Source: a virus | Length of the DNA: 44,974 nucleotides | Virus record (IMG/VR): IMGVR_UViG_3300033145_000588 | Span: 1 to 44,974 of that record | Strand: one strand, 5' to 3' | In this document: positions 1-44,974 of the stretch, one piece after another | Layout: each line of letters begins with the position of its first letter | Position numbering within the stretch: the stretch's first letter is position 1 | Made by a program: the position numbers and the translations under genes | The notes under the pieces: model-generated | What the model was told of the DNA's origin: nothing | Database searches by the model: none | What the model saw: only the letters and a program-made list of their open reading frames with translations

Positions 1-114
1 ACGCCTGATGGTTTGGAAAAAAACATCCGAAATATGTTGTGCTTGTGATACTGTCATACCGTAAGCGTTTAAAACCGATGTGAAAATATCAACGGAAGTT
101 GAAACATCTGCTAA
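1..114. repeat. Terminal overlap of a circular contig
   Basis: These 114 bases are identical to 44861-44974 in the same orientation. The tape measure reading frame continues through them at both ends, so they are best read as the overlap left when a circular or circularly permuted genome is linearised. The unique genome is therefore 44,860 bp. A physical terminal repeat in the middle of a large essential gene is unlikely. Confidence 0.95.
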
Positions 115-678
115 TCCAGCAATTGATGCTTTTGTAGCAGTTGTAAGTAATCTAATTGCATCCTTTGAATCAAATGCAGCAGAAAGAATATCATAAAGAC
201 CCTTTGCCATATCAGTAGCAGATTTACCAAAACGAACAGATAATGATTCAACACCTGCCGTCATAGCAGGCATAGCACCAGTTGTAATGTCACCTATAAT
301 CGTTGAAACCTCTGCCATTTTCTTTTCAAAGTCACGAAATTCAGTTATGGATTTCTTAACCCACTCTAACATTTTTTGTTGGGCACCCATAACCTGACCG
401 AGTACCATCTGGTATCCAACGAAACGCAAAGCAAGTCCACCCATACCTTGACCTAATCTACTATGTGCTTTAGTTTGTGCATCAGTTGCCTTCGCATTAC
501 GGTATGTAATCCGTTCACTCTTCCTTGCAAACTTGTCTTTACTACCGATTGCTCTAGTTAAGCGTGTAGTTGTACGTTCAACCTTATTCAAAGAAGCATT
601 AAATCTATCATGGTATCTCGTAAGAGTTTGAACATTCGTTTTATAATTATAGTTAATATTTTGGGTGATGTCGGTCAT
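1..678 (-). CDS. Tape measure protein, N-terminal part (continues at 44860)
   Basis: This is the first 226 codons of the tape measure gene, which continues across the circular join into 42566-44860 for 990 residues in total. The start ATG overlaps the stop of the chaperone frame (TAATG), so translation is coupled. The N-terminus is helical and charged. It is followed by a hydrophobic stretch (residues about 80-100, 'GGLALRFVGYQMVLG') and then the TP901-type tape measure core ('FEKKMAEVSTIIGD', 'MAKGLYDILSAAF'). The protein sets tail length and is carried inside the tail tube. Using the usual 0.15 nm per residue, the tail would be roughly 150 nm (inference). Confidence 0.93.
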   Translation of the reverse strand, partial: MTDITQNINYNYKTNVQTLTRYHDRFNASLNKVERTTTRLTRAIGSKDKFARKSERITYRNAKATDAQTKAHSRLGQGMGGLALRFVGYQMVLGQVMGAQQKMLEWVKKSITEFRDFEKKMAEVSTIIGDITTGAMPAMTAGVESLSVRFGKSATDMAKGLYDILSAAFDSKDAIRLLTTATKASIAGLADVSTSVDIFTSVLNAYGMTVSQAQHISDVFFQTIRR

Positions 679-977
679 TATTTTTTACCTTGTTTCCTTT
701 TACGGAGTGATTCTTTTTCTTTACGTGCATCAATCATACCCTGTTGTGTTTTACTCAACTTGGTAGTTGTTTTTCTTCCACTAGATGCTTGCTTCTGATT
801 ATTGCTATATTGTGTTAAATCTATAAAATCCCAATAGGATAAATCATCAATAGCTTCCATCGAATGACCACAGAGAAAAAACTCACTTCTCCATCCTATC
901 AAAATATCTAATTTTTCACTTGGGAATAATTCTAACCTGTTGGTTTTTGGCTCTTCGCCTTCCGAAAATCCTTTTTC
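678..977 (-). CDS. Tail assembly chaperone, downstream segment read by -1 frameshift
   Basis: This open frame overlaps the end of the upstream chaperone and has no good start of its own: the only candidate is TTG at 902, without a ribosome binding site. It is open well upstream of that point and lies in the -1 frame of the first chaperone. It ends TAA overlapping the tape measure ATG. Residues after the overlap include 'GWRSEFFLCGHSMEAIDDLS' and a very basic tail (KRKQGKK). Position, size and frame match the G-T segment of siphoviral tail chaperones, which bind the tape measure before the tube assembles. The frameshift is inferred. Confidence 0.7.
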   Translation of the reverse strand, partial: EKGFSEGEEPKTNRLELFPSEKLDILIGWRSEFFLCGHSMEAIDDLSYWDFIDLTQYSNNQKQASSGRKTTTKLSKTQQGMIDARKEKESLRKRKQGKK

Positions 978-1282
978 TTTTCGGGTGCAATAATACCACG
1001 TTTTCCTTGTAAATACACCGCAGCAAAGAGTGCAAGTTTATCTTCTGGATGCATACCTTTTAGGTCATCTTCGGTTACACTTTCATCAACTTCATGTAAT
1101 CCTTTTAAGATTATAAGATGACGGTACTTTACATCCAGTTCTTTTTCTTTTCCCTTGTACGCATCTTCAAGTTTAGCAGTTTCTTTAAGGATTTCTTCCT
1201 GGCATCGAACAGTCCAATTACTAAGTGTGAATGGTTTGCCACCGTTCACAAATGGTAATGAATATTTCGTTTTTCCTTTCAT
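932..1282 (-). CDS. Tail assembly chaperone, upstream (G-like) protein
   Basis: This 116-residue protein lies between tail tube and tape measure, the standard chaperone position. I chose the ATG at 1282 because AGGTGA lies 7 nt upstream; that GTGA is also the stop of the preceding HNH gene, so the two are coupled. The C-terminus is rich in lysine and ends at TAG. A lysine-codon slip site lies 12 codons before the stop. No enzyme motif is visible. Assignment rests on context and on the overlapping -1 frame. Confidence 0.75.
   Translation of the reverse strand: MKGKTKYSLPFVNGGKPFTLSNWTVRCQEEILKETAKLEDAYKGKEKELDVKYRHLIILKGLHEVDESVTEDDLKGMHPEDKLALFAAVYLQGKRGIIAPEKKKDFRKAKSQKPTG
971..977 (-). promoter_or_regulatory. 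Candidate -1 frameshift site (G AAA AAG)
   Basis: On the minus strand the heptamer GAAAAAG is read in zero frame as AAA AAG. A -1 slip gives GAA AAA and enters the frame that is open to 678. It is not a perfect X-XXY-YYZ heptamer at its first position, so efficiency may be modest. A second A-run (CCAAAAACC) lies about 20 nt downstream and is an alternative. Confidence 0.5.
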
Positions 1283-1287
1283 ATATT

Positions 1288-1689
1288 TCACCTATTATTT
1301 TTTAAGTAATGTATTTCATAATGACAATTTTTACATAGCAATATGCATTTATTTAATTCATTTACTATATCTTCAGTTTTTCGTCTTATGGTTAAAGATG
1401 AAGTTGGAAAGTGTTTATCTTCTGGATTGACATGATGAAAATCTAATGAACTGTTGCATTTGTTATAACCACAGATTGAACATCCGTTAATCTTTAAATT
1501 ATCCAACATTTTACAATTATTTATATATCTATTTTTTTCTCGTTGCTTAATTTTTTCTTTATTTGTATTTCTATAGATTCGTGTTTTTTCTAATATCTCA
1601 ATTTTATTTTTTGCATATCTTTTTTTAGCTAAAACACTCAATCTATTTTTATTTCGTTTATAATAATTCTTTTCATATTCCGTTGACAT
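1288..1689 (-). CDS. HNH endonuclease, free-standing (homing type)
   Basis: The protein has 133 residues. Its N-terminal half is lysine- and tyrosine-rich, and the C-terminal HNH/zinc-binding region shows 'GCSICGYNKC', 'LDFHHVNP' and 'CILLCKNCHYEIH'. It is a close paralogue of the gene at 30717-31103. The ATG at 1689 lies only 2 nt after the 3' end of tRNA-Ala, so there is no room for a ribosome binding site. An ATG at 1698 would lie inside the tRNA and is less likely. The gene sits between tail tube and tail chaperones, where it looks like an insertion. It may mobilise itself and the tRNA (inference). Confidence 0.85.
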   Translation of the reverse strand: MSTEYEKNYYKRNKNRLSVLAKKRYAKNKIEILEKTRIYRNTNKEKIKQREKNRYINNCKMLDNLKINGCSICGYNKCNSSLDFHHVNPEDKHFPTSSLTIRRKTEDIVNELNKCILLCKNCHYEIHYLKNNR

Positions 1690-1691
1690 AG

Positions 1692-1763
1692 TGGACATGT
1701 CGGAACTCGAATCCGAAGTCGCCTACTTGCAAAGCAGGTATGTTACCATTACACCACAAGCCC
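1692..1763 (-). tRNA. tRNA-Ala (UGC)
   Basis: A complete cloverleaf can be drawn by hand. The acceptor GGGCTTG/CATGTCC has one U-U mismatch and carries the G3-U70 alanine identity pair. The D arm is GTGT/ACAT with AATGGTA in the loop. The anticodon arm is CCTGC-TTTGCAA-GTAGG with anticodon TGC, and the T arm is TCGGA-TTCGAGT-TCCGA. The discriminator is A73. CCA is not encoded. It follows the tail tube gene and its hairpin, and ends 2 nt before the HNH start codon. Confidence 0.9.
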
Positions 1764-1776
1764 ATTTAAAAAATAA

Positions 1777-1796
1777 AAAGAGGGATGAACCTCTTT
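1777..1796 (-). terminator. Hairpin with U-tract after tail tube gene
   Basis: On the minus strand AAAGAGG pairs with CCTCTTT around a 6-nt loop, overlaps the tail tube stop codon, and is followed by a run of T (TTATTTTTT). It could terminate or pause transcription, or protect a processed 3' end just before tRNA-Ala. Confidence 0.6.
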
Positions 1797-2709
1797 ACAG
1801 TGTTGACGAACTTACAACATTTGAACATTCACTAACGCTTGACGTATGCGATGAGAACGGTCCAGAAGTTGACATCAAATCACCAGATATGTTGACCTCA
1901 AACTCACCAGATTTCCACTTACAACCTGGAATTGTTAATCTCGGATGAGCAACACCAGTAGCACCTAAGTCGATTACAACATTAAACTCTTTTTGTGTCA
2001 TAATCTCACCCCAATGCTTTCCACCACCTTCGTCTAGTGAAATATCTATCGTTCCGTCAATATCTCTCGCACCTTCAATACAGTATTGTTTGACCAACGA
2101 ATCATGGTCCCACTTGTCGATAAGATTGTGTTCAAATGTGATGTCTATAGAATCCACAATGTATGCAAAGTCAGCATCGTTTTTAGTAATACCACCTGCA
2201 ATATTGAATGCCTGATAAGCACCTGCTAATGCTGTAGGTGCTACACCCACTGGTGATGTTGCAGTTGTTGCACTTTTAACTGAAAAGTCAATAGTTATAA
2301 CATACTCAGTATTGAAACTTGCTGCAACTCTCACAGTTTTTGCTTTACAACCTACCATCTCAAAGAATGTTCTATCTGTCGCTGTTTCCACATTCCAGTT
2401 TGTACCAAGTTCAAAGTACAGTGATTGTAGTTTACCGTACACATCCCTATCTACAACATCATCAATGAGTGTATCATCAGATTGTGGTATATACTCAAGA
2501 TGAAATACAGGGTCAGTACATTGTTCAAGTAACGAACACGCACAAGGCGAATCTATGCCTCTTAATTTTTTATGTTTATCGTTGATACCAGGTCTTGCAA
2601 CTAAAACTTTACATGATACTGGAAGTGTTGCACCGCTTGCACCACCACCATAAGTTGATTCAACCCAATACCAAAGTGAGCCTCTAAATGGCAAGCCAAG
2701 CTCTGCCAT
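1795..2709 (-). CDS. Major tail tube protein
   Basis: This 304-residue beta-rich protein lies after the neck genes and before the chaperones and tape measure, the tail tube position. It begins 'MAELGLPFRGSLWYWVESTY' and has long alternating beta strands with few charged helices, as expected for a tube subunit. It has several cysteines near residues 50-65. Its start lies one base after a 13-codon leader ORF, so it is probably translated by coupling. The upstream leader is identical over 26 bp to that of the capsid gene, pointing to matched high expression. No sheath gene follows, which favours a non-contractile tail. Confidence 0.8.
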   Translation of the reverse strand: MAELGLPFRGSLWYWVESTYGGGASGATLPVSCKVLVARPGINDKHKKLRGIDSPCACSLLEQCTDPVFHLEYIPQSDDTLIDDVVDRDVYGKLQSLYFELGTNWNVETATDRTFFEMVGCKAKTVRVAASFNTEYVITIDFSVKSATTATSPVGVAPTALAGAYQAFNIAGGITKNDADFAYIVDSIDITFEHNLIDKWDHDSLVKQYCIEGARDIDGTIDISLDEGGGKHWGEIMTQKEFNVVIDLGATGVAHPRLTIPGCKWKSGEFEVNISGDLMSTSGPFSSHTSSVSECSNVVSSSTL

Positions 2710-2710
2710 G

Positions 2711-2752
2711 CTAATACCTCACATTGTTTAATTTATTCATTTTATTTGTCAT
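2711..2752 (-). CDS. 13-residue leader ORF before tail tube gene
   Basis: A short ORF (MTNKMNKLNNVRY) starts on the ATG carried by the repeated capsid leader and stops one base before the tail tube ATG (TAG-C-ATG). It has the strong ribosome binding site GGAGAATAGG; the tail tube ATG itself has only GTGAGG close by. It looks like a translational coupler, or a by-product of copying the capsid leader with its start codon. Confidence 0.55.
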   Translation of the reverse strand: MTNKMNKLNNVRY

Positions 2753-2772
2753 GTCTATCCTATTCTCCTTTT
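2747..2772 (-). promoter_or_regulatory. Duplicated translation leader, tail tube copy
   Basis: This 26-bp stretch is identical to 6349-6374 upstream of the capsid gene. The sense strand contains GGAGAATAGGATAGACATG, which holds a ribosome binding site and a start codon. Upstream on the same strand GAGAATA occurs twice more, at short spacing, in an A-rich stretch. Confidence 0.8.
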
Positions 2773-2817
2773 GTTTTTATTCTCTTTTATTCTCATTTTT
2801 TTTCTTTAACATGCATC

Positions 2818-3297
2818 TTAATGTTCCGCAGTAATTTCCATTATCCAATGTAGGATTGTTTCTTCGCATGTACTCTCGTAAACCATGCGACCTTCTTGCC
2901 ATACATTGTAAAAGAAAATGCCAGCAGTAGTTCCTTGATTTGCACGTACCAAATTAACAAGTGCATCGGCAACTTTTTTTCCAAATGATGTAATATCAAT
3001 ATTGTCCATATTGTTAAACGAAACGTCAATGCTTATCAGTGCTTTATATTTCCTAACAGTTGCACCGATGTTATGTGGTTCTGCTGCAATAGACAGCAAA
3101 TCCAACTTTATATATGGTAACGATGGACATTCAACTGCAACCTCTTCGCCAAGAAACATTGGCACATATAGAGTATTGCCATCATCATCTGTAATTGATA
3201 TACACAACTCAGTTTCACTATCTACGACATGATTTGTGCCAACTTTTGTACGAATGTTCTTACGTGGGTCAATACCATCGAATACAGAAAAAGCCAT
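2818..3297 (-). CDS. Neck/tail completion protein
   Basis: This 159-residue mixed alpha/beta protein starts by TAATG overlap with the preceding neck gene. It lies directly before the tail tube gene, where tail terminator or completion proteins are usual. The middle contains 'NIGATVRKYKALISIDVSFN', consistent with a beta-sheet core flanked by helices. Function is inferred from position; no motif is decisive. Confidence 0.55.
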   Translation of the reverse strand: MAFSVFDGIDPRKNIRTKVGTNHVVDSETELCISITDDDGNTLYVPMFLGEEVAVECPSLPYIKLDLLSIAAEPHNIGATVRKYKALISIDVSFNNMDNIDITSFGKKVADALVNLVRANQGTTAGIFFYNVWQEGRMVYESTCEETILHWIMEITAEH

Positions 3298-4259
3298 TAT
3301 CTCCCACTTCCAATGTTAGGTTTGGATATTGATTCAATTTGTGTGATAAATCTATCCCAAAGTATTCGAGTAAATGAGACTCTGCCCTGTTCATCACAAC
3401 CTGATACTTTTTTAGATGTCAGATTTGTAATAAACGCAACCTCATAACTTGCAAGAAGTACAACTGCTTTTTTGAACAACTGTGAATCATATGACTCCCA
3501 AGTAGAACGATAGTTTATAAATATTCCTTGATTGTCAACAGGTATCGCAGTTACACAATCAGATTGAAATACTTTGATATGTCCACATGTAGCACTAACT
3601 ACCTCAACTGCTACATTAGAACACACGCCATCGCCATCTACCCATATTCCACATATGTCGTTATGGCATTCATCTGCTGCATCATCACACTCACAACCAC
3701 GAACATTGCCATCCATTTGAATATCCATTATTGGTGTATATTTTAGCTGGTATCCATCTGAACATATAGGTGATGAACTACCGCAGCATGCACATTCTGC
3801 ATTTGAACTGCACTGACATACGCCATCTACACAGATACATAACCGTTCATGGAAATGAAATTCACTAACACGATGCACAACTTCCTTAAACGCATTCCAA
3901 GAAATAAGCGAAAGGTCGTCATCTGATATTTTCTTTTTACCTTGTTGTGAATATGTACGAACTTCATCTACTATATTCCAAGGCAGTACAAAGAACTTCT
4001 CGACATCAATATTTGTAGCAGATGAATATTCTGATTTTATAGATGTAGAATATTCACCATAACTCGCACTATCTAGCAGTTGATAATTATACACATAAGT
4101 ACCAGCAGCATTGGATGTCATACTTTGCCCATCCAGCAATACTGTACCGCATGGTGATGTTATTGTTAACTTAACAGTATCGGGATAGTATAACGTGCCA
4201 TCATCGTCTTTAAATGTGGCAGTACCTATATATGTTTCTTCCCTTTGATAAATTGTCAT
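3297..4259 (-). CDS. Cysteine-rich head-tail connector candidate
   Basis: This 320-residue protein starts at the ATG at 4259, which lies one base after the nuclease stop; a longer upstream frame would overlap the nuclease in another frame. Residues about 1-95 look like an Ig-like beta domain ('TYIGTATFKDDDGTLYYPDT'). The middle (about 140-230) has a dense cysteine cluster (CICVDGVCQCSSNAECACC, then CECDDAADEC). The C-terminal part is helical and resembles neck adaptor regions. Position between capsid and tail tube supports a connector role. The cysteine cluster suggests disulfides or bound metal. Confidence 0.5.
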   Translation of the reverse strand: MTIYQREETYIGTATFKDDDGTLYYPDTVKLTITSPCGTVLLDGQSMTSNAAGTYVYNYQLLDSASYGEYSTSIKSEYSSATNIDVEKFFVLPWNIVDEVRTYSQQGKKKISDDDLSLISWNAFKEVVHRVSEFHFHERLCICVDGVCQCSSNAECACCGSSSPICSDGYQLKYTPIMDIQMDGNVRGCECDDAADECHNDICGIWVDGDGVCSNVAVEVVSATCGHIKVFQSDCVTAIPVDNQGIFINYRSTWESYDSQLFKKAVVLLASYEVAFITNLTSKKVSGCDEQGRVSFTRILWDRFITQIESISKPNIGSGR

Positions 4260-4260
4260 A

Positions 4261-4950
4261 TTATTCACTAACCGAATCCCAAAAATCATCTTGGTTCTTT
4301 TGATATTTAAATATGCACAACGCACATCTGAATACGCTATAGAACTTTTTAAGTTCATCGTATGATTTTTCTTCAATCTTCATTTTTCCGTCACGTATTT
4401 GCAGTACAACAGCACCATCCAATTTGATACCTGTCATAAGTTCAAACGTGAATACATAAGCTGCAAGTTGTATAAAGAAATCTGGATATATCGTCTTGCT
4501 TGTTTTCCAATCGAATACAACATGTGCATGTTTACCTAGTTTTGGTAAGTCAGCATATCCAATGAAATCTGTAGTACCTGCAATACCTAGAACATCATTC
4601 CATAGCTTTTGCTCAAGTGCTTCCGCTTTTATATCATATTTTTCTTTTGCTTTGAAAAATAAATCCAGCGAATCTTGTGTTTCAGTATCATAATTAGATG
4701 CGTTAACCTTATGCCCTTTTAATGATACTTCAATTAGCTTGTGAAAGTTTGTTCCAAATGTTGCACGTGCTTTCATTATCTGATTTGCTTTTGCAGCACC
4801 AACAGATGCTCGCCAGTAGTTTAATCCAGGTTGATTTATTGCACCCTTAACTCTTGTAACTCTGAAATACTTTTTCCCGTCAATAATATACGAATCACTA
4901 TCGACAAGAAATTCCAGAGGAACATCTATTGACCAATCTTTTTTTAACAT
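4261..4950 (-). CDS. PD-(D/E)XK nuclease (RecB/Cas4-like)
   Basis: This 229-residue protein has the motif order of RecB-family exonucleases: H70 in 'GTNFH', D128 in 'AGTTDFIGY', D147-x-K149 in 'VVFDWKTS', and Q161 in 'FIQLAAY'. Such enzymes cut DNA ends in recombination or replication. It is out of place between the capsid and neck genes. Its ATG is one base after the 3' end of tRNA-Thr and has no ribosome binding site of its own, so translation may depend on tRNA processing (inference). Confidence 0.85.
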   Translation of the reverse strand: MLKKDWSIDVPLEFLVDSDSYIIDGKKYFRVTRVKGAINQPGLNYWRASVGAAKANQIMKARATFGTNFHKLIEVSLKGHKVNASNYDTETQDSLDLFFKAKEKYDIKAEALEQKLWNDVLGIAGTTDFIGYADLPKLGKHAHVVFDWKTSKTIYPDFFIQLAAYVFTFELMTGIKLDGAVVLQIRDGKMKIEEKSYDELKKFYSVFRCALCIFKYQKNQDDFWDSVSE

Positions 4951-4951
4951 A

Positions 4952-5024
4952 AGCCGACACTCTGCATCGAACAGAGGACATATCCTTACAAGGGATGCAT
5001 TTTACCAATCTAAACTATATCGGC
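4952..5024 (-). tRNA. tRNA-Thr (UGU)
   Basis: The cloverleaf is complete. The acceptor is GCCGATA/TGTCGGC (7 pairs with one G-U) and the D arm GTTT/AAAT has GG in the loop. The anticodon loop is CTTGTAA (anticodon TGT) on a stem with one mismatch at 27-43. The T arm is CTCTG-TTCGATG-CAGAG. G1-C72, C2-G71 and discriminator U73 match archaeal tRNA-Thr; bacterial tRNA-Thr normally has A73. CCA is not encoded. It follows the capsid gene and ends one base before the nuclease ATG. Confidence 0.9.
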
Positions 5025-5040
5025 ATTAAAGAATAAAAGT

Positions 5041-5057
5041 GGTAGGATATACCTACC
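5041..5057 (-). terminator. Hairpin between capsid stop and tRNA-Thr
   Basis: GGTAGG pairs with CCTACC around ATATA/TATAT. On the minus strand it is followed by ACTTTTATTC. It lies 10 bases after the capsid stop and 16 before tRNA-Thr, mirroring the hairpin after the tail tube gene. Confidence 0.55.
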
Positions 5058-5067
5058 TGTTTCATGC

Positions 5068-6354
5068 TTATGGGTTTACAACGTGACCGATAGCACCTGT
5101 ATCCAATGCTGAAATAGCAACGTAAGTTCTCATAACTAACTTAGTTGAATCACATTCAATGGGGTCTTTGTCAGTTAACAAGTGTGGTCTTTTACCATAT
5201 GCTTCTCCAACTGCACGCTTTGGGTCAAGCAATACAACTATGGGTGCATCGTCAGTATTGGTACAAGCCGTAGCACCACAGTATTCGATAACCTTAATTT
5301 CGCCTATTTTAGCGAGCTTGTTACCTTCCATGCTAATGTTATTTACCCAAGGTGGGGGGTTAACTCCTTCTTTGTATTTCATATACAAAGCAACTCTTGG
5401 ATGCATAATAGCATAGAATCCATCTTTACCATATCCAGCAGCACGCATTCTAGCTTCCAACTGAATTATCTCTTTGTAAAGATTTGCACCATATCTGCAA
5501 CATGTAGTTGTTGGTTCAGCAGGGTCACAAGTAAATGATGTGTCAGATGTTTCAGTATATCCAGGCGTAGCACCACTAATTGCTGTCCAAATTAATGCAT
5601 CTAATCCAGTAATGTATGCTTGGCTCATTGACTCTATAATCGCAGATTTCAATGAATCTCCAACATCAAATATGTCAAGTTCACATATGACTTTATAAAC
5701 ATCATATCTTGCAAGTGTTAACGTGTGTGTAGCAAATACGTTTGATGCACAGCTTGAACATTCACAGGAACCTAACGCACTACCGATTGAACTAGCGTTG
5801 ATTGTTTTAATTTGAACTGATAAACCGTTACCAGCGTTGATGTCACATCCTCGCATTGTAATCACACCAGCTAGTTGTCTACCACAGTTTACAGCTTGCC
5901 AAATCAAATCACAGTAAACATCAGCAGGCGACCATGCACTAACATCATCGCTACAACCAGTATCGGCATCAGTAAATGCGAATCCCATATCATCAGTTAC
6001 AAGTGCAACATCTTTGTATGCACTATAGTTAACGCCTTTTGCTTTGAGCCACTTGTCATGGAACACTGCCCAATCGCCTTTTGGTTTATCTTGTGATGTT
6101 TGACCACCATCAGGGTCAACGCCAGTTGCATCTGGTGTTTGTATGTTTAATTTTTCAGCGAACTCAGCAAAGAGTTGTTCTTTCTCTACGATTTTGTTAG
6201 CTTCCATTTGGTCAGCATCTACTTTTGCTTTCGCATCAGCATCGGCTTTTTCTTTTGCCTCATTGCTTGTCTTTAAAAAAGCAACTTTTTTTAAGAGTTC
6301 GGCTTTATACTCTGCCTCAATCTCTTCTAGGGTTTTTTCCCCTTCATCTGTCAT
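5068..6354 (-). CDS. Major capsid protein (HK97 fold)
   Basis: The protein has 428 residues. The first 90 are charged and helical, like an HK97 delta domain that scaffolds and is then cut off. From about residue 95 the body has typical capsid spacing, with 'WSPADVYCDLIWQAV', 'LARYDVYKVICELDI' and a P-domain-like stretch 'GFYAIMHPRVALYMKYKEGV'. It follows the protease gene. It has many cysteines, unusual for a capsid protein. Translation starts within the 26-bp leader shared with the tail tube gene, and the protease ORF ends inside that leader. Confidence 0.88.
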   Translation of the reverse strand: MTDEGEKTLEEIEAEYKAELLKKVAFLKTSNEAKEKADADAKAKVDADQMEANKIVEKEQLFAEFAEKLNIQTPDATGVDPDGGQTSQDKPKGDWAVFHDKWLKAKGVNYSAYKDVALVTDDMGFAFTDADTGCSDDVSAWSPADVYCDLIWQAVNCGRQLAGVITMRGCDINAGNGLSVQIKTINASSIGSALGSCECSSCASNVFATHTLTLARYDVYKVICELDIFDVGDSLKSAIIESMSQAYITGLDALIWTAISGATPGYTETSDTSFTCDPAEPTTTCCRYGANLYKEIIQLEARMRAAGYGKDGFYAIMHPRVALYMKYKEGVNPPPWVNNISMEGNKLAKIGEIKVIEYCGATACTNTDDAPIVVLLDPKRAVGEAYGKRPHLLTDKDPIECDSTKLVMRTYVAISALDTGAIGHVVNP

Positions 6355-6374
6355 GTCTATCCTATTCTCCTTTT
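6349..6374 (-). promoter_or_regulatory. Duplicated translation leader, capsid copy
   Basis: This 26-bp copy is identical to 2747-2772 and carries GGAGAATAGGATAGACATG with the capsid start codon. A further AGAATAGGATA lies about 25 bp upstream, inside the end of the protease gene, so the motif is doubled here. Confidence 0.8.
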
Positions 6375-7171
6375 AAAGATTTTATCCTATTCTTGTAGAA
6401 TTTAATTTGTTCGTTTTTCTCCTTAATCAATTTGTCGACTTCTTCGACAGTTTTACCGTTTTCTTTTGTTTCATCGGTTGCTTCATGTGTATCGGTATCG
6501 GTTGTTTTGCAACTATTGCCGATACCACAACCGTCTTTATCATTACACGCACCCTGTGTGACAGTTGCAACCATAAATGGTTGTATGTCTACCATACATG
6601 GAACGAAATCACCTGCTTTATAGCCAGCTTTTCCATATCCACATCCTTTTGGTAACTCCCTAGCTTCAACATACTCTATTTTAGCGTACACCACCATACT
6701 AACATTTGGCATTCTACCTATTTTTTCTGATATTTCTATGTAGTTTTTCCAATCATTATATTTTGGTGCTTGTTCTCTGATATGAACCGATGCTCGTACC
6801 TCATCAGTAGCATCATTGTACGAAAGGTCATCTTGCCATCCTACAATATACGCAATATCTGGTGGCACGACTTGCAGGAAACTTATCATATAGCCACTAC
6901 CCATATGATTCAAGTCATGTAGTGTGTTGTTGAATCCTTTGTGTGCCATTCTCATTTCTTTAGATGAAAGGTATACGCCCTTCATAAACATATTGCCCTT
7001 GGCAATAACCATGTTGAATCCTTCTTTGCTGGTTGCCTTTTCAACGAACTCTGTGTAATCAGAATCGGGGGATTCTCCATACCCATCAGAGCCGTCAAAT
7101 TCAAATTTGTAGTACGCCTCTGCATCAAATTTAAATTCTTTATACGTTTCTTTTTCATCTTTATCATCCAT
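6362..7171 (-). CDS. Prohead protease with C-terminal scaffold-like helix
   Basis: The protein has about 269 residues and lies immediately upstream of the capsid gene. 'LHDLNHMGSGY' (His) and 'NVSMVVYAKIEYVEARELPKG' (Ser) fit the His/Ser pair and spacing of herpes/HK97-type prohead proteases. The C-terminal 70 residues are Thr/Asp/Glu-rich and end in a lysine-rich coiled coil, like a fused scaffold. Starts at 7177 and 7180 are also possible. The stop lies inside the capsid leader. Confidence 0.65.
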   Translation of the reverse strand: MDDKDEKETYKEFKFDAEAYYKFEFDGSDGYGESPDSDYTEFVEKATSKEGFNMVIAKGNMFMKGVYLSSKEMRMAHKGFNNTLHDLNHMGSGYMISFLQVVPPDIAYIVGWQDDLSYNDATDEVRASVHIREQAPKYNDWKNYIEISEKIGRMPNVSMVVYAKIEYVEARELPKGCGYGKAGYKAGDFVPCMVDIQPFMVATVTQGACNDKDGCGIGNSCKTTDTDTHEATDETKENGKTVEEVDKLIKEKNEQIKFYKNRIKSLKGE

Positions 7172-7184
7172 AAGCATCACTTTT

Positions 7185-7979
7185 TCATTTTTTCTTTAAA
7201 TCTAAACTTTGTTTTGTTGGAACCATACGCCTTTCAACTATTGAATGACCGTATGGTGGAATAACACCCCTTGCTTTTTGTTCAGCAGTTAGTTTTTTAC
7301 TTCTAACCCATACGTTAACATACCAATCGTAAGGTTTTATGACATGTTGCGATATGGCATCTCGCATCTCCTGTCTTGATATTTTATCCAATATCCAAAA
7401 GAACGGGTCACGATATGCAGTATCCAAGTACAGTATATACAGCAAAAACTCGAATAGAGGAAAGGTTCTATTGTACTCTTTTTCGTCAAAACCATCCTTC
7501 ATCGCATCTGATGTGATGCCATGTATAAACGATATTGATTCATTGCTACAATTAAACAGTAAGTCATGTGCCATATTCAACGCATGTATCCTTTCTTTAA
7601 ATATTTTATCTGATGTTTTAAGTAGTATCTTGAGCATTGCTTTTTCTAATGGATTGAAACTTTTGTGCTTCTCTATATTGACATCATAACCGTATAGTTG
7701 TGTTAATATTTTAGATAGCACGCTAGCATACTTTTCATTCCTACAGCATACGGCTAAACCCACACTCATTGTGGCTTTTATCATTTTTTTCTGCCAAGGG
7801 TTAGTTATCTGGTCGGCAGCATAATATATCACAGTAATCAGTTTGCCTACCTCTATATTGGGATGAGAAAGTAAGTAGTCATAACACGATGCTGAATCCA
7901 AGCCAGCGATACGCAACGGTATTGACTTGGTTAAACATCGCATTATGCTTTTTTCACGTTCAAGATTACTAATATCCAT
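7185..7979 (-). CDS. Unknown helical protein of head operon
   Basis: This 264-residue, largely alpha-helical protein lies between the coiled-coil protein and the protease. It contains an aromatic segment 'FPLFEFLLYILYLDTAYRDP' and a basic C-terminus. No catalytic motif is visible. Position suggests a morphogenesis or minor head role. Confidence 0.6.
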   Translation of the reverse strand: MDISNLEREKSIMRCLTKSIPLRIAGLDSASCYDYLLSHPNIEVGKLITVIYYAADQITNPWQKKMIKATMSVGLAVCCRNEKYASVLSKILTQLYGYDVNIEKHKSFNPLEKAMLKILLKTSDKIFKERIHALNMAHDLLFNCSNESISFIHGITSDAMKDGFDEKEYNRTFPLFEFLLYILYLDTAYRDPFFWILDKISRQEMRDAISQHVIKPYDWYVNVWVRSKKLTAEQKARGVIPPYGHSIVERRMVPTKQSLDLKKK

Positions 7980-7984
7980 TGTAT

Positions 7985-8737
7985 CTACTTTTTAGTTGTT
8001 TTAGTTGGATTGCATGATTTATATTTACATGCATTTTCGTGTTTTTTATCTGGTGCTGTTAACTTTGTTTTGCCAGCAGTGACTAGTGCCTCTGCCTCTT
8101 TGATATTCTTTTCAGCTTTTTCATCTATCTTTGATTTGATTGATTTAATGTAATCTTTATCTTCCGATGTCAGCTTGTCAATTTCTTTTTCAAATAGGAA
8201 TTGTTCAGTTTCACCAGATTTAATAGCACTCCTATCACCACGTATTTTAGATAGGTCTTTTTTCGGTGCATGAACTAACAGTTGGTCAATCATGGTTCTC
8301 AGATTAATCAAACTGTCAACATACTCATCATATCGTTGTGAAAGTTGTTTCCTTGAAATTTTATTTGCTTCTACCAGTAATCCAACTTCATCTTTAATTT
8401 TTGTTGCAACATCTTTCATATTTTCCAATGGAAGATATAAATTAGATGTTATTTTTTGCATCGCTGGACCTTTGATTTTACCAGTTAACATCTGTTTGGC
8501 GACATCGCCACCTTTATCAATACTCATATCTGTATCAATGCACTGCTTCAATAAGCTGGCAACATTATTGCTTAACGTCACCATTTCTTTGATTCTATTA
8601 ACGTCAGAGTTGTTCACTGTTCGTACTGGATAGTTTTTAAGTAGTGTTTCTTTTGTCACAAGTGGCTTTGGTGTTGGCTTTGGTTTTGTAGTTTTGACAG
8701 GTGCTACATTGGCACGCTGTCTATTCCCCTTCGCCAT
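7985..8737 (-). CDS. Lysine-rich coiled-coil protein of head operon
   Basis: This 250-residue protein has a Lys/Pro/Thr-rich N-terminal tail ('KTTKPKPTPKP') and long heptad-like helices over residues 60-225. GAGAGGT lies ahead of the ATG. It could be a scaffold or minor head component. The composition alone does not decide. Confidence 0.6.
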   Translation of the reverse strand: MAKGNRQRANVAPVKTTKPKPTPKPLVTKETLLKNYPVRTVNNSDVNRIKEMVTLSNNVASLLKQCIDTDMSIDKGGDVAKQMLTGKIKGPAMQKITSNLYLPLENMKDVATKIKDEVGLLVEANKISRKQLSQRYDEYVDSLINLRTMIDQLLVHAPKKDLSKIRGDRSAIKSGETEQFLFEKEIDKLTSEDKDYIKSIKSKIDEKAEKNIKEAEALVTAGKTKLTAPDKKHENACKYKSCNPTKTTKK

Positions 8738-8743
8738 ACTGAA

Positions 8744-8902
8744 CTACCTCTCGTTAAGATACTTAGTCAGGTGTTTCACTTGTTCTTCGTTGAAAGCAAT
8801 CTTCTGGTCGCCATCAACGACATACATTATGCCTTTGTCCCAATCTTCTTTGATTGATGGGCAGCACTTAGCACCACCACACATACGTATTACTTCACTC
8901 AT
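8744..8902 (-). CDS. Small protein with CGG-x3-CC motif
   Basis: This 52-residue protein (MSEVIRMCGGAKCCPSIKED...) has three cysteines near the N-terminus and a predicted beta-strand then helix. It starts 18 bases after the tRNA-like minihelix with AGAGGTAA as ribosome binding site, and lies between the gp10-like gene and the coiled-coil gene. The cysteines suggest metal binding. Function unknown. Confidence 0.65.
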   Translation of the reverse strand: MSEVIRMCGGAKCCPSIKEDWDKGIMYVVDGDQKIAFNEEQVKHLTKYLNER

Positions 8903-8920
8903 TTTATATTACCTCTTTAA

Positions 8921-8964
8921 TCAAAAGCCAAGGATTTGAACCTTGAGTAAAACCTTTACTTTTG
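8921..8964 (-). ncRNA. tRNA-like acceptor/T-arm minihelix
   Basis: On the minus strand CAAAAGT pairs with GCTTTTG (7 bp), and the inner arm CAAGG-TTCAAAT-CCTTG is a perfect consensus T arm followed by A in the discriminator position. Only 12 nt replace the D and anticodon arms. It overlaps the stop codon of the gp10-like gene. It could be a deleted tRNA or a minimal substrate for tRNA 3' processing. A second, shorter hairpin (AGTAAA/TTTACT) competes with the acceptor. Confidence 0.45.
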
Positions 8965-9351
8965 GAATCCTACAAATACTCTTCGTATGTACTCTGGAAA
9001 CTCGTTATTCATAACGAACACAGCAGGTCGCATAAACGGTCTAAATGCTGATTTTCCAGATGTGCTAATTACAGGTTTTGGGTTTTCTGGTGTTCCAGCA
9101 GGCATGTACTTAGTGCCATACTCCTGATAAATTGCCCAAGGAACATCAACGATTATTTTAAACCTGTTTTTACCTACCTTTTCATATCTTATTGAGTGCA
9201 TCATTTCGCCAGATGCTACAGCAGCATATTGTCGCATAAGTGAAACAGTATCACGTACTATATCCTCATGCATTTTGTTTAGTTCTGCATCACTGGATAC
9301 CTTGCGATTAAAGTTAATCGCCTGTCTTAATCCTGTAACCATCAGTGGCAT
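8956..9351 (-). CDS. HK97 gp10-like neck/tail completion protein
   Basis: This 131-residue protein has the family pattern 'VPWAIYQEYGTKYMPAG' followed by 'FRPFMRPAV' and an amphipathic helical N-terminus. Such proteins join head and tail. It starts by TAATG overlap with the portal gene. It is earlier in the operon than the usual position after the capsid gene. Confidence 0.72.
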   Translation of the reverse strand: MPLMVTGLRQAINFNRKVSSDAELNKMHEDIVRDTVSLMRQYAAVASGEMMHSIRYEKVGKNRFKIIVDVPWAIYQEYGTKYMPAGTPENPKPVISTSGKSAFRPFMRPAVFVMNNEFPEYIRRVFVGFQK

Positions 9352-10907
9352 TACTTTTCTTCCTTACCGAATAAATCATCTTGCTCTTCGATAACCTTGT
9401 CGCCTATTGCACGGTCTAATCTTGCCTGTTCCTGTTGTTTCCGCTTGTCAATCATTTCTTGCCTGAGTTGAAAAACATCGGATGATGCTTTCTTTGGTTT
9501 TTTCTCTGAATCCTTTATTGGTTTTCTAACAATAGGGTTTTCTTTGTCCTTTTTCTCATTTATGACAGGTGCAACCACTTTCGGTGCTTTAATTTTTTTA
9601 CTTGGGTCAAGATAAATGACACCCTTGTTCATCATTTGCCTTGCTTCCTCTTGGCTAATGATTGGTGGATTTGTACCCATAAGTATCATAATAGTTGCAG
9701 CACGCTTACCGAGCAACTCTGATTCTGCAAGTTCCCCAACATAAATATCATTCCACACTGGATTATACTTAAATTCCTTTTGTTTTCCGCTTGAATTTTT
9801 ATATCCAGCGAACACTTCGGTATACATCTGTTTAACTTGTGGACTATCGAGTAATTCCTGTTTATCCTTAACATCACGATAATAGTCACTGTACCCTGTT
9901 TCAGCACCAGTGACCTTCCCTATTTGAACGCCTAATAATACCTGTGTCGGCATTACAAATACAGAAGCAATCGCAAGTATGAGATAGTTATAGAACTCCT
10001 TTGGGTCAATCGCTGTTGGATTGTGGATTTTTAACTTCCATTTATCGCTGTTTGCATAAAAGTTGGGATGTGTTGCCATCTGTTTCAATACTTCTTTTCT
10101 TTCATTTGGTTGCATACCCTCTTTTGTTATTTCATGCACACCATGACTAAACCACTTAAGAATCTCACCAGTTGCAATATCTATATCTTTCTCCGATGAT
10201 ATAATATTACGCAACATGTCAACTTTTGAAATACCAAGTTTTGAAAATGGCAGTTGGTCATCTTTGAAGTGCATAACACGACTAGGATGAATATACATTT
10301 CAACGCCAGTTTTTTTATTCTGATAGAAGAAATGCTGAATACCTTTATCTTTAAACTGTTTGCCTTTTCTAGCATTTTTCTCACTTAGGTATTTGACCTC
10401 TGATAAATTCTCAGGGTCCATTAACTCCAAATTTCTAAGTGCAGCACCTTTTGGTGGTGGCAACTCAAAATCAATCACTTCTTTCTTACCGACTTTTTTT
10501 GTTACATCACCAGCGTATTTTTTAAGAATGAAACCGTCACCGTATATGTCAGCACATATGCTGGCTATAACGAACTTAAACTTCGGGTCGGCTCTATTAT
10601 CAAATAATCTAATTATTGTCGCATCCGCTTTTGATGGGGGTTCACGTGTATTTATATTCTCAAATTCAAACCATGAACGAAATCTATCGAGATTTTTCTT
10701 TTTTGTAGCTTTCATAAAGAACGGTGCGACTAACGCAAGTTCACGCCTAAACTCTGGCGACATTTTCATGTCAGATGACCACTTGTTTCCAAAATCGTAA
10801 TCATCAGCTTTGAATGCCTTTTCATCAGCTTTTGATGTACTAGCTGATGTTGATTTACGAACATATGCATTAAGGAACGCATCATATTTATCTAACAGAG
10901 TTGCCAT
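9351..10907 (-). CDS. Portal protein
   Basis: This 518-residue protein follows the large terminase. I chose the ATG at 10907 because AAGGTGA lies just upstream; the longer frame would overlap the terminase. It has a portal-like core ('ASICADIYGDGFILKKYAGD', 'IHPSRVMHFKDDQLP'). The stem/wing region 'FVMPTQVLLGVQIGKVTGAETGYSDYY' is typical of this family. The C-terminus is lysine-rich and probably disordered. It forms the dodecameric DNA channel at the capsid vertex. Confidence 0.88.
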   Translation of the reverse strand: MATLLDKYDAFLNAYVRKSTSASTSKADEKAFKADDYDFGNKWSSDMKMSPEFRRELALVAPFFMKATKKKNLDRFRSWFEFENINTREPPSKADATIIRLFDNRADPKFKFVIASICADIYGDGFILKKYAGDVTKKVGKKEVIDFELPPPKGAALRNLELMDPENLSEVKYLSEKNARKGKQFKDKGIQHFFYQNKKTGVEMYIHPSRVMHFKDDQLPFSKLGISKVDMLRNIISSEKDIDIATGEILKWFSHGVHEITKEGMQPNERKEVLKQMATHPNFYANSDKWKLKIHNPTAIDPKEFYNYLILAIASVFVMPTQVLLGVQIGKVTGAETGYSDYYRDVKDKQELLDSPQVKQMYTEVFAGYKNSSGKQKEFKYNPVWNDIYVGELAESELLGKRAATIMILMGTNPPIISQEEARQMMNKGVIYLDPSKKIKAPKVVAPVINEKKDKENPIVRKPIKDSEKKPKKASSDVFQLRQEMIDKRKQQEQARLDRAIGDKVIEEQDDLFGKEEK

Positions 10908-10911
10908 ATAT

Positions 10912-12192
10912 TCACCTTCTTTTCCACCATCCAAAGCCAAAACCAACATCATCGACATATGGTGAATAATCAGTTACACCATATCGCAAGGCATCGGGTG
11001 CGTGGTCATCTTGTTTAATCACGATTTCCGTACCTGGCTTATATCTGTAACCTTGAAGTTCTAGTATTAACCTGTAACATGAACTGTCTATGTATATATC
11101 ATTACCTACGAATATTGACTTCAACTTGGCGATACCATTTTCAACGTCATTGTACCCACCAGTAACAGGCACACCCCTATCTTGAATCTGTTGTATTAAA
11201 TCAGATGCAGCAGGGTCAACATACACATTCTTAAACTTGTAATCTTTGTGTAGTTCTGCTACTTGTTCAGATAGCGTTGAAGTTGTTACCATTGTCTTAT
11301 AATCTTCTCGTTTAACTACAAGTTTGTTACTTTCGGTAATCCCCATCACCAAGACACAATGGGGTGTGTTTAATCCCCAATCAATACCGCATATATGGTA
11401 TTTAACTGGTAAATCTTTGAAATTGCCAACATGCCTGGTCGGATTGAACTCCTTGTAGACCTGACCCTCAAACATTCCCCAAATACCACTGAGGTATCTA
11501 CGTTTCCAATCTTCATCCCATGTGGATTCTATTCTACCGATATACCGTTCATAGTGTGGCAATAATTTATTATCATATGTTGTTGTAGATACAAAGTGAA
11601 AGTCACTCTGTCTTGTATCTTCATGTATGAAATACTTATGAATCCAATGCAATTCGCTGCCAGGATTCGTTGTTAATAGTATAAATGGATTCTTCAAGTT
11701 TTTAGTACCTGATAATCTACCAAACAACTGACGAAACACATTCTCAGCAATATCAACAGGTTCATCCAATCCAACGAAATCAAGCGTATACCCTGCCAGC
11801 TTTCTTTCTTCATCACAAGAACGGAACTGAATGATTGAGCCGTTGTACGCTTCCCATTCCATATTACCAGCAGTTGTAATTACTCTTTTTGTCAGATTCA
11901 GATTTATGCCATTTTTGTTGAGTTTGTCTTGGTATTTGTCTAATTCCTCTCTAAATAGAGAAAACACAACCGATTTCAGTTGCGTATGCGTTTGTGAACC
12001 CAATACCCCTTTAACACCAGGGTTTTCTAAACATATCTTAATGACAGCGTGAACAAGCAATAAAGTTTTACCAGCACGAAACGCACCAGAATACAATACC
12101 CCTGCATTGTTATATATTGCACCCATTACTTCAATTTGTGGGGGTAAAAATAATCGTGGCGAATGAATTTCGATAACTTTATCAATTTGCAT
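10912..12192 (-). CDS. terL: Terminase large subunit
   Basis: This 426-residue packaging motor begins the late block. The ATPase half shows Walker A 'GAFRAGKT' and Walker B 'LDFVGLDEP'. The nuclease half has 'HICGIDWGLN', 'VYVDPAASDL' and 'DDHAPDALRYG', giving the metal-binding aspartates. I prefer the ATG at 12192. A GTG at 12201 is possible, neither has a ribosome binding site, and an AT-rich TATA-like stretch lies about 22 nt upstream, so the message may be leaderless. The gene faces the early block. Confidence 0.93.
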   Translation of the reverse strand: MQIDKVIEIHSPRLFLPPQIEVMGAIYNNAGVLYSGAFRAGKTLLLVHAVIKICLENPGVKGVLGSQTHTQLKSVVFSLFREELDKYQDKLNKNGINLNLTKRVITTAGNMEWEAYNGSIIQFRSCDEERKLAGYTLDFVGLDEPVDIAENVFRQLFGRLSGTKNLKNPFILLTTNPGSELHWIHKYFIHEDTRQSDFHFVSTTTYDNKLLPHYERYIGRIESTWDEDWKRRYLSGIWGMFEGQVYKEFNPTRHVGNFKDLPVKYHICGIDWGLNTPHCVLVMGITESNKLVVKREDYKTMVTTSTLSEQVAELHKDYKFKNVYVDPAASDLIQQIQDRGVPVTGGYNDVENGIAKLKSIFVGNDIYIDSSCYRLILELQGYRYKPGTEIVIKQDDHAPDALRYGVTDYSPYVDDVGFGFGWWKRR

Positions 12193-12249
12193 AGCTAACA
12201 CTAAATAAAAATATAATTATTTATTGTTAGTTATTAATATGTTGCTCAT

Positions 12250-12259
12250 AGTATATAAA
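12250..12259 (+). promoter_or_regulatory. Archaeal TATA box of the early block
   Basis: AGTATATAAA occurs here and again at 19221 and 20521. The distance to the ATG at 12284 (about 25 nt from the TATA box) places transcription start at or next to the start codon, suggesting a leaderless message. The palindromic TATATA may also serve the divergent terminase gene. Confidence 0.65.
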
Positions 12260-12283
12260 GGTTTCGGTTCAAGTTTTGAAACG

Positions 12284-12550
12284 ATGCATTTATATACCAC
12301 GAACAACAAAGTAGTAACTGTTGATTCAATGGATTATACTAAAAATATGAATAAGATACCATATGAAGAGTATGGTGATATGATTTACTCTGGTGAGTTA
12401 ACTGTACTTAGAGTTAACTACGAAAATGGATATACTATTGTATCAGATTCAGAAGGACAGCTTTGGAAGGTGACATGCAATATGACAGATTATAGTGCAA
12501 ATATCCGTATTGGTGGTGCATTTGCAGTATTAACAAAGGTGAATGAATGA
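12284..12550 (+). CDS. Unknown first gene of early block
   Basis: This 88-residue, beta-rich, soluble protein has no familiar motif. An upstream ATG at 12224 is in frame, but the TATA box at 12250 lies downstream of it, so the ATG at 12284 is the likelier leaderless start. It overlaps the next gene by ATGA. Confidence 0.6.
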   Translation: MHLYTTNNKVVTVDSMDYTKNMNKIPYEEYGDMIYSGELTVLRVNYENGYTIVSDSEGQLWKVTCNMTDYSANIRIGGAFAVLTKVNE

Positions 12551-12819
12551 TATTGACATTCCCCAACGCAAAGTTTTTCGTTGTCGTGGCACTGGATGCT
12601 AACGAAGTAATAATGACACTACATCGATTAATGCATAGGATGTCTTTATATAAAACAATCGTAGTTACTATTGAACGATTTGATGAAATGGGAAAATGGA
12701 CAAATAAATATACACTAATTTTACTGACATCCAGAAAACACTTAACATCAAAAGAGATTTCTACACTATTTAGCGATTTAAAAAAGAAAAAAAAAGGTGG
12801 TTCATATGTCACGGGGTAG
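12547..12819 (+). CDS. Unknown 90-residue protein
   Basis: The start overlaps the previous stop (ATGA). The protein has a beta-strand N-terminus ('FPNAKFFVVVALDANEV') and a lysine-rich end ('LKKKKKGG') that overlaps the next gene. It resembles no family I can name. Confidence 0.55.
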   Translation: MILTFPNAKFFVVVALDANEVIMTLHRLMHRMSLYKTIVVTIERFDEMGKWTNKYTLILLTSRKHLTSKEISTLFSDLKKKKKGGSYVTG

Positions 12820-13375
12820 AAAAGGTAACGAAAAAACCATAAAGAAGTTTTTAGCCAAAGCACTAAAAAATAAGAACTTTGATGTTTACAATTCGGCAGG
12901 TAAACCTAGTCCTAGTAAGCTACTGGCTTTATTACAAAACCAAACTGGCATAAAAATAACAAGGCAAACAATGTCAAAGTATCTTTCAGATGATTTAGAG
13001 CCATACCTTGCAGATGTTGATTTTTCACAGAATAATAAGATAAAAGAGATAACAGAAGCTATGGGAGTAGCAAAGGAGTTATACAATAGTGAAGAAACTA
13101 GACCAGGAGATAAAACCAAAGCACTTAACTCATGGAAAGCGTTAAATCAGCAGCTAATTGATTATGAAAAACATCTACGTGAACTAGAAATGAGAAAGAT
13201 GGAAGCGAAAAAGCCAAACTATCTGATACAGATACGAGCAGCTTCCGCAGAGTACAAGTGTCTTGAATGTGGCTTTACATGTTATATTGAATATGATGAT
13301 GGAAAAAAATGTTGGGTTAAAGTTGGAGATAATGAAGATGACGAAACTGAAAGCATTGAAAAAGAAAGCGAATGA
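12806..13375 (+). CDS. Small terminase subunit candidate with zinc ribbon
   Basis: This 189-residue protein starts at the ATG at 12806 after GGTGG. Residues about 5-65 are basic and contain a helix-turn-helix-like region ('LALLQNQTGIKITRQTMSKYL'). A long helical middle (75-145) suits oligomerisation, and the end has a partial zinc ribbon ('YKCLECGFTCYIEYDDGKKC'). Its closeness to the large terminase and this layout suit a DNA-recognising small terminase, but it is transcribed with the early genes. A regulator is an alternative. Confidence 0.45.
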   Translation: MSRGRKGNEKTIKKFLAKALKNKNFDVYNSAGKPSPSKLLALLQNQTGIKITRQTMSKYLSDDLEPYLADVDFSQNNKIKEITEAMGVAKELYNSEETRPGDKTKALNSWKALNQQLIDYEKHLRELEMRKMEAKKPNYLIQIRAASAEYKCLECGFTCYIEYDDGKKCWVKVGDNEDDETESIEKESE

Positions 13376-13595
13376 TGTTATACAATGGATACATTGGTTC
13401 ATGCCAGTGAGTAGACGAACATTTTATCGTCAAAATGCAGCAATGGTCGTTGTATTGGAATCACATAAAGAATTTCAGATGATAAATAGACAGGATATAA
13501 TGATGCTGGCAAAACAAATGGTGGCAAAACAAGCAGCAAAGGAACAACAAACAACCACTGAGCCAGCAAAGAAAAAAGATATGATGTACGGGTAG
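13338..13595 (+). CDS. Unknown basic 85-residue protein
   Basis: It overlaps the end of the previous gene. GGAG lies about 9 nt before this ATG, and an ATG at 13332 is also possible. The protein is helical and basic, with methionine- and glutamine-rich middle and C-terminal parts. 'FMPVSRRTFYRQ' could be a DNA-recognition helix, but this is only suggestive. Confidence 0.5.
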   Translation: MTKLKALKKKANDVIQWIHWFMPVSRRTFYRQNAAMVVVLESHKEFQMINRQDIMMLAKQMVAKQAAKEQQTTTEPAKKKDMMYG

Positions 13596-13599
13596 TTCT

Positions 13600-13935
13600 A
13601 TGACAAACAAAAGAGTGGGGAATAGGGAAGCTGTGAACAAATATAGAAAAACGGAAAAGGGCAAAAAAACACGTAGACTTTCAGAAATACGATACGACCA
13701 TTCAGAGAAGGGTAGAATACGTGATAATAGAACACAAGCAAAGAGAAATCGTAATTTTGGATGGATTCAAATGTTCGATAATCCATTTGATAACTCCGAA
13801 ATTGTTCATTGGCATCATATTACAGATGCATATGTGGTAGCATTGCCACGTGATTTGCATTTACAGTATTTGGGTAAATTCCACAGGGAGAAAACTATGG
13901 AGATAGTTAAACAGATTTATTTGGATGGTGAATAA
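13600..13935 (+). CDS. HNH-like nuclease candidate
   Basis: The first 55 of 111 residues are very basic with repeat-like 'KTEKGKKTRRLSEIRYDHSE KG'. The C-terminal half has 'NSEIVHWHHITDAYVVALPR' followed by 'DLHLQYLGKFHREK', giving the paired histidines and later histidines of compact HNH domains. No zinc-binding cysteines are present. It lies among small early genes and is a possible mobile endonuclease. Confidence 0.55.
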   Translation: MTNKRVGNREAVNKYRKTEKGKKTRRLSEIRYDHSEKGRIRDNRTQAKRNRNFGWIQMFDNPFDNSEIVHWHHITDAYVVALPRDLHLQYLGKFHREKTMEIVKQIYLDGE

Positions 13936-13936
13936 T

Positions 13937-14110
13937 ATGAAATGGAAAGATACCACAGACGGGAGAATGTCGATATACTATTTAGCAACATATCTCGCAG
14001 ATGATATGAAAGAAGAATCATATATCAGCAATAAAGATGCGAAAGTTAGTGATGCAGATAAAATAATAGAATTTCTAAGAGTATTAATAATAACAGAGTG
14101 GGTGAACTAA
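13937..14110 (+). CDS. Unknown 57-residue acidic protein
   Basis: GGTGA lies 6 nt before the ATG. The stop TAA overlaps the next ATG (TAATG). It contains tyrosine-rich 'MSIYYLATYLADDM' and a hydrophobic end. Function unknown. Confidence 0.55.
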   Translation: MKWKDTTDGRMSIYYLATYLADDMKEESYISNKDAKVSDADKIIEFLRVLIITEWVN

Positions 14111-14922
14111 TGGAAATAAACATGAAAACAATAAATATAAAGAGCAAAGCCGATTGGGTTCACATCATACCAATAGGTGATATACACATGGGTAATATTG
14201 GTTGTGACATACCAAAACTTAGGAAATTGGTAGATTGGATAAAAGATAAAGATAATGTATACTGGATTGGCATGGGTGACTTTTTCGATTGTATCAACTA
14301 TACGGATAAACGATTTGACCCACATACCGTAGCACCAAAATTCAGAGGACATCTTGATAATTTAATACCAATGCAAATGGCAGAGGTTGCAAAGATACTC
14401 ACACCAATCAAAGAAAAGTGCTTGGGATTACACGAAGGAAACCACGAAAGAAAAATAAGACTACATTATCATTATGACCCAATATATGAAATATGGAAGT
14501 CATTTAACATACCTAATATACCTATACTTAAAGATGCAGCAATAACACGATTACGTTTCACGTATAAAAATCATCATTCAAACACATACGACATATTCAG
14601 CATACATGGCAATGTCGGTGGAAGAAAAGGTGGTGCAAAAATAAACAGATTAGAAGATATGTGTGCAAACTTTACTGCTGATATATACCTAATGGCACAC
14701 TCCCATATCAAACTGACAGAAGCAAAAACACAACTGTACGTTAATAAGAATTTAAAGTTAAGTCGTAAAACACGCATACTCGCAGTAACAGGTTGTTTCT
14801 TAAACGGTTACATTGAAGGTTCAGGTGGCTATTGTGAACAATGGATGCTATCACCAACTAAAACTGGTGCTGTAAAAATATCAATAAAACCTTATCATGG
14901 CAACATTCACGTATCCGAGTAG
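14110..14922 (+). CDS. Metallophosphoesterase (calcineurin-like)
   Basis: This 270-residue protein carries the full metal-binding set: D24-x-H26 in 'GDIHMG', GD57 in 'GMGDFFD', 'GNHE' (110-113), H166, and H197-x-H199 in 'AHSHI'. These enzymes cut phosphoester bonds, often in nucleic acids or nucleotides. It precedes the AAA+ ATPase, so a replication or recombination role (an SbcD-like or phage-type phosphoesterase) is plausible. The start overlaps the previous stop. Confidence 0.88.
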   Translation: MEINMKTINIKSKADWVHIIPIGDIHMGNIGCDIPKLRKLVDWIKDKDNVYWIGMGDFFDCINYTDKRFDPHTVAPKFRGHLDNLIPMQMAEVAKILTPIKEKCLGLHEGNHERKIRLHYHYDPIYEIWKSFNIPNIPILKDAAITRLRFTYKNHHSNTYDIFSIHGNVGGRKGGAKINRLEDMCANFTADIYLMAHSHIKLTEAKTQLYVNKNLKLSRKTRILAVTGCFLNGYIEGSGGYCEQWMLSPTKTGAVKISIKPYHGNIHVSE

Positions 14923-14928
14923 GTCCGC

Positions 14929-16557
14929 ATGGTAAAAACAATGAAAGCAATACTAGCAAAAGAAAAAGACAGACTTGATATACTGCAAGATGAAAACCTA
15001 CTATACAACATAATAAAAGAAGTAAAAAGAAAAGTTGCAGGTAACGAAGATGTCATGCTTGCTTTAATTGTAAAGATTTGCCTCAGATTGGTAAACAACG
15101 CAAATCCAACAAGTAGCAACGTACTCATATCTGATGATTCAGGAAGTGGGAAAGATTGGATTACGATGTGCGTTTGTGACACACTAATAGGTAAAAAATC
15201 AAAAGAATACGAACATGTAACAGATATAAGTGATAAATTGCTAAACTACTGGACCATACCAAAAAAAGATGGTGGGACATTCAATGGAATGGTACTACAC
15301 CTAGAGGACCCATCAATGGATAGAATAACAAGTCAAGCGTTCAAAGTCAGAGCAAGTGGTCAAAACGCAGTAAAGTTCGTAGATAGAGGAAAAGCGAAAC
15401 ATATACACATTGAAGGTAAACCAGTAATGATAATTACTTCGCTGTTGGCGACCATAGATGAAGAGGGTGCAAGACGATGGGATTCTCTTAGAATGGATAA
15501 AACAAAAGCCGTTACAAAGCTGATGAAGAAGATGTATGCGAACATCGCAGCAGGTTTAGACCAAACTGAACCAAATGAGCAACTCAAAACTGCACTGTCA
15601 AACAACCTAATAAAAAGAACAGTAATCATACCATACGCACCAGCATTAATTGCAACACTGCCAGATACAATAATAATGAGAACACAACAGCAGAAGCTAC
15701 TCGACTACATTAAAGCATCAGCAGTTTTACATCAATTTCAAAGACATCGAACAAAAGAAGGACATATCATTGCAAATCTTGACGATTATGATTATGCTCG
15801 CTTCTGCTTTTTAATATTAGGTGATGGTTACGGTGTTGTGTTAAGCAAAGCAGAAGAGGAAGTTATAAAAGTATTAACTGAGCATGGTTCAATGATGCCT
15901 GTTCGAGATATAGCTGCAAGATGTAGCAGAGGGCGAGATTGGTTGTATGAACATCTCCCACAACTAAAAGAAAAAGGATTATTAAAAGAATCATCACCGA
16001 TGGATGAACTAGCAAATAAACCAGTTCAGTATTACGGCATACATCCGTCATATGACATAGCTACAAGTGTGACAATACCTACAATTGAGGTTGTCGGCAA
16101 ACAAATTGAGGTATTCTGGTGCAAAACCGATGACCAAACAACAGAAGTGATTGACCGAAAGACTTATATAGGAAGAGTTGGTCATCGGCAATTTCAGAAG
16201 TGCCTAATAGAGATAGATAAAGACCGCATGAAAGACGGATTACCTATGATTATGTCACATCCCGAAAATAGCGGACAACCACCAGAACCTTTATATACTA
16301 CTACTTCTACTAACGGGAGTAAAGAGGTAGTCGATAAGTCACCCGACAACCACCAGATGACCACAGACGACCAAAGCACTTTTGACCTATTCCAACAGAT
16401 ACAAAACATGCGAAAATACCTATCCGACAACCAAAAAGCAGGGTTCAAGATTGATATGGCATTTCTTGAGTACAAGTTCAGTAAACACTTCATTCAACAC
16501 TGTATAACGAATAAAATACTACAAAAGAAAGGTGATGATGAATGGGAAATACGATAA
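14929..16557 (+). CDS. AAA+ ATPase with winged helix, replication helicase/initiator candidate
   Basis: The protein has 542 residues. Walker A is 'SDDSGSGKD' (68-76), where the usual Ser/Thr after Lys is Asp. Walker B is 'VLHLEDP' (121-127). Residues about 310-360 form a winged helix ('EEEVIKVLTEHGSMMPVRDI' then 'RGRDWLYEHLPQLKEKGLL'). A linker of about 60 residues rich in Thr/Asn/Pro precedes a helical end. It is the only large ATPase in the early block and lies beside the phosphoesterase, so it is the best replication initiator or helicase candidate. Similarity to a named family was not established. Confidence 0.65.
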   Translation: MVKTMKAILAKEKDRLDILQDENLLYNIIKEVKRKVAGNEDVMLALIVKICLRLVNNANPTSSNVLISDDSGSGKDWITMCVCDTLIGKKSKEYEHVTDISDKLLNYWTIPKKDGGTFNGMVLHLEDPSMDRITSQAFKVRASGQNAVKFVDRGKAKHIHIEGKPVMIITSLLATIDEEGARRWDSLRMDKTKAVTKLMKKMYANIAAGLDQTEPNEQLKTALSNNLIKRTVIIPYAPALIATLPDTIIMRTQQQKLLDYIKASAVLHQFQRHRTKEGHIIANLDDYDYARFCFLILGDGYGVVLSKAEEEVIKVLTEHGSMMPVRDIAARCSRGRDWLYEHLPQLKEKGLLKESSPMDELANKPVQYYGIHPSYDIATSVTIPTIEVVGKQIEVFWCKTDDQTTEVIDRKTYIGRVGHRQFQKCLIEIDKDRMKDGLPMIMSHPENSGQPPEPLYTTTSTNGSKEVVDKSPDNHQMTTDDQSTFDLFQQIQNMRKYLSDNQKAGFKIDMAFLEYKFSKHFIQHCITNKILQKKGDDEWEIR

Positions 16558-16748
16558 TTATGCTATATACAATGAAAAACTGTCCATTGTGTGATAAAGC
16601 AAAAGAGTTACTTGAATTATGGGGTTATAACTATTATGCACTTGATATTGAACCATACATAAAACGTAAGTATCCTTATGTTGTTATTGGTAATAACACA
16701 TATGAGTATACTGAACTTGTAGATATGATTGCAAAGGGGAAGATATAA
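16542..16748 (+). CDS. Glutaredoxin-like protein
   Basis: This 68-residue protein has the thioredoxin-fold start 'IIMLYTMKNCPLCDKAKELL' with a CPLC redox centre, and 'YPYVVIGNNTYEYTEL' where the family has its cis-proline and glycine region. It is slightly shorter than usual glutaredoxins. It overlaps the end of the ATPase gene. It may supply reducing power to a reductase or keep the many cysteine-rich viral proteins reduced. Confidence 0.75.
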   Translation: MGNTIIMLYTMKNCPLCDKAKELLELWGYNYYALDIEPYIKRKYPYVVIGNNTYEYTELVDMIAKGKI

Positions 16749-16931
16749 ATGAAATATTGGATACAATGGAAACTAAAATTTGGGTTTAATGATGATGGAA
16801 AACCTAGAATATGGTATAACCACTTAGATTTCAGAACTAAGAAAGAAGCAAAAGATTATCTTTGGACACATGAGGGTGGTTATTATCCAGAAGGCATTTA
16901 TAGATATAGGATTATAAAGGTGAAAAAATGA
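16749..16931 (+). CDS. Unknown 60-residue aromatic protein
   Basis: The protein is rich in Trp, Tyr and Lys ('MKYWIQWKLKFGFNDDGKPR'), probably a small beta-rich fold. It begins one base after the glutaredoxin stop and overlaps the next start (ATGA). Confidence 0.55.
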   Translation: MKYWIQWKLKFGFNDDGKPRIWYNHLDFRTKKEAKDYLWTHEGGYYPEGIYRYRIIKVKK

Positions 16932-17077
16932 TGATGTTTGATGTAAGCCATATCTTTGACATTGAATATGAAAAAGGATTTTACTGTGGCATTGGATGTT
17001 GTGCTGATGGTATATTGTTATATGTACATGATTATCATATGTGGATAATGAACGAAGAGGGTGAAAGCAGTGTATGA
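16928..17077 (+). CDS. Unknown 49-residue protein
   Basis: A short ORF (MMMFDVSHIF...) with 'FYCGIGCCADGILLYVHDYH' in the middle. It overlaps the previous stop by ATGA and has GGTGAAAAA as ribosome binding site. Three cysteines could bind metal. Confidence 0.45.
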   Translation: MMMFDVSHIFDIEYEKGFYCGIGCCADGILLYVHDYHMWIMNEEGESSV

Positions 17078-17315
17078 TGAAGTAGAGTATTCATGTGATA
17101 AGCTGATACGTGAACGCCAAGAAGAGAAAAGATGCAGAAGAAAACCATATGCAGAAGTATATCCATCAGATAGACATACTTGGTCATATCTTTGCAGATG
17201 GCATTATTATATAGATGTTTTAAAAGGTATAATATTCAGAAAACCAAATGGTTATTATATTCTTGATGAAAATGATGAGGAAGATAGATATGGTTTATAC
17301 AATAAAAAACAATAA
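17070..17315 (+). CDS. Unknown basic 81-residue protein
   Basis: It probably starts at GTG 17070, nine bases after GAGGGTG; a GTG at 17061 is also in frame. The first half is rich in Arg/Glu/Lys ('RERQEEKRCRRKPYAEVYPS'), the second aromatic. Its end overlaps the LicD-family gene. Confidence 0.45.
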   Translation: MYDEVEYSCDKLIRERQEEKRCRRKPYAEVYPSDRHTWSYLCRWHYYIDVLKGIIFRKPNGYYILDENDEEDRYGLYNKKQ

Positions 17316-17922
17316 GCATCATTTCTTTAGTTTACTATATTGTGTTGATGCACTATTCAAAAAGTACGATATAGAATATTGGCTTGATTGCGGTTCATTA
17401 CTAGGTGCAATAAGAGAAGGTACATATATAGATTGGGATGATGACATGGATATATCAATTCACTTTAAAGATGTGCAGAGAGTACGTGACCTAAAAGACG
17501 AGTTTAAACTATATGGTATAACTCTTGTTGGTTTTGTATCGTTGGGAGTTAAATACATGAATGCATCAATGTGTATCTTTCCGCAACATACCGTTGAAAG
17601 AAACAGCAGAAGCTATCTGGTTCAGTATCGTTATCCTCTTTATCATTGGGTAAATCATTTCTTGCCAAAGTTAAGTTCAATGTTAGAGAAATCAAAACTT
17701 TACTGGTATATATGCTCAAAGGTGAAACTGTTGGAAACAATACGGTCCCCACTCAATTATCTAGGAAACTTTGCGTATGTTGATTTTTGTCGTACAGTTT
17801 GTCCAATTCCAGAGTATCCAGATAAATATTTATCGTATATGTTCGGTAATTGGCGAGTTCCTCATTATTTTATGAAACATAAAGATGTAGATAATATGTA
17901 CAATAGGAAGTGGAAAAAATGA
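17290..17922 (+). CDS. LicD-family nucleotidyltransferase
   Basis: This 210-residue protein has the family core 'YWLDCGSLLGAIREGTYIDW' followed by DDDMDISI (residues 30-56), with the two metal-binding aspartate groups of the nucleotidyltransferase fold. LicD proteins attach phosphocholine or similar groups to surface glycans. I chose the ATG at 17290, after GAGGAAG, because the longer frame lies inside the previous gene. In a virus it may alter host or virion surface sugars, along with the GT2 and acetyltransferase at 34219-35612. Confidence 0.82.
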   Translation: MVYTIKNNKHHFFSLLYCVDALFKKYDIEYWLDCGSLLGAIREGTYIDWDDDMDISIHFKDVQRVRDLKDEFKLYGITLVGFVSLGVKYMNASMCIFPQHTVERNSRSYLVQYRYPLYHWVNHFLPKLSSMLEKSKLYWYICSKVKLLETIRSPLNYLGNFAYVDFCRTVCPIPEYPDKYLSYMFGNWRVPHYFMKHKDVDNMYNRKWKK

Positions 17923-18116
17923 GTTGCAGATGCCAAAAATGTGGAAATCAATATAAACTGGACATTTATATACCTAATGATATTTGGAAACGCATTTCAC
18001 CAAAAAAGGATTCAAGTGGGTTGTTATGTGGTAAGTGCATATTTGAAGAACTAGAAAAAATATTTGGGTATGCTGCATTTAAATTGATAAACTTCAAGTC
18101 GCTAAAACTTTATTAA
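17919..18116 (+). CDS. Small zinc-ribbon protein
   Basis: This 65-residue protein starts 'MSCRCQKCGNQYKLDIYIP' and has a second pair 'LLCGKCIF', a four-cysteine zinc ribbon. It overlaps the previous stop by ATGA. It is one of about 15 similar tiny proteins in the early block. Confidence 0.65.
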   Translation: MSCRCQKCGNQYKLDIYIPNDIWKRISPKKDSSGLLCGKCIFEELEKIFGYAAFKLINFKSLKLY

Positions 18117-18136
18117 ATAATAAAAAAGGTGAAAAA

Positions 18137-18262
18137 ATGAGAACAAGTAAATATGAAATAATATTGATGATGCGTAAGTATCTCAATTGTGAAGCTGGCA
18201 GTATGCGAGATAAAGAAATTAACGAATTTGTATGGAAATGGAAGTGGGTAAATGAAAAGTGA
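18137..18262 (+). CDS. Unknown 41-residue protein
   Basis: A short ORF after AAAGGTGAAAAA with a basic helical sequence ending 'FVWKWKWVNEK'. It overlaps the MazG-like gene. It has a proper ribosome binding site but no motif. Confidence 0.45.
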   Translation: MRTSKYEIILMMRKYLNCEAGSMRDKEINEFVWKWKWVNEK

Positions 18263-18542
18263 AGATTTGTATAGAAAGGCAATAGAAACATGGGGTGTGC
18301 AATTACAGTTGATTATGGTATTTGAAGAGTGTTCCGAACTGATTAAAGAGATATGCAAATGGGAACGTATGAAAGATAACAGTAATGTTGATAATATATT
18401 AGAAGAAATTGCAGATGTTGAAATAATGCTGGAACAACTGAAATATATGTTTGACTATTATCAATCCGATAAAAACCAACTATCCATGTTTGAATTAATG
18501 AAAGCACACAAGCTAAAACGATTGGAGAAGATGTTAGAATGA
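18252..18542 (+). CDS. MazG-like nucleotide pyrophosphohydrolase
   Basis: This 96-residue all-alpha protein has 'QLIMVFEECSELIKEICKWE' and 'ILEEIADVEIMLEQLKYMF', matching the EExxE and ExxD metal-binding helices of the MazG superfamily. Such enzymes hydrolyse NTPs or alarmones to monophosphates. Phage versions adjust nucleotide pools or stress signalling. Confidence 0.78.
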   Translation: MKSEDLYRKAIETWGVQLQLIMVFEECSELIKEICKWERMKDNSNVDNILEEIADVEIMLEQLKYMFDYYQSDKNQLSMFELMKAHKLKRLEKMLE

Positions 18543-18730
18543 TAGGTTTTAGTCCATGTAGGTATGACAATTGCACTCACTACGAATATTGTGGTAGCAA
18601 TAAATGCTACATATGTAAACATTTTTTAAGGAATCAGGTATATAAAAAATCATGGCTTGCGAAACTACTTGAAAGAACACCAGTTGATAAATGGGAATCG
18701 GTTGATAAAAAATGCACTATCGTAAGCTAG
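18539..18730 (+). CDS. Cysteine-rich 63-residue protein
   Basis: Six cysteines lie in the first 30 residues ('SPCRYDNCTHYEYCGSNKCYICKHF'-like spacing), enough for one or two zinc sites. It overlaps MazG-like by ATGA and its end overlaps the HNH gene. Confidence 0.55.
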   Translation: MIGFSPCRYDNCTHYEYCGSNKCYICKHFLRNQVYKKSWLAKLLERTPVDKWESVDKKCTIVS

Positions 18731-18984
18731 TGGAAACCGTCATTGGCAGAAAGCTACTATCAACTGAGATAGTCCACCACATAAACGGCAATCATTATGA
18801 TGACAGAATAGACAACCTATATGTGTTTCCTAGCAGAAGGGCACACATGGCGTATCATATGAAGTTTAGTTCACTAGCTATGCGACTTGCAAAGTGTTAT
18901 GATGATGATTGTGTTCTTAGTTATTCAAGAAGGGTTTTGCTACCTATGATTAAGACGAGCAATATAAGTGAGTTGATGAAATGA
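18712..18984 (+). CDS. HNH endonuclease-like protein
   Basis: This 90-residue protein has the compact HNH core 'EIVHHINGNHYDDRIDNLYV' (residues 19-38), as in phage HNH_3 proteins. It is unrelated to the two zinc-type HNH paralogues at 1288 and 30717. It may be a selfish endonuclease or act in packaging. Confidence 0.72.
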   Translation: MHYRKLVETVIGRKLLSTEIVHHINGNHYDDRIDNLYVFPSRRAHMAYHMKFSSLAMRLAKCYDDDCVLSYSRRVLLPMIKTSNISELMK

Positions 18985-19109
18985 ATATAAGATGTTTATT
19001 CAAGAAACATGATTGGAAACTCGAATCAAAATTTATATCATTAGGTACTGGAATTTTTAGATGTCGAAGATGTAAAATATTAAGAGTAAGACAGTTGGTG
19101 AAAAAATGA
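18981..19109 (+). CDS. 42-residue zinc-ribbon protein
   Basis: Translation reads MNIRCLFKKHDWKLESKFIS and ends with 'FRCRRCKILRVRQ', resembling short phage proteins of the DUF1660 type. It overlaps the HNH stop (ATGA). Confidence 0.55.
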   Translation: MNIRCLFKKHDWKLESKFISLGTGIFRCRRCKILRVRQLVKK

Positions 19110-19207
19110 ATAAACCTACAATCTACGATATTCATGGTAACATATGGGTTTACTATGAAGATAGAGGTAAGTACATAAAATTCAAGCAAACCAGGATTGA
19201 TGAATGA
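19106..19207 (+). CDS. Unknown 33-residue protein
   Basis: A short ORF after GGTGAAAAA, overlapping the previous stop. It reads MNKPTIYDIHGNIWVYYEDR and ends basic. It is too short to classify. Confidence 0.4.
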   Translation: MNKPTIYDIHGNIWVYYEDRGKYIKFKQTRIDE

Positions 19208-19220
19208 AAGCATTTGTTAT

Positions 19221-19230
19221 AGTATATAAA
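19221..19230 (+). promoter_or_regulatory. Internal TATA box
   Basis: The decamer AGTATATAAA is identical to those at 12250 and 20521. A start about 25-30 nt downstream would precede the zinc-ribbon ORF at 19274. Confidence 0.5.
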
Positions 19231-19273
19231 TGTTACCTTAGTATTGTTAAGTATAGTGTAGGAAAATGCGAAA

Positions 19274-19435
19274 ATGAACTGTCCAATATGCAAAAGAGAA
19301 ATGGTATGGGTGATGGATACATTACTGTGTAGGAAGTGCAATTGGATAGAGATAGTTGAGTTAAATGTTTATATTAAAAGGAGAGTGAAAGAAAATGGAA
19401 ATAGAAATAGAACCAAAACATCCACCACGACCTAA
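19274..19435 (+). CDS. 53-residue zinc-ribbon protein
   Basis: It reads MNCPICKREMVWVMDTLLCR then 'KCNWIEIVEL', a CPIC...CRKC ribbon with a basic tail overlapping the next gene. It is preferred over an overlapping ORF starting at 19204 because of the cysteine pattern and its distance from the TATA box. Confidence 0.5.
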   Translation: MNCPICKREMVWVMDTLLCRKCNWIEIVELNVYIKRRVKENGNRNRTKTSTTT

Positions 19436-19589
19436 TAAGCCAAAAAAACCACCATTCCTTATTGCTACGGTAGGATGTTGTAAAAGATGTGGAAGGTTAG
19501 TAAAAGTAGAGCAGATGCACAAAAGTAAAATGTACGATGGTTATATTTGCAATGATAGTGAAAGGTGTTTAAAGGAGAAGATAAAATGA
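19395..19589 (+). CDS. 64-residue proline-rich zinc-ribbon protein
   Basis: The N-terminus is Pro/Lys-rich ('KHPPRPNKPKKPP'), followed by 'GCCKRCGRLVKVEQ' and 'GYICNDSERCL', a four-cysteine zinc site. AAAGGAGAG lies upstream of the ATG. Confidence 0.62.
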   Translation: MEIEIEPKHPPRPNKPKKPPFLIATVGCCKRCGRLVKVEQMHKSKMYDGYICNDSERCLKEKIK

Positions 19590-20110
19590 ACATAAATATA
19601 GGTGCGGGGTTTTGGCGTAAAGAAGGATGGGTGAATCTGAACTATCGTAGTCCACACTATGATGGATATGGTGTTGAAAAGTATGAAAAGTTCACCGACA
19701 TCGAATACAATCTAGTTAGTGGAAAACCACTACCGTTTAATGATAATTGCATTGATGAGTTTTTCTGTTGCATGACATTTGAACATATACCAAACAAGTA
19801 CGTTCAACATACACTTAACGAGTGCTATAGGTGTCTTAAACCTGGTGGAAGTTTTCTGGTTGTCGTACCAATCCCCATACACGATGTTAGACAGTTCATC
19901 AGAAGATTAAACATGCTGCATTGGGGTTTTGCTTATAATCACGATGAGAACGGTAGGCATATCAACTTCTTTACATTCGGCAAGCTACGAAAGATGTTTA
20001 GAAAGGGTGGCTTTGTACACGTTAGTAAAGTACCTGTTCATTGTGTTGCAAACTCTTTCAGGTCACACGTAAGACTAGCTATGTATGTTGAAGGAAAAAA
20101 GGAGAACTAA
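19586..20110 (+). CDS. SAM-dependent methyltransferase
   Basis: This 174-residue protein begins at once with motif I 'NINIGAGFWRKEGWVNLNY', then shows 'LPFNDNCIDEFFCCMTFEHI' and 'CLKPGGSFLVVVP', the class I fold typical of methyltransferases acting on glycans or small molecules. AAGGAGAAG precedes the ATG. With LicD and GT2 genes nearby it may methylate a surface glycan (inference); DNA methylation is unlikely because no target domain is present. Confidence 0.82.
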   Translation: MNINIGAGFWRKEGWVNLNYRSPHYDGYGVEKYEKFTDIEYNLVSGKPLPFNDNCIDEFFCCMTFEHIPNKYVQHTLNECYRCLKPGGSFLVVVPIPIHDVRQFIRRLNMLHWGFAYNHDENGRHINFFTFGKLRKMFRKGGFVHVSKVPVHCVANSFRSHVRLAMYVEGKKEN

Positions 20111-20112
20111 AA

Positions 20113-20307
20113 ATGAGAACAAGAAGAGAAGAGGATTTTCTATACGCTGATTACATAAATTTCACCATACTGCATTTTGATGGAAGAGAATCACTAATCA
20201 TATGTTTTTCAACCTGCATCATGCAAGTATGTGAAAACAGGTGTAGAATGATTTATACTGTTCCAATGGGATGTAACCACCCATCATGGAATAAAGCAGA
20301 AGTATAA
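20113..20307 (+). CDS. Unknown 64-residue protein
   Basis: It follows the methyltransferase by two bases. It has a basic-acidic N-terminus, a hydrophobic middle and four cysteines ('CFSTCIMQVCENRCRM'). It may bind metal. Confidence 0.5.
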   Translation: MRTRREEDFLYADYINFTILHFDGRESLIICFSTCIMQVCENRCRMIYTVPMGCNHPSWNKAEV

Positions 20308-20319
20308 AGAGGTAATGAA

Positions 20320-20469
20320 ATGATAGATGGAAAAGTATGCCCTAAGTGTAATGAAATGAAACCCTTTTCAGATTACTACGAGTACGATACTGGTGGAAAT
20401 AAGTTTACCCACTGGTGCAAAGAATGCATAGAATACTATATAGATAATACATCTGTAGGTGCAAATTAA
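20320..20469 (+). CDS. 49-residue zinc-ribbon protein
   Basis: It reads MIDGKVCPKCNEMKPFSDYY and then 'THWCKECIEYY', the zinc-binding module often found at the start of phage HNH proteins but here alone. GAGGTAATGAA precedes the start. Confidence 0.6.
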   Translation: MIDGKVCPKCNEMKPFSDYYEYDTGGNKFTHWCKECIEYYIDNTSVGAN

Positions 20470-20500
20470 GCAGTAACTTCGTGTTGCAAGTCATCACAAA

Positions 20501-20530
20501 TGAGTACCTACTCACATATGAGTATATAAA
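20501..20530 (+). promoter_or_regulatory. Operator-like triple half-site joined to TATA box
   Basis: TGAGTA (20501), TACTCA (20509) and TGAGTA (20519) form two overlapping inverted repeats, and the last half-site runs straight into the TATA box AGTATATAAA at 20521. A protein bound here would block TBP. It controls the two small genes before the non-coding region. Confidence 0.6.
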
Positions 20531-20589
20531 CATGTCATAGTGTATTATCCAATAAAAGGAACAATACAAAACAAAGGAGAATGAGAAAT

Positions 20590-20772
20590 ATGTATGAAAT
20601 AACTAAAAAACAACAAAGAAAAGTAGTATCAAAAAGATTAGATGAAATACAAAAATCAGTAGCAATAGCAAAACGTGAATTTAAAAAAGGTAATATTAAA
20701 CATGCCAGAATAGCAATGAACTCTGTAGCACTTGATATGGAATCTGCAATCGGATGGATAAAAGGACTATGA
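20590..20772 (+). CDS. Unknown 60-residue helical protein
   Basis: The ATG at 20590 has GGAGAA about 8 nt upstream; the ATG at 20581 is too close. The protein is basic and helical ('KQQRKVVSKRLDEIQKSVAI'). It is the first gene after the operator-like promoter, so it could be highly expressed or act on DNA (inference). Confidence 0.55.
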   Translation: MYEITKKQQRKVVSKRLDEIQKSVAIAKREFKKGNIKHARIAMNSVALDMESAIGWIKGL

Positions 20773-20802
20773 AATAAAGCAGAAGCATGAAGAGGTAAAG
20801 AA

Positions 20803-20958
20803 ATGAAAGAAGAAACAAAAGAAATATTAATCAAATGTGCACTATGTTTATTAGCTGGAATCGTTCATGCCATATGCATTGGAATCTCGCAATGCGGTCG
20901 CAGTTCATCACAACGCTCATATCGTTCTGGTGGCTATAGGGCTAAGAGACGTAGATAA
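20803..20958 (+). CDS. Small single-pass membrane protein
   Basis: This 51-residue protein has one hydrophobic helix ('CALCLLAGIVHAICIGI') and an Arg/Ser-rich C-terminal tail. It has a ribosome binding site (GAGGTAAAG). Function unknown. Confidence 0.5.
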   Translation: MKEETKEILIKCALCLLAGIVHAICIGISQCGRSSSQRSYRSGGYRAKRRR

Positions 20959-21578
20959 CTTAACATGTAAACTAAATAACACTCTTTTTACCCTATTTTT
21001 ATTTACACTTTAATATACATAATTAACCATAATTATCGTTTATTTTACCTTTTCTTCTGCTTATTTCAGGCAATTATTCTTAATTATTTACCCAAAGAAA
21101 AAGGTAAATACCCCAATCTTTTTTCTTTATTGTGTGGCTTTTATAATACCCCCTTTATATTAATCATTTTATACTGCTCATTGTATATTATACATATATA
21201 TAAGCTGTATGATGGCATCATTATTATATTAATATAGATATTTAAATTTTGTGAGCTGTTTGTTGTACATTATTTTTATTTCAATATTAATATACATACC
21301 CACATATAAGTAGGTAACTATAAATGGGTTATTATATTAATTAACGAATAAAAGGGTGTTGCCATATTGTTAATATATAATTAAATATATATTAGGAGTA
21401 CAATAGCAGAAGCAAAAAGCAGTTGTATAGTGTACATTATATATTATACATTATATGTTGTAAGTTGTATATTACTATTAGTTGTACGTTGTTTGTTGTT
21501 ATAATGTCATAATGTAATTATTACACCATACGTTTATATAGTGGTAACACACAATAGTATATAGGAGTGTGATGAGTA
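20959..21578. other. 620-bp AT-rich non-coding region, origin candidate
   Basis: I see no gene of convincing quality here. The stretch is much richer in A+T than its flanks. It contains the palindrome TGTATATTATACA near 21182, repeated TTGTACATTA/TTGTATATTA-like words near 21182, 21263, 21432 and 21467, and several TATATATA runs. It is the only gap over 300 bp in the genome. An origin of replication or a large regulatory hub are the main readings. Confidence 0.45.
21533..21541 (+). promoter_or_regulatory. TATA-like element before transglutaminase-like gene
   Basis: TTTATATAG lies about 45 nt before the ATG at 21579. A start 25-30 nt downstream would leave a short leader containing GGAGTG. 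Confidence 0.4.
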
Positions 21579-22010
21579 ATGAATAAAATAATAAGCGTAT
21601 TGGTATTAGTCATAGCTACACTATCTATTATTAATGTAGTACAGTACATTAGTGTAGTAGAGCCAGTGGTGTTAAAGGAGTTCAATAGTGTAGGTGAGCT
21701 AGAGATATGGCTATTGGGTAATGATATAGATACTAACACGTATATAGTAGATACATATGATTGTGATGACTTCTCTATTGACATGGTTAATGATGCATGG
21801 CAGGACGGGTATTTGATATATAGCATGGGTAGTGGTACTGTGTGGTATAAGGACACTATTATGTATGATGATGATACTGATACTGCATATTGGGGTATTG
21901 AGTTAATAGACTTCATAAACCATGCATACTGTATTACTAGAATAAATGGTATATGGTATATGATAGAGCCACAGAATGATGAAATAACTGAATTGGGTAT
22001 TGAGTTTTGA
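21579..22010 (+). CDS. Membrane-anchored transglutaminase-like cysteine protein
   Basis: This 143-residue protein starts with a membrane anchor or signal ('IISVLVLVIATLSIINVV', residues 4-21). The rest has 'DTYDCDDFSIDMVNDAWQDG', 'INHAYCI' and 'WYMIEPQND', giving the Cys-His-Asp/Asn order of the transglutaminase-like fold. It should face outside the cell. Cell-wall or protein cleavage, or cross-linking, are possible. Archaeal virus wall peptidases use a similar triad, but no wall-binding repeats are seen here. Confidence 0.65.
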   Translation: MNKIISVLVLVIATLSIINVVQYISVVEPVVLKEFNSVGELEIWLLGNDIDTNTYIVDTYDCDDFSIDMVNDAWQDGYLIYSMGSGTVWYKDTIMYDDDTDTAYWGIELIDFINHAYCITRINGIWYMIEPQNDEITELGIEF

Positions 22011-22014
22011 TATA

Positions 22015-22209
22015 ATGGCAAAATGTAAAAGTAGACCGAAAACTATATATAGTGCGGATGACATAAGGTATAGTATGATAAAAGAAGCGGAAACAGGGTT
22101 TATTCTTGTCGGCTCTGTAGGTAGTGAAATAGAAGCAACTGAGATATACGCTATCTTTAGGATAGCTAAAACTGGAATGCGATTTAAAAACCTTATAGGG
22201 AGTGTATAA
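22015..22209 (+). CDS. Unknown 64-residue protein
   Basis: The ATG at 22015 lies 5 bases after the previous stop. It has a basic start 'MAKCKSRPKTIYSADDIRYS' and a beta-rich remainder. No clear ribosome binding site; coupling is likely. Confidence 0.5.
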   Translation: MAKCKSRPKTIYSADDIRYSMIKEAETGFILVGSVGSEIEATEIYAIFRIAKTGMRFKNLIGSV

Positions 22210-22212
22210 AAG

Positions 22213-22332
22213 ATGGCATACTATAGATATAGTATTGTACTACCTGAAAATATACCAACTAATAAATTATATTCAGGTAGTGCCATATTCTGGAATACAA
22301 AAACAAAAATAAATAAACTTAAAGGAGAGTGA
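22213..22332 (+). CDS. Unknown 39-residue protein
   Basis: A short ORF (MAYYRYSIVLPENIPTNKLY...) containing a perfect 10-bp inverted repeat, ACTACCTGAA (22239-22248) with TTCAGGTAGT (22272-22281). It may be coding, a structured RNA, or both. Confidence 0.4.
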   Translation: MAYYRYSIVLPENIPTNKLYSGSAIFWNTKTKINKLKGE

Positions 22333-22339
22333 ATAAAAA

Positions 22340-22534
22340 ATGAAATATAGATATAAAGATGTAGATTATGAAATAGAACTTGGTGACGATGGAACATTGG
22401 ACACTATTGTTATTATCGACGGAATAGAACACAGGCTAAGTAGCGAAAATAGGCCAAGCAATAACAAACACTTTATACAGTGGTTATTGGAGAACGCAGA
22501 AGATATAATAGAAACAGACGATAGGTATTGGTAA
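22340..22534 (+). CDS. Unknown acidic 64-residue protein
   Basis: AAAGGAGAGTG precedes the ATG. The protein begins 'MKYRYKDVDYEIELGDDGTL', probably a small beta sheet, and has an acidic C-terminal helix. Function unknown. Confidence 0.55.
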   Translation: MKYRYKDVDYEIELGDDGTLDTIVIIDGIEHRLSSENRPSNNKHFIQWLLENAEDIIETDDRYW

Positions 22535-22588
22535 TTAAGGAGTTACAATAATATTAAAGAAAATATTGATATATGGAGATTGGTATAA

Positions 22589-22756
22589 ATGGAAAAATCA
22601 TGTAAGTGGTGGGTTCACTATCCAGGTGAAGTATACGCGAATGACATGGATTGGTATGAACCCGTAACGCGAAAGGTAGCAACCGACAGAGCTAGAAGTT
22701 GGTTAGGTGTTGAACGACTTCCACGCGGTACTGAAATATGGATAGGGCAGTTATAA
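22589..22756 (+). CDS. Unknown 55-residue protein
   Basis: It reads MEKSCKWWVHYPGEVYANDM and ends 'PRGTEIWIGQL', rich in Trp. It has only a weak ribosome binding site (GGAGAT). No family recognised. Confidence 0.5.
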   Translation: MEKSCKWWVHYPGEVYANDMDWYEPVTRKVATDRARSWLGVERLPRGTEIWIGQL

Positions 22757-22772
22757 AAAGGAGTTGATATAA

Positions 22773-22874
22773 ATGACAGGTGCAGAGTTAAGCGTATTAG
22801 TTGTTTCGTTTATAACGGGTGTTGTATACCCCGTTATACTGTACTATGCATGTAGTTTAATGTATGGAGTGTAA
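22773..22874 (+). CDS. 33-residue membrane peptide
   Basis: It reads MTGAELSVLVVSFITGVVYP and ends in a further hydrophobic stretch, so almost all of it is one transmembrane helix. AAAGGAGTTG precedes the start. Confidence 0.5.
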   Translation: MTGAELSVLVVSFITGVVYPVILYYACSLMYGV

Positions 22875-22878
22875 TTAG

Positions 22879-23091
22879 ATGAATATAAAATATATAATAG
22901 GCAAAACTTTTTTCTATAATGATGAACATACAGGGAAAAAAACAATATGGGGAAAAATTATAGATTATGATGCAGATGAGAACAGATTCATCGTTTATCT
23001 ATCAACAAATCCAATAGGGTATAAAATATACAACCATACAAAAGAGGAAATAGAACGCTTTATTTATGAACATAAAATATATCATTATTAA
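22879..23091 (+). CDS. Unknown 70-residue beta-rich protein
   Basis: It contains 'KTFFYNDEHTGKKTIWGKII' and 'ENRFIVYLST', like a small SH3-type barrel. GGAGTG lies upstream. Function unknown. Confidence 0.5.
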   Translation: MNIKYIIGKTFFYNDEHTGKKTIWGKIIDYDADENRFIVYLSTNPIGYKIYNHTKEEIERFIYEHKIYHY

Positions 23092-23108
23092 ATAAAGAGG
23101 TATATTAA

Positions 23109-23234
23109 ATGACAATAGAAGCAATATTAGATAAAACAACAATAGTTGTCACCGGTGCAACGGAAGTTAAACAACAACTGTTTATACTATTGCTTAATAC
23201 AATATTCATTCCAGTGTATTATATATTAATTTAG
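23109..23234 (+). CDS. Unknown 41-residue protein with hydrophobic C-terminus
   Basis: A short ORF after AGAGGT, reading MTIEAILDKTTIVVTGATEV and ending 'LFILLLNTIFIPVYYILI', a likely membrane helix. It is followed by 75 bp without a gene. Confidence 0.42.
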   Translation: MTIEAILDKTTIVVTGATEVKQQLFILLLNTIFIPVYYILI

Positions 23235-23309
23235 TTCATATTTAAAAACATCATTAATAGTAATGTATTAGGAAAACATAAAACAATAAATAAAGGAGTG
23301 TGAGAAAAA

Positions 23310-23774
23310 ATGAAAAAAGAAAAACTACACGTATTTGGTAAGGACATATTTTTATTAGGCAAAGATGAAGAAGGAACTAAATACTGGCTAGAAGCACCAT
23401 CATGGGATTGTGGATGGTATTGGGGATTCGGTTATATAGAAACATATACCAACAATAGAAGCCCACAAAACAGTAGGGATATATCTAGTCACCAACATGC
23501 TGATGACTTTATGAGTGTGTGGTTTACAGAATGGAATAATAGTAAACCAAAACTAGCACATAAGACATTTACAGATAAAGAAGGATGGGAACTGTCCGAA
23601 CTATTCAAACAGTTCTATTTTTTAAAAGATGCTGCGGCAAACTTCAATAGGGGAAAATGTCATGTAGCAAGCACCAAAACAAAGCTATGGAAAAAACCAC
23701 AACTAACAAAAGAGATAAACGATAAACTTATACCTATGATAACAAAACGAATTCTTGAAATATTAACACCATAA
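23310..23774 (+). CDS. Conserved phage-type protein of unknown function
   Basis: This 154-residue protein contains the striking segment 'WLEAPSWDCGWYWGFGYIET' and 'SPQNSRDISSHQHADDF'. From memory this pattern occurs in many unrelated phages, but without an assigned role. Aromatic and His/Asp residues suggest an enzyme or a ligand-binding fold. It has a strong ribosome binding site (AAAGGAGTGTG). Confidence 0.6.
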   Translation: MKKEKLHVFGKDIFLLGKDEEGTKYWLEAPSWDCGWYWGFGYIETYTNNRSPQNSRDISSHQHADDFMSVWFTEWNNSKPKLAHKTFTDKEGWELSELFKQFYFLKDAAANFNRGKCHVASTKTKLWKKPQLTKEINDKLIPMITKRILEILTP

Positions 23775-23788
23775 TAGGAGTGTAACCA

Positions 23789-23941
23789 ATGGCAAAATAC
23801 ACAAAAAGCATAATATGTATTTCGGAACGTGAAGACATTAAAAAGGTAGACTTTGCGACAAAGCCAGGTCTTATGATTATTACGTTTAATGATGGTGATA
23901 CAGTGACATATGAATATAAGTTGAGAGGTAAGATGTTATAA
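23789..23941 (+). CDS. Unknown 50-residue protein
   Basis: TAGGAGTG precedes the ATG. It reads MAKYTKSIICISEREDIKKV and has a beta-hairpin-like end ('LMIITFNDGDTVTYEYKL'). Confidence 0.5.
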   Translation: MAKYTKSIICISEREDIKKVDFATKPGLMIITFNDGDTVTYEYKLRGKML

Positions 23942-23954
23942 ATAGGTGGACAAA

Positions 23955-24173
23955 ATGAAAAACGAAAGAATAATAATTAAAGAAGTAAATGCAGGTATAT
24001 CAGGAATTAAACCAACAATCAAAAAAACAAATACAGCAGTACAATTATACAAGAGAATATTTTATCAATCAGACATTAAACTTATTTCGGTAATATCTGC
24101 CAGATACAAAAAACGGTTTTATGTTGATACAAAACAGGGCTTTATATCAATACACGAAGGAGGCATAAAATGA
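23955..24173 (+). CDS. Unknown basic 72-residue protein
   Basis: It starts with the recurrent initiation cassette GGTGGACAAAATGA. The protein is beta-rich and basic ('TKQGFISIHEGGIK' at the end). Function unknown. Confidence 0.5.
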   Translation: MKNERIIIKEVNAGISGIKPTIKKTNTAVQLYKRIFYQSDIKLISVISARYKKRFYVDTKQGFISIHEGGIK

Positions 24174-24292
24174 ACGAATATGAAATAGAAGAATATATAT
24201 TAGAACAGGCAAGGGAACGTGACCGCAAAAAGCGACAAAATAAGTGTATTCCTGACAAAATAGAAATATTCAGTGTTAATGATATGTGGTAA
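24170..24292 (+). CDS. Unknown 40-residue charged protein
   Basis: It overlaps the previous stop by ATGA, with GGAGGC upstream. An acidic helix is followed by 'RERDRKKRQNKCIPDK'. Confidence 0.45.
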   Translation: MNEYEIEEYILEQARERDRKKRQNKCIPDKIEIFSVNDMW

Positions 24293-24303
24293 GGTGGACA
24301 AAA

Positions 24304-24471
24304 ATGATAAAAGACAACGAAAGTATATGTAGCGAATGTGGTGACTTAACAAATGACGATACCAACACCATCTTTGACATACATGGCGACCCATATTGTA
24401 ATGAGTGTTATCTGAAAATATACGGTAACGATGCCATATATGTTACTTGGACAGTAAAACCAACAAGGTGA
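24304..24471 (+). CDS. 55-residue zinc-finger protein
   Basis: It begins after GGTGGACAAAA and has 'SICSECGDLTND' with 'GDPYCNECYLKIYG', a treble-clef/LIM-like pair of CxxC motifs. A DNA- or protein-binding adapter is likely. Confidence 0.65.
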   Translation: MIKDNESICSECGDLTNDDTNTIFDIHGDPYCNECYLKIYGNDAIYVTWTVKPTR

Positions 24472-24477
24472 ACAAAA

Positions 24478-24819
24478 ATGAAAATAATACACAAGTTGAA
24501 AGACGAAAATGAAAGAACATTAGGTTATTACAAAGCAAATTTTGACGGTACCAATCAAAGAATAGAAATATTCCTGCCATTAGCAATAAAACAAGCAAAA
24601 ACGACATGGGGTATGGTTAGTTGGAACAATTTTTATTCACATATCGTTAGCCATGAGGTAATGCATAAGGTAATACATGATATTGCAGGTCAGGATGCAA
24701 CCGCAAAGTTTGACAATATCGCAGGTCGTATTAATACTGATGTTAAACAAATAAGAACTGGCATGAATGAATATAAACTGACAAAATGTCAAAACGACAA
24801 AATACCAACAAAGGTTTAA
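24478..24819 (+). CDS. HExxH zincin-like protein, copy 1
   Basis: This 113-residue protein has H59-E60-V-M-H63 in 'SHIVSHEVMHKVIHDIAG', followed by 'ATAKFDNIAG'. HExxH is the zinc-binding motif of metallopeptidases; the third ligand is not certain but may lie in the conserved FDNI segment. It shares HExxHxxIxxxxxxxAxxxFDN with the products at 25729 and 26433. It has the GGTGAACAAAAATGA initiation cassette. The host target is unknown. Confidence 0.65.
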   Translation: MKIIHKLKDENERTLGYYKANFDGTNQRIEIFLPLAIKQAKTTWGMVSWNNFYSHIVSHEVMHKVIHDIAGQDATAKFDNIAGRINTDVKQIRTGMNEYKLTKCQNDKIPTKV

Positions 24820-24855
24820 ATAGTAGGACAAACAAAAGAGTAGTGAGGTAAAAAA

Positions 24856-25053
24856 ATGAATAACGAAATAGAAATAAGGGGAGTTAAAATAAAGGCAGGT
24901 ATCACAGCAATAGAAGTAATAGTAGACGGCAAATCAACATGGTTAACTAGAACCACATTGAAAAAAATGGTAGAACAAGGCAATGAAACAAAATTTGATT
25001 TTACAGTAAACGACAAAATACTAGAGTTTTTATTGGAGTTGAAAAATGAATAA
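24856..25053 (+). CDS. Unknown 65-residue protein
   Basis: GAGGTAAAAA precedes the ATG. It is a beta-rich, mixed-charge protein ('ITAIEVIVDGKSTWLTRTTL') with a helical end that overlaps the next gene. Confidence 0.52.
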   Translation: MNNEIEIRGVKIKAGITAIEVIVDGKSTWLTRTTLKKMVEQGNETKFDFTVNDKILEFLLELKNE

Positions 25054-25201
25054 TATAGAACAAAAATATGAAGTAGAATATAGGACAAATACAGCAGGTG
25101 ACAAAATAGCGTGGCTATTTATAGATGGCAAACCGTCACATTATGTGAATGTAGACCATTTGATATGGGAACATTTTTATAAAAATGGGTGGACAAAATG
25201 A
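25046..25201 (+). CDS. Unknown 51-residue protein
   Basis: It overlaps the end of the previous gene by 8 bases with GGAGTTG upstream. It contains 'GDKIAWLFIDGKPSHYVNVD', resembling a small beta sheet. Its last codons form the GGTGGACAAAATGA cassette of the next gene. Confidence 0.5.
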   Translation: MNNIEQKYEVEYRTNTAGDKIAWLFIDGKPSHYVNVDHLIWEHFYKNGWTK

Positions 25202-25320
25202 AAATAATGCAATACAAAGAAATCATACACTATATATTAGACCAACTTGAACTCGATAGAAACTATGAGGTATTATATGACGACAATAACGGTGAATGGA
25301 TTATAAAACCAGTGGAGTGA
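25198..25320 (+). CDS. Unknown acidic 40-residue protein
   Basis: It reads MKIIMQYKEIIHYILDQLEL and then an acidic beta-like end. It starts with the GGTGGACAAAATGA cassette. Confidence 0.48.
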   Translation: MKIMQYKEIIHYILDQLELDRNYEVLYDDNNGEWIIKPVE

Positions 25321-25324
25321 AATA

Positions 25325-25729
25325 ATGTACACAATAAGAAGTTGTATAAAGTGCGGACAAAAGGTACATATTAGACCAAAGGGTAGGTTGTTCCAGGTAC
25401 GAAATAAATGTCCACATATTACATGTGAGCTAATATCAATCGACTTACTTAATGAAATGACAGTGCCAATCGTGGATATTCCTGACTTACCAAACGTAAC
25501 AATTAAACCATATCTATGCACAAAACATCATGTTCCGTTGGACTTTAGGCGACAATTAAGGCGATTTACTGATTTATACTACTGTCCAGAGTGCCACAAG
25601 ATTGACCTGTTGATACCGCCAAAGTATCTTAAATGGTGGAAAAAGAAAACATGGAACGAGAAATGGCAACCTGGTGATGTTAAACTTACAATATCACCTG
25701 ACTATAATGAGATAACGGAAGGTGAATAA
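25325..25729 (+). CDS. Double zinc-ribbon protein
   Basis: This 134-residue protein shows 'SCIKCGQKVHIRP' with 'NKCPHITCEL' as a first zinc site, and 'YLCTKHH' with 'YYCPECHKIDLL' as a second. The C-terminus is Trp/Lys-rich. A nucleic-acid-binding role is possible. It overlaps the next HExxH gene. Confidence 0.65.
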   Translation: MYTIRSCIKCGQKVHIRPKGRLFQVRNKCPHITCELISIDLLNEMTVPIVDIPDLPNVTIKPYLCTKHHVPLDFRRQLRRFTDLYYCPECHKIDLLIPPKYLKWWKKKTWNEKWQPGDVKLTISPDYNEITEGE

Positions 25730-26052
25730 TGAACTTTGTGTTTAATGACCAAGAATCATTTGCTTCTGCATTTTATACGCCACAGACGGATACGGTCACA
25801 CTAAATTTTAGGCATATATGGGAGTGTAGCAAAATAACAGATGAGGAAAAGATACAACTTATGACATGGCAAATTGAACATGAATCACTGCACTCGTTGA
25901 TATACAAAGTTGCAGGGATAAAGGCAACAACTGATTTCGACAATATGTGTTGGGCAATTCAGAACAGAAAAGAATTTATGGACATAATTAAATTACTTAG
26001 CAGAGCAAGGTATCATTATGAAGGTCGTTGTAAATATTTAGGTCGTGAATAA
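25729..26052 (+). CDS. HExxH zincin-like protein, copy 2
   Basis: This 107-residue protein has H51-E52-S-L-H55 in 'QIEHESLHSLIYKVAGIKAT' and then 'DFDNMCW'. The spacing is the same as in the copies at 24478 and 26433, although the rest is diverged, so these are old duplicates kept for function. GGTGAATA precedes the ATG. Confidence 0.65.
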   Translation: MNFVFNDQESFASAFYTPQTDTVTLNFRHIWECSKITDEEKIQLMTWQIEHESLHSLIYKVAGIKATTDFDNMCWAIQNRKEFMDIIKLLSRARYHYEGRCKYLGRE

Positions 26053-26053
26053 T

Positions 26054-26209
26054 ATGATAACAACAAAAGAAGCAGATGAAATAATAGATGCCATTATGGA
26101 ACGTGTTGAAATACGTGGAATGGGCGATAGGGATAAATTTTATCCCATGTTACCAATAAGTGACAGGAATGATTTAATAATTATAATCAAAGAAATAGGA
26201 AGTGAATAA
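26054..26209 (+). CDS. Unknown 51-residue protein
   Basis: It starts 2 bases after the previous stop. It contains 'DEIIDAIMERVEIRGMGDRD' and a hydrophobic end ('LIIIIKEIGSE'). Function unknown. Confidence 0.48.
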   Translation: MITTKEADEIIDAIMERVEIRGMGDRDKFYPMLPISDRNDLIIIIKEIGSE

Positions 26210-26211
26210 AA

Positions 26212-26436
26212 ATGGATGAAAAAAAAACAAAAATATCGAAAGAAGAAGAAGTAAAAAAGGCAGTAGCAACACTAACTGATGTGACAATAAGCATGTCATC
26301 TACAGAGTTGACACAAACAGCAGGTGGAGAAATTAGACCAAAGATTAAGGTCTATGATGTTGACCCACAAAAAGCATATGACAAAGCAGTAAAATTAATG
26401 GATGATGCGAACAAAAAGTACAAGGTGAAAGAATGA
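26212..26436 (+). CDS. Unknown 74-residue lysine-rich protein
   Basis: A charged helix ('KKTKISKEEEVKKAVATLTD') is followed by a polar middle and another charged helix ('DKAVKLMDDANKKYKVKE'). It overlaps the next HExxH gene by ATGA. It may partner it, but nothing proves this. Confidence 0.5.
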   Translation: MDEKKTKISKEEEVKKAVATLTDVTISMSSTELTQTAGGEIRPKIKVYDVDPQKAYDKAVKLMDDANKKYKVKE

Positions 26437-26729
26437 AAAACGTACATATAAACTTCTTTAAGACGTGGGACGGTCACACTGGTATTGACACAGACACAAG
26501 GGAAATGCGAATATCGGCACTTGAAATAAAAACATTAGCAAAAAAACATGGTCTTTCGTTCTTTGATGCATATACAAAAATCATATCGCATGAAATCATG
26601 CATCAAGTTATATACGATAACATAAATGACGAAGCATCATGTGACTTTGACAATATCTGCTACCGAAAATACAGCAATATAAAATACTGGGTAGGTGGTG
26701 TAGGTGGTAATAATGGCAAAAGCAAATAA
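26433..26729 (+). CDS. HExxH zincin-like protein, copy 3
   Basis: This 98-residue protein has H53-E54-I-M-H57 in 'IISHEIMHQVIYDNINDEAS' and then 'CDFDNICY'. It is closer to copy 1 than to copy 2 around the motif. It ends in a Gly/Val repeat encoded by a tandem GTAGGTGGT that also supplies the next gene's ribosome binding site. Confidence 0.65.
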   Translation: MKNVHINFFKTWDGHTGIDTDTREMRISALEIKTLAKKHGLSFFDAYTKIISHEIMHQVIYDNINDEASCDFDNICYRKYSNIKYWVGGVGGNNGKSK

Positions 26730-27057
26730 GAAAGTAAGAGATGCAACGCTAGGTGGTGTTAACTGGTGGGATTATTTAACATCCATACGACCAAAAGGAC
26801 ACCGCAATGAACCACAGTACCTTGATTATAGGGATGTAAAAAATAAAACAGGACTTGTAAAAATTACAAACAAGCTAATCAAGGAACGGAAGAAAAAAGA
26901 ACGGAAATGGATTAAATGTCGTACGAAAGAACGGTTAAAACTGGATAAAATATTTAGAATACAAGCTAGGATTATAAAGAGAAAAACAAATCCAAAACAA
27001 GACCAAATACAATACGGCATTGATTTAGCCAACTGGTGGGATTTGCAACATGGATAG
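26713..27057 (+). CDS. Unknown very basic 114-residue protein
   Basis: The ATG at 26713 follows GTAGGTGGTAATA. The protein begins 'MAKANKKVRDATLGGVNWWD' and has a Lys/Arg-rich helical centre ('KLIKERKKKERKWIKCRTKE'), ending 'LANWWDLQHG'. It probably binds nucleic acid. The family is unknown. Confidence 0.55.
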   Translation: MAKANKKVRDATLGGVNWWDYLTSIRPKGHRNEPQYLDYRDVKNKTGLVKITNKLIKERKKKERKWIKCRTKERLKLDKIFRIQARIIKRKTNPKQDQIQYGIDLANWWDLQHG

Positions 27058-27130
27058 TGTAACCAGAGATGTATGCATTGAAAAACTAGAGTATGTCATA
27101 CGTGTATTGAAAAAGGAGAATAAAACATGA
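27050..27130 (+). CDS. 26-residue peptide
   Basis: A very short ORF (MDSVTRDVCIEKLEYVIRVL...) overlaps both neighbours by start/stop contacts. The overlap pattern supports translation, but size makes it uncertain. Confidence 0.3.
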   Translation: MDSVTRDVCIEKLEYVIRVLKKENKT

Positions 27131-27348
27131 AGTATGAAGTAATAGGATTCGTAGCGGAGAACAATGAAAAACGGGAAGTGTTCTATGGAACATTTGACCA
27201 CTATCCAGAAGCATATGACTATAAGGAATGGCTTGAAAACTCTGACAACTGGAAAGGAAACGAACAACAACCGTACATTGTAAGCATTAGGGAAGTAGAC
27301 GATAATTGGACAGATATTGATAAGGACATAGGTTACAATGAACGATGA
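27127..27348 (+). CDS. Unknown acidic 73-residue protein
   Basis: AAAGGAGAATAAAAC precedes the ATG. It has a ferredoxin-like layout of strands and helix ('FYGTFDHYPEAYDYKEWLEN', 'PYIVSIREVDDN'). Function unknown. Confidence 0.52.
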   Translation: MKYEVIGFVAENNEKREVFYGTFDHYPEAYDYKEWLENSDNWKGNEQQPYIVSIREVDDNWTDIDKDIGYNER

Positions 27349-27661
27349 AGTTGAACGGTACTATTGCAGAACGTGTAATAAACTGTATAGTGATGTGATT
27401 CACGATGATTATTACACATACAACAACTTTATCGACAATCAAGCAAGAGTAACACTAGGCGTACCATATAATAATACAACAACAACACCCAACTATCATT
27501 CTCAATGTCCACATTGCTACAGTATATGCACAGTAAAAGTAGTAGATGTACTTACACTGCGTAAGCATGGTGGTGATAGACGAAGTGGTTTATTTTCAAT
27601 ATATAACGATGTAAAGAAAGCACTTGAATCAAAACCCTTAAATAGCATTAACGACAAATAA
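27338..27661 (+). CDS. Zinc-ribbon protein of 107 residues
   Basis: Cysteines occur as 'YYCRTCNKLY' and 'SQCPHCYSICTVKV' with about 45 polar residues between. It overlaps the previous gene. It is probably a nucleic-acid or protein adapter. Confidence 0.58.
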   Translation: MNDEVERYYCRTCNKLYSDVIHDDYYTYNNFIDNQARVTLGVPYNNTTTTPNYHSQCPHCYSICTVKVVDVLTLRKHGGDRRSGLFSIYNDVKKALESKPLNSINDK

Positions 27662-27678
27662 GGAGTGAGGTTAAAAAT

Positions 27679-28005
27679 ATGAACCATATAGAATTTAATA
27701 AACTGTTGAAAGAGATTTTGGAACGCACAACAAATGTGCTAGAAACAAAGAGTGATGAATATTCCACAGATGAGGACAAACTGCATAACTTTAAACGTGC
27801 TGGTAAAATGTTGGGTTGCACACCAGAACGTGCATTGATTGGCATGTGGACAAAACACATCATTAGTATACTGGATATTGTAGATGCAAAAGATGATGGA
27901 ATTGAACCAGATTGGGAAAGGGTAGAGGAAAAAATAGGTGATGCAATCAACTATTTAATATTACTTGAAGCACTAATAAAGGAGAGATATGATGACCAAA
28001 TATAG
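27679..28005 (+). CDS. All-alpha NTP pyrophosphatase-like protein
   Basis: This 108-residue protein has 'KSDEYSTDEDKLHNFKRAG', 'ERALIGMWTKHIISILDIV' and 'EEKIGDAINYLILLEALI'. This resembles phage proteins related to the MazG/DUF1599 group, with ExxD near the end. It would be the second nucleotide pyrophosphohydrolase in the genome. GGAGTGAGG precedes the start. Confidence 0.62.
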   Translation: MNHIEFNKLLKEILERTTNVLETKSDEYSTDEDKLHNFKRAGKMLGCTPERALIGMWTKHIISILDIVDAKDDGIEPDWERVEEKIGDAINYLILLEALIKERYDDQI

Positions 28006-28186
28006 TAAAGAAGTGTTATTAACGGCAACAGAAGAAAACCACTTCAGGACAACAAGATTCAGCGTTAGTGAATGTGAATCAACAAAAGAAGCTGATGATA
28101 AACTGTTGGCGTGGATACAAGAATCACCTGAACTGTTGAAGATAACAGGCAACAAAAAGATAGTTGATAATGCGGTGAGCAAGTGA
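27989..28186 (+). CDS. Unknown 65-residue protein
   Basis: It overlaps the previous gene, with AGGAGAG upstream of a double ATG. It contains 'NHFRTTRFSVSECESTKEAD' and a helical end. No family recognised. Confidence 0.5.
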   Translation: MMTKYSKEVLLTATEENHFRTTRFSVSECESTKEADDKLLAWIQESPELLKITGNKKIVDNAVSK

Positions 28187-28302
28187 ACTGTCCACATTGT
28201 ACCAATCCATTATGCCACGGTTTCGTAAATGATGTTCGGTGTTGGATATGTGTATGGTGTGAAAAATATTACGATATGCAAAAGGTGGCAGTTGAAAAAT
28301 GA
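28183..28302 (+). CDS. 39-residue zinc-ribbon protein, tandem copy 1
   Basis: A GTG start overlaps the previous TGA. It reads (M)NCPHCTNPLCHGFVNDVRC then 'WICVWCEKYYDM', giving six cysteines. The 'RCWICVWC' segment is repeated as 'RCYFCVWC' in the next gene, so the two are tandem duplicates. Confidence 0.5.
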   Translation: MNCPHCTNPLCHGFVNDVRCWICVWCEKYYDMQKVAVEK

Positions 28303-28622
28303 ACTGCACATGCGGTAGAAGTATGCCAATATATAATATTCATGGCATACGATGTTACTTCTGTGTATGGTGTCACTTGGCAATAAAAGTTGAGGTTAAA
28401 AAAATGAGTGCTATGAAAATATGGAAAGAAGCGACAAAATGGATTAACAAAGGATGGAAAGGAGAAAAAGATAAAGTGAAAAAAGATGGTCGTGAATCAA
28501 GTGAGAACTGTATCTATAGCGACAAATCATTTTGTCTTTGGTTGTCACACAAGTATCCGTTAATATATGGAGAATATAGAGCAATGTTCTTTTTAGATGT
28601 AGGTGGACAAAATGACAAATAA
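28299..28622 (+). CDS. Zinc-ribbon protein, tandem copy 2 with extension
   Basis: This 107-residue protein starts 'MNCTCGRSMPIYNIHGIRCY' and 'FCVWCHLAIKVEVKK', a copy of the preceding miniature ribbon. It adds a Lys-rich helix and an aromatic C-terminal region with two cysteines. It overlaps both neighbours. Confidence 0.52.
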   Translation: MNCTCGRSMPIYNIHGIRCYFCVWCHLAIKVEVKKMSAMKIWKEATKWINKGWKGEKDKVKKDGRESSENCIYSDKSFCLWLSHKYPLIYGEYRAMFFLDVGGQNDK

Positions 28623-28959
28623 AAACTATAATTCAGGTAGACAATATGAATATCGTGTAAAAAAGTATCTTGAAAAGTTAGGATACTATGTTATGCGAAG
28701 TGCAGGCAGCAAATCACCATTTGATTTGATAGCAATACCGATACAAGATAAGTGTGATGTCATGGGTGTACTATTAATTCAATGTAAACATGGTACTAAA
28801 ATAAGTAAAAAAGAAAAGGACGATATCATTGCATTAGATAAATCACTATTGGATTCAGTGTATTGTATAATCGCTTGGTCAAAAGCAAGAGGAAAAATAG
28901 AGTTTGAGATTTATCATTATGGTGAGGAAGAATGGACAGAAATGAGGTGGTTGATGTGA
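28612..28959 (+). CDS. Hjc-like Holliday junction resolvase
   Basis: This 115-residue protein fits the archaeal Hjc family: E13 in 'GRQYEYRVKKYLEKLGYYV', R29-S30 in 'VMRSAGSKS', D38 in 'SPFDLIAI', and 'LLIQCKHG' with Q57-x-K59. Length and motif order match. Hjc cuts four-way junctions in recombination and would resolve replication intermediates before packaging. It starts with the GGTGGACAAAATGA cassette. It is also a clear archaeal signature. Confidence 0.85.
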   Translation: MTNKNYNSGRQYEYRVKKYLEKLGYYVMRSAGSKSPFDLIAIPIQDKCDVMGVLLIQCKHGTKISKKEKDDIIALDKSLLDSVYCIIAWSKARGKIEFEIYHYGEEEWTEMRWLM

Positions 28960-29444
28960 AAGACAAAAAAGCAGAAGCAAAGCCAATAGTAATATTTCCA
29001 ATTAACGCCAATCCACCGCACATTGGACACATCATAGCAATAAACATGTTACTTAACGTGGCAAGTCATGTTATTGTTTTACTGTACGATGAGATGCAGG
29101 TATGTTCACCAGAACAGGCAAGATATATACTGAGTGATATATTTAATCAGTATGTGGAAAAGGATAGGATAGAAATACTGGTAAGCAAAACAAACTTTGC
29201 AAACACAAACGAGATACCAAAGATACTTACCGATAGAGATATACCGTTTACTGTTGCAACAACATCCAAGCACATATATTCAAACATGAAATCAAAAGGT
29301 TATCCCTATATGGTGTTGCTCAATAGACCTATTGGGTGGCGAGATGAGTTCTTTAGGATAGCTTATATTAGGAGTATTGTACTAGGTCAAATTGAAGATA
29401 GCAAATGGACAAAACAAATAGATAAATTAGTAAAAGAGGTATAA
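28956..29444 (+). CDS. HxGH nucleotidyltransferase (NMNAT/cytidylyltransferase-like)
   Basis: This 162-residue protein has 'PIVIFPINANPPHIGHIIAI' with the HIGH motif of adenylyl- and cytidylyltransferases, and 'PFTVATTSKHIYSNM' further on. Size suits archaeal NMN adenylyltransferase, which makes NAD from NMN and ATP, but the usual ISxTxxR motif is not clear. I favour GTG 28956 after GAGGTGG; an ATG at 28932 is also possible. It overlaps the Hjc stop. It may rebuild NAD during infection or activate a sugar or lipid head group. Confidence 0.65.
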   Translation: MKDKKAEAKPIVIFPINANPPHIGHIIAINMLLNVASHVIVLLYDEMQVCSPEQARYILSDIFNQYVEKDRIEILVSKTNFANTNEIPKILTDRDIPFTVATTSKHIYSNMKSKGYPYMVLLNRPIGWRDEFFRIAYIRSIVLGQIEDSKWTKQIDKLVKEV

Positions 29445-29447
29445 AAA

Positions 29448-29558
29448 ATGGTAAACGTAAAATTAGACTATGGTGGAATGACACCATCGAAACTAAGGGA
29501 TTTAGTAAACGAAATAGAAGAATATTTGAAAAAACATTATGAAAATGTAGGTAGATAA
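29448..29558 (+). CDS. Unknown 36-residue peptide
   Basis: After AAGAGGTATAAAA it reads MVNVKLDYGGMTPSKLRDLV with a charged helical end. It is flanked tightly by two genes. Confidence 0.42.
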   Translation: MVNVKLDYGGMTPSKLRDLVNEIEEYLKKHYENVGR

Positions 29559-29559
29559 G

Positions 29560-29904
29560 ATGCCGAGCAAGAAAGGAAATAAAAGAAAAAGTAGTAAAAA
29601 AGCAGAAAAAACAGCAGATATACCAAACGTATTTGCTGATGAACAAACAGAACCAGAGGACAAAACTGGAACCCTTGACCTATCTGATTTAAATAAAGAG
29701 GAAGCACAAGAGATAGGTATTATACCAACGGAACCAAAGCCAAACAAAAAACTTGAAGCGTTAGTTTCTCAACTAGCCGACAAAAAAAGTAGATTAAGCA
29801 AATATCTAAAGCAACAGGGATTAGGACAAAATGCAATACGCAAAGTATTTGAACTGGTCAATGAAATAAATGTCGTAAGAGATGACATATCAAAGGAAGA
29901 GTAA
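29560..29904 (+). CDS. Unknown basic/acidic protein before SSB
   Basis: This 114-residue protein has a very basic N-terminus ('SKKGNKRKSSKKAEKT'), an acidic disordered middle and a helical end ('LEALVSQLADKKSRLSKYLK'). It may be a partner of the SSB-like protein, as the two genes are close. Function not recognised. Confidence 0.52.
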   Translation: MPSKKGNKRKSSKKAEKTADIPNVFADEQTEPEDKTGTLDLSDLNKEEAQEIGIIPTEPKPNKKLEALVSQLADKKSRLSKYLKQQGLGQNAIRKVFELVNEINVVRDDISKEE

Positions 29905-29908
29905 TAGT

Positions 29909-30355
29909 ATGGCATATCAAAGACAAAGCACCACCAACGCTACATTTGTAGCGTGGGGTGAACCAAAAGGCGATAACTCCTATGTTGTAGAAGAGAAAAA
30001 ATCGTTAGAGGCAATTGTAACAGATGTTCGAGATAATCCAACGTACAAGTGGATATTTGAACTCAAATCGAAAGCAACACCCAAAACACTTACCATGTTG
30101 GGTACTACTGCATTGTGCAGATTAATGGGATATGGTATGGTTAAAAAGGGAACGCAAGAAGTACCAAATGTTGAACTCAAAGATAGTGACCCTGACAAAA
30201 CATACAGTGTTCAAATTGGCGATAAGGTACTGGTGACATACAACGGTAAAGTCAAAGTAAAAAATGGTAAACTAGCGTATACGTTTGATGTTCAAGTTGA
30301 CGATGAGTCTGAATCGTACAAAAAGTACATTAAAGCTAGACCGAAAGAAGAATGA
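29909..30355 (+). CDS. OB-fold single-stranded DNA-binding protein candidate
   Basis: This 148-residue protein follows the phage OB-fold pattern: 'KSLEAIVTDVRDNPTYKWIF', 'TLTMLGTTALCRLMGYGMV', and 'VQIGDKVLVTYNGKVKVKNG' then 'FDVQVDD', ending acidic. Gene context (Hjc nearby) supports a replication role. It is followed by the structured region with hairpins and a tRNA-like element. Confidence 0.55.
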   Translation: MAYQRQSTTNATFVAWGEPKGDNSYVVEEKKSLEAIVTDVRDNPTYKWIFELKSKATPKTLTMLGTTALCRLMGYGMVKKGTQEVPNVELKDSDPDKTYSVQIGDKVLVTYNGKVKVKNGKLAYTFDVQVDDESESYKKYIKARPKEE

Positions 30356-30362
30356 ACAATCA

Positions 30363-30418
30363 GAATAGGATGTGAGTCATGTCCATCCTGTTCTCTTCCC
30401 ATTATCTCATAAGAGAAC
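30363..30418 (+). promoter_or_regulatory. Mutually exclusive hairpins after SSB-like gene
   Basis: GAATAGGAT (30363) pairs with ATCCTGTTC (30385), while GTTCTCTT (30390) pairs with AAGAGAAC (30411). The two stems share bases 30390-30393, so only one can form fully. GAATAGGAT is also the core of the capsid and tail tube leader. Confidence 0.5.
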
Positions 30419-30455
30419 AATGCCGAATAAGATTAATGGGTCGGTAGGTTATAAC

Positions 30456-30529
30456 CTAGCAGAACATTAGGAGTTCGTTCCATGCTCAGTGAGTATGGTA
30501 TGTGGTGGGTTCGATTCCCCCCTGCTAAA
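30456..30529 (+). tRNA. tRNA-like element (degenerate tRNA)
   Basis: The acceptor CTAGCAG/CTGCTAA has 6 of 7 pairs. The anticodon-like arm is CATGC-TCAGTGA-GTATG, without U33. The T arm GTGGG-TTCGATT-CCCCC has one mismatch. A D-arm-like GAAC-ATTAGGA-GTTC overlaps the acceptor by one base. Total length is 74 nt. It is not a normal tRNA, but its 3' end lies 2 nt before an ATG, as for the two true tRNAs. A palindrome, TAGGTTATAACCTA, overlaps its 5' end. Confidence 0.4.
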
Positions 30530-30531
30530 TA

Positions 30532-30720
30532 ATGGATAAAGTAAGAATGAATCCAAAGTTGCATAGTGGGTATATCACCTGTCGGAGATTAGATAAGGTA
30601 TTCTATATATTTAATATCGCAATACCACATCCTAATGCTGGATGGTTGTGTAAATGTGGACAGTGGACAAAGTTAGACCCGTATTATCACGATGTATTTT
30701 ATAAAGGAGTGAAAATATGA
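30532..30720 (+). CDS. 62-residue protein after tRNA-like element
   Basis: It starts right after the tRNA-like 3' end and has no ribosome binding site. It contains 'HPNAGWLCKCGQWTKLDPYY' with a CxC pair. It overlaps the HNH start by ATGA. Confidence 0.52.
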   Translation: MDKVRMNPKLHSGYITCRRLDKVFYIFNIAIPHPNAGWLCKCGQWTKLDPYYHDVFYKGVKI

Positions 30721-31103
30721 AAGAAGAAAGACGACTATATAAAAAACGGTATTATTTAAAACATAAAGATGCAATACGTCAGTACCAAAAAATATATCGT
30801 CAAATGAATAAAGAAAAATTAAATAAAAAATGTAGATTATATTATAAAAATCATTGTGGACAACAGCAAGAAATGCGACAAATCATAATGCATAATTTAA
30901 AAATAAACGGTTGTGCTATTTGTGGTTATGACAAATGTGATGCTGCGTTGATATTTCATCATGCAAATCCAGACGATAAAAAGTTTGATATGGCACAACG
31001 AATTTTACAAAGAAGCAACAATATAATTATAGATGAATTAAATAAATGCATCTTGCTATGCTGTATTTGCCATAGAGAATTACATCATAACGGTGGTGAT
31101 TAA
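30717..31103 (+). CDS. HNH endonuclease, paralogue of 1288-1689
   Basis: This 128-residue protein has a basic N-terminus and the core 'INGCAICGYDKCDAALIFHH', 'ANPDDKKF' and 'CILLCCICHRELHH'. Aligned by eye it matches the HNH protein at 1288 over nearly its whole length. Both genes lie just downstream of a tRNA or tRNA-like element, on opposite strands and in different transcription blocks. AAAGGAGTG precedes the start. Confidence 0.85.
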   Translation: MKEERRLYKKRYYLKHKDAIRQYQKIYRQMNKEKLNKKCRLYYKNHCGQQQEMRQIIMHNLKINGCAICGYDKCDAALIFHHANPDDKKFDMAQRILQRSNNIIIDELNKCILLCCICHRELHHNGGD

Positions 31104-31971
31104 TATTTCTATACTTGATTGCATCGGAAACACCCCGTTAATGAATATTAATAACATTTATTTCAAATTAGAGGGATTCAATCCAACGGGTAGTACAAAA
31201 GATAGGATAGCAAAGGCAATGATTCTTAATTATATATTAGATGGTAATAAAGAAAGAAAAAATAAACATACAATAGTCGAAGCGACATCTGGAAATACAG
31301 GCATATCTGTGGCAATGGTGTGTTCAGCATTAGGATTAAGATGTCTAATATATGCACCAAGTAACACAAGTAATCTAAAATTAAAAATGATGCAGAAATA
31401 CGGCACAATACCAATTATAACATATAAAACCATTAGTGATTGTATTGATAGAGCTAAAAAAATAGGTGAAGATAAACATTATCATTACCTTGACCAATTC
31501 AACAACAAATATAATGTTAAAGCACAAGAAACAATGGCACAAGAAATACATGATGAACTTACCAGAGAATATGACAATATGTATTGGGGAAGTGAATATT
31601 TTGACCCTAAATACTATCAATCATTACTACCAGATGCAATAGTTGCAGGTGTTGGAACAGGTGGAACAATAATGGGGTTACATAAAGTATTTCCAGATGC
31701 CAAGTTGTTTATAATACAGGTTCCAGATTCAGAACACATAGAGGGAATATGTGACGGTGTAAAGTTATCACTGATACCTAAAAAGTTAAGAATGGCAACA
31801 ATCAACGTGCCATATACACAGGCATATCTAACAGCAAAGTGGCTTACTGAAAAGCACGGTATTCACTGTGGAATTTCCAGTGGTGCAAACTACTACGCTG
31901 CAACTGTAATACAAAAGATGTTTGATAAAATATTAACCGTACTACCAGATTCAGGAGTAAGATATTTATGA
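31093..31971 (+). CDS. Cysteine synthase-like PLP enzyme
   Basis: The protein has about 292 residues and fold type II PLP features in order: 'FKLEGFNPTGSTKDRIAKAM' (PLP lysine near residue 36), 'EATSGNTGISVAMVCSALGL' (phosphate/asparagine loop), 'GVGTGGTIMG', 'GISSGANYYAA' and the end 'TVLPDSGVRYL'. These match O-acetylserine/O-phosphoserine sulfhydrylases. The start is GTG at 31093 or 31096 within GGTGGTG, overlapping the HNH stop. It could raise cysteine supply for the many cysteine-rich viral proteins (inference). Confidence 0.88.
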   Translation: MVINISILDCIGNTPLMNINNIYFKLEGFNPTGSTKDRIAKAMILNYILDGNKERKNKHTIVEATSGNTGISVAMVCSALGLRCLIYAPSNTSNLKLKMMQKYGTIPIITYKTISDCIDRAKKIGEDKHYHYLDQFNNKYNVKAQETMAQEIHDELTREYDNMYWGSEYFDPKYYQSLLPDAIVAGVGTGGTIMGLHKVFPDAKLFIIQVPDSEHIEGICDGVKLSLIPKKLRMATINVPYTQAYLTAKWLTEKHGIHCGISSGANYYAATVIQKMFDKILTVLPDSGVRYL

Positions 31972-32243
31972 ATATGATACTAATAGCAGATATATTTGGC
32001 TTTTGTGGGATGATGTGCTTCCTATTTGCAACAATCAAACAATGGCATAAAATACGCACAACACATCACAGTACAGCAATCAGTTTAACAAGCTATAGGT
32101 CAAGGATAATAGCAGGGATGTTCACTTTGGGTTGTTTCGGTTTAACTGGCTTATGGTTATCATTTACTGTTGTTAGTGTTGAACTTGCAATAGCATTTAG
32201 TATTATGTTTATGTTATTAAAATATAGGAGAATGAAAAAATGA
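31968..32243 (+). CDS. SemiSWEET/PQ-loop-like membrane protein
   Basis: This 91-residue protein has three hydrophobic helices and the family layout: 'FGFCGMMCFLFATIKQWHKI' (PQ-loop position reads KQW), 'HHSTAISLTSYRSRI', then 'LGCFGLTGLWLSF' and a final helix. SemiSWEETs dimerise to move sugars or other small solutes. It overlaps the cysteine synthase-like gene (ATGA), hinting at a joint role. Confidence 0.65.
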   Translation: MNMILIADIFGFCGMMCFLFATIKQWHKIRTTHHSTAISLTSYRSRIIAGMFTLGCFGLTGLWLSFTVVSVELAIAFSIMFMLLKYRRMKK

Positions 32244-32464
32244 AAAATAAACTAATGAAAGAAATAGAAAGCAATCGTAGACAAATTAGTGATTTGGAAG
32301 ATAAAATAATGCTAATATGTCCACATAAAAAAGTAATAGAAGATGTCACAATATTCTACAACTATAAATGTACTGTTTGTGGTAAGAAAATGAATAAAAG
32401 TGGCATACCAAAGGGTGCAACGATATGTGAAATGACTTGCCGTAAAAATAAGGTGAAAAAATGA
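32240..32464 (+). CDS. 74-residue zinc-ribbon protein
   Basis: A charged helix of about 25 residues is followed by 'MLICPHKKVIEDVTIFYNYK' and 'CTVCGKKMNKSG', with more cysteines near the end. It overlaps both neighbours (ATGA). Confidence 0.58.
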   Translation: MKNKLMKEIESNRRQISDLEDKIMLICPHKKVIEDVTIFYNYKCTVCGKKMNKSGIPKGATICEMTCRKNKVKK

Positions 32465-32928
32465 AAAGAAAATGTGAAATTACTAAATTGTATCTGGCAC
32501 ACAACTTTCTCACCAGAAAAACAATGAGAAAATGGGAACTGAGAATGGAAGGAAAGTATAATATAGTTTTGGATAATCCATTCTATGACAATCCAGAAAG
32601 GGCAAGTGAAATGGAAACATTGGATGACCTAAGAGAAGGTAGCAGAAAACAGCGTGACTACCTATCATCAAGAAGTTCATGGGATATAGTTGAAGATGAC
32701 CTGAAAAAGATACGAAAGAGTGATGGCATCGTAGCATTTGCACATGATGTCCGTATTGGGACACCTATGGAAATATTTTACGCTGCCAGGGTACTTAGAA
32801 TACCTGTATATGTGATAACAAAGAAATGGGCAATACATCCTTGGATAAAGGAACATGCAACACATGTATTTTCAACTAGACAATCATTCGAGAAGTTTTT
32901 AAAGGTTCATTATGGGGTTAAGAAATGA
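32461..32928 (+). CDS. Nucleoside 2-deoxyribosyltransferase-like protein
   Basis: This 155-residue protein has 'LYLAHNFLTRKTMRKWELRM' with 'VLDNPFYDNP', 'IVEDDLKKIRKSDGIVAFA' and 'IGTPMEIFYAARVLRIPVYV'. This is the fold and Asp/Glu spacing of the nucleoside deoxyribosyltransferase-like superfamily, which also includes nucleotide and NAD hydrolases. Substrate cannot be read from sequence. It may act with the MazG-like and HxGH enzymes on nucleotides. Confidence 0.65.
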   Translation: MKRKCEITKLYLAHNFLTRKTMRKWELRMEGKYNIVLDNPFYDNPERASEMETLDDLREGSRKQRDYLSSRSSWDIVEDDLKKIRKSDGIVAFAHDVRIGTPMEIFYAARVLRIPVYVITKKWAIHPWIKEHATHVFSTRQSFEKFLKVHYGVKK

Positions 32929-33071
32929 ACAAGGAACAAATCAGATTAGCAATAATCAGAGATATTGATAATTATTTTTCTGCGTGGGGTAGTGTTCACT
33001 ATGCCAATATTGGTTCCAATATGGAAATAATAGTCAACAAACACTTTGGATATAAGCGTGGTAAGAATTAA
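32925..33071 (+). CDS. Unknown 48-residue protein
   Basis: It overlaps the previous stop (ATGA). It reads MNKEQIRLAIIRDIDNYFSA and has a basic end. No motif. Confidence 0.45.
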   Translation: MNKEQIRLAIIRDIDNYFSAWGSVHYANIGSNMEIIVNKHFGYKRGKN

Positions 33072-33117
33072 CATGCAATATATTTCAGTTTTTCAGAAAA
33101 AAAAATAGGTGAACAAA

Positions 33118-33705
33118 ATGAAAAACAACGACTTATTAGATTATGCTATAGCTGATGCTAAAAAAACAACAGAAAAGATTAACAAGTTAATAAAAGGCGT
33201 GGAGAAAGAAAACATGAGGCATAAAAAACTAAAATATGTAAATGAATGGGGATTGGATAAAAGAGCAACACGCATTGTCAAACGTGAGTTAGGCAAGTGG
33301 ATAGAGGCATTCATAGAACGTGCAGATAACGCAAGGTTCCAAGTTGAAGAGTGCAACTTCAAAGAAAATAAACTGTTCTTTTTTACAACATGCCATGATG
33401 TGCTGAAAGATGAACCAGAAGAAACAGGCATAGAATCTTCAATAAAAATTCGTAAGCGTAAACGTCAGATATGCTATGCTTTACTGCTCAAACAACTAAT
33501 CGGTGCTGATATTAGGCAGTGGTCCCATAAGTGTAGTCACTGTGGAAATACCAACATGATTATTGAAGGTGTTGGTAACTCTAGTTATCATCGTCATTGT
33601 CCTGATTGTAACCGTTTCGTTATTGATACATTTGGAAGTGATTTTCATTTGATGGCACGTGATGTGTATAATAAATATCTTAAAAAGAAAGAGGTAGAAA
33701 AATGA
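33118..33705 (+). CDS. Zinc-binding protein of 195 residues
   Basis: It begins with the GGTGAACAAAATGA cassette. The first 70 residues are helical and basic, the middle mixed, and residues about 140-165 have 'HKCSHCGNTNMI' and 'YHRHCPDCNRF', a zinc ribbon. It probably binds nucleic acid. The family is not recognised. Confidence 0.55.
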   Translation: MKNNDLLDYAIADAKKTTEKINKLIKGVEKENMRHKKLKYVNEWGLDKRATRIVKRELGKWIEAFIERADNARFQVEECNFKENKLFFFTTCHDVLKDEPEETGIESSIKIRKRKRQICYALLLKQLIGADIRQWSHKCSHCGNTNMIIEGVGNSSYHRHCPDCNRFVIDTFGSDFHLMARDVYNKYLKKKEVEK

Positions 33706-33968
33706 AAAGATTGAAAATAACAAAAGAGGAAGTGCACACAAAAGTAACATACGAAGTTGATAAATATTGTTGCAAAGAAATGGAACACGCACTAACGCTA
33801 TTGGATAGTACAGAATATGCCTATGGCAGTACATCATTCAAATGGCGTGAAGGGAAGTTGCTCGTTTCAATATATGAAAGTAATAGTTGTTCAGATGATG
33901 ATAGAGATATAGACAAAGACGATAAACAAGTGAAATACTGTCCGTTTTGTGGTAAAAAGGTGGAATAA
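33702..33968 (+). CDS. 88-residue protein with C-terminal zinc finger
   Basis: An N-terminal 'KYCCKEMEHAL' and a C-terminal 'VKYCPFCGKKVE' form the usual split zinc site of small phage proteins of unknown function. It overlaps both neighbours. Confidence 0.58.
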   Translation: MKRLKITKEEVHTKVTYEVDKYCCKEMEHALTLLDSTEYAYGSTSFKWREGKLLVSIYESNSCSDDDRDIDKDDKQVKYCPFCGKKVE

Positions 33969-34222
33969 TGCCATACATAACACAAGGCAATAGAAAACAA
34001 CTTGATTGGATAATAGACAATCTAGCAGCAGAACTAAAAGAATTAGGCATAACAGGCAACTTAAACTATGTACTGTTCCGACTTGCTAAGAAGATGTGTA
34101 AAAGATACGGTGACTATGCAGCATTCGAGGGTGATTGTCAACAGAGTCTAAAAGAGATATACAGAAGATTAGAAGCAAAGTACGAAGATGAAAAAATAAA
34201 GATAAACGGTGATGTTGAATGA
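33968..34222 (+). CDS. Conserved phage protein (DUF6899-like)
   Basis: This 84-residue protein starts 'MPYITQGNRKQLDWIIDNLA' and contains 'TGNLNYVLFRLAKKM' and 'YRRLEAKYEDEKIKINGDV'. I recognise this from a widespread group of short phage proteins. Function unknown. Confidence 0.62.
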   Translation: MPYITQGNRKQLDWIIDNLAAELKELGITGNLNYVLFRLAKKMCKRYGDYAAFEGDCQQSLKEIYRRLEAKYEDEKIKINGDVE

Positions 34223-34614
34223 GGGTACAGAATATAACAAAGAAACCTAGCAATTTACAGTATCATATCTGGTACTTTCTTAGAGGAATATATAGAATAT
34301 TAACAGGTAACTACAACTTCGATGTTTACATATCAAAGAGTGATGTTCATATTGGATATGGTGTTGCAATATCACCTGGCGTAAAAATCATAACAAGCAG
34401 GCATAACCTACAAGACATCTGGACATACGATGGAAGAAAACCTGTATGGATAGGTGATTACTGTTGGATAGGTGCAAATGCAGTGATTCTACCTGGTGTA
34501 ACACTTGGTAATCATACTGTAGTTGGTGCAGGTTCAGTTGTAACAAAATCATTTCCAGAAGGACACTGTGTAGTTGTGGGTAATCCAGCTAAAAAAATAA
34601 AGGTGATAAAATGA
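34219..34614 (+). CDS. Hexapeptide-repeat O-acetyltransferase
   Basis: This 131-residue protein has left-handed beta-helix repeats ('VHIGYGVAISPGVKI', 'VWIGDYCWIGANAVILPGVT', 'LGNHTVVGAGSVV') and the catalytic-type histidine in 'ITSRHN'. Such enzymes add acetyl groups to sugars. It sits two genes before the GT2 glycosyltransferase, which supports a glycan modification role. Confidence 0.85.
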   Translation: MRVQNITKKPSNLQYHIWYFLRGIYRILTGNYNFDVYISKSDVHIGYGVAISPGVKIITSRHNLQDIWTYDGRKPVWIGDYCWIGANAVILPGVTLGNHTVVGAGSVVTKSFPEGHCVVVGNPAKKIKVIK

Positions 34615-34766
34615 TAACAACAGCATGGTTGAATAGTATTACAATAGAAGATAAGGATGCCAGGATAATTCTTGATATTTATGGCACTAGCAATGAAAAA
34701 GTATTCATCATAAAAAGTAAGTCATATCACAGCGTAACTACAATAATAGATGCATGGAGTGTGTAA
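34611..34766 (+). CDS. Unknown 51-residue protein
   Basis: It overlaps the acetyltransferase stop (ATGA), with GGTGATAAA upstream. It reads MITTAWLNSITIEDKDARII, beta-rich. Function unknown. Confidence 0.48.
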   Translation: MITTAWLNSITIEDKDARIILDIYGTSNEKVFIIKSKSYHSVTTIIDAWSV

Positions 34767-34769
34767 AAA

Positions 34770-35612
34770 TTGAGTGACCTTGTAACTGTAATACTAACAA
34801 CATACAACAATCCATTTGCGTTGTACCATTCACTAAACAGTGTGGTAAAACAAACATACAAAAACTTAGAGATAATGGTTGTCGATGGTGGAGATATGTT
34901 GATGACAAAAAAGATAGTTGATGGCTTTACGGATAAACGAATCGTGTATGTAAAAGTAGGCGATGGTGATTCGGACAATAGAATATGTGGCAACGTGCAA
35001 TACTGTAGAAACATAGGCGTAACACTAGCACAAGGTAAGTTTGTTGCAATGCTCGATGACGATGACAGATGGGCATGGAATAAAATAGCCAAACAAGTTA
35101 CATGGATAGGGATAAGCAAAGTCAGTTTAATCGCATGTAATACAGTAAAGATGAGTGGAGTTAAAAAAACAATAGATAGACCACCACGCAATCCAAGATT
35201 TGAAGATTTGCTACAAACATTTAACTTTTCACAAACATCAGCTTACCTTATAAACAAGAAAGATTTAGTAAAAGCTGGTGGATTCAATGAAGAGTTGCGT
35301 TCTATGCATGAATACGATGTTGCATTGAGGATGGCTAAGTGTGGATATAAAATTGATGTTGTACCATTGCCGCTTCTGCTGTCATACTGTGACAATGTGA
35401 AAGAAAGAAAATATTATTTCACCAAGATGGCGGAAACACTTGACTTTTGGAGATGTTATGGTAAAGATATGCACAGGTTAACAATTGCACAAATGATACA
35501 GAACGTAACCAAAACTGTTGCACTTGTGACATTATATGCAGTAGGATATGTAGTTAAAGAAAAAGTGTGGGGTATTATATTCAAGTTGAAGGAACGGTAT
35601 CAAAAATGTTAG
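34770..35612 (+). CDS. GT2-family glycosyltransferase
   Basis: This 280-residue protein has the GT-A start 'LVTVILTTYNNPFALYHSLN', 'LEIMVVDGGD', and the metal-binding 'GKFVAMLDDDDRWAWNKI', then 'GGFNEELRSMHEYDVALRMA' with the acceptor-side acid. The C-terminus has a hydrophobic amphipathic stretch, likely to touch the membrane. The start is TTG at 34770, as no ATG fits. It probably decorates a host or virion surface component. Confidence 0.85.
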   Translation: MSDLVTVILTTYNNPFALYHSLNSVVKQTYKNLEIMVVDGGDMLMTKKIVDGFTDKRIVYVKVGDGDSDNRICGNVQYCRNIGVTLAQGKFVAMLDDDDRWAWNKIAKQVTWIGISKVSLIACNTVKMSGVKKTIDRPPRNPRFEDLLQTFNFSQTSAYLINKKDLVKAGGFNEELRSMHEYDVALRMAKCGYKIDVVPLPLLLSYCDNVKERKYYFTKMAETLDFWRCYGKDMHRLTIAQMIQNVTKTVALVTLYAVGYVVKEKVWGIIFKLKERYQKC

Positions 35613-35737
35613 CGAGATGTGTTAGTGAAACAGCTACCGAACTCGTAAGCAGGCAATCAACACCCACAGGATTGTTCATTTTATTGGGTGCGATAGCAGT
35701 AATTACATTTCTAATTGTGAGATTTTGCCATGATTAA
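35606..35737 (+). CDS. 43-residue single-pass membrane protein
   Basis: A polar N-terminus (MLARCVSETATELVSRQSTP) is followed by 'TGLFILLGAIAVITFLIVRF', one transmembrane helix. It overlaps the end of the glycosyltransferase gene and the next start. Confidence 0.55.
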   Translation: MLARCVSETATELVSRQSTPTGLFILLGAIAVITFLIVRFCHD

Positions 35738-35927
35738 ATATAAACGATGGCAAAAAACCAAATGTTTAAATTGTGGTAACAAGTGGCTTGAGATTTGGGC
35801 GATGGTTTGGTTTGAAAATGGAAAAGAATGCTCAACACCTGTATTAGTATGTCCAAAAACCTCATGTGCCATGTTTTATGACCCTGATGAGTACGGTTTA
35901 ACTGATGATGACTTAAGGGCATCATAA
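35730..35927 (+). CDS. 65-residue zinc-ribbon protein, last early gene
   Basis: 'TKCLNCGNKWLEIWAM' and 'LVCPKTSCAMFYDPDEYG' make a four-cysteine ribbon similar to phage transcription-factor-like ribbons. It is followed by the convergent triple hairpin. Confidence 0.6.
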   Translation: MIKYKRWQKTKCLNCGNKWLEIWAMVWFENGKECSTPVLVCPKTSCAMFYDPDEYGLTDDDLRAS

Positions 35928-35946
35928 ACGCACCTTAAAGCCAATA

Positions 35947-36021
35947 ACTACCTCTCAGGTAGTATGAGCAAGGGGGTATAGTAGTTCATCATTCCTTGCT
36001 ATGGTTCTGTGACACGGAATC
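35947..36021. terminator. Triple stem-loop between converging blocks
   Basis: Three hairpins are stacked in 75 bp: ACTACCT-CTC-AGGTAGT (35947-35963), AGCAAGG/CCTTGCT with a 20-nt loop (35967-36000), and an 8-bp stem with two G-U pairs (36003-36021). They lie between the last early and last late genes. A bidirectional terminator or a small structured RNA are both possible. Confidence 0.5.
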
Positions 36022-36129
36022 TCATTTTCTATTAAAAAAGGGAATGAACTGACGATATAGACCAATTACGACCATAACTGCCAATCCAAAGCAGAATCCA
36101 ATGATTGTTGGTCCAATAAAATCCGTCAT
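36022..36129 (-). CDS. 35-residue membrane peptide, end of late block
   Basis: It reads MTDFIGPTIIGFCFGLAVMV and continues hydrophobic, ending with a basic tail (FFNRK). One transmembrane helix. It follows the next holin-like gene by one base and may act with it in lysis or exit. Confidence 0.55.
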   Translation of the reverse strand: MTDFIGPTIIGFCFGLAVMVVIGLYRQFIPFFNRK

Positions 36130-36130
36130 A

Positions 36131-36301
36131 TTATTTTCCAAGACCTTCGTTTGTATATTTTCTCAATATTAGATTTGCAAAACCCAATGCGACAGCTTGC
36201 AGTTCAATTGATGCAACGAATCCATATTCAATTTGTAATGCTAATGCGACTAGGGCGATTAGGTTTGCCCAAAATGTTTTCGACTTCCAAAACTTTTTCA
36301 T
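36131..36301 (-). CDS. Holin-like small membrane protein
   Basis: This 56-residue protein starts 'MKKFWKSKTFWANLIALVAL' and has two short hydrophobic stretches with a basic end. This 'KSKTFWxN' pattern is seen in small phage proteins found beside lysis genes. GGAGTAAA precedes the ATG. Role in membrane permeabilisation is inferred. Confidence 0.6.
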   Translation of the reverse strand: MKKFWKSKTFWANLIALVALALQIEYGFVASIELQAVALGFANLILRKYTNEGLGK

Positions 36302-36306
36302 TTTAT

Positions 36307-36840
36307 TTACTCCTTTTTATTTATTTCAATATTGTCAAATGTGATATAATAGCTACTGTTCACACTAAGACCTTGCAAACCGCAATATCCAGATTGTATA
36401 GATTGACTTGTATCCTCTGCCATAATTATTAGTTTCCAAGCACCATCGACCCACTCTTCACATGATAGTTGAAAACCATCAACTTTGAATCTTGTTTTTA
36501 CATATGCCGAAGATGGTTGATTACTCCTTATTGTTCCTAATATGGTATTTACACCATTGACTATTTTATCTATATAATACGTTCTGTTGGTTGTGTTATA
36601 ACCGTATATTCTCAATCTATATGCTGTAGTGCAATCTGCATTACATCTTAATAACAATGCACCACGATAATTTGAATCGCTACCCACGTTCACATCGGTA
36701 ACTATTTCGCAATCTGTCAAATTGAAATTGCCGTTCCACAACATAAGTTTAATATGCGAAAGACGACAACGCCTGCTTCCACCTGTATCAATGATGACTA
36801 TACCACCAACGCCAGTTATATCCCAATCACTTTTACTCAT
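36307..36840 (-). CDS. Jelly-roll (concanavalin-like) tail/receptor-binding protein
   Basis: This 177-residue beta-rich protein contains 'SDWDITGVGGIVIIDTGGSR', 'YRLRIYGYNTTNRTYYIDKI' and 'YYITFDNIEINKKE', typical of lectin-like or glucanase-like jelly rolls at phage tail tips. The ATG at 36840 overlaps the end of the longer reading of the poly-G gene, so both may form one receptor-binding unit. Upstream ATGs are in frame but have poorer spacing from GAGGGTG. Confidence 0.62.
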   Translation of the reverse strand: MSKSDWDITGVGGIVIIDTGGSRRCRLSHIKLMLWNGNFNLTDCEIVTDVNVGSDSNYRGALLLRCNADCTTAYRLRIYGYNTTNRTYYIDKIVNGVNTILGTIRSNQPSSAYVKTRFKVDGFQLSCEEWVDGAWKLIIMAEDTSQSIQSGYCGLQGLSVNSSYYITFDNIEINKKE

Positions 36841-37124
36841 CCCAATCATCACCCTCAAAATCTTCATCAAATAATTCAACTATAAAATTATTATTTATAA
36901 ACCAGTTGGTATCAAAATTGTCATTAAATAATTCAGATGTGAACTCATTACTTTCAAACCATCCAGTTTCAAAATCATCGGAAAATGCACCTGTGGGTTC
37001 TGGTTCTAGTTCGTCCGGGGGGGGGGGGGGGCTTATAAAATTCTGCCAAATCTTCCCTCATCTGCTTGTTGTAAAACCCTTGATTCTTAGAGTTGTTCAT
37101 ATCAACTTCATACCATTTCTTCAT
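36833..37124 (-). pseudogene. Phase-variable or broken ORF with 15-G tract
   Basis: The ATG at 37124 overlaps the previous stop (ATGA). After 31 residues (MKKWYEVDMNNSKNQGFYNK...) the frame enters 15 C on this strand. With 15 it gives five Pro and then stops at 36975 (49 residues). With 14 or 17 it reads five or six Pro and then an acidic, aromatic repeat ('SDDFETGWFESNEF', 'NDNFDTNWF', 'DEDFEGDDWDE') ending at 36833. With 16 it stops almost at once. The intact reading, about 97 residues, runs straight up to the receptor-binding gene. Confidence 0.65.
37017..37031. repeat. Homopolymer of 15 G
   Basis: A run of 15 G in an AT-rich genome, inside a coding frame. Such tracts change length by strand slippage. 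It may also be miscounted in assembly. Confidence 0.9.
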
Positions 37125-37363
37125 AGTACCCCATACGCAGTTATCCCAAGACCTGCAAGTACAATTGGAATTAGTATTTTAAGTACACCTTCTAATCTGG
37201 CAATTCGCCTGTCGGCATCCATAGAACGAGTAAGCAATAAAAATAAGATGTCCTTATTTAGAATACGTGTTGAACTATTCCCGTTTCGTTTCTTGAACTC
37301 CTTAACAAGTTCTTTAACTTCTTTTATTCCTTCCTCTAGTTTTTCAATCTTATCTTTTTTCAT
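37121..37363 (-). CDS. Coiled-coil protein with C-terminal membrane helix
   Basis: This 80-residue protein starts 'MKKDKIEKLEEGIKEVKELV' (coiled coil) and ends 'LKILIPIVLAGLGITAYGVL' (one membrane helix), the layout of XhlA-type holin accessories. The ATG at 37363 has GTGAT close upstream. It overlaps the 634-residue gene only if an earlier ATG is used. Confidence 0.58.
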   Translation of the reverse strand: MKKDKIEKLEEGIKEVKELVKEFKKRNGNSSTRILNKDILFLLLTRSMDADRRIARLEGVLKILIPIVLAGLGITAYGVL

Positions 37364-37367
37364 ATAA

Positions 37368-39272
37368 TCACAATCCTTCAACATACTCTAGTGTTAACTG
37401 CCACGCATATTCATAAGGTGACTTCCTCACCGTTCTATATCTAAAGTTCTTAATAATATAGTAGGCATCTACGCAATCATTAAGACCTGTAATCCTAACT
37501 TTTTCATGTGCATCCATCATAGCATGAATGTTTAATAACTTGGTGGCTATGTTTGTCATCTCTGTTTCTTTATTATCTCCACACGCAAAGATGGTTCCAC
37601 CTAAAATTATAGGTTCAGTATTTATCCCAATGGTATCTGTATCTCTTTCACCTAACCAGAAATCAAACAGTACAAGTTCATTGTTCACACTACCTGATTC
37701 ACCACCATACTCTGGTACTGGTAAAAATACTCTGTATGTATCAGAGTGTAGTTGAAAAATACTACCGCATGCATCTGCAAAATCAGCTTCCATATCATCC
37801 AATATTGATATGTCATCAAGAATAAAAATTGAATGCTTCGCTGCAAAAGAATCTGCAACACTAACAGTATCCGTTAAACTAATAAGATGCTTAAAGAATA
37901 AGCTATCTGCAACACTCACACTTTCAAGTAGATATAAGAAGTATTTAAATGTTATACTATCAGTAACGCCAATTGATTCTGCCAGATAAATCATATGTTT
38001 ATACGCTGCTGAATCAGTAACAGCTACGGTATCGGCTAAGTTAAGTAAATGTTTAAATGCTACTGAATCTGTAACAGCTACACTATCGGCTATTTCTAAT
38101 AGTCGTTTAAATGCTACCGAATCTGTGATAGCTACATCATCAGATAAATATACTTCATGCTTATATTCAACTGCATCTACAATAGCAACATCATCTGCAA
38201 ATGGTATACTGTACTTGAATGTGATACTATCCGAAATGCTTACACTATCGGAAGCTGCATGTTCTAATGCACCAGCTTCTTCACTACCAAAACTCATAAA
38301 GTTTGATGGTTCCGATTGTGTGTTAAATGTTGTACCTATCCAATTTGCACTTCGTTTAACATCAGATATTCTGGTTTCATCTATATAACCATCCATATAA
38401 AATGCTTCGCCCATGTAACCTATAAAATTATCAGTTGCCGATGCAGCAATATTGCCGTGGTCATTATCAGTATTCGCAAGTCCACCATCATAGTAACCTA
38501 ACATCTGAACATCATTATCGTAAGTCGCACTATAATTATGCCAATTTGTAGTATCTGGATTGGCTTTAATATCAACTCCCTGCCAAGCACCATTATTGTA
38601 TGTTTGTCTAACCGCAGGTGTAGCAGATATTTGAAGTGCTGTATTTGCCTCACCCTTTAATGATACAATACCATCGTTTGATGTGACAGAATCAAATTTT
38701 ACCCATACCTCTATCGTAAAATCGCCAGCAGTAAAGATGCCATAGTCGTTTGGAATGTCAAAATAATCACCAGTACCATCTAAATCAATACAGTGTCCAA
38801 TTTTACCAGTTTGTGCATACGTTGGGTCGCCAGCTTCCACACCATCCTTACTATTAGAGGTACTGTCTGCTATACCACCACTGGCATCGTTCATGTGCCA
38901 CACTGATATAAAGTTAGCATCCCACGTATCCTCAGATGATGGGTCAGCACCCACACCAGCTTTGCCATAGTATATATAAAAAGTAGTGGTACTTGTAGAA
39001 CTAAGAGATGGTATATTTACCCAAAAAACAAGAAGTCCACTGGTGTTAACGTACCGTTCTATTTCATGGTGCAATAGTGTAGCTTCGGATGCATCAGAAA
39101 ATATAATGTCCCATCCGCTACTGTGTTCAACATGACCACCGTTACCTGTATCTGCCAAGTCGCCATCAGTTACACTAACGAGAACTGGAAAATCAGTTTC
39201 ATCTCCATCAACCTTTGCAGGGTCGATTTCAATTTTCTTTTTGTAACCGTAATCACTATCAAACCAAGTCAT
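37368..39272 (-). CDS. Tail fibre/adhesin: DUF2341, LamG, 18-residue repeats, baseplate-type end
   Basis: The protein has 634 residues. Residues 1-115 match DUF2341 ('WFDSDYGYKKKIEIDPAKV', 'FYIYYGKAG') and 120-330 a LamG/concanavalin-like domain ('FISVWHMNDASGGIADSTSN', 'DFTIEVWVKFD'). Residues 340-500 hold nine 18-residue repeats of the type ADSVAVTDSVAFKHLLNL. Residues 505-634 resemble the end of the 462-residue protein. DUF2341 with LamG is typical of archaeal surface proteins. The repeats probably form a stalk and LamG the sugar-binding tip. Confidence 0.78.
   Translation of the reverse strand: MTWFDSDYGYKKKIEIDPAKVDGDETDFPVLVSVTDGDLADTGNGGHVEHSSGWDIIFSDASEATLLHHEIERYVNTSGLLVFWVNIPSLSSTSTTTFYIYYGKAGVGADPSSEDTWDANFISVWHMNDASGGIADSTSNSKDGVEAGDPTYAQTGKIGHCIDLDGTGDYFDIPNDYGIFTAGDFTIEVWVKFDSVTSNDGIVSLKGEANTALQISATPAVRQTYNNGAWQGVDIKANPDTTNWHNYSATYDNDVQMLGYYDGGLANTDNDHGNIAASATDNFIGYMGEAFYMDGYIDETRISDVKRSANWIGTTFNTQSEPSNFMSFGSEEAGALEHAASDSVSISDSITFKYSIPFADDVAIVDAVEYKHEVYLSDDVAITDSVAFKRLLEIADSVAVTDSVAFKHLLNLADTVAVTDSAAYKHMIYLAESIGVTDSITFKYFLYLLESVSVADSLFFKHLISLTDTVSVADSFAAKHSIFILDDISILDDMEADFADACGSIFQLHSDTYRVFLPVPEYGGESGSVNNELVLFDFWLGERDTDTIGINTEPIILGGTIFACGDNKETEMTNIATKLLNIHAMMDAHEKVRITGLNDCVDAYYIIKNFRYRTVRKSPYEYAWQLTLEYVEGL
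37773..38255 (-). repeat. Nine 54-bp coding repeats
   Basis: The encoded unit is 18 residues, with conserved D-S-V-x-[VI]-x-D-S and a K-[HY] near the end. Units start at residues 341, 359, 377, 395, 413, 431, 449, 467 and 485 of the adhesin. The central ones are most alike, as expected for recent expansion. Confidence 0.85.
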
Positions 39273-39284
39273 GTTCTAACTCTT

Positions 39285-39557
39285 TTATTCTACTGCTATT
39301 TCTTTTGCTTTAAGTGATTTTGGTGATGGTCCACCATTATGTAAGTAATACTTACCAGTTGTGGTATGAATATATACTCCTTTAGCTGAAAAGGTAGCTT
39401 CACCATCGTCATTTTTATGGAATACATTTAATCTATAGAATTTGTATCCTAGTGGTTTAACATCACAAGTTCTTCCATCAAACTCAGCACCTATTACAAA
39501 TTCTTTTGCATTCATCTCAGCTAATATTGCTATTTTTGCTTCATCTACTTTTGTCAT
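39285..39557 (-). CDS. Unknown 90-residue tail-region protein
   Basis: A helical start ('VDEAKIAILAEMNAKEFVIG') is followed by beta strands ('GYKFYRLNVFHKNDDGEATF'). It lies between two fibre genes, so it is probably a minor tail or assembly protein. Confidence 0.52.
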   Translation of the reverse strand: MTKVDEAKIAILAEMNAKEFVIGAEFDGRTCDVKPLGYKFYRLNVFHKNDDGEATFSAKGVYIHTTTGKYYLHNGGPSPKSLKAKEIAVE

Positions 39558-39592
39558 TTTACATCATCATCCTTTATTTTCTATTTATATGC

Positions 39593-40096
39593 TTACACTG
39601 GGCTCAAGCCGTAGGAAACTGTCCAGGTAACTTCTAAAACTTGAGATGCACCTTTAACAACATTAAGTGAATCATCGTAGAACTGCATATCTGCTGTTGC
39701 CTGTCCTGATGCTACAAATAAGCCAATTTCCGTAAGTGTAGCAGTACATACACCAGCACCTAATGTGAATATATATACCACATCATTTGAATCGGCAGCA
39801 GCACCTTGCGTTTTACTGTCTATTGCTGTTCGTATTTCATCTACATGAGCAGCTAAGTTTGTATTATGTCCATCTTGCCCACTACCTGTACCAGCATGTC
39901 CGTAACTGATAAGAGTATCAGCACCACCTGCCATATGGTCAGCAATCATAATTCCGTGGTCCTCACAATCTGCATTGTGCACATTATGTCCTTGTTCAAC
40001 CAGCTTAGTTTTGACACGTTCACCTTTCTCATTTATTTTTGTGTCATAAAGTTTCCATGTTACGTTATGTCTTATACCTATTCCATCTTTTGGCAT
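39593..40096 (-). CDS. Phage-type tail/decoration protein
   Basis: This 167-residue protein starts at the ATG at 40096 after AAGGAGAAAAG. It contains 'MIADHMAGGADTLISYGHAG', 'RTAIDSKTQGAAADSNDVVY' and 'CTATLTEIGLFVASGQATAD', a pattern I recall from many phage tail or decoration proteins. It is beta-rich and probably a surface component of the tail tip. Confidence 0.65.
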   Translation of the reverse strand: MPKDGIGIRHNVTWKLYDTKINEKGERVKTKLVEQGHNVHNADCEDHGIMIADHMAGGADTLISYGHAGTGSGQDGHNTNLAAHVDEIRTAIDSKTQGAAADSNDVVYIFTLGAGVCTATLTEIGLFVASGQATADMQFYDDSLNVVKGASQVLEVTWTVSYGLSPV

Positions 40097-40118
40097 TTTA
40101 TCTTTTCTCCTTATTTTT

Positions 40119-41507
40119 TTAATCATCATACTCTAATTCGAGTATCCACTCATAATATTCTGGTTTATCCGATATATGTCGCCATCCAAAACTTCTTATT
40201 CTATATGTGTTGTTGAATAAAGCACGCAATCCTGTTATTGTTATTGGTGAACCATCCTTACCCATGTTTCTTACACAAGTTATGCGTTCACATGGACATG
40301 CTTTATTGCACGAATCGGTTTGATATTCACTTCCATTTAGTACCATAGATTTATTGCTTCTGTTCAAACCATAAACTTCCCTTGTACCATTCCAGAAGTT
40401 AAGCATCTTTACATTTTCACTGTGGTCCACACTAATTTCTTCTGGTTTGTTCAACGTACATGTTGTTGCAGGTGGGGTATAGTTTACCTTTGCATAAACT
40501 TGCGTTGTCCTAATTTCTGGACTTACATCTTCTGTATGATGTACCGCAACATAGACCTGAGTACATGCAACAAATGAATCTGGATTCACAGTTGGTGGAT
40601 TTAGATAAATACCAGCTTGCAATGCATCTATATCACCCCATGTCCATGCTATAGCTGAATCTGGATTTACTGCGTATTCAGTTGACATTAATATCCATGT
40701 ATTATCTGCTGCTGGTGTTTGTTCATCATAAAATGTACTGCCACCTGTTTTTATTACTGTTTTTATGTCCACAAGACCTGCATCATATATGTATACCCAT
40801 GCAAACACTACAATTTTTGATATTGGTCCACTTTCTGTTGTATGATTTGTAAGGTTATATAGGTCATATTCAGCACTTTCACCATATAGTATTTTAACAA
40901 CTGTTGACATATCATCTTTAGTTATATCATCAACACACTTCCAATTTGGTGTATCACCAGCAGGTGTGAGTTGTGTTACATCACCAGCAGCATTTGGTCT
41001 AATTGTAAGAATTTCATTTGCACCACTCACTTCTGGACTATCGCATTCTAAACCAGCTTGTATATTGTCTATATCATTCCATGTGAAAGCTATAGATGTT
41101 CTAGGATTTAATATCCATACTTTGCTACAGTTTGCATAGCTTGTTGTTAAATCTATATCGTCAGATTTATATATATTACCACATGCATCATCGGTAATTA
41201 TCAACTTGAATATTCCATCTTGGTGTTGTGCATATCCTTGTGATTTTGCTCTTCCAAAAAGTTGAACGTAGTTTATTGTTCCTGTTTCAGTTGTATGATT
41301 TGGAAGTGCATATAGGTCATACTTTGTATTTGTTGAGTGACTTTCAACGTATGTTGTATCGTCATCTGCTGAACTAATGGCATCATCCACGCACTCCCAA
41401 TTGTTAGCTTCACCAACAGGAGTTAAATCTATATTGCAACCATCTGCACTTGGAATAAGAAATAAATTTGCACTTGATTGTGATTGACTTATCGTAAATG
41501 TACCCAT
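40119..41507 (-). CDS. Tail tip protein with duplicated beta domain
   Basis: The protein has 462 residues. Residues about 15-165 and 165-330 are homologous: both have 'LTPxGxxxNWxCVDD', 'YDLYxLxNHTTExG' and 'AxxWxDIDxxQAG'. Residues 345-462 form a separate domain ('VKMLNFWNGTREVYGLNRSN', 'GWRHISDKPEYYEWILELEY') that resembles the end of the 634-residue adhesin. It probably attaches to the baseplate by this C-terminal module. Confidence 0.68.
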   Translation of the reverse strand: MGTFTISQSQSSANLFLIPSADGCNIDLTPVGEANNWECVDDAISSADDDTTYVESHSTNTKYDLYALPNHTTETGTINYVQLFGRAKSQGYAQHQDGIFKLIITDDACGNIYKSDDIDLTTSYANCSKVWILNPRTSIAFTWNDIDNIQAGLECDSPEVSGANEILTIRPNAAGDVTQLTPAGDTPNWKCVDDITKDDMSTVVKILYGESAEYDLYNLTNHTTESGPISKIVVFAWVYIYDAGLVDIKTVIKTGGSTFYDEQTPAADNTWILMSTEYAVNPDSAIAWTWGDIDALQAGIYLNPPTVNPDSFVACTQVYVAVHHTEDVSPEIRTTQVYAKVNYTPPATTCTLNKPEEISVDHSENVKMLNFWNGTREVYGLNRSNKSMVLNGSEYQTDSCNKACPCERITCVRNMGKDGSPITITGLRALFNNTYRIRSFGWRHISDKPEYYEWILELEYDD

Positions 41508-41514
41508 GTTTCAC

Positions 41515-42069
41515 CTATAGTTTGAACGGAATATCTATTCTAATATCTTCCCACTTTGCATCATTACTATGCCACAGTACGGTATAGTTGTTGCAACTTG
41601 TTTCTACCTTTAAGTAGATTCTTTCCTTTTCATCTATTTTTGCCTTTTCCCACGCATCAATCCAAAATGCATGGACTACATCTTCCCCAATACTATATGT
41701 GACATCCCAAGTAAGTGCATCGTCTACTGTTTTCCATCCTGTAGTAAACAGTTCCGTTTTAGTATTATCCTCATGTATCTTACAAACTGTTACTCTATAG
41801 CTTGTAACTGTACTATCATCTTCTTGTGCAGCAAATGTTATCTGCCCAAATATGACACCTTCTATAAAGTATTTCTTTTTTATATGATGTGGATATATAA
41901 ACTCATGTGTATTGGATGCTTCACTATAGTCAGTTGTTAAACATGCTGTGTTTATGTACTCTTTTGTAAGTAGTTTATGATGGTTTGAAAATGTACCAAA
42001 GTTTATATCCCATTTGTTATCGTGAATTGCGAAAAATGTTTCGTAATATCTTAAGTCATCTGCTGCCAT
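41515..42069 (-). CDS. Unknown beta-rich tail protein
   Basis: This 184-residue protein ('RYYETFFAIHDNKWDINFGT' near the start, 'WEDIRIDIPFKL' at the end) lies between the C1q-like and the duplicated-domain proteins. No motif. A tail tip component by position. Confidence 0.55.
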   Translation of the reverse strand: MAADDLRYYETFFAIHDNKWDINFGTFSNHHKLLTKEYINTACLTTDYSEASNTHEFIYPHHIKKKYFIEGVIFGQITFAAQEDDSTVTSYRVTVCKIHEDNTKTELFTTGWKTVDDALTWDVTYSIGEDVVHAFWIDAWEKAKIDEKERIYLKVETSCNNYTVLWHSNDAKWEDIRIDIPFKL

Positions 42070-42071
42070 TA

Positions 42072-42563
42072 TTATCCCCCTCTACCGTTATTCCATCCTT
42101 CCATTGGCATCCCCTTAATAATTAATCTTACAGAATTTCCCATTGCACCAAGAGTACCACCACCAGCACCAACAACAGTGTGAAGTTCTATATAATCGCC
42201 ACGATTTAAAGCAGCATAATAATGTGCAGATACGCAACTAGGGTATGCATCTGGAAATGTAGTAAAACTTTCGCTACCCTTCATTTGAGAACCGTTTTTA
42301 TATAAAGAAAATGCAGCATATGTCATCGCACCAGAATCCACTAGCACACTTAACTCATATATGATTTCATAAAATCCAGTTGTTAATATAAATATCTTTG
42401 ATTCATTTATTACATAATCAAAATCACTTGTTTTAACTGCTGCGACATTCCACACTAAGTTTGTATTCGTACTCCACGTAAATATCAAATCTCTTGATTG
42501 TAAAAAGATAAATGGTATCGCTGGATATGGTTCTCTTTGTCTATTATAATCTCCATATGGCAT
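42072..42563 (-). CDS. C1q/TNF-like jelly-roll tail protein
   Basis: This 163-residue protein has the C1q-like strand order: 'IFILTTGFYEIIYELSVLVD', 'FSLYKNGSQMKGS', 'AALNRGDYIELHTVVGAGGG' and 'SVRLIIKGM'. Such domains form trimers and bind receptors or sugars at phage tail tips. It follows the tape measure by two bases. Confidence 0.68.
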   Translation of the reverse strand: MPYGDYNRQREPYPAIPFIFLQSRDLIFTWSTNTNLVWNVAAVKTSDFDYVINESKIFILTTGFYEIIYELSVLVDSGAMTYAAFSLYKNGSQMKGSESFTTFPDAYPSCVSAHYYAALNRGDYIELHTVVGAGGGTLGAMGNSVRLIIKGMPMEGWNNGRGG

Positions 42564-42565
42564 AA

Positions 42566-44974
42566 TTATCGCAACCTATATTTTGACACACCACGCCTAT
42601 CGGATAGTTGTGTTTGCATTGCAATTGCAAGTGTGGCAGCAAATTTTTCTACATCATAATCATTGGAAACTTCTGCGTTAACAGTAATACTAATTTGAAA
42701 TACATCGCCACCAGAACTAGCACCAGCAGGTGTTATTCTTTCACCACGATGTACCATTGCGAGTTGTGTTCTCGGAACAGAATCAATACCATCCTTGTAT
42801 TGTGGTATTGGTAATCCTAAATCTAACATCAACTGTTGAAGTCGAGTTGGTGGTCTTTTTGTTTTTACATCAGCACCTATGTCAATACCCATTGTGCTTT
42901 GGAAATCTTGCAATCTACCCATAGCATCAATTGCTTCATCAAGTACATTGACACCATACAGGTCACGATACATTTCTGCAAGTTCTGGTTTATCTGATAT
43001 TGCCTTTAGTAAATCAAGATATGCATTATGTTCACTGGCTAACGATGCAATCTCTTCCTTTTCCCACGTACTATATTTACTAAGCATTTCTTCTTTGGAT
43101 GTATACAGTTCTTCTAAGTCACGAATCTCATCATCACGAATATCTTTTAATAGGAACAAGTTGAACTTTGCTTTATCATTATATTCATCAAGTATGCCCT
43201 TTGCTTTTTCATACTCTGTCCCTAATTTATCAATATGTGTTTCTGTTATAGCATCTTCAAGGTTAATCGTTTTTTCCATCTGGTCAATTCTAAACTGAGC
43301 ATTTTCAATTTCTATTTTCTTGATGGTTTTTTCTTCGCTACGTGATTGTCCACGCCTACGCATCATTCCCTTGAGTTGAATCTTCATTATTTGAAGATTA
43401 TTTCGTCTAATTGCAGCAGTGAGTTCATCGTTTTCCTGTTTGAACTTACTAGATAGTTCAGCAGCTTCCTTTGTTGCCTGATTATAACCATGCATTGTAT
43501 TGATAATATCTTGCATGGACCCATCATAGCTGTCGATACCACCTATCATTTTCCAAATATCAGAATCGAACCACTCAATAGCTGAAAATTCCGCACCATA
43601 CTTAATTGCCATAGTTGAAAATTGAGAAAATCTATCGAAAAATGTTTCACTTGTTTTGGTTTCAATTTGCCAATCTAGTTTACCAGTAAATGTTTGACCA
43701 CTCAATGCAGTATATGTATCTTCAACTTCATGTCTTAATTCTTTCATTGCATTTTGAAGTTCTACGATGTTTGTTTGATGTGCATTCATTGATTGAGAAA
43801 GGTCATCTAAACCTGCTGACATATAATCAAATGCAGGTTGTAATGCTTCCTGTGTTGTACCTATAGCTACCAGTTGAGCATCATATTTTTCAAGTTCTGC
43901 ATTTACTTCATCCAATCTTGTTTTAACTGTCGCTAAAGATGCACCAGTATATGTAGATGGTGCAAAAGATACACCTTTTTCTTTTGCAAGTTCAGCAGTT
44001 TCAAGTTCCATTTTTTCAATCAACAATGGTATCATTGTTGTACCGATACCTCTTCTTTCAGATTCGAGTTCCATGTACTTATTTATCTGTTCCCAAGGAA
44101 CAACCTTATCAATAATGTCTTTTGCTGACATTGTTTCATCGGTTGTTGTTAATTCTGACATCAGTGTACCTTTACCAGATAGTGCTTCTTGTGTTTTTAG
44201 CAATGATAAATATGCTGAGTTAAGTTCAAGTATCCTATCATCAAATTGCCTAACTGCTTTATTGGCATCTCCACCAGATAAAAGTGAACCCCACCATAAC
44301 GATGTCTTTTTCCACCATATATCAACACCCGACCATGCAGCACCTATTCGTCTTTCAAGATGTTGCATAGATTGAGCAAGTATATCAACCTGCATTTGGG
44401 TAATAGCTGTCATCTTTGTCATAGCCATCTCTGTTTGACCTGCTGACCTCTCCATTAATCCCAAATCAGTAATTATTCCACCGATACCTTCATCACTGGT
44501 AACTGCCATAACAACACGAAGGGAACGCATATTACGAATCATCTCAGGTAAAATTGTACCACCATGTTCATCAACTGCACGATTCAATTCTTGCATGAAT
44601 CCAGTTAATCCCTTAACACGCAGTGCTAATCCACTCATATCGACATCATACTTTCGTGCTGCATCCGCAGCTTGTTTTGTTGGTGAAACGATATTTTGAA
44701 TTGTAAGTGCTAAACCACGACTTGCCATATCAACATGCAAACCCATACGAGTAACTGTTGCCAGTATTGCAGCTATCTCATCAAAAGCCACACCAGCAGC
44801 AGCAGCTATGGGTGTTACATATCCAATAGCAGATGCTAAGTCCTCAAAAACTAACTTACCACGCCTGATGGTTTGGAAAAAAACATCCGAAATATGTTGT
44901 GCTTGTGATACTGTCATACCGTAAGCGTTTAAAACCGATGTGAAAATATCAACGGAAGTTGAAACATCTGCTAA
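42566..44974 (-). CDS. Tape measure protein, C-terminal part (begins at 678)
   Basis: This is residues 227-990 of the tape measure, together with the 114-bp overlap at the window end. It carries the rest of the TP901 core ('FFQTIRRGKLVFEDLASAIG', 'AAAGVAFDEIAAILATVTR', 'SRGLALTIQNIVSPTKQAAD'), then long coiled-coil helices and a basic end near 'QLSDRRGVSKYRLR'. An ATG at 44917 lies inside the frame and is not the start. Confidence 0.93.
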   Translation of the reverse strand, partial: LADVSTSVDIFTSVLNAYGMTVSQAQHISDVFFQTIRRGKLVFEDLASAIGYVTPIAAAAGVAFDEIAAILATVTRMGLHVDMASRGLALTIQNIVSPTKQAADAARKYDVDMSGLALRVKGLTGFMQELNRAVDEHGGTILPEMIRNMRSLRVVMAVTSDEGIGGIITDLGLMERSAGQTEMAMTKMTAITQMQVDILAQSMQHLERRIGAAWSGVDIWWKKTSLWWGSLLSGGDANKAVRQFDDRILELNSAYLSLLKTQEALSGKGTLMSELTTTDETMSAKDIIDKVVPWEQINKYMELESERRGIGTTMIPLLIEKMELETAELAKEKGVSFAPSTYTGASLATVKTRLDEVNAELEKYDAQLVAIGTTQEALQPAFDYMSAGLDDLSQSMNAHQTNIVELQNAMKELRHEVEDTYTALSGQTFTGKLDWQIETKTSETFFDRFSQFSTMAIKYGAEFSAIEWFDSDIWKMIGGIDSYDGSMQDIINTMHGYNQATKEAAELSSKFKQENDELTAAIRRNNLQIMKIQLKGMMRRRGQSRSEEKTIKKIEIENAQFRIDQMEKTINLEDAITETHIDKLGTEYEKAKGILDEYNDKAKFNLFLLKDIRDDEIRDLEELYTSKEEMLSKYSTWEKEEIASLASEHNAYLDLLKAISDKPELAEMYRDLYGVNVLDEAIDAMGRLQDFQSTMGIDIGADVKTKRPPTRLQQLMLDLGLPIPQYKDGIDSVPRTQLAMVHRGERITPAGASSGGDVFQISITVNAEVSNDYDVEKFAATLAIAMQTQLSDRRGVSKYRLR

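Follow-up and report, generated by a model that had tools for sequence, protein, structure and literature searches.

The window analysed here is the whole virus record IMGVR_UViG_3300033145_000588 (44,974 bp). Direct terminal repeats of 114 bp are found at its ends, so the genome is probably complete. The late genes lie on the minus strand and run from the terminase gene (12201) through the portal gene to a putative capsid gene and the tail tube gene (1795); the series then continues across the record ends into the tape measure and tail genes (Table 1). At the head of this operon, directly upstream of the terminase gene and on the late strand, lies CCGAAANNTTTATATA, the sole perfect archaeal late promoter in the window. 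An AlphaFold model of the capsid protein was uninformative (mean pLDDT 33) and a PDB profile search gave no meaningful match; the name therefore rests on gene order, and a weak match to the head-protein family phrog_3437 derives from a two-member alignment.

Table 1. Features of the late operon and of its three junctions (A, B and C) in the window, with the counterparts of the junction elements in the related record L003.
Feature	Position	Strand	Remarks
BRE/TATA promoter, archaeal	12252..12267	-	CCGAAACCTTTATATA; head of late operon
Junction A, armless tRNA-like element	8964-8921	-	CAAAAGT..CAAGG-TTCAAAT-CCTTG-GCTTTTG-A
Junction A counterpart in L003	7490-7524		syntenic; anticodon arm absent
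Capsid leader, 26 bp	6349..6374	-	Shine-Dalgarno GGAG; overlaps end of preceding gene
Putative major capsid gene	5068..6354	-	gene order; 64% identical homologue in L003
Hairpin after capsid stop	5041..5057	-	GGTAGG-TATAT-CCTACC; -8.1 kcal/mol
Junction B, tRNA-Thr(UGU)	4952-5024	-	50.7 bits (threshold 29 bits)
Junction B counterpart in L003	11323-11370		armless
Exonuclease-like gene	4261..4950	-	phrog_298 (Cas4/RecB-type), E=7e-40
Second leader copy, 26 bp	2747..2772	-	opens 13-codon upstream ORF rather than tail tube gene
Upstream ORF, 13 codons	2752-2711	-	MTNKMNKLNNVRY, then stop, 1 nt before tail tube ATG at 2709; by eye
Tail tube gene	1795..2709	-	PF18906, E=2e-7
Hairpin at tail tube stop	1777..1796	-	AAAGAGG-TTCATC-CCTCTTT; overlaps stop; U-rich tract next
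Junction C, tRNA-Ala(UGC)	1692-1763	-	58 bits (threshold 29 bits)
Junction C counterpart in L003	14960-15013		without anticodon arm
HNH endonuclease gene	1288..1698	-	phrog_3106; adjoins tRNA-Ala

Scans of IMG/VR viral contigs and genome contigs yielded a sole true relative, IMGVR_UViG_3300025736_000207 (L003), a 23.7-kb fragment of its genome. Gene order is shared, and identities amount to 86% for the terminase, 64% for the capsid, 74% for the nuclease and about 74% for the tail tube. At the matching place (4196-4211), L003 likewise carries one perfect CCGAAANNTTTATATA upstream of its terminase gene. In tblastn searches of a phage collection, the capsid and portal proteins remained unmatched and the terminase reached an identity of at most about 29%. 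Two Methanobrevibacter contigs (L020 and L021) were rejected as relatives, as they showed chance pattern matches and no tblastn match.

Both the capsid and the tail tube gene are followed by a hairpin at or just past the stop codon and by a tRNA gene scoring above the threshold, as the initial annotation had described. Its further claim that a nuclease ATG touches each tRNA was correct for the start codons, as the exonuclease-like gene begins 1 nt past the tRNA-Thr and the HNH gene starts at 1689, or at 1698 within the tRNA-Ala. The two nucleases are, however, of unrelated types (phrog_298 vs phrog_3106); in L003 the HNH gene is placed upstream of the tail tube gene and a different gene follows the tail-tube junction, for which reason the nuclease was rejected as part of a cassette. 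The HNH gene of the window shares a 56-nt stretch of 79% identity, in inverted orientation, with a second HNH gene at 30717-31103 on the plus strand (1309-1364 and 31030-31085). This likeness, together with the relocated gene of L003, suggests that these nuclease genes are mobile.

An identical leader had also been proposed for both virion genes. An exact 26-bp repeat, AAAAGGAGAATAGGATAGACATGACA, indeed occurs twice in the window, where none is expected by chance. One copy runs directly into the capsid ATG and retains 25 of its 26 bases in L003; the other, contrary to the earlier reading, opens a short upstream ORF. Since L003 has no such leader at the tail tube gene and has retained the capsid copy alone, the repeat was rejected as a conserved signal of both genes. 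The leader-gene-hairpin-tRNA cassette was consequently abandoned as a repeated unit: only the window duplicates the leader, the HNH gene appears to be mobile, and a third element, described below, has no hairpin. The same order, which was to be sought in relatives, thus recurs in part: L003 shares the hairpins and the acceptor/T-arm elements, but not the tail-tube leader, the place of the HNH gene or the full tRNAs. In L003, no ATG, GTG or TTG is found at the aligned start of the tail tube gene (13985-14030). Translation there seemingly begins at ATT (14023), or by reinitiation or frameshifting from a short upstream ORF (MNKMNKINEWVMSYF, followed by a stop) that resembles the upstream ORF of the window at 2711-2752.

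ARAGORN identified zero tRNAs in the L003 fragment. Its capsid stop is nevertheless followed by an identical hairpin stem, GGTAGG...CCTACC (11301-11317), a U-rich tract and an element B with the acceptor strands TCTATTT/GAATAGA and the T-arm CAGG-TTCAAAT-CCTG, which ends just before the nuclease ATG. Similarly, the tail tube gene is followed by the hairpin AAAGAGA...TCTCTTT (14924-14943), which differs from that of the window by one compensatory pair change, then by a U-rich tract and an element C (GGGCTTG...TCGG-TTCAATT-CCGA...CTTGCCCA) and a stretch resembling a D-arm. A search for T-arms combined with an acceptor that can pair revealed a further element at junction A, between genes 8956-9351 and 8744-8902 of the window; its 5' strand extends over the stop codon of the first of these genes. 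The element has no anticodon arm in either genome, and neither genome shows a hairpin or a U-tract at this site. Strong late-strand T-arms are found in L003 at junctions A, B and C only; the window has the same three and one within the tape-measure gene (42840, minus strand), which was rejected because it lies inside that gene and within the chance rate. Among the late genes, through the last tail gene, each long gap holds an element except the one preceding the tail tube gene, which is occupied by the upstream ORF.

Acceptor stem and T-arm, the structural hallmark of t-elements, are hence present at all three junctions of both genomes. A full cloverleaf with an anticodon is found in the two window tRNAs only, while four of the six elements, namely A of the window and A, B and C of L003, lack the anticodon arm. 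It is the acceptor/T-arm half that was retained and the decoding arm that was lost. When each gap was subjected to 20,000 dinucleotide shuffles, the observed score was reached at rates of 5e-5 (A), 0 (B) and 2e-4 (C) in the window and 0 (A), 5e-5 (B) and 2.3e-3 (C) in L003. In an alignment made by hand of these two genomes only, both partners differ in 17 of the 36 pairs of acceptor and T-stem while pairing is retained, as expected if selection maintains the structure regardless of decoding. The double changes include eight of the 12 pairs at junction B and six at junction A, where both genomes are armless and differ in the paired sequences. Pairing fails at six of 72 pair positions, counting the 36 pairs once per genome; element C of L003 has the weakest pairing of the three, with three unpaired positions. 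The tRNA-like fold was not favoured in RNA folding of several elements, and the same was true of the two genuine tRNAs. Element A of L003 folds alone as acceptor plus T-arm and is the sole element scoring by folding alone; its best tRNA-related Rfam match is mascRNA-menRNA at 16 bits, below the Rfam threshold. Decoding by these tRNAs appears dispensable in this virus group, as L003, with neither tRNA in its 23.7-kb fragment, uses their codons at least equally often (share of GCA 0.64 vs 0.50 in the window; ACA 0.57 vs 0.55).

Several signals point to the host. The promoter motif CCGAAANNTTTATATA recurs in Methanofastidiosa-virus records, GGTGA-type Shine-Dalgarno motifs occur among the early genes of the window, and its tRNAs have no encoded CCA. 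The tRNA-Thr carries U73, which is an archaeal habit, and a Hjc-like resolvase was found among the proteins as a weak match. As all of these agree on an archaeal host and the gene set (terminase, portal, tail tube) is that of a tailed virus, the combination places the virus among archaeal Caudoviricetes; the host is probably a methanogen.

It is therefore proposed, with somewhat better than even confidence, that elements A, B and C act as processing signals in a single polycistronic late transcript, in the manner of t-elements or tRNA punctuation. The initial annotation had read the two tRNAs as such punctuation; comparative support for this is strong (L003, junction A and the lack of a competing promoter), and the cutting itself is what we infer. 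Because L003 retains the shape and has lost the decoding arm, the window tRNAs probably mark cut sites for host tRNA-trimming enzymes in the viral message. Internal promoters had been named as a possible refutation. They were rejected as a cause of capsid and tail tube abundance, since a consensus scan detected no BRE/TATA element above background near the capsid gene, the tail tube gene or the tRNAs; by the same consensus, no promoter separates the genes flanking the junctions, as in co-transcribed genes. Given that the tRNAs are co-directional with the late genes and have no visible promoter, they would mature only through excision from the late RNA, and the messages would necessarily be cut.

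In this model, one late RNA would start at the promoter ahead of the terminase gene, and host RNase P and tRNase Z would cut at the 5' and the 3' side, respectively, of each acceptor stem. RNase P accepts substrates consisting of acceptor stem, T-stem and T-loop (PMC11143913, PMC10465520), and the Haloferax t-element is cut by tRNase Z and, in engineered use, by RNase P (PMC4326828, PMC3296008). Four messages would result, comprising terminase, portal and gene 8956; gene 8744 to the capsid gene; the exonuclease-like gene to the tail tube gene; and everything from gene 932 (HNH in the case of the window) up to and including the tape measure and tail genes. The capsid and tail tube genes would thereby come last in the second and third message, with the short conserved hairpins protecting the new 3' ends. 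Cleavage by tRNase Z at junction B would leave the exonuclease message almost leaderless, which fits the gene's lack of a Shine-Dalgarno sequence and its start 1-3 nt past the element in both genomes. The gene after junction A and the gene after junction C of L003 have Shine-Dalgarno sequences of their own. Elements B and C of the window, being full tRNAs, may also decode; element A and all elements of L003 are unable to.

The main rival, and a serious one, is termination at the hairpins, either as an alternative or as a complement to processing. Here, hairpins and U-rich tracts would act as partial terminators, defining the 3' ends and increasing capsid and tail tube message levels, while the tRNAs, reached by read-through, would be translation helpers. 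U-rich tracts terminate archaeal transcription, and many viral tRNAs serve translation. A T-rich tract follows both hairpins in both genomes, so that junctions B and C have the sequence of a hairpin-then-U-tract terminator throughout, and three of these four sites (B in both genomes, C in the window) appeared terminator-like in the consensus scan. Moreover, the tRNA-Ala of the window may work in translation, as it retains the G3-U70 identity pair. Yet termination leaves junction A unexplained, where both genomes have an element and neither hairpin nor U-tract, as well as the acceptor/T-arm pairing that persists in L003 without a decoding arm; read-through RNA with tRNAs would, in addition, still be cut upon tRNA maturation. 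As a full account, termination with helper tRNAs is thus considered unlikely, though clearly the strongest of the alternatives.

The armless elements might also be functionless relics, in which case those of L003 and element A of the window would be dying translation tRNAs with acceptor and T-arm as leftovers. Viral tRNAs come and go, B and C of the window are still intact tRNAs, and the mismatches in element C of L003 would suit such decay. However, only 54% of fourfold degenerate sites are identical between the two genomes, and at such divergence the pairing in unconstrained remnants should be gone; instead, it was retained through the double changes at A and B, and the same half is preserved in all four armless elements. 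Decay is accordingly held to be improbable. A role at the DNA level, with the tRNA pieces as attachment sites or targets of mobile nucleases, is more doubtful still and largely contradicted. Most haloarchaeal proviruses are located in tRNA genes (PMC8651126), and the HNH gene of the window adjoins the tRNA-Ala. The elements occupy, though, three sites within the virion operon, their 5' acceptor strand is retained and co-varies although an attachment site has no need of it, the HNH gene of L003 lies elsewhere, and the proteins of the window that were examined included no integrase.

Processing at tRNA-derived elements has precedents outside viruses. In the tRNA punctuation of mitochondria and with the t-elements of plant mitochondria (Ojala 1981 and Forner 2007, cited in PMC8003010), tRNAs or tRNA-like elements likewise lie between the genes of a shared transcript and fix the ends of its messages, which in plant mitochondria are also marked by 3' inverted repeats. 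Those systems are organellar and their transcript ends have been mapped, whereas the viral proposal is drawn from sequence comparison. The 5S rRNA leader of Haloferax volcanii contains a t-element that is likewise tRNA-like, archaeal and inside a longer RNA (PMC4326828, PMC3296008); it sets the 5' end of 5S rRNA, while in the window the elements lie between protein-coding sections of a viral operon. The same minimal tRNA half is found in the RNase P model substrates AT1 and pATSer and in mascRNA from the MALAT1 3' end; the former are model RNAs and the latter is a mammalian non-coding RNA, and homology to the viral elements is not claimed. RNase III processes T7 messages. Phage substrates of RNase P include T4 tRNA precursors and the M3 and C4 RNAs (PMC11143913). 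In all of these a host RNase likewise acts on viral transcripts, but the RNase P cases are tRNA clusters or small RNAs, in contrast to virion messages separated by tRNA-like elements.

To our knowledge, tRNA genes in viruses are nearly always interpreted as aids to translation; in a survey of the tailed viruses of archaea they are classed as translation genes (PMC8651126). A full-text search for tRNA punctuation and phage, with most subscription journals outside its range, returned mainly papers on mitochondria and other organelles. Whereas punctuation in mitochondria and t-elements in plant mitochondria and Haloferax are known, use in a viral virion operon would be a new variant. That t-elements derived from tRNAs, through cuts by host RNase P and tRNase Z, partition the virion operon of an archaeal tailed virus, and that this is the first viral tRNA punctuation of structural messages, is rated slightly above an even chance. 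The part retained between the genomes is the part recognised by tRNA-trimming enzymes, the decoding arm being dispensable. If the proposal holds, separate levels of the main virion messages would be set post-transcriptionally from one promoter, mitochondrial-type punctuation would extend to viruses, and viral genomes would have another reason to retain tRNAs. The exchange of full tRNAs and armless elements at the same sites would then show decoding tRNAs turning into pure processing signals.

Armless elements are missed by tRNA finders, and other viral operons appear worth searching for them. Among seven methanogen virus records (L022-L029, whole or in part), one armless element was found at a gene junction, in the unrelated Methanofastidiosa-virus record vir520 (L022, BK063667). 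This element, CATGGCC...GCGG-TTCGAAT-CCGC...GGCCATG (15181-15130, minus strand), is preceded by a pyrimidine tract, occupies a 90-nt gap separating two genes of the same direction and was matched by 0 of 20,000 shuffles; the punctuation habit may thus be wider, though not general. Another candidate in the same record, at 8837, was rejected as the end of a longer tRNA-like gene, judged by eye to be probably intron-containing. That unannotated gene (about 8755-8856, plus strand) lies in a non-coding region downstream of a CCGAAAGCTTTATATA promoter. A gap in the early region of the window (20986-21451) contains two repeat pairs of 29-36 nt with abundant TATA-like sequence, possibly repeated promoters. 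Two further genes of the window, encoding a cysteine-synthase-like PLP enzyme (31093-31971) and a NadM-like nucleotidyltransferase (28932-29444), are possible auxiliary metabolic genes.

Follow-up and report, generated by a model that had tools for sequence, protein, structure and literature searches.

Viral tRNAs and armless tRNA-like elements abutting start codons as candidate makers of leaderless mRNA 5' ends

In a family of viruses whose host is probably archaeal, tRNAs and reduced tRNA-like elements end one or two nucleotides before the start codons of different genes, next to a nuclease gene, an HNH endonuclease gene, or small open reading frames. The best explanation, to which we assign a probability of about two in three, is that tRNase Z, together with RNase P, would excise these elements from longer transcripts and leave leaderless mRNAs behind. 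The case from which the analysis starts lies in a window of 44,974 nt, the whole stretch of DNA analysed, which is one entire IMG/VR virus record.

Results

A tRNA-Thr with the anticodon UGU occupies positions 4952..5024 of the (-) strand, as found by ARAGORN and by the Rfam model RF00005, whose full-length match scores 50.7 bits (cut-off 29); in its acceptor stem (GCCGAUA/UGUCGGC) every pair is formed. Along this strand, the discriminator U4952 is followed by a single T at 4951 and then by the ATG (4950-4948) of a nuclease gene, and cleavage by tRNase Z is predicted to make the lone U at 4951 (-) the 5' end of the nuclease mRNA. An earlier note on this DNA had placed the discriminator at 4952 and the ATG at 4950; ARAGORN, Rfam, and the sequence agree with both positions, and the covariance-model search that it called for puts the 3' end of the tRNA at 4952. 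The tRNA has U73, G1-C72, and C2-G71, the archaeal identity elements for threonine (PMC9976931), and ACA is the most frequent threonine codon in the late genes of the window. With the identity elements in place for charging, the tRNA has a putative role in decoding. Comparison by BLAST returned nothing from plasmids and, from phages, one Citrobacter tRNA.

Upstream of the tRNA is a terminator-like hairpin (GGTAGG-TATAT-CCTACC with a T-rich tail, 5041..5057 (-)), found by a scan, and beyond it the gene of the probable major capsid protein (5068..6354 (-)), which is named from its position in the genome and had no match in PHROG or Pfam. This presumed capsid gene is kept 3' of the portal gene in 23 relatives, and a similar hairpin stands 3' of it in nearly all relatives.

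The gene downstream (4261..4950 (-), 229 aa) encodes a PD-(D/E)XK exonuclease (PHROG 298, E 6.8e-40). An alignment of 23 relatives contains the catalytic motif, with invariant E..D..DWK..Q positions, and a profile comparison links it weakly and remotely to MGME1 in the PDB (E 0.004). A scan with this single protein recovered no relatives; TerL, and then alignments, did. Judging from the coding sequence and its conservation, the ATG at 4950 is very probably the true start. The closest relative, 74% identical, starts at the same codon. A later start is ruled out by the conserved block, whose invariant residues begin at Y21, ahead of the next in-frame ATG at residue 59. A start further upstream is ruled out as well, because the 17 open codons preceding the ATG include no ATG, GTG, or TTG.

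The family to which the window belongs comprises about 43 IMG/VR records, in which the genes of TerL, portal, presumed capsid, nuclease, and tail tube occur in the same order, and relatives known by their nuclease only. An archaeal BRE/TATA promoter (CCGAAACCTTTATATA, 12252..12267 (-)) lies upstream of TerL and the late operon, and a BRE-like GAAA with TTTAWATA precedes TerL in most of 21 records. The tRNA-Gly of one relative (G016) has the discriminator A73, which is an archaeal and eukaryal trait and not a bacterial one (PMC9976931, PMC6097841). Given these promoter and tRNA signs, we judge that the host of the family is probably archaeal, and the archaeal setting that the earlier note had supposed thereby gains support. 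A weak match to Hjc points the same way. A search of GTDB genomes for a related provirus found none. Comparison of TerL, primase, and DNA polymerase gave distant bacterial phages as the closest isolates, which are uninformative on the host.

The window holds a second junction, absent from the earlier note. A tRNA-Ala (UGC) with G3-U70 and A73, at 1692..1763 (-) (ARAGORN; 58.0 bits in Rfam against a cut-off of 29), is followed after its discriminator by CT and by the ATG at 1689 of an HNH endonuclease gene (1288..1689 (-); PHROG 3106 HNH, E 9e-20). The mechanically called frame of this gene opens at an ATG at 1698, inside the acceptor stem of the tRNA. The scan also detected a terminator-like hairpin (1777..1796 (-)) between the tail-tube gene and this tRNA, so that both tRNAs of the window come after such a hairpin behind a structural gene. 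The site 3' of the tail-tube gene (1788-1692 (-) in the window, 15360-15412 in L002, about 19889 in L030) bears a tRNA-Ala or its remnant; the remnant in L002 consists of the ends of a tRNA-Ala, lacks the anticodon arm, and is followed by GAGG and an ATG.

Similar junctions recur among the relatives. L087 and L095, whose TerL is about 50% identical, have another tRNA-Thr between the capsid gene and the nuclease gene, ending GGCT-T-ATG; this ATG opens a 42-aa frame with a stop that touches or overlaps the start of the nuclease gene. In L092, a tRNA-Thr nearly the same as that of the window precedes a 39-aa frame, and a tRNA-Gly is followed by the CT-ATG of a 257-aa frame. The one-base U spacer is found in L087, L095, L092, L031/L105, L002, L141, L148, and L174. 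The genes behind the junction thus vary (nuclease, 39-42-aa frame, HNH, 257-aa frame) while the junction stays, which suggests that it is the junction itself that has been kept, not one gene pair, and its recurrence in diverged relatives with different downstream frames points to more than chance. A frame of 39-45 aa (..YLDxxTGxxIxVYPWSS..) precedes the nuclease in L087, L095, L092, L094, L090, L093, L097, L098, L011, and L013, and is absent from the window. Its stop often overlaps the nuclease ATG (ATGA), an arrangement that suggests translational coupling of the two. Members of the family that have no tRNA element at this place mostly carry AAGG, GAGG, or GGAG before the small frame.

Each of the six canonical tRNAs of the family has an ATG 1-2 nt behind its 3' end. 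When frames of at least 25 aa are counted, the same holds for 10 of 745 CCA-less tRNAs from other viral loci (Fisher p=3e-11); with a threshold of 50 aa, three of the six qualify (p=3e-5). The six do not count as six independent events, for L087 is nearly a copy of L095 and the tRNA-Thr genes of L092 and the window are homologous, and common descent lowers the number of independent cases. A tRNA-Ser called by ARAGORN in L099 was set aside as doubtful, as Rfam gave no confirmation. Across the whole collection, a scan for T-ATG behind a consensus T arm returned tRNAs in 75 of 122 of the matches listed at offset 1 and in 26 of 120 of those listed at offset 5; 31 and 8 of the matches listed, respectively, led into frames of at least 50 aa, and only such proportions are given because the totals of the two scans are not comparable. 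The control that the earlier note had called uncommon is indeed rare among viral tRNAs in general, but it is the rule for the canonical tRNAs of this family, and it recurs in the haloarchaeal virus HGTV-1.

HGTV-1 (NC_021328), an unrelated haloarchaeal myovirus, has T-ATG directly behind four of its tRNAs (Val, Arg, Ile, and Ala); the tRNA-Ala junction precedes an annotated HNH gene, one other precedes another annotated coding sequence, and AA-ATG follows another tRNA-Arg. Although the coding sequence at 42595 of this genome is annotated to start 13 nt downstream of the tRNA-Val, a frame of in-frame length already begins at the ATG that a single base separates from this tRNA, so that the annotated gene may be too short. 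The stretches read from coliphage T5 (24 tRNAs) and from the haloarchaeal virus HF2 (four tRNAs) contain no ATG 1-2 nt after a tRNA, and the one ATG that follows a tRNA-Met of Citrobacter phage Tr1 at 2 nt stands behind an encoded CCA. The presence of the pattern in HGTV-1 and its absence from the HF2 and T5 stretches indicate that it is neither confined to the family nor general.

One could read these junctions as the outcome of compact packing and shared ancestry only, with a tRNA module inherited or recombined up to a shared TATG, a spacing devoid of function, and a nuclease made by rare read-through or coupled to another signal. Viral genomes are compact, and the tRNA-Thr of L092 (10974-11045, 72 nt) aligns with that of the window with a single gap and three substitutions, including two that compensate each other in the anticodon stem. 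The two viruses are only about 40% identical in their capsid and nuclease proteins, so that the tRNA looks exchanged as a module. Yet two unrelated tRNAs in the window, the tRNA-Gly of G016, several unrelated reduced elements, and HGTV-1 converge on 1-2 nt, and among the 745 CCA-less viral tRNAs the commonest distance to the following ATG is 14-20 nt, which suits a Shine-Dalgarno leader. We regard this reading as quite improbable.

The reduced elements came to light when 1.03 Mb of family DNA was scanned for T arms. An ATG at offset 1 followed six non-coding and three coding-flagged matches, and one at offset 2 followed four, with none at offsets 0 or 3-6; the counts for seven control loop motifs were 0-2 at any offset. 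At least two of the three coding-flagged matches at offset 1 are true elements; a coding-flagged match in the window, at 43570, falls within a large gene and was rejected as chance. Several matches (L002, L105, L168/L201) turned out to have an acceptor stem and T arm only, not a whole tRNA, and a nuclease scan added such mini elements in L192, L195, L204, L205, and L207, that of L204 reading TTCTTTC-GTTGGAATAAT-CCAAG(TTCGACT)CTTGG-GAAAGGA-T-AT-ATG. Seven elements without D and anticodon arms keep the gap of 1-2 nt to the ATG. Both of their helices show covariation: the T stems form 33 of 35 possible pairs, matched by 2 of 5040 permutations of the halves, and their acceptor stems 45 of 49, equalled in 4 of 5040 permutations with a linker range for the acceptor helix that was picked after the elements had been inspected. 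Being without an anticodon arm, these elements are unable to decode, and their persistence at a fixed distance from the AUG points to processing.

A further element of this build lies in the window at 8921..8964 (-), with the acceptor CAAAAGT/GCTTTTG, the T arm CAAGG(TTCAAAT)CCTTG, and neither D nor anticodon arm. It is followed by the Shine-Dalgarno motif GAGG, with the ATG 18 nt on, and has a counterpart at the equal place in L002, near 7906. These two belong to a class B of tRNA-like elements, followed by GGAG or GAGG and a distant ATG, which also includes elements in L014/L106, L017/L103, L086, and L164. The existence of class B implies that an element does not always make a leaderless message, and that leaderless initiation would be one of two outcomes.

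On the opposite strand of the window, a degenerate tRNA-like element (30456..30529 (+)) ends with A, followed by TA and the ATG of a 62-aa frame. Its sequence (TAGCAG..AACATTAGGAGTT..GGGTTCGATTCCCACCTGCTAAA) is conserved in L123 (G026) and L126 (G036), with a variable middle; the G036 homologue has a compensating change in the acceptor, and both this and the window copy end 1-2 nt before an ATG. G026 has a second tRNA-like element in L158, at about 2480-2560 (-) (GGGCACA..GAGGG(TTCGACT)CCCTC..TGTGCTC), with a stacked acceptor/T helix of 13 bp. Positions 31093-31971 of the window encode a PLP enzyme that resembles cysteine synthase and is carried by the virus; a PALP-family protein is present in several relatives as well.

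The strength of ribosome binding sites differs between starts behind the elements and other starts. Control genes of the family have a median Shine-Dalgarno energy of -7.0 kcal/mol, with 81% at -4 or better, against a median of -3.2 kcal/mol at 17 element-adjacent starts, where 35% reach -4; both window sites are weak (-3.2 and -2.5 kcal/mol). As the other genes of the virus use Shine-Dalgarno sites, the host would not be a specialist of leaderless translation. The earlier note had held that no ribosome binding site can exist upstream of the nuclease. A good one does appear to be lacking, but a site is possible inside the tRNA, where a weak GAGUG lies 7 nt before the ATG (-3.2 kcal/mol). Five of the 17 sites have a Shine-Dalgarno-like stretch at about -5.2 to -5.6 kcal/mol in the 3' strand of the element itself (the mini-element clade of L195, L201, L205, and L207, and L095/L087), and the GGAG and GAGG in the acceptor strands of mini elements suggest a route by which a tRNA could turn into an ordinary leader.

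These motifs are what speaks for a message translated uncut, in which a weak site in the T-stem and acceptor strand (GAGUG in the window, GGUG in L087/L095, GGAG or GAGG in L195, L201, L205, and L207), or the fold itself, would position the ribosome, the tRNA being a structured leader that may hide the ribosome site until opened. The predicted fold of the precursor, in which the 5' leader UUUAAU pairs with bases around and after the AUG, is compatible with such a leader. We nevertheless consider it rather unlikely. The window site is buried in helices as well as weak, the values in L141, L148, L174, and L152 are -0.4 to 0.8, and at least five class A elements lack any Shine-Dalgarno-like match. 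Canonical tRNAs, moreover, need processing to function, and this would part the site from the gene. An uncut leader also leaves unexplained why the ATG lies 1-2 nt from the cleavage point, and not at Shine-Dalgarno spacing from the motif.

Archaea commonly make leaderless primary transcripts (PMC4247193), and a promoter in or near the tRNA could start transcription at U4951 without any processing. This is very improbable here, because the region about 26 nt upstream of 4951, taken up by the anticodon and T arms of the tRNA, has no TTTAWATA-like box, whereas real TATA/BRE boxes do occur upstream of TerL; and what is conserved while the sequence changes is the tRNA fold, not a promoter sequence.

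Discussion

The comparative evidence makes excision by tRNase Z and RNase P the best explanation for the family, and cleavage to a leaderless U-AUG message the best explanation for the nuclease. The late transcript would bear tRNAs or tRNA-like elements directly before some coding regions, having read through the terminator-like hairpin, if co-transcription is as we infer. RNase P would act at the 5' side and tRNase Z at the 3' side, freeing the tRNA or mini element, and the cut after the discriminator would give messages starting U-AUG (nuclease) or CU-AUG (HNH), which the host ribosome would translate as leaderless mRNAs. In Thermococcus, 5' UTRs of up to 8 nt count as leaderless (PMC4247193), and the 5' end predicted for the nuclease mRNA is unstructured around the AUG. 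The tRNA would thus be a punctuation mark and 5'-end maker, which in the canonical cases also serves as a tRNA. We propose that elements which lost decoding retained the acceptor stem, the T arm, and their precise distance from the AUG because a processing signal needs nothing more. Expression of the nuclease might then depend on maturation of the tRNA, which would amount to a regulatory role. A broader proposal, which we find possible but advance tentatively and would not yet favour, is that this family of archaeal tailed viruses uses tRNAs and armless minihelices as a general means of making the 5' ends of leaderless mRNAs, that decayed tRNAs are selected only as tRNase Z sites, that DNA-processing genes beside the capsid gene are tied to host tRNA maturation, and that at least one other archaeal virus does likewise.

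Several known systems resemble parts of this arrangement. First, in animal mitochondria, where RNase P and RNase Z act on tRNA punctuation (a model summarised in PMC10941002) and mammalian mRNAs have no 5' UTR (PMC5203842), coding regions abut tRNAs in such a way that excision yields leaderless mRNAs. In the window, too, reading frames abut the tRNA 3' ends, at 1 and 2 nt, with no room for a leader, but the virus has archaeal promoters and mostly Shine-Dalgarno genes, only some of which stand behind tRNAs, and punctuation there is a prediction. Second, in Haloferax volcanii, tRNase Z cleaves a tRNA-like t-element and thereby makes the 5' end of 5S rRNA (PMC4326828; PMC3296008). In such t-elements, which are also present in plant mitochondria, an acceptor stem and T arm act as signals for tRNase Z or RNase P. 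The seven mini elements and the window element at 8921-8964 have the same build, with the acceptor stacked on the T arm and the other arms dispensable, while the window tRNA-Thr is canonical and falls outside this class; the viral elements differ in that what they would release downstream is an mRNA, with the predicted cut falling 1-2 nt before its AUG. Third, in tRNA-snoRNA co-transcripts of Thermococcus and Nanoarchaeum, separation of the tRNA from the RNA behind it is inferred to be the work of RNase Z (PMC4247193); the RNA released there is a snoRNA and not an mRNA. Fourth, HGTV-1 shares the order tRNA-T-ATG four times and the tRNA-Ala before HNH, but it is a myovirus of another family, compared here on its tRNAs alone, and only part of its 36 tRNAs have the junction. 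Our literature search, which did not cover the HGTV-1 genome paper, found no report naming tRNA-to-AUG junctions in archaeal viruses. What is new, and well supported by comparison of the sequences, would be the use of tRNA punctuation and t-elements in viral mRNAs, armless elements included.

The host of HGTV-1 is already grown, which makes the idea directly testable. If it is true, 1) tRNA punctuation of the mitochondrial type would also operate in viruses of prokaryotes; 2) leaderless mRNAs could arise by processing instead of by transcription start; 3) viral tRNAs would gain a second role besides decoding; 4) the persistence of non-decoding tRNA fragments in viral genomes would find an explanation; and 5) the mini elements would reveal which parts of a tRNA the processing signal needs.
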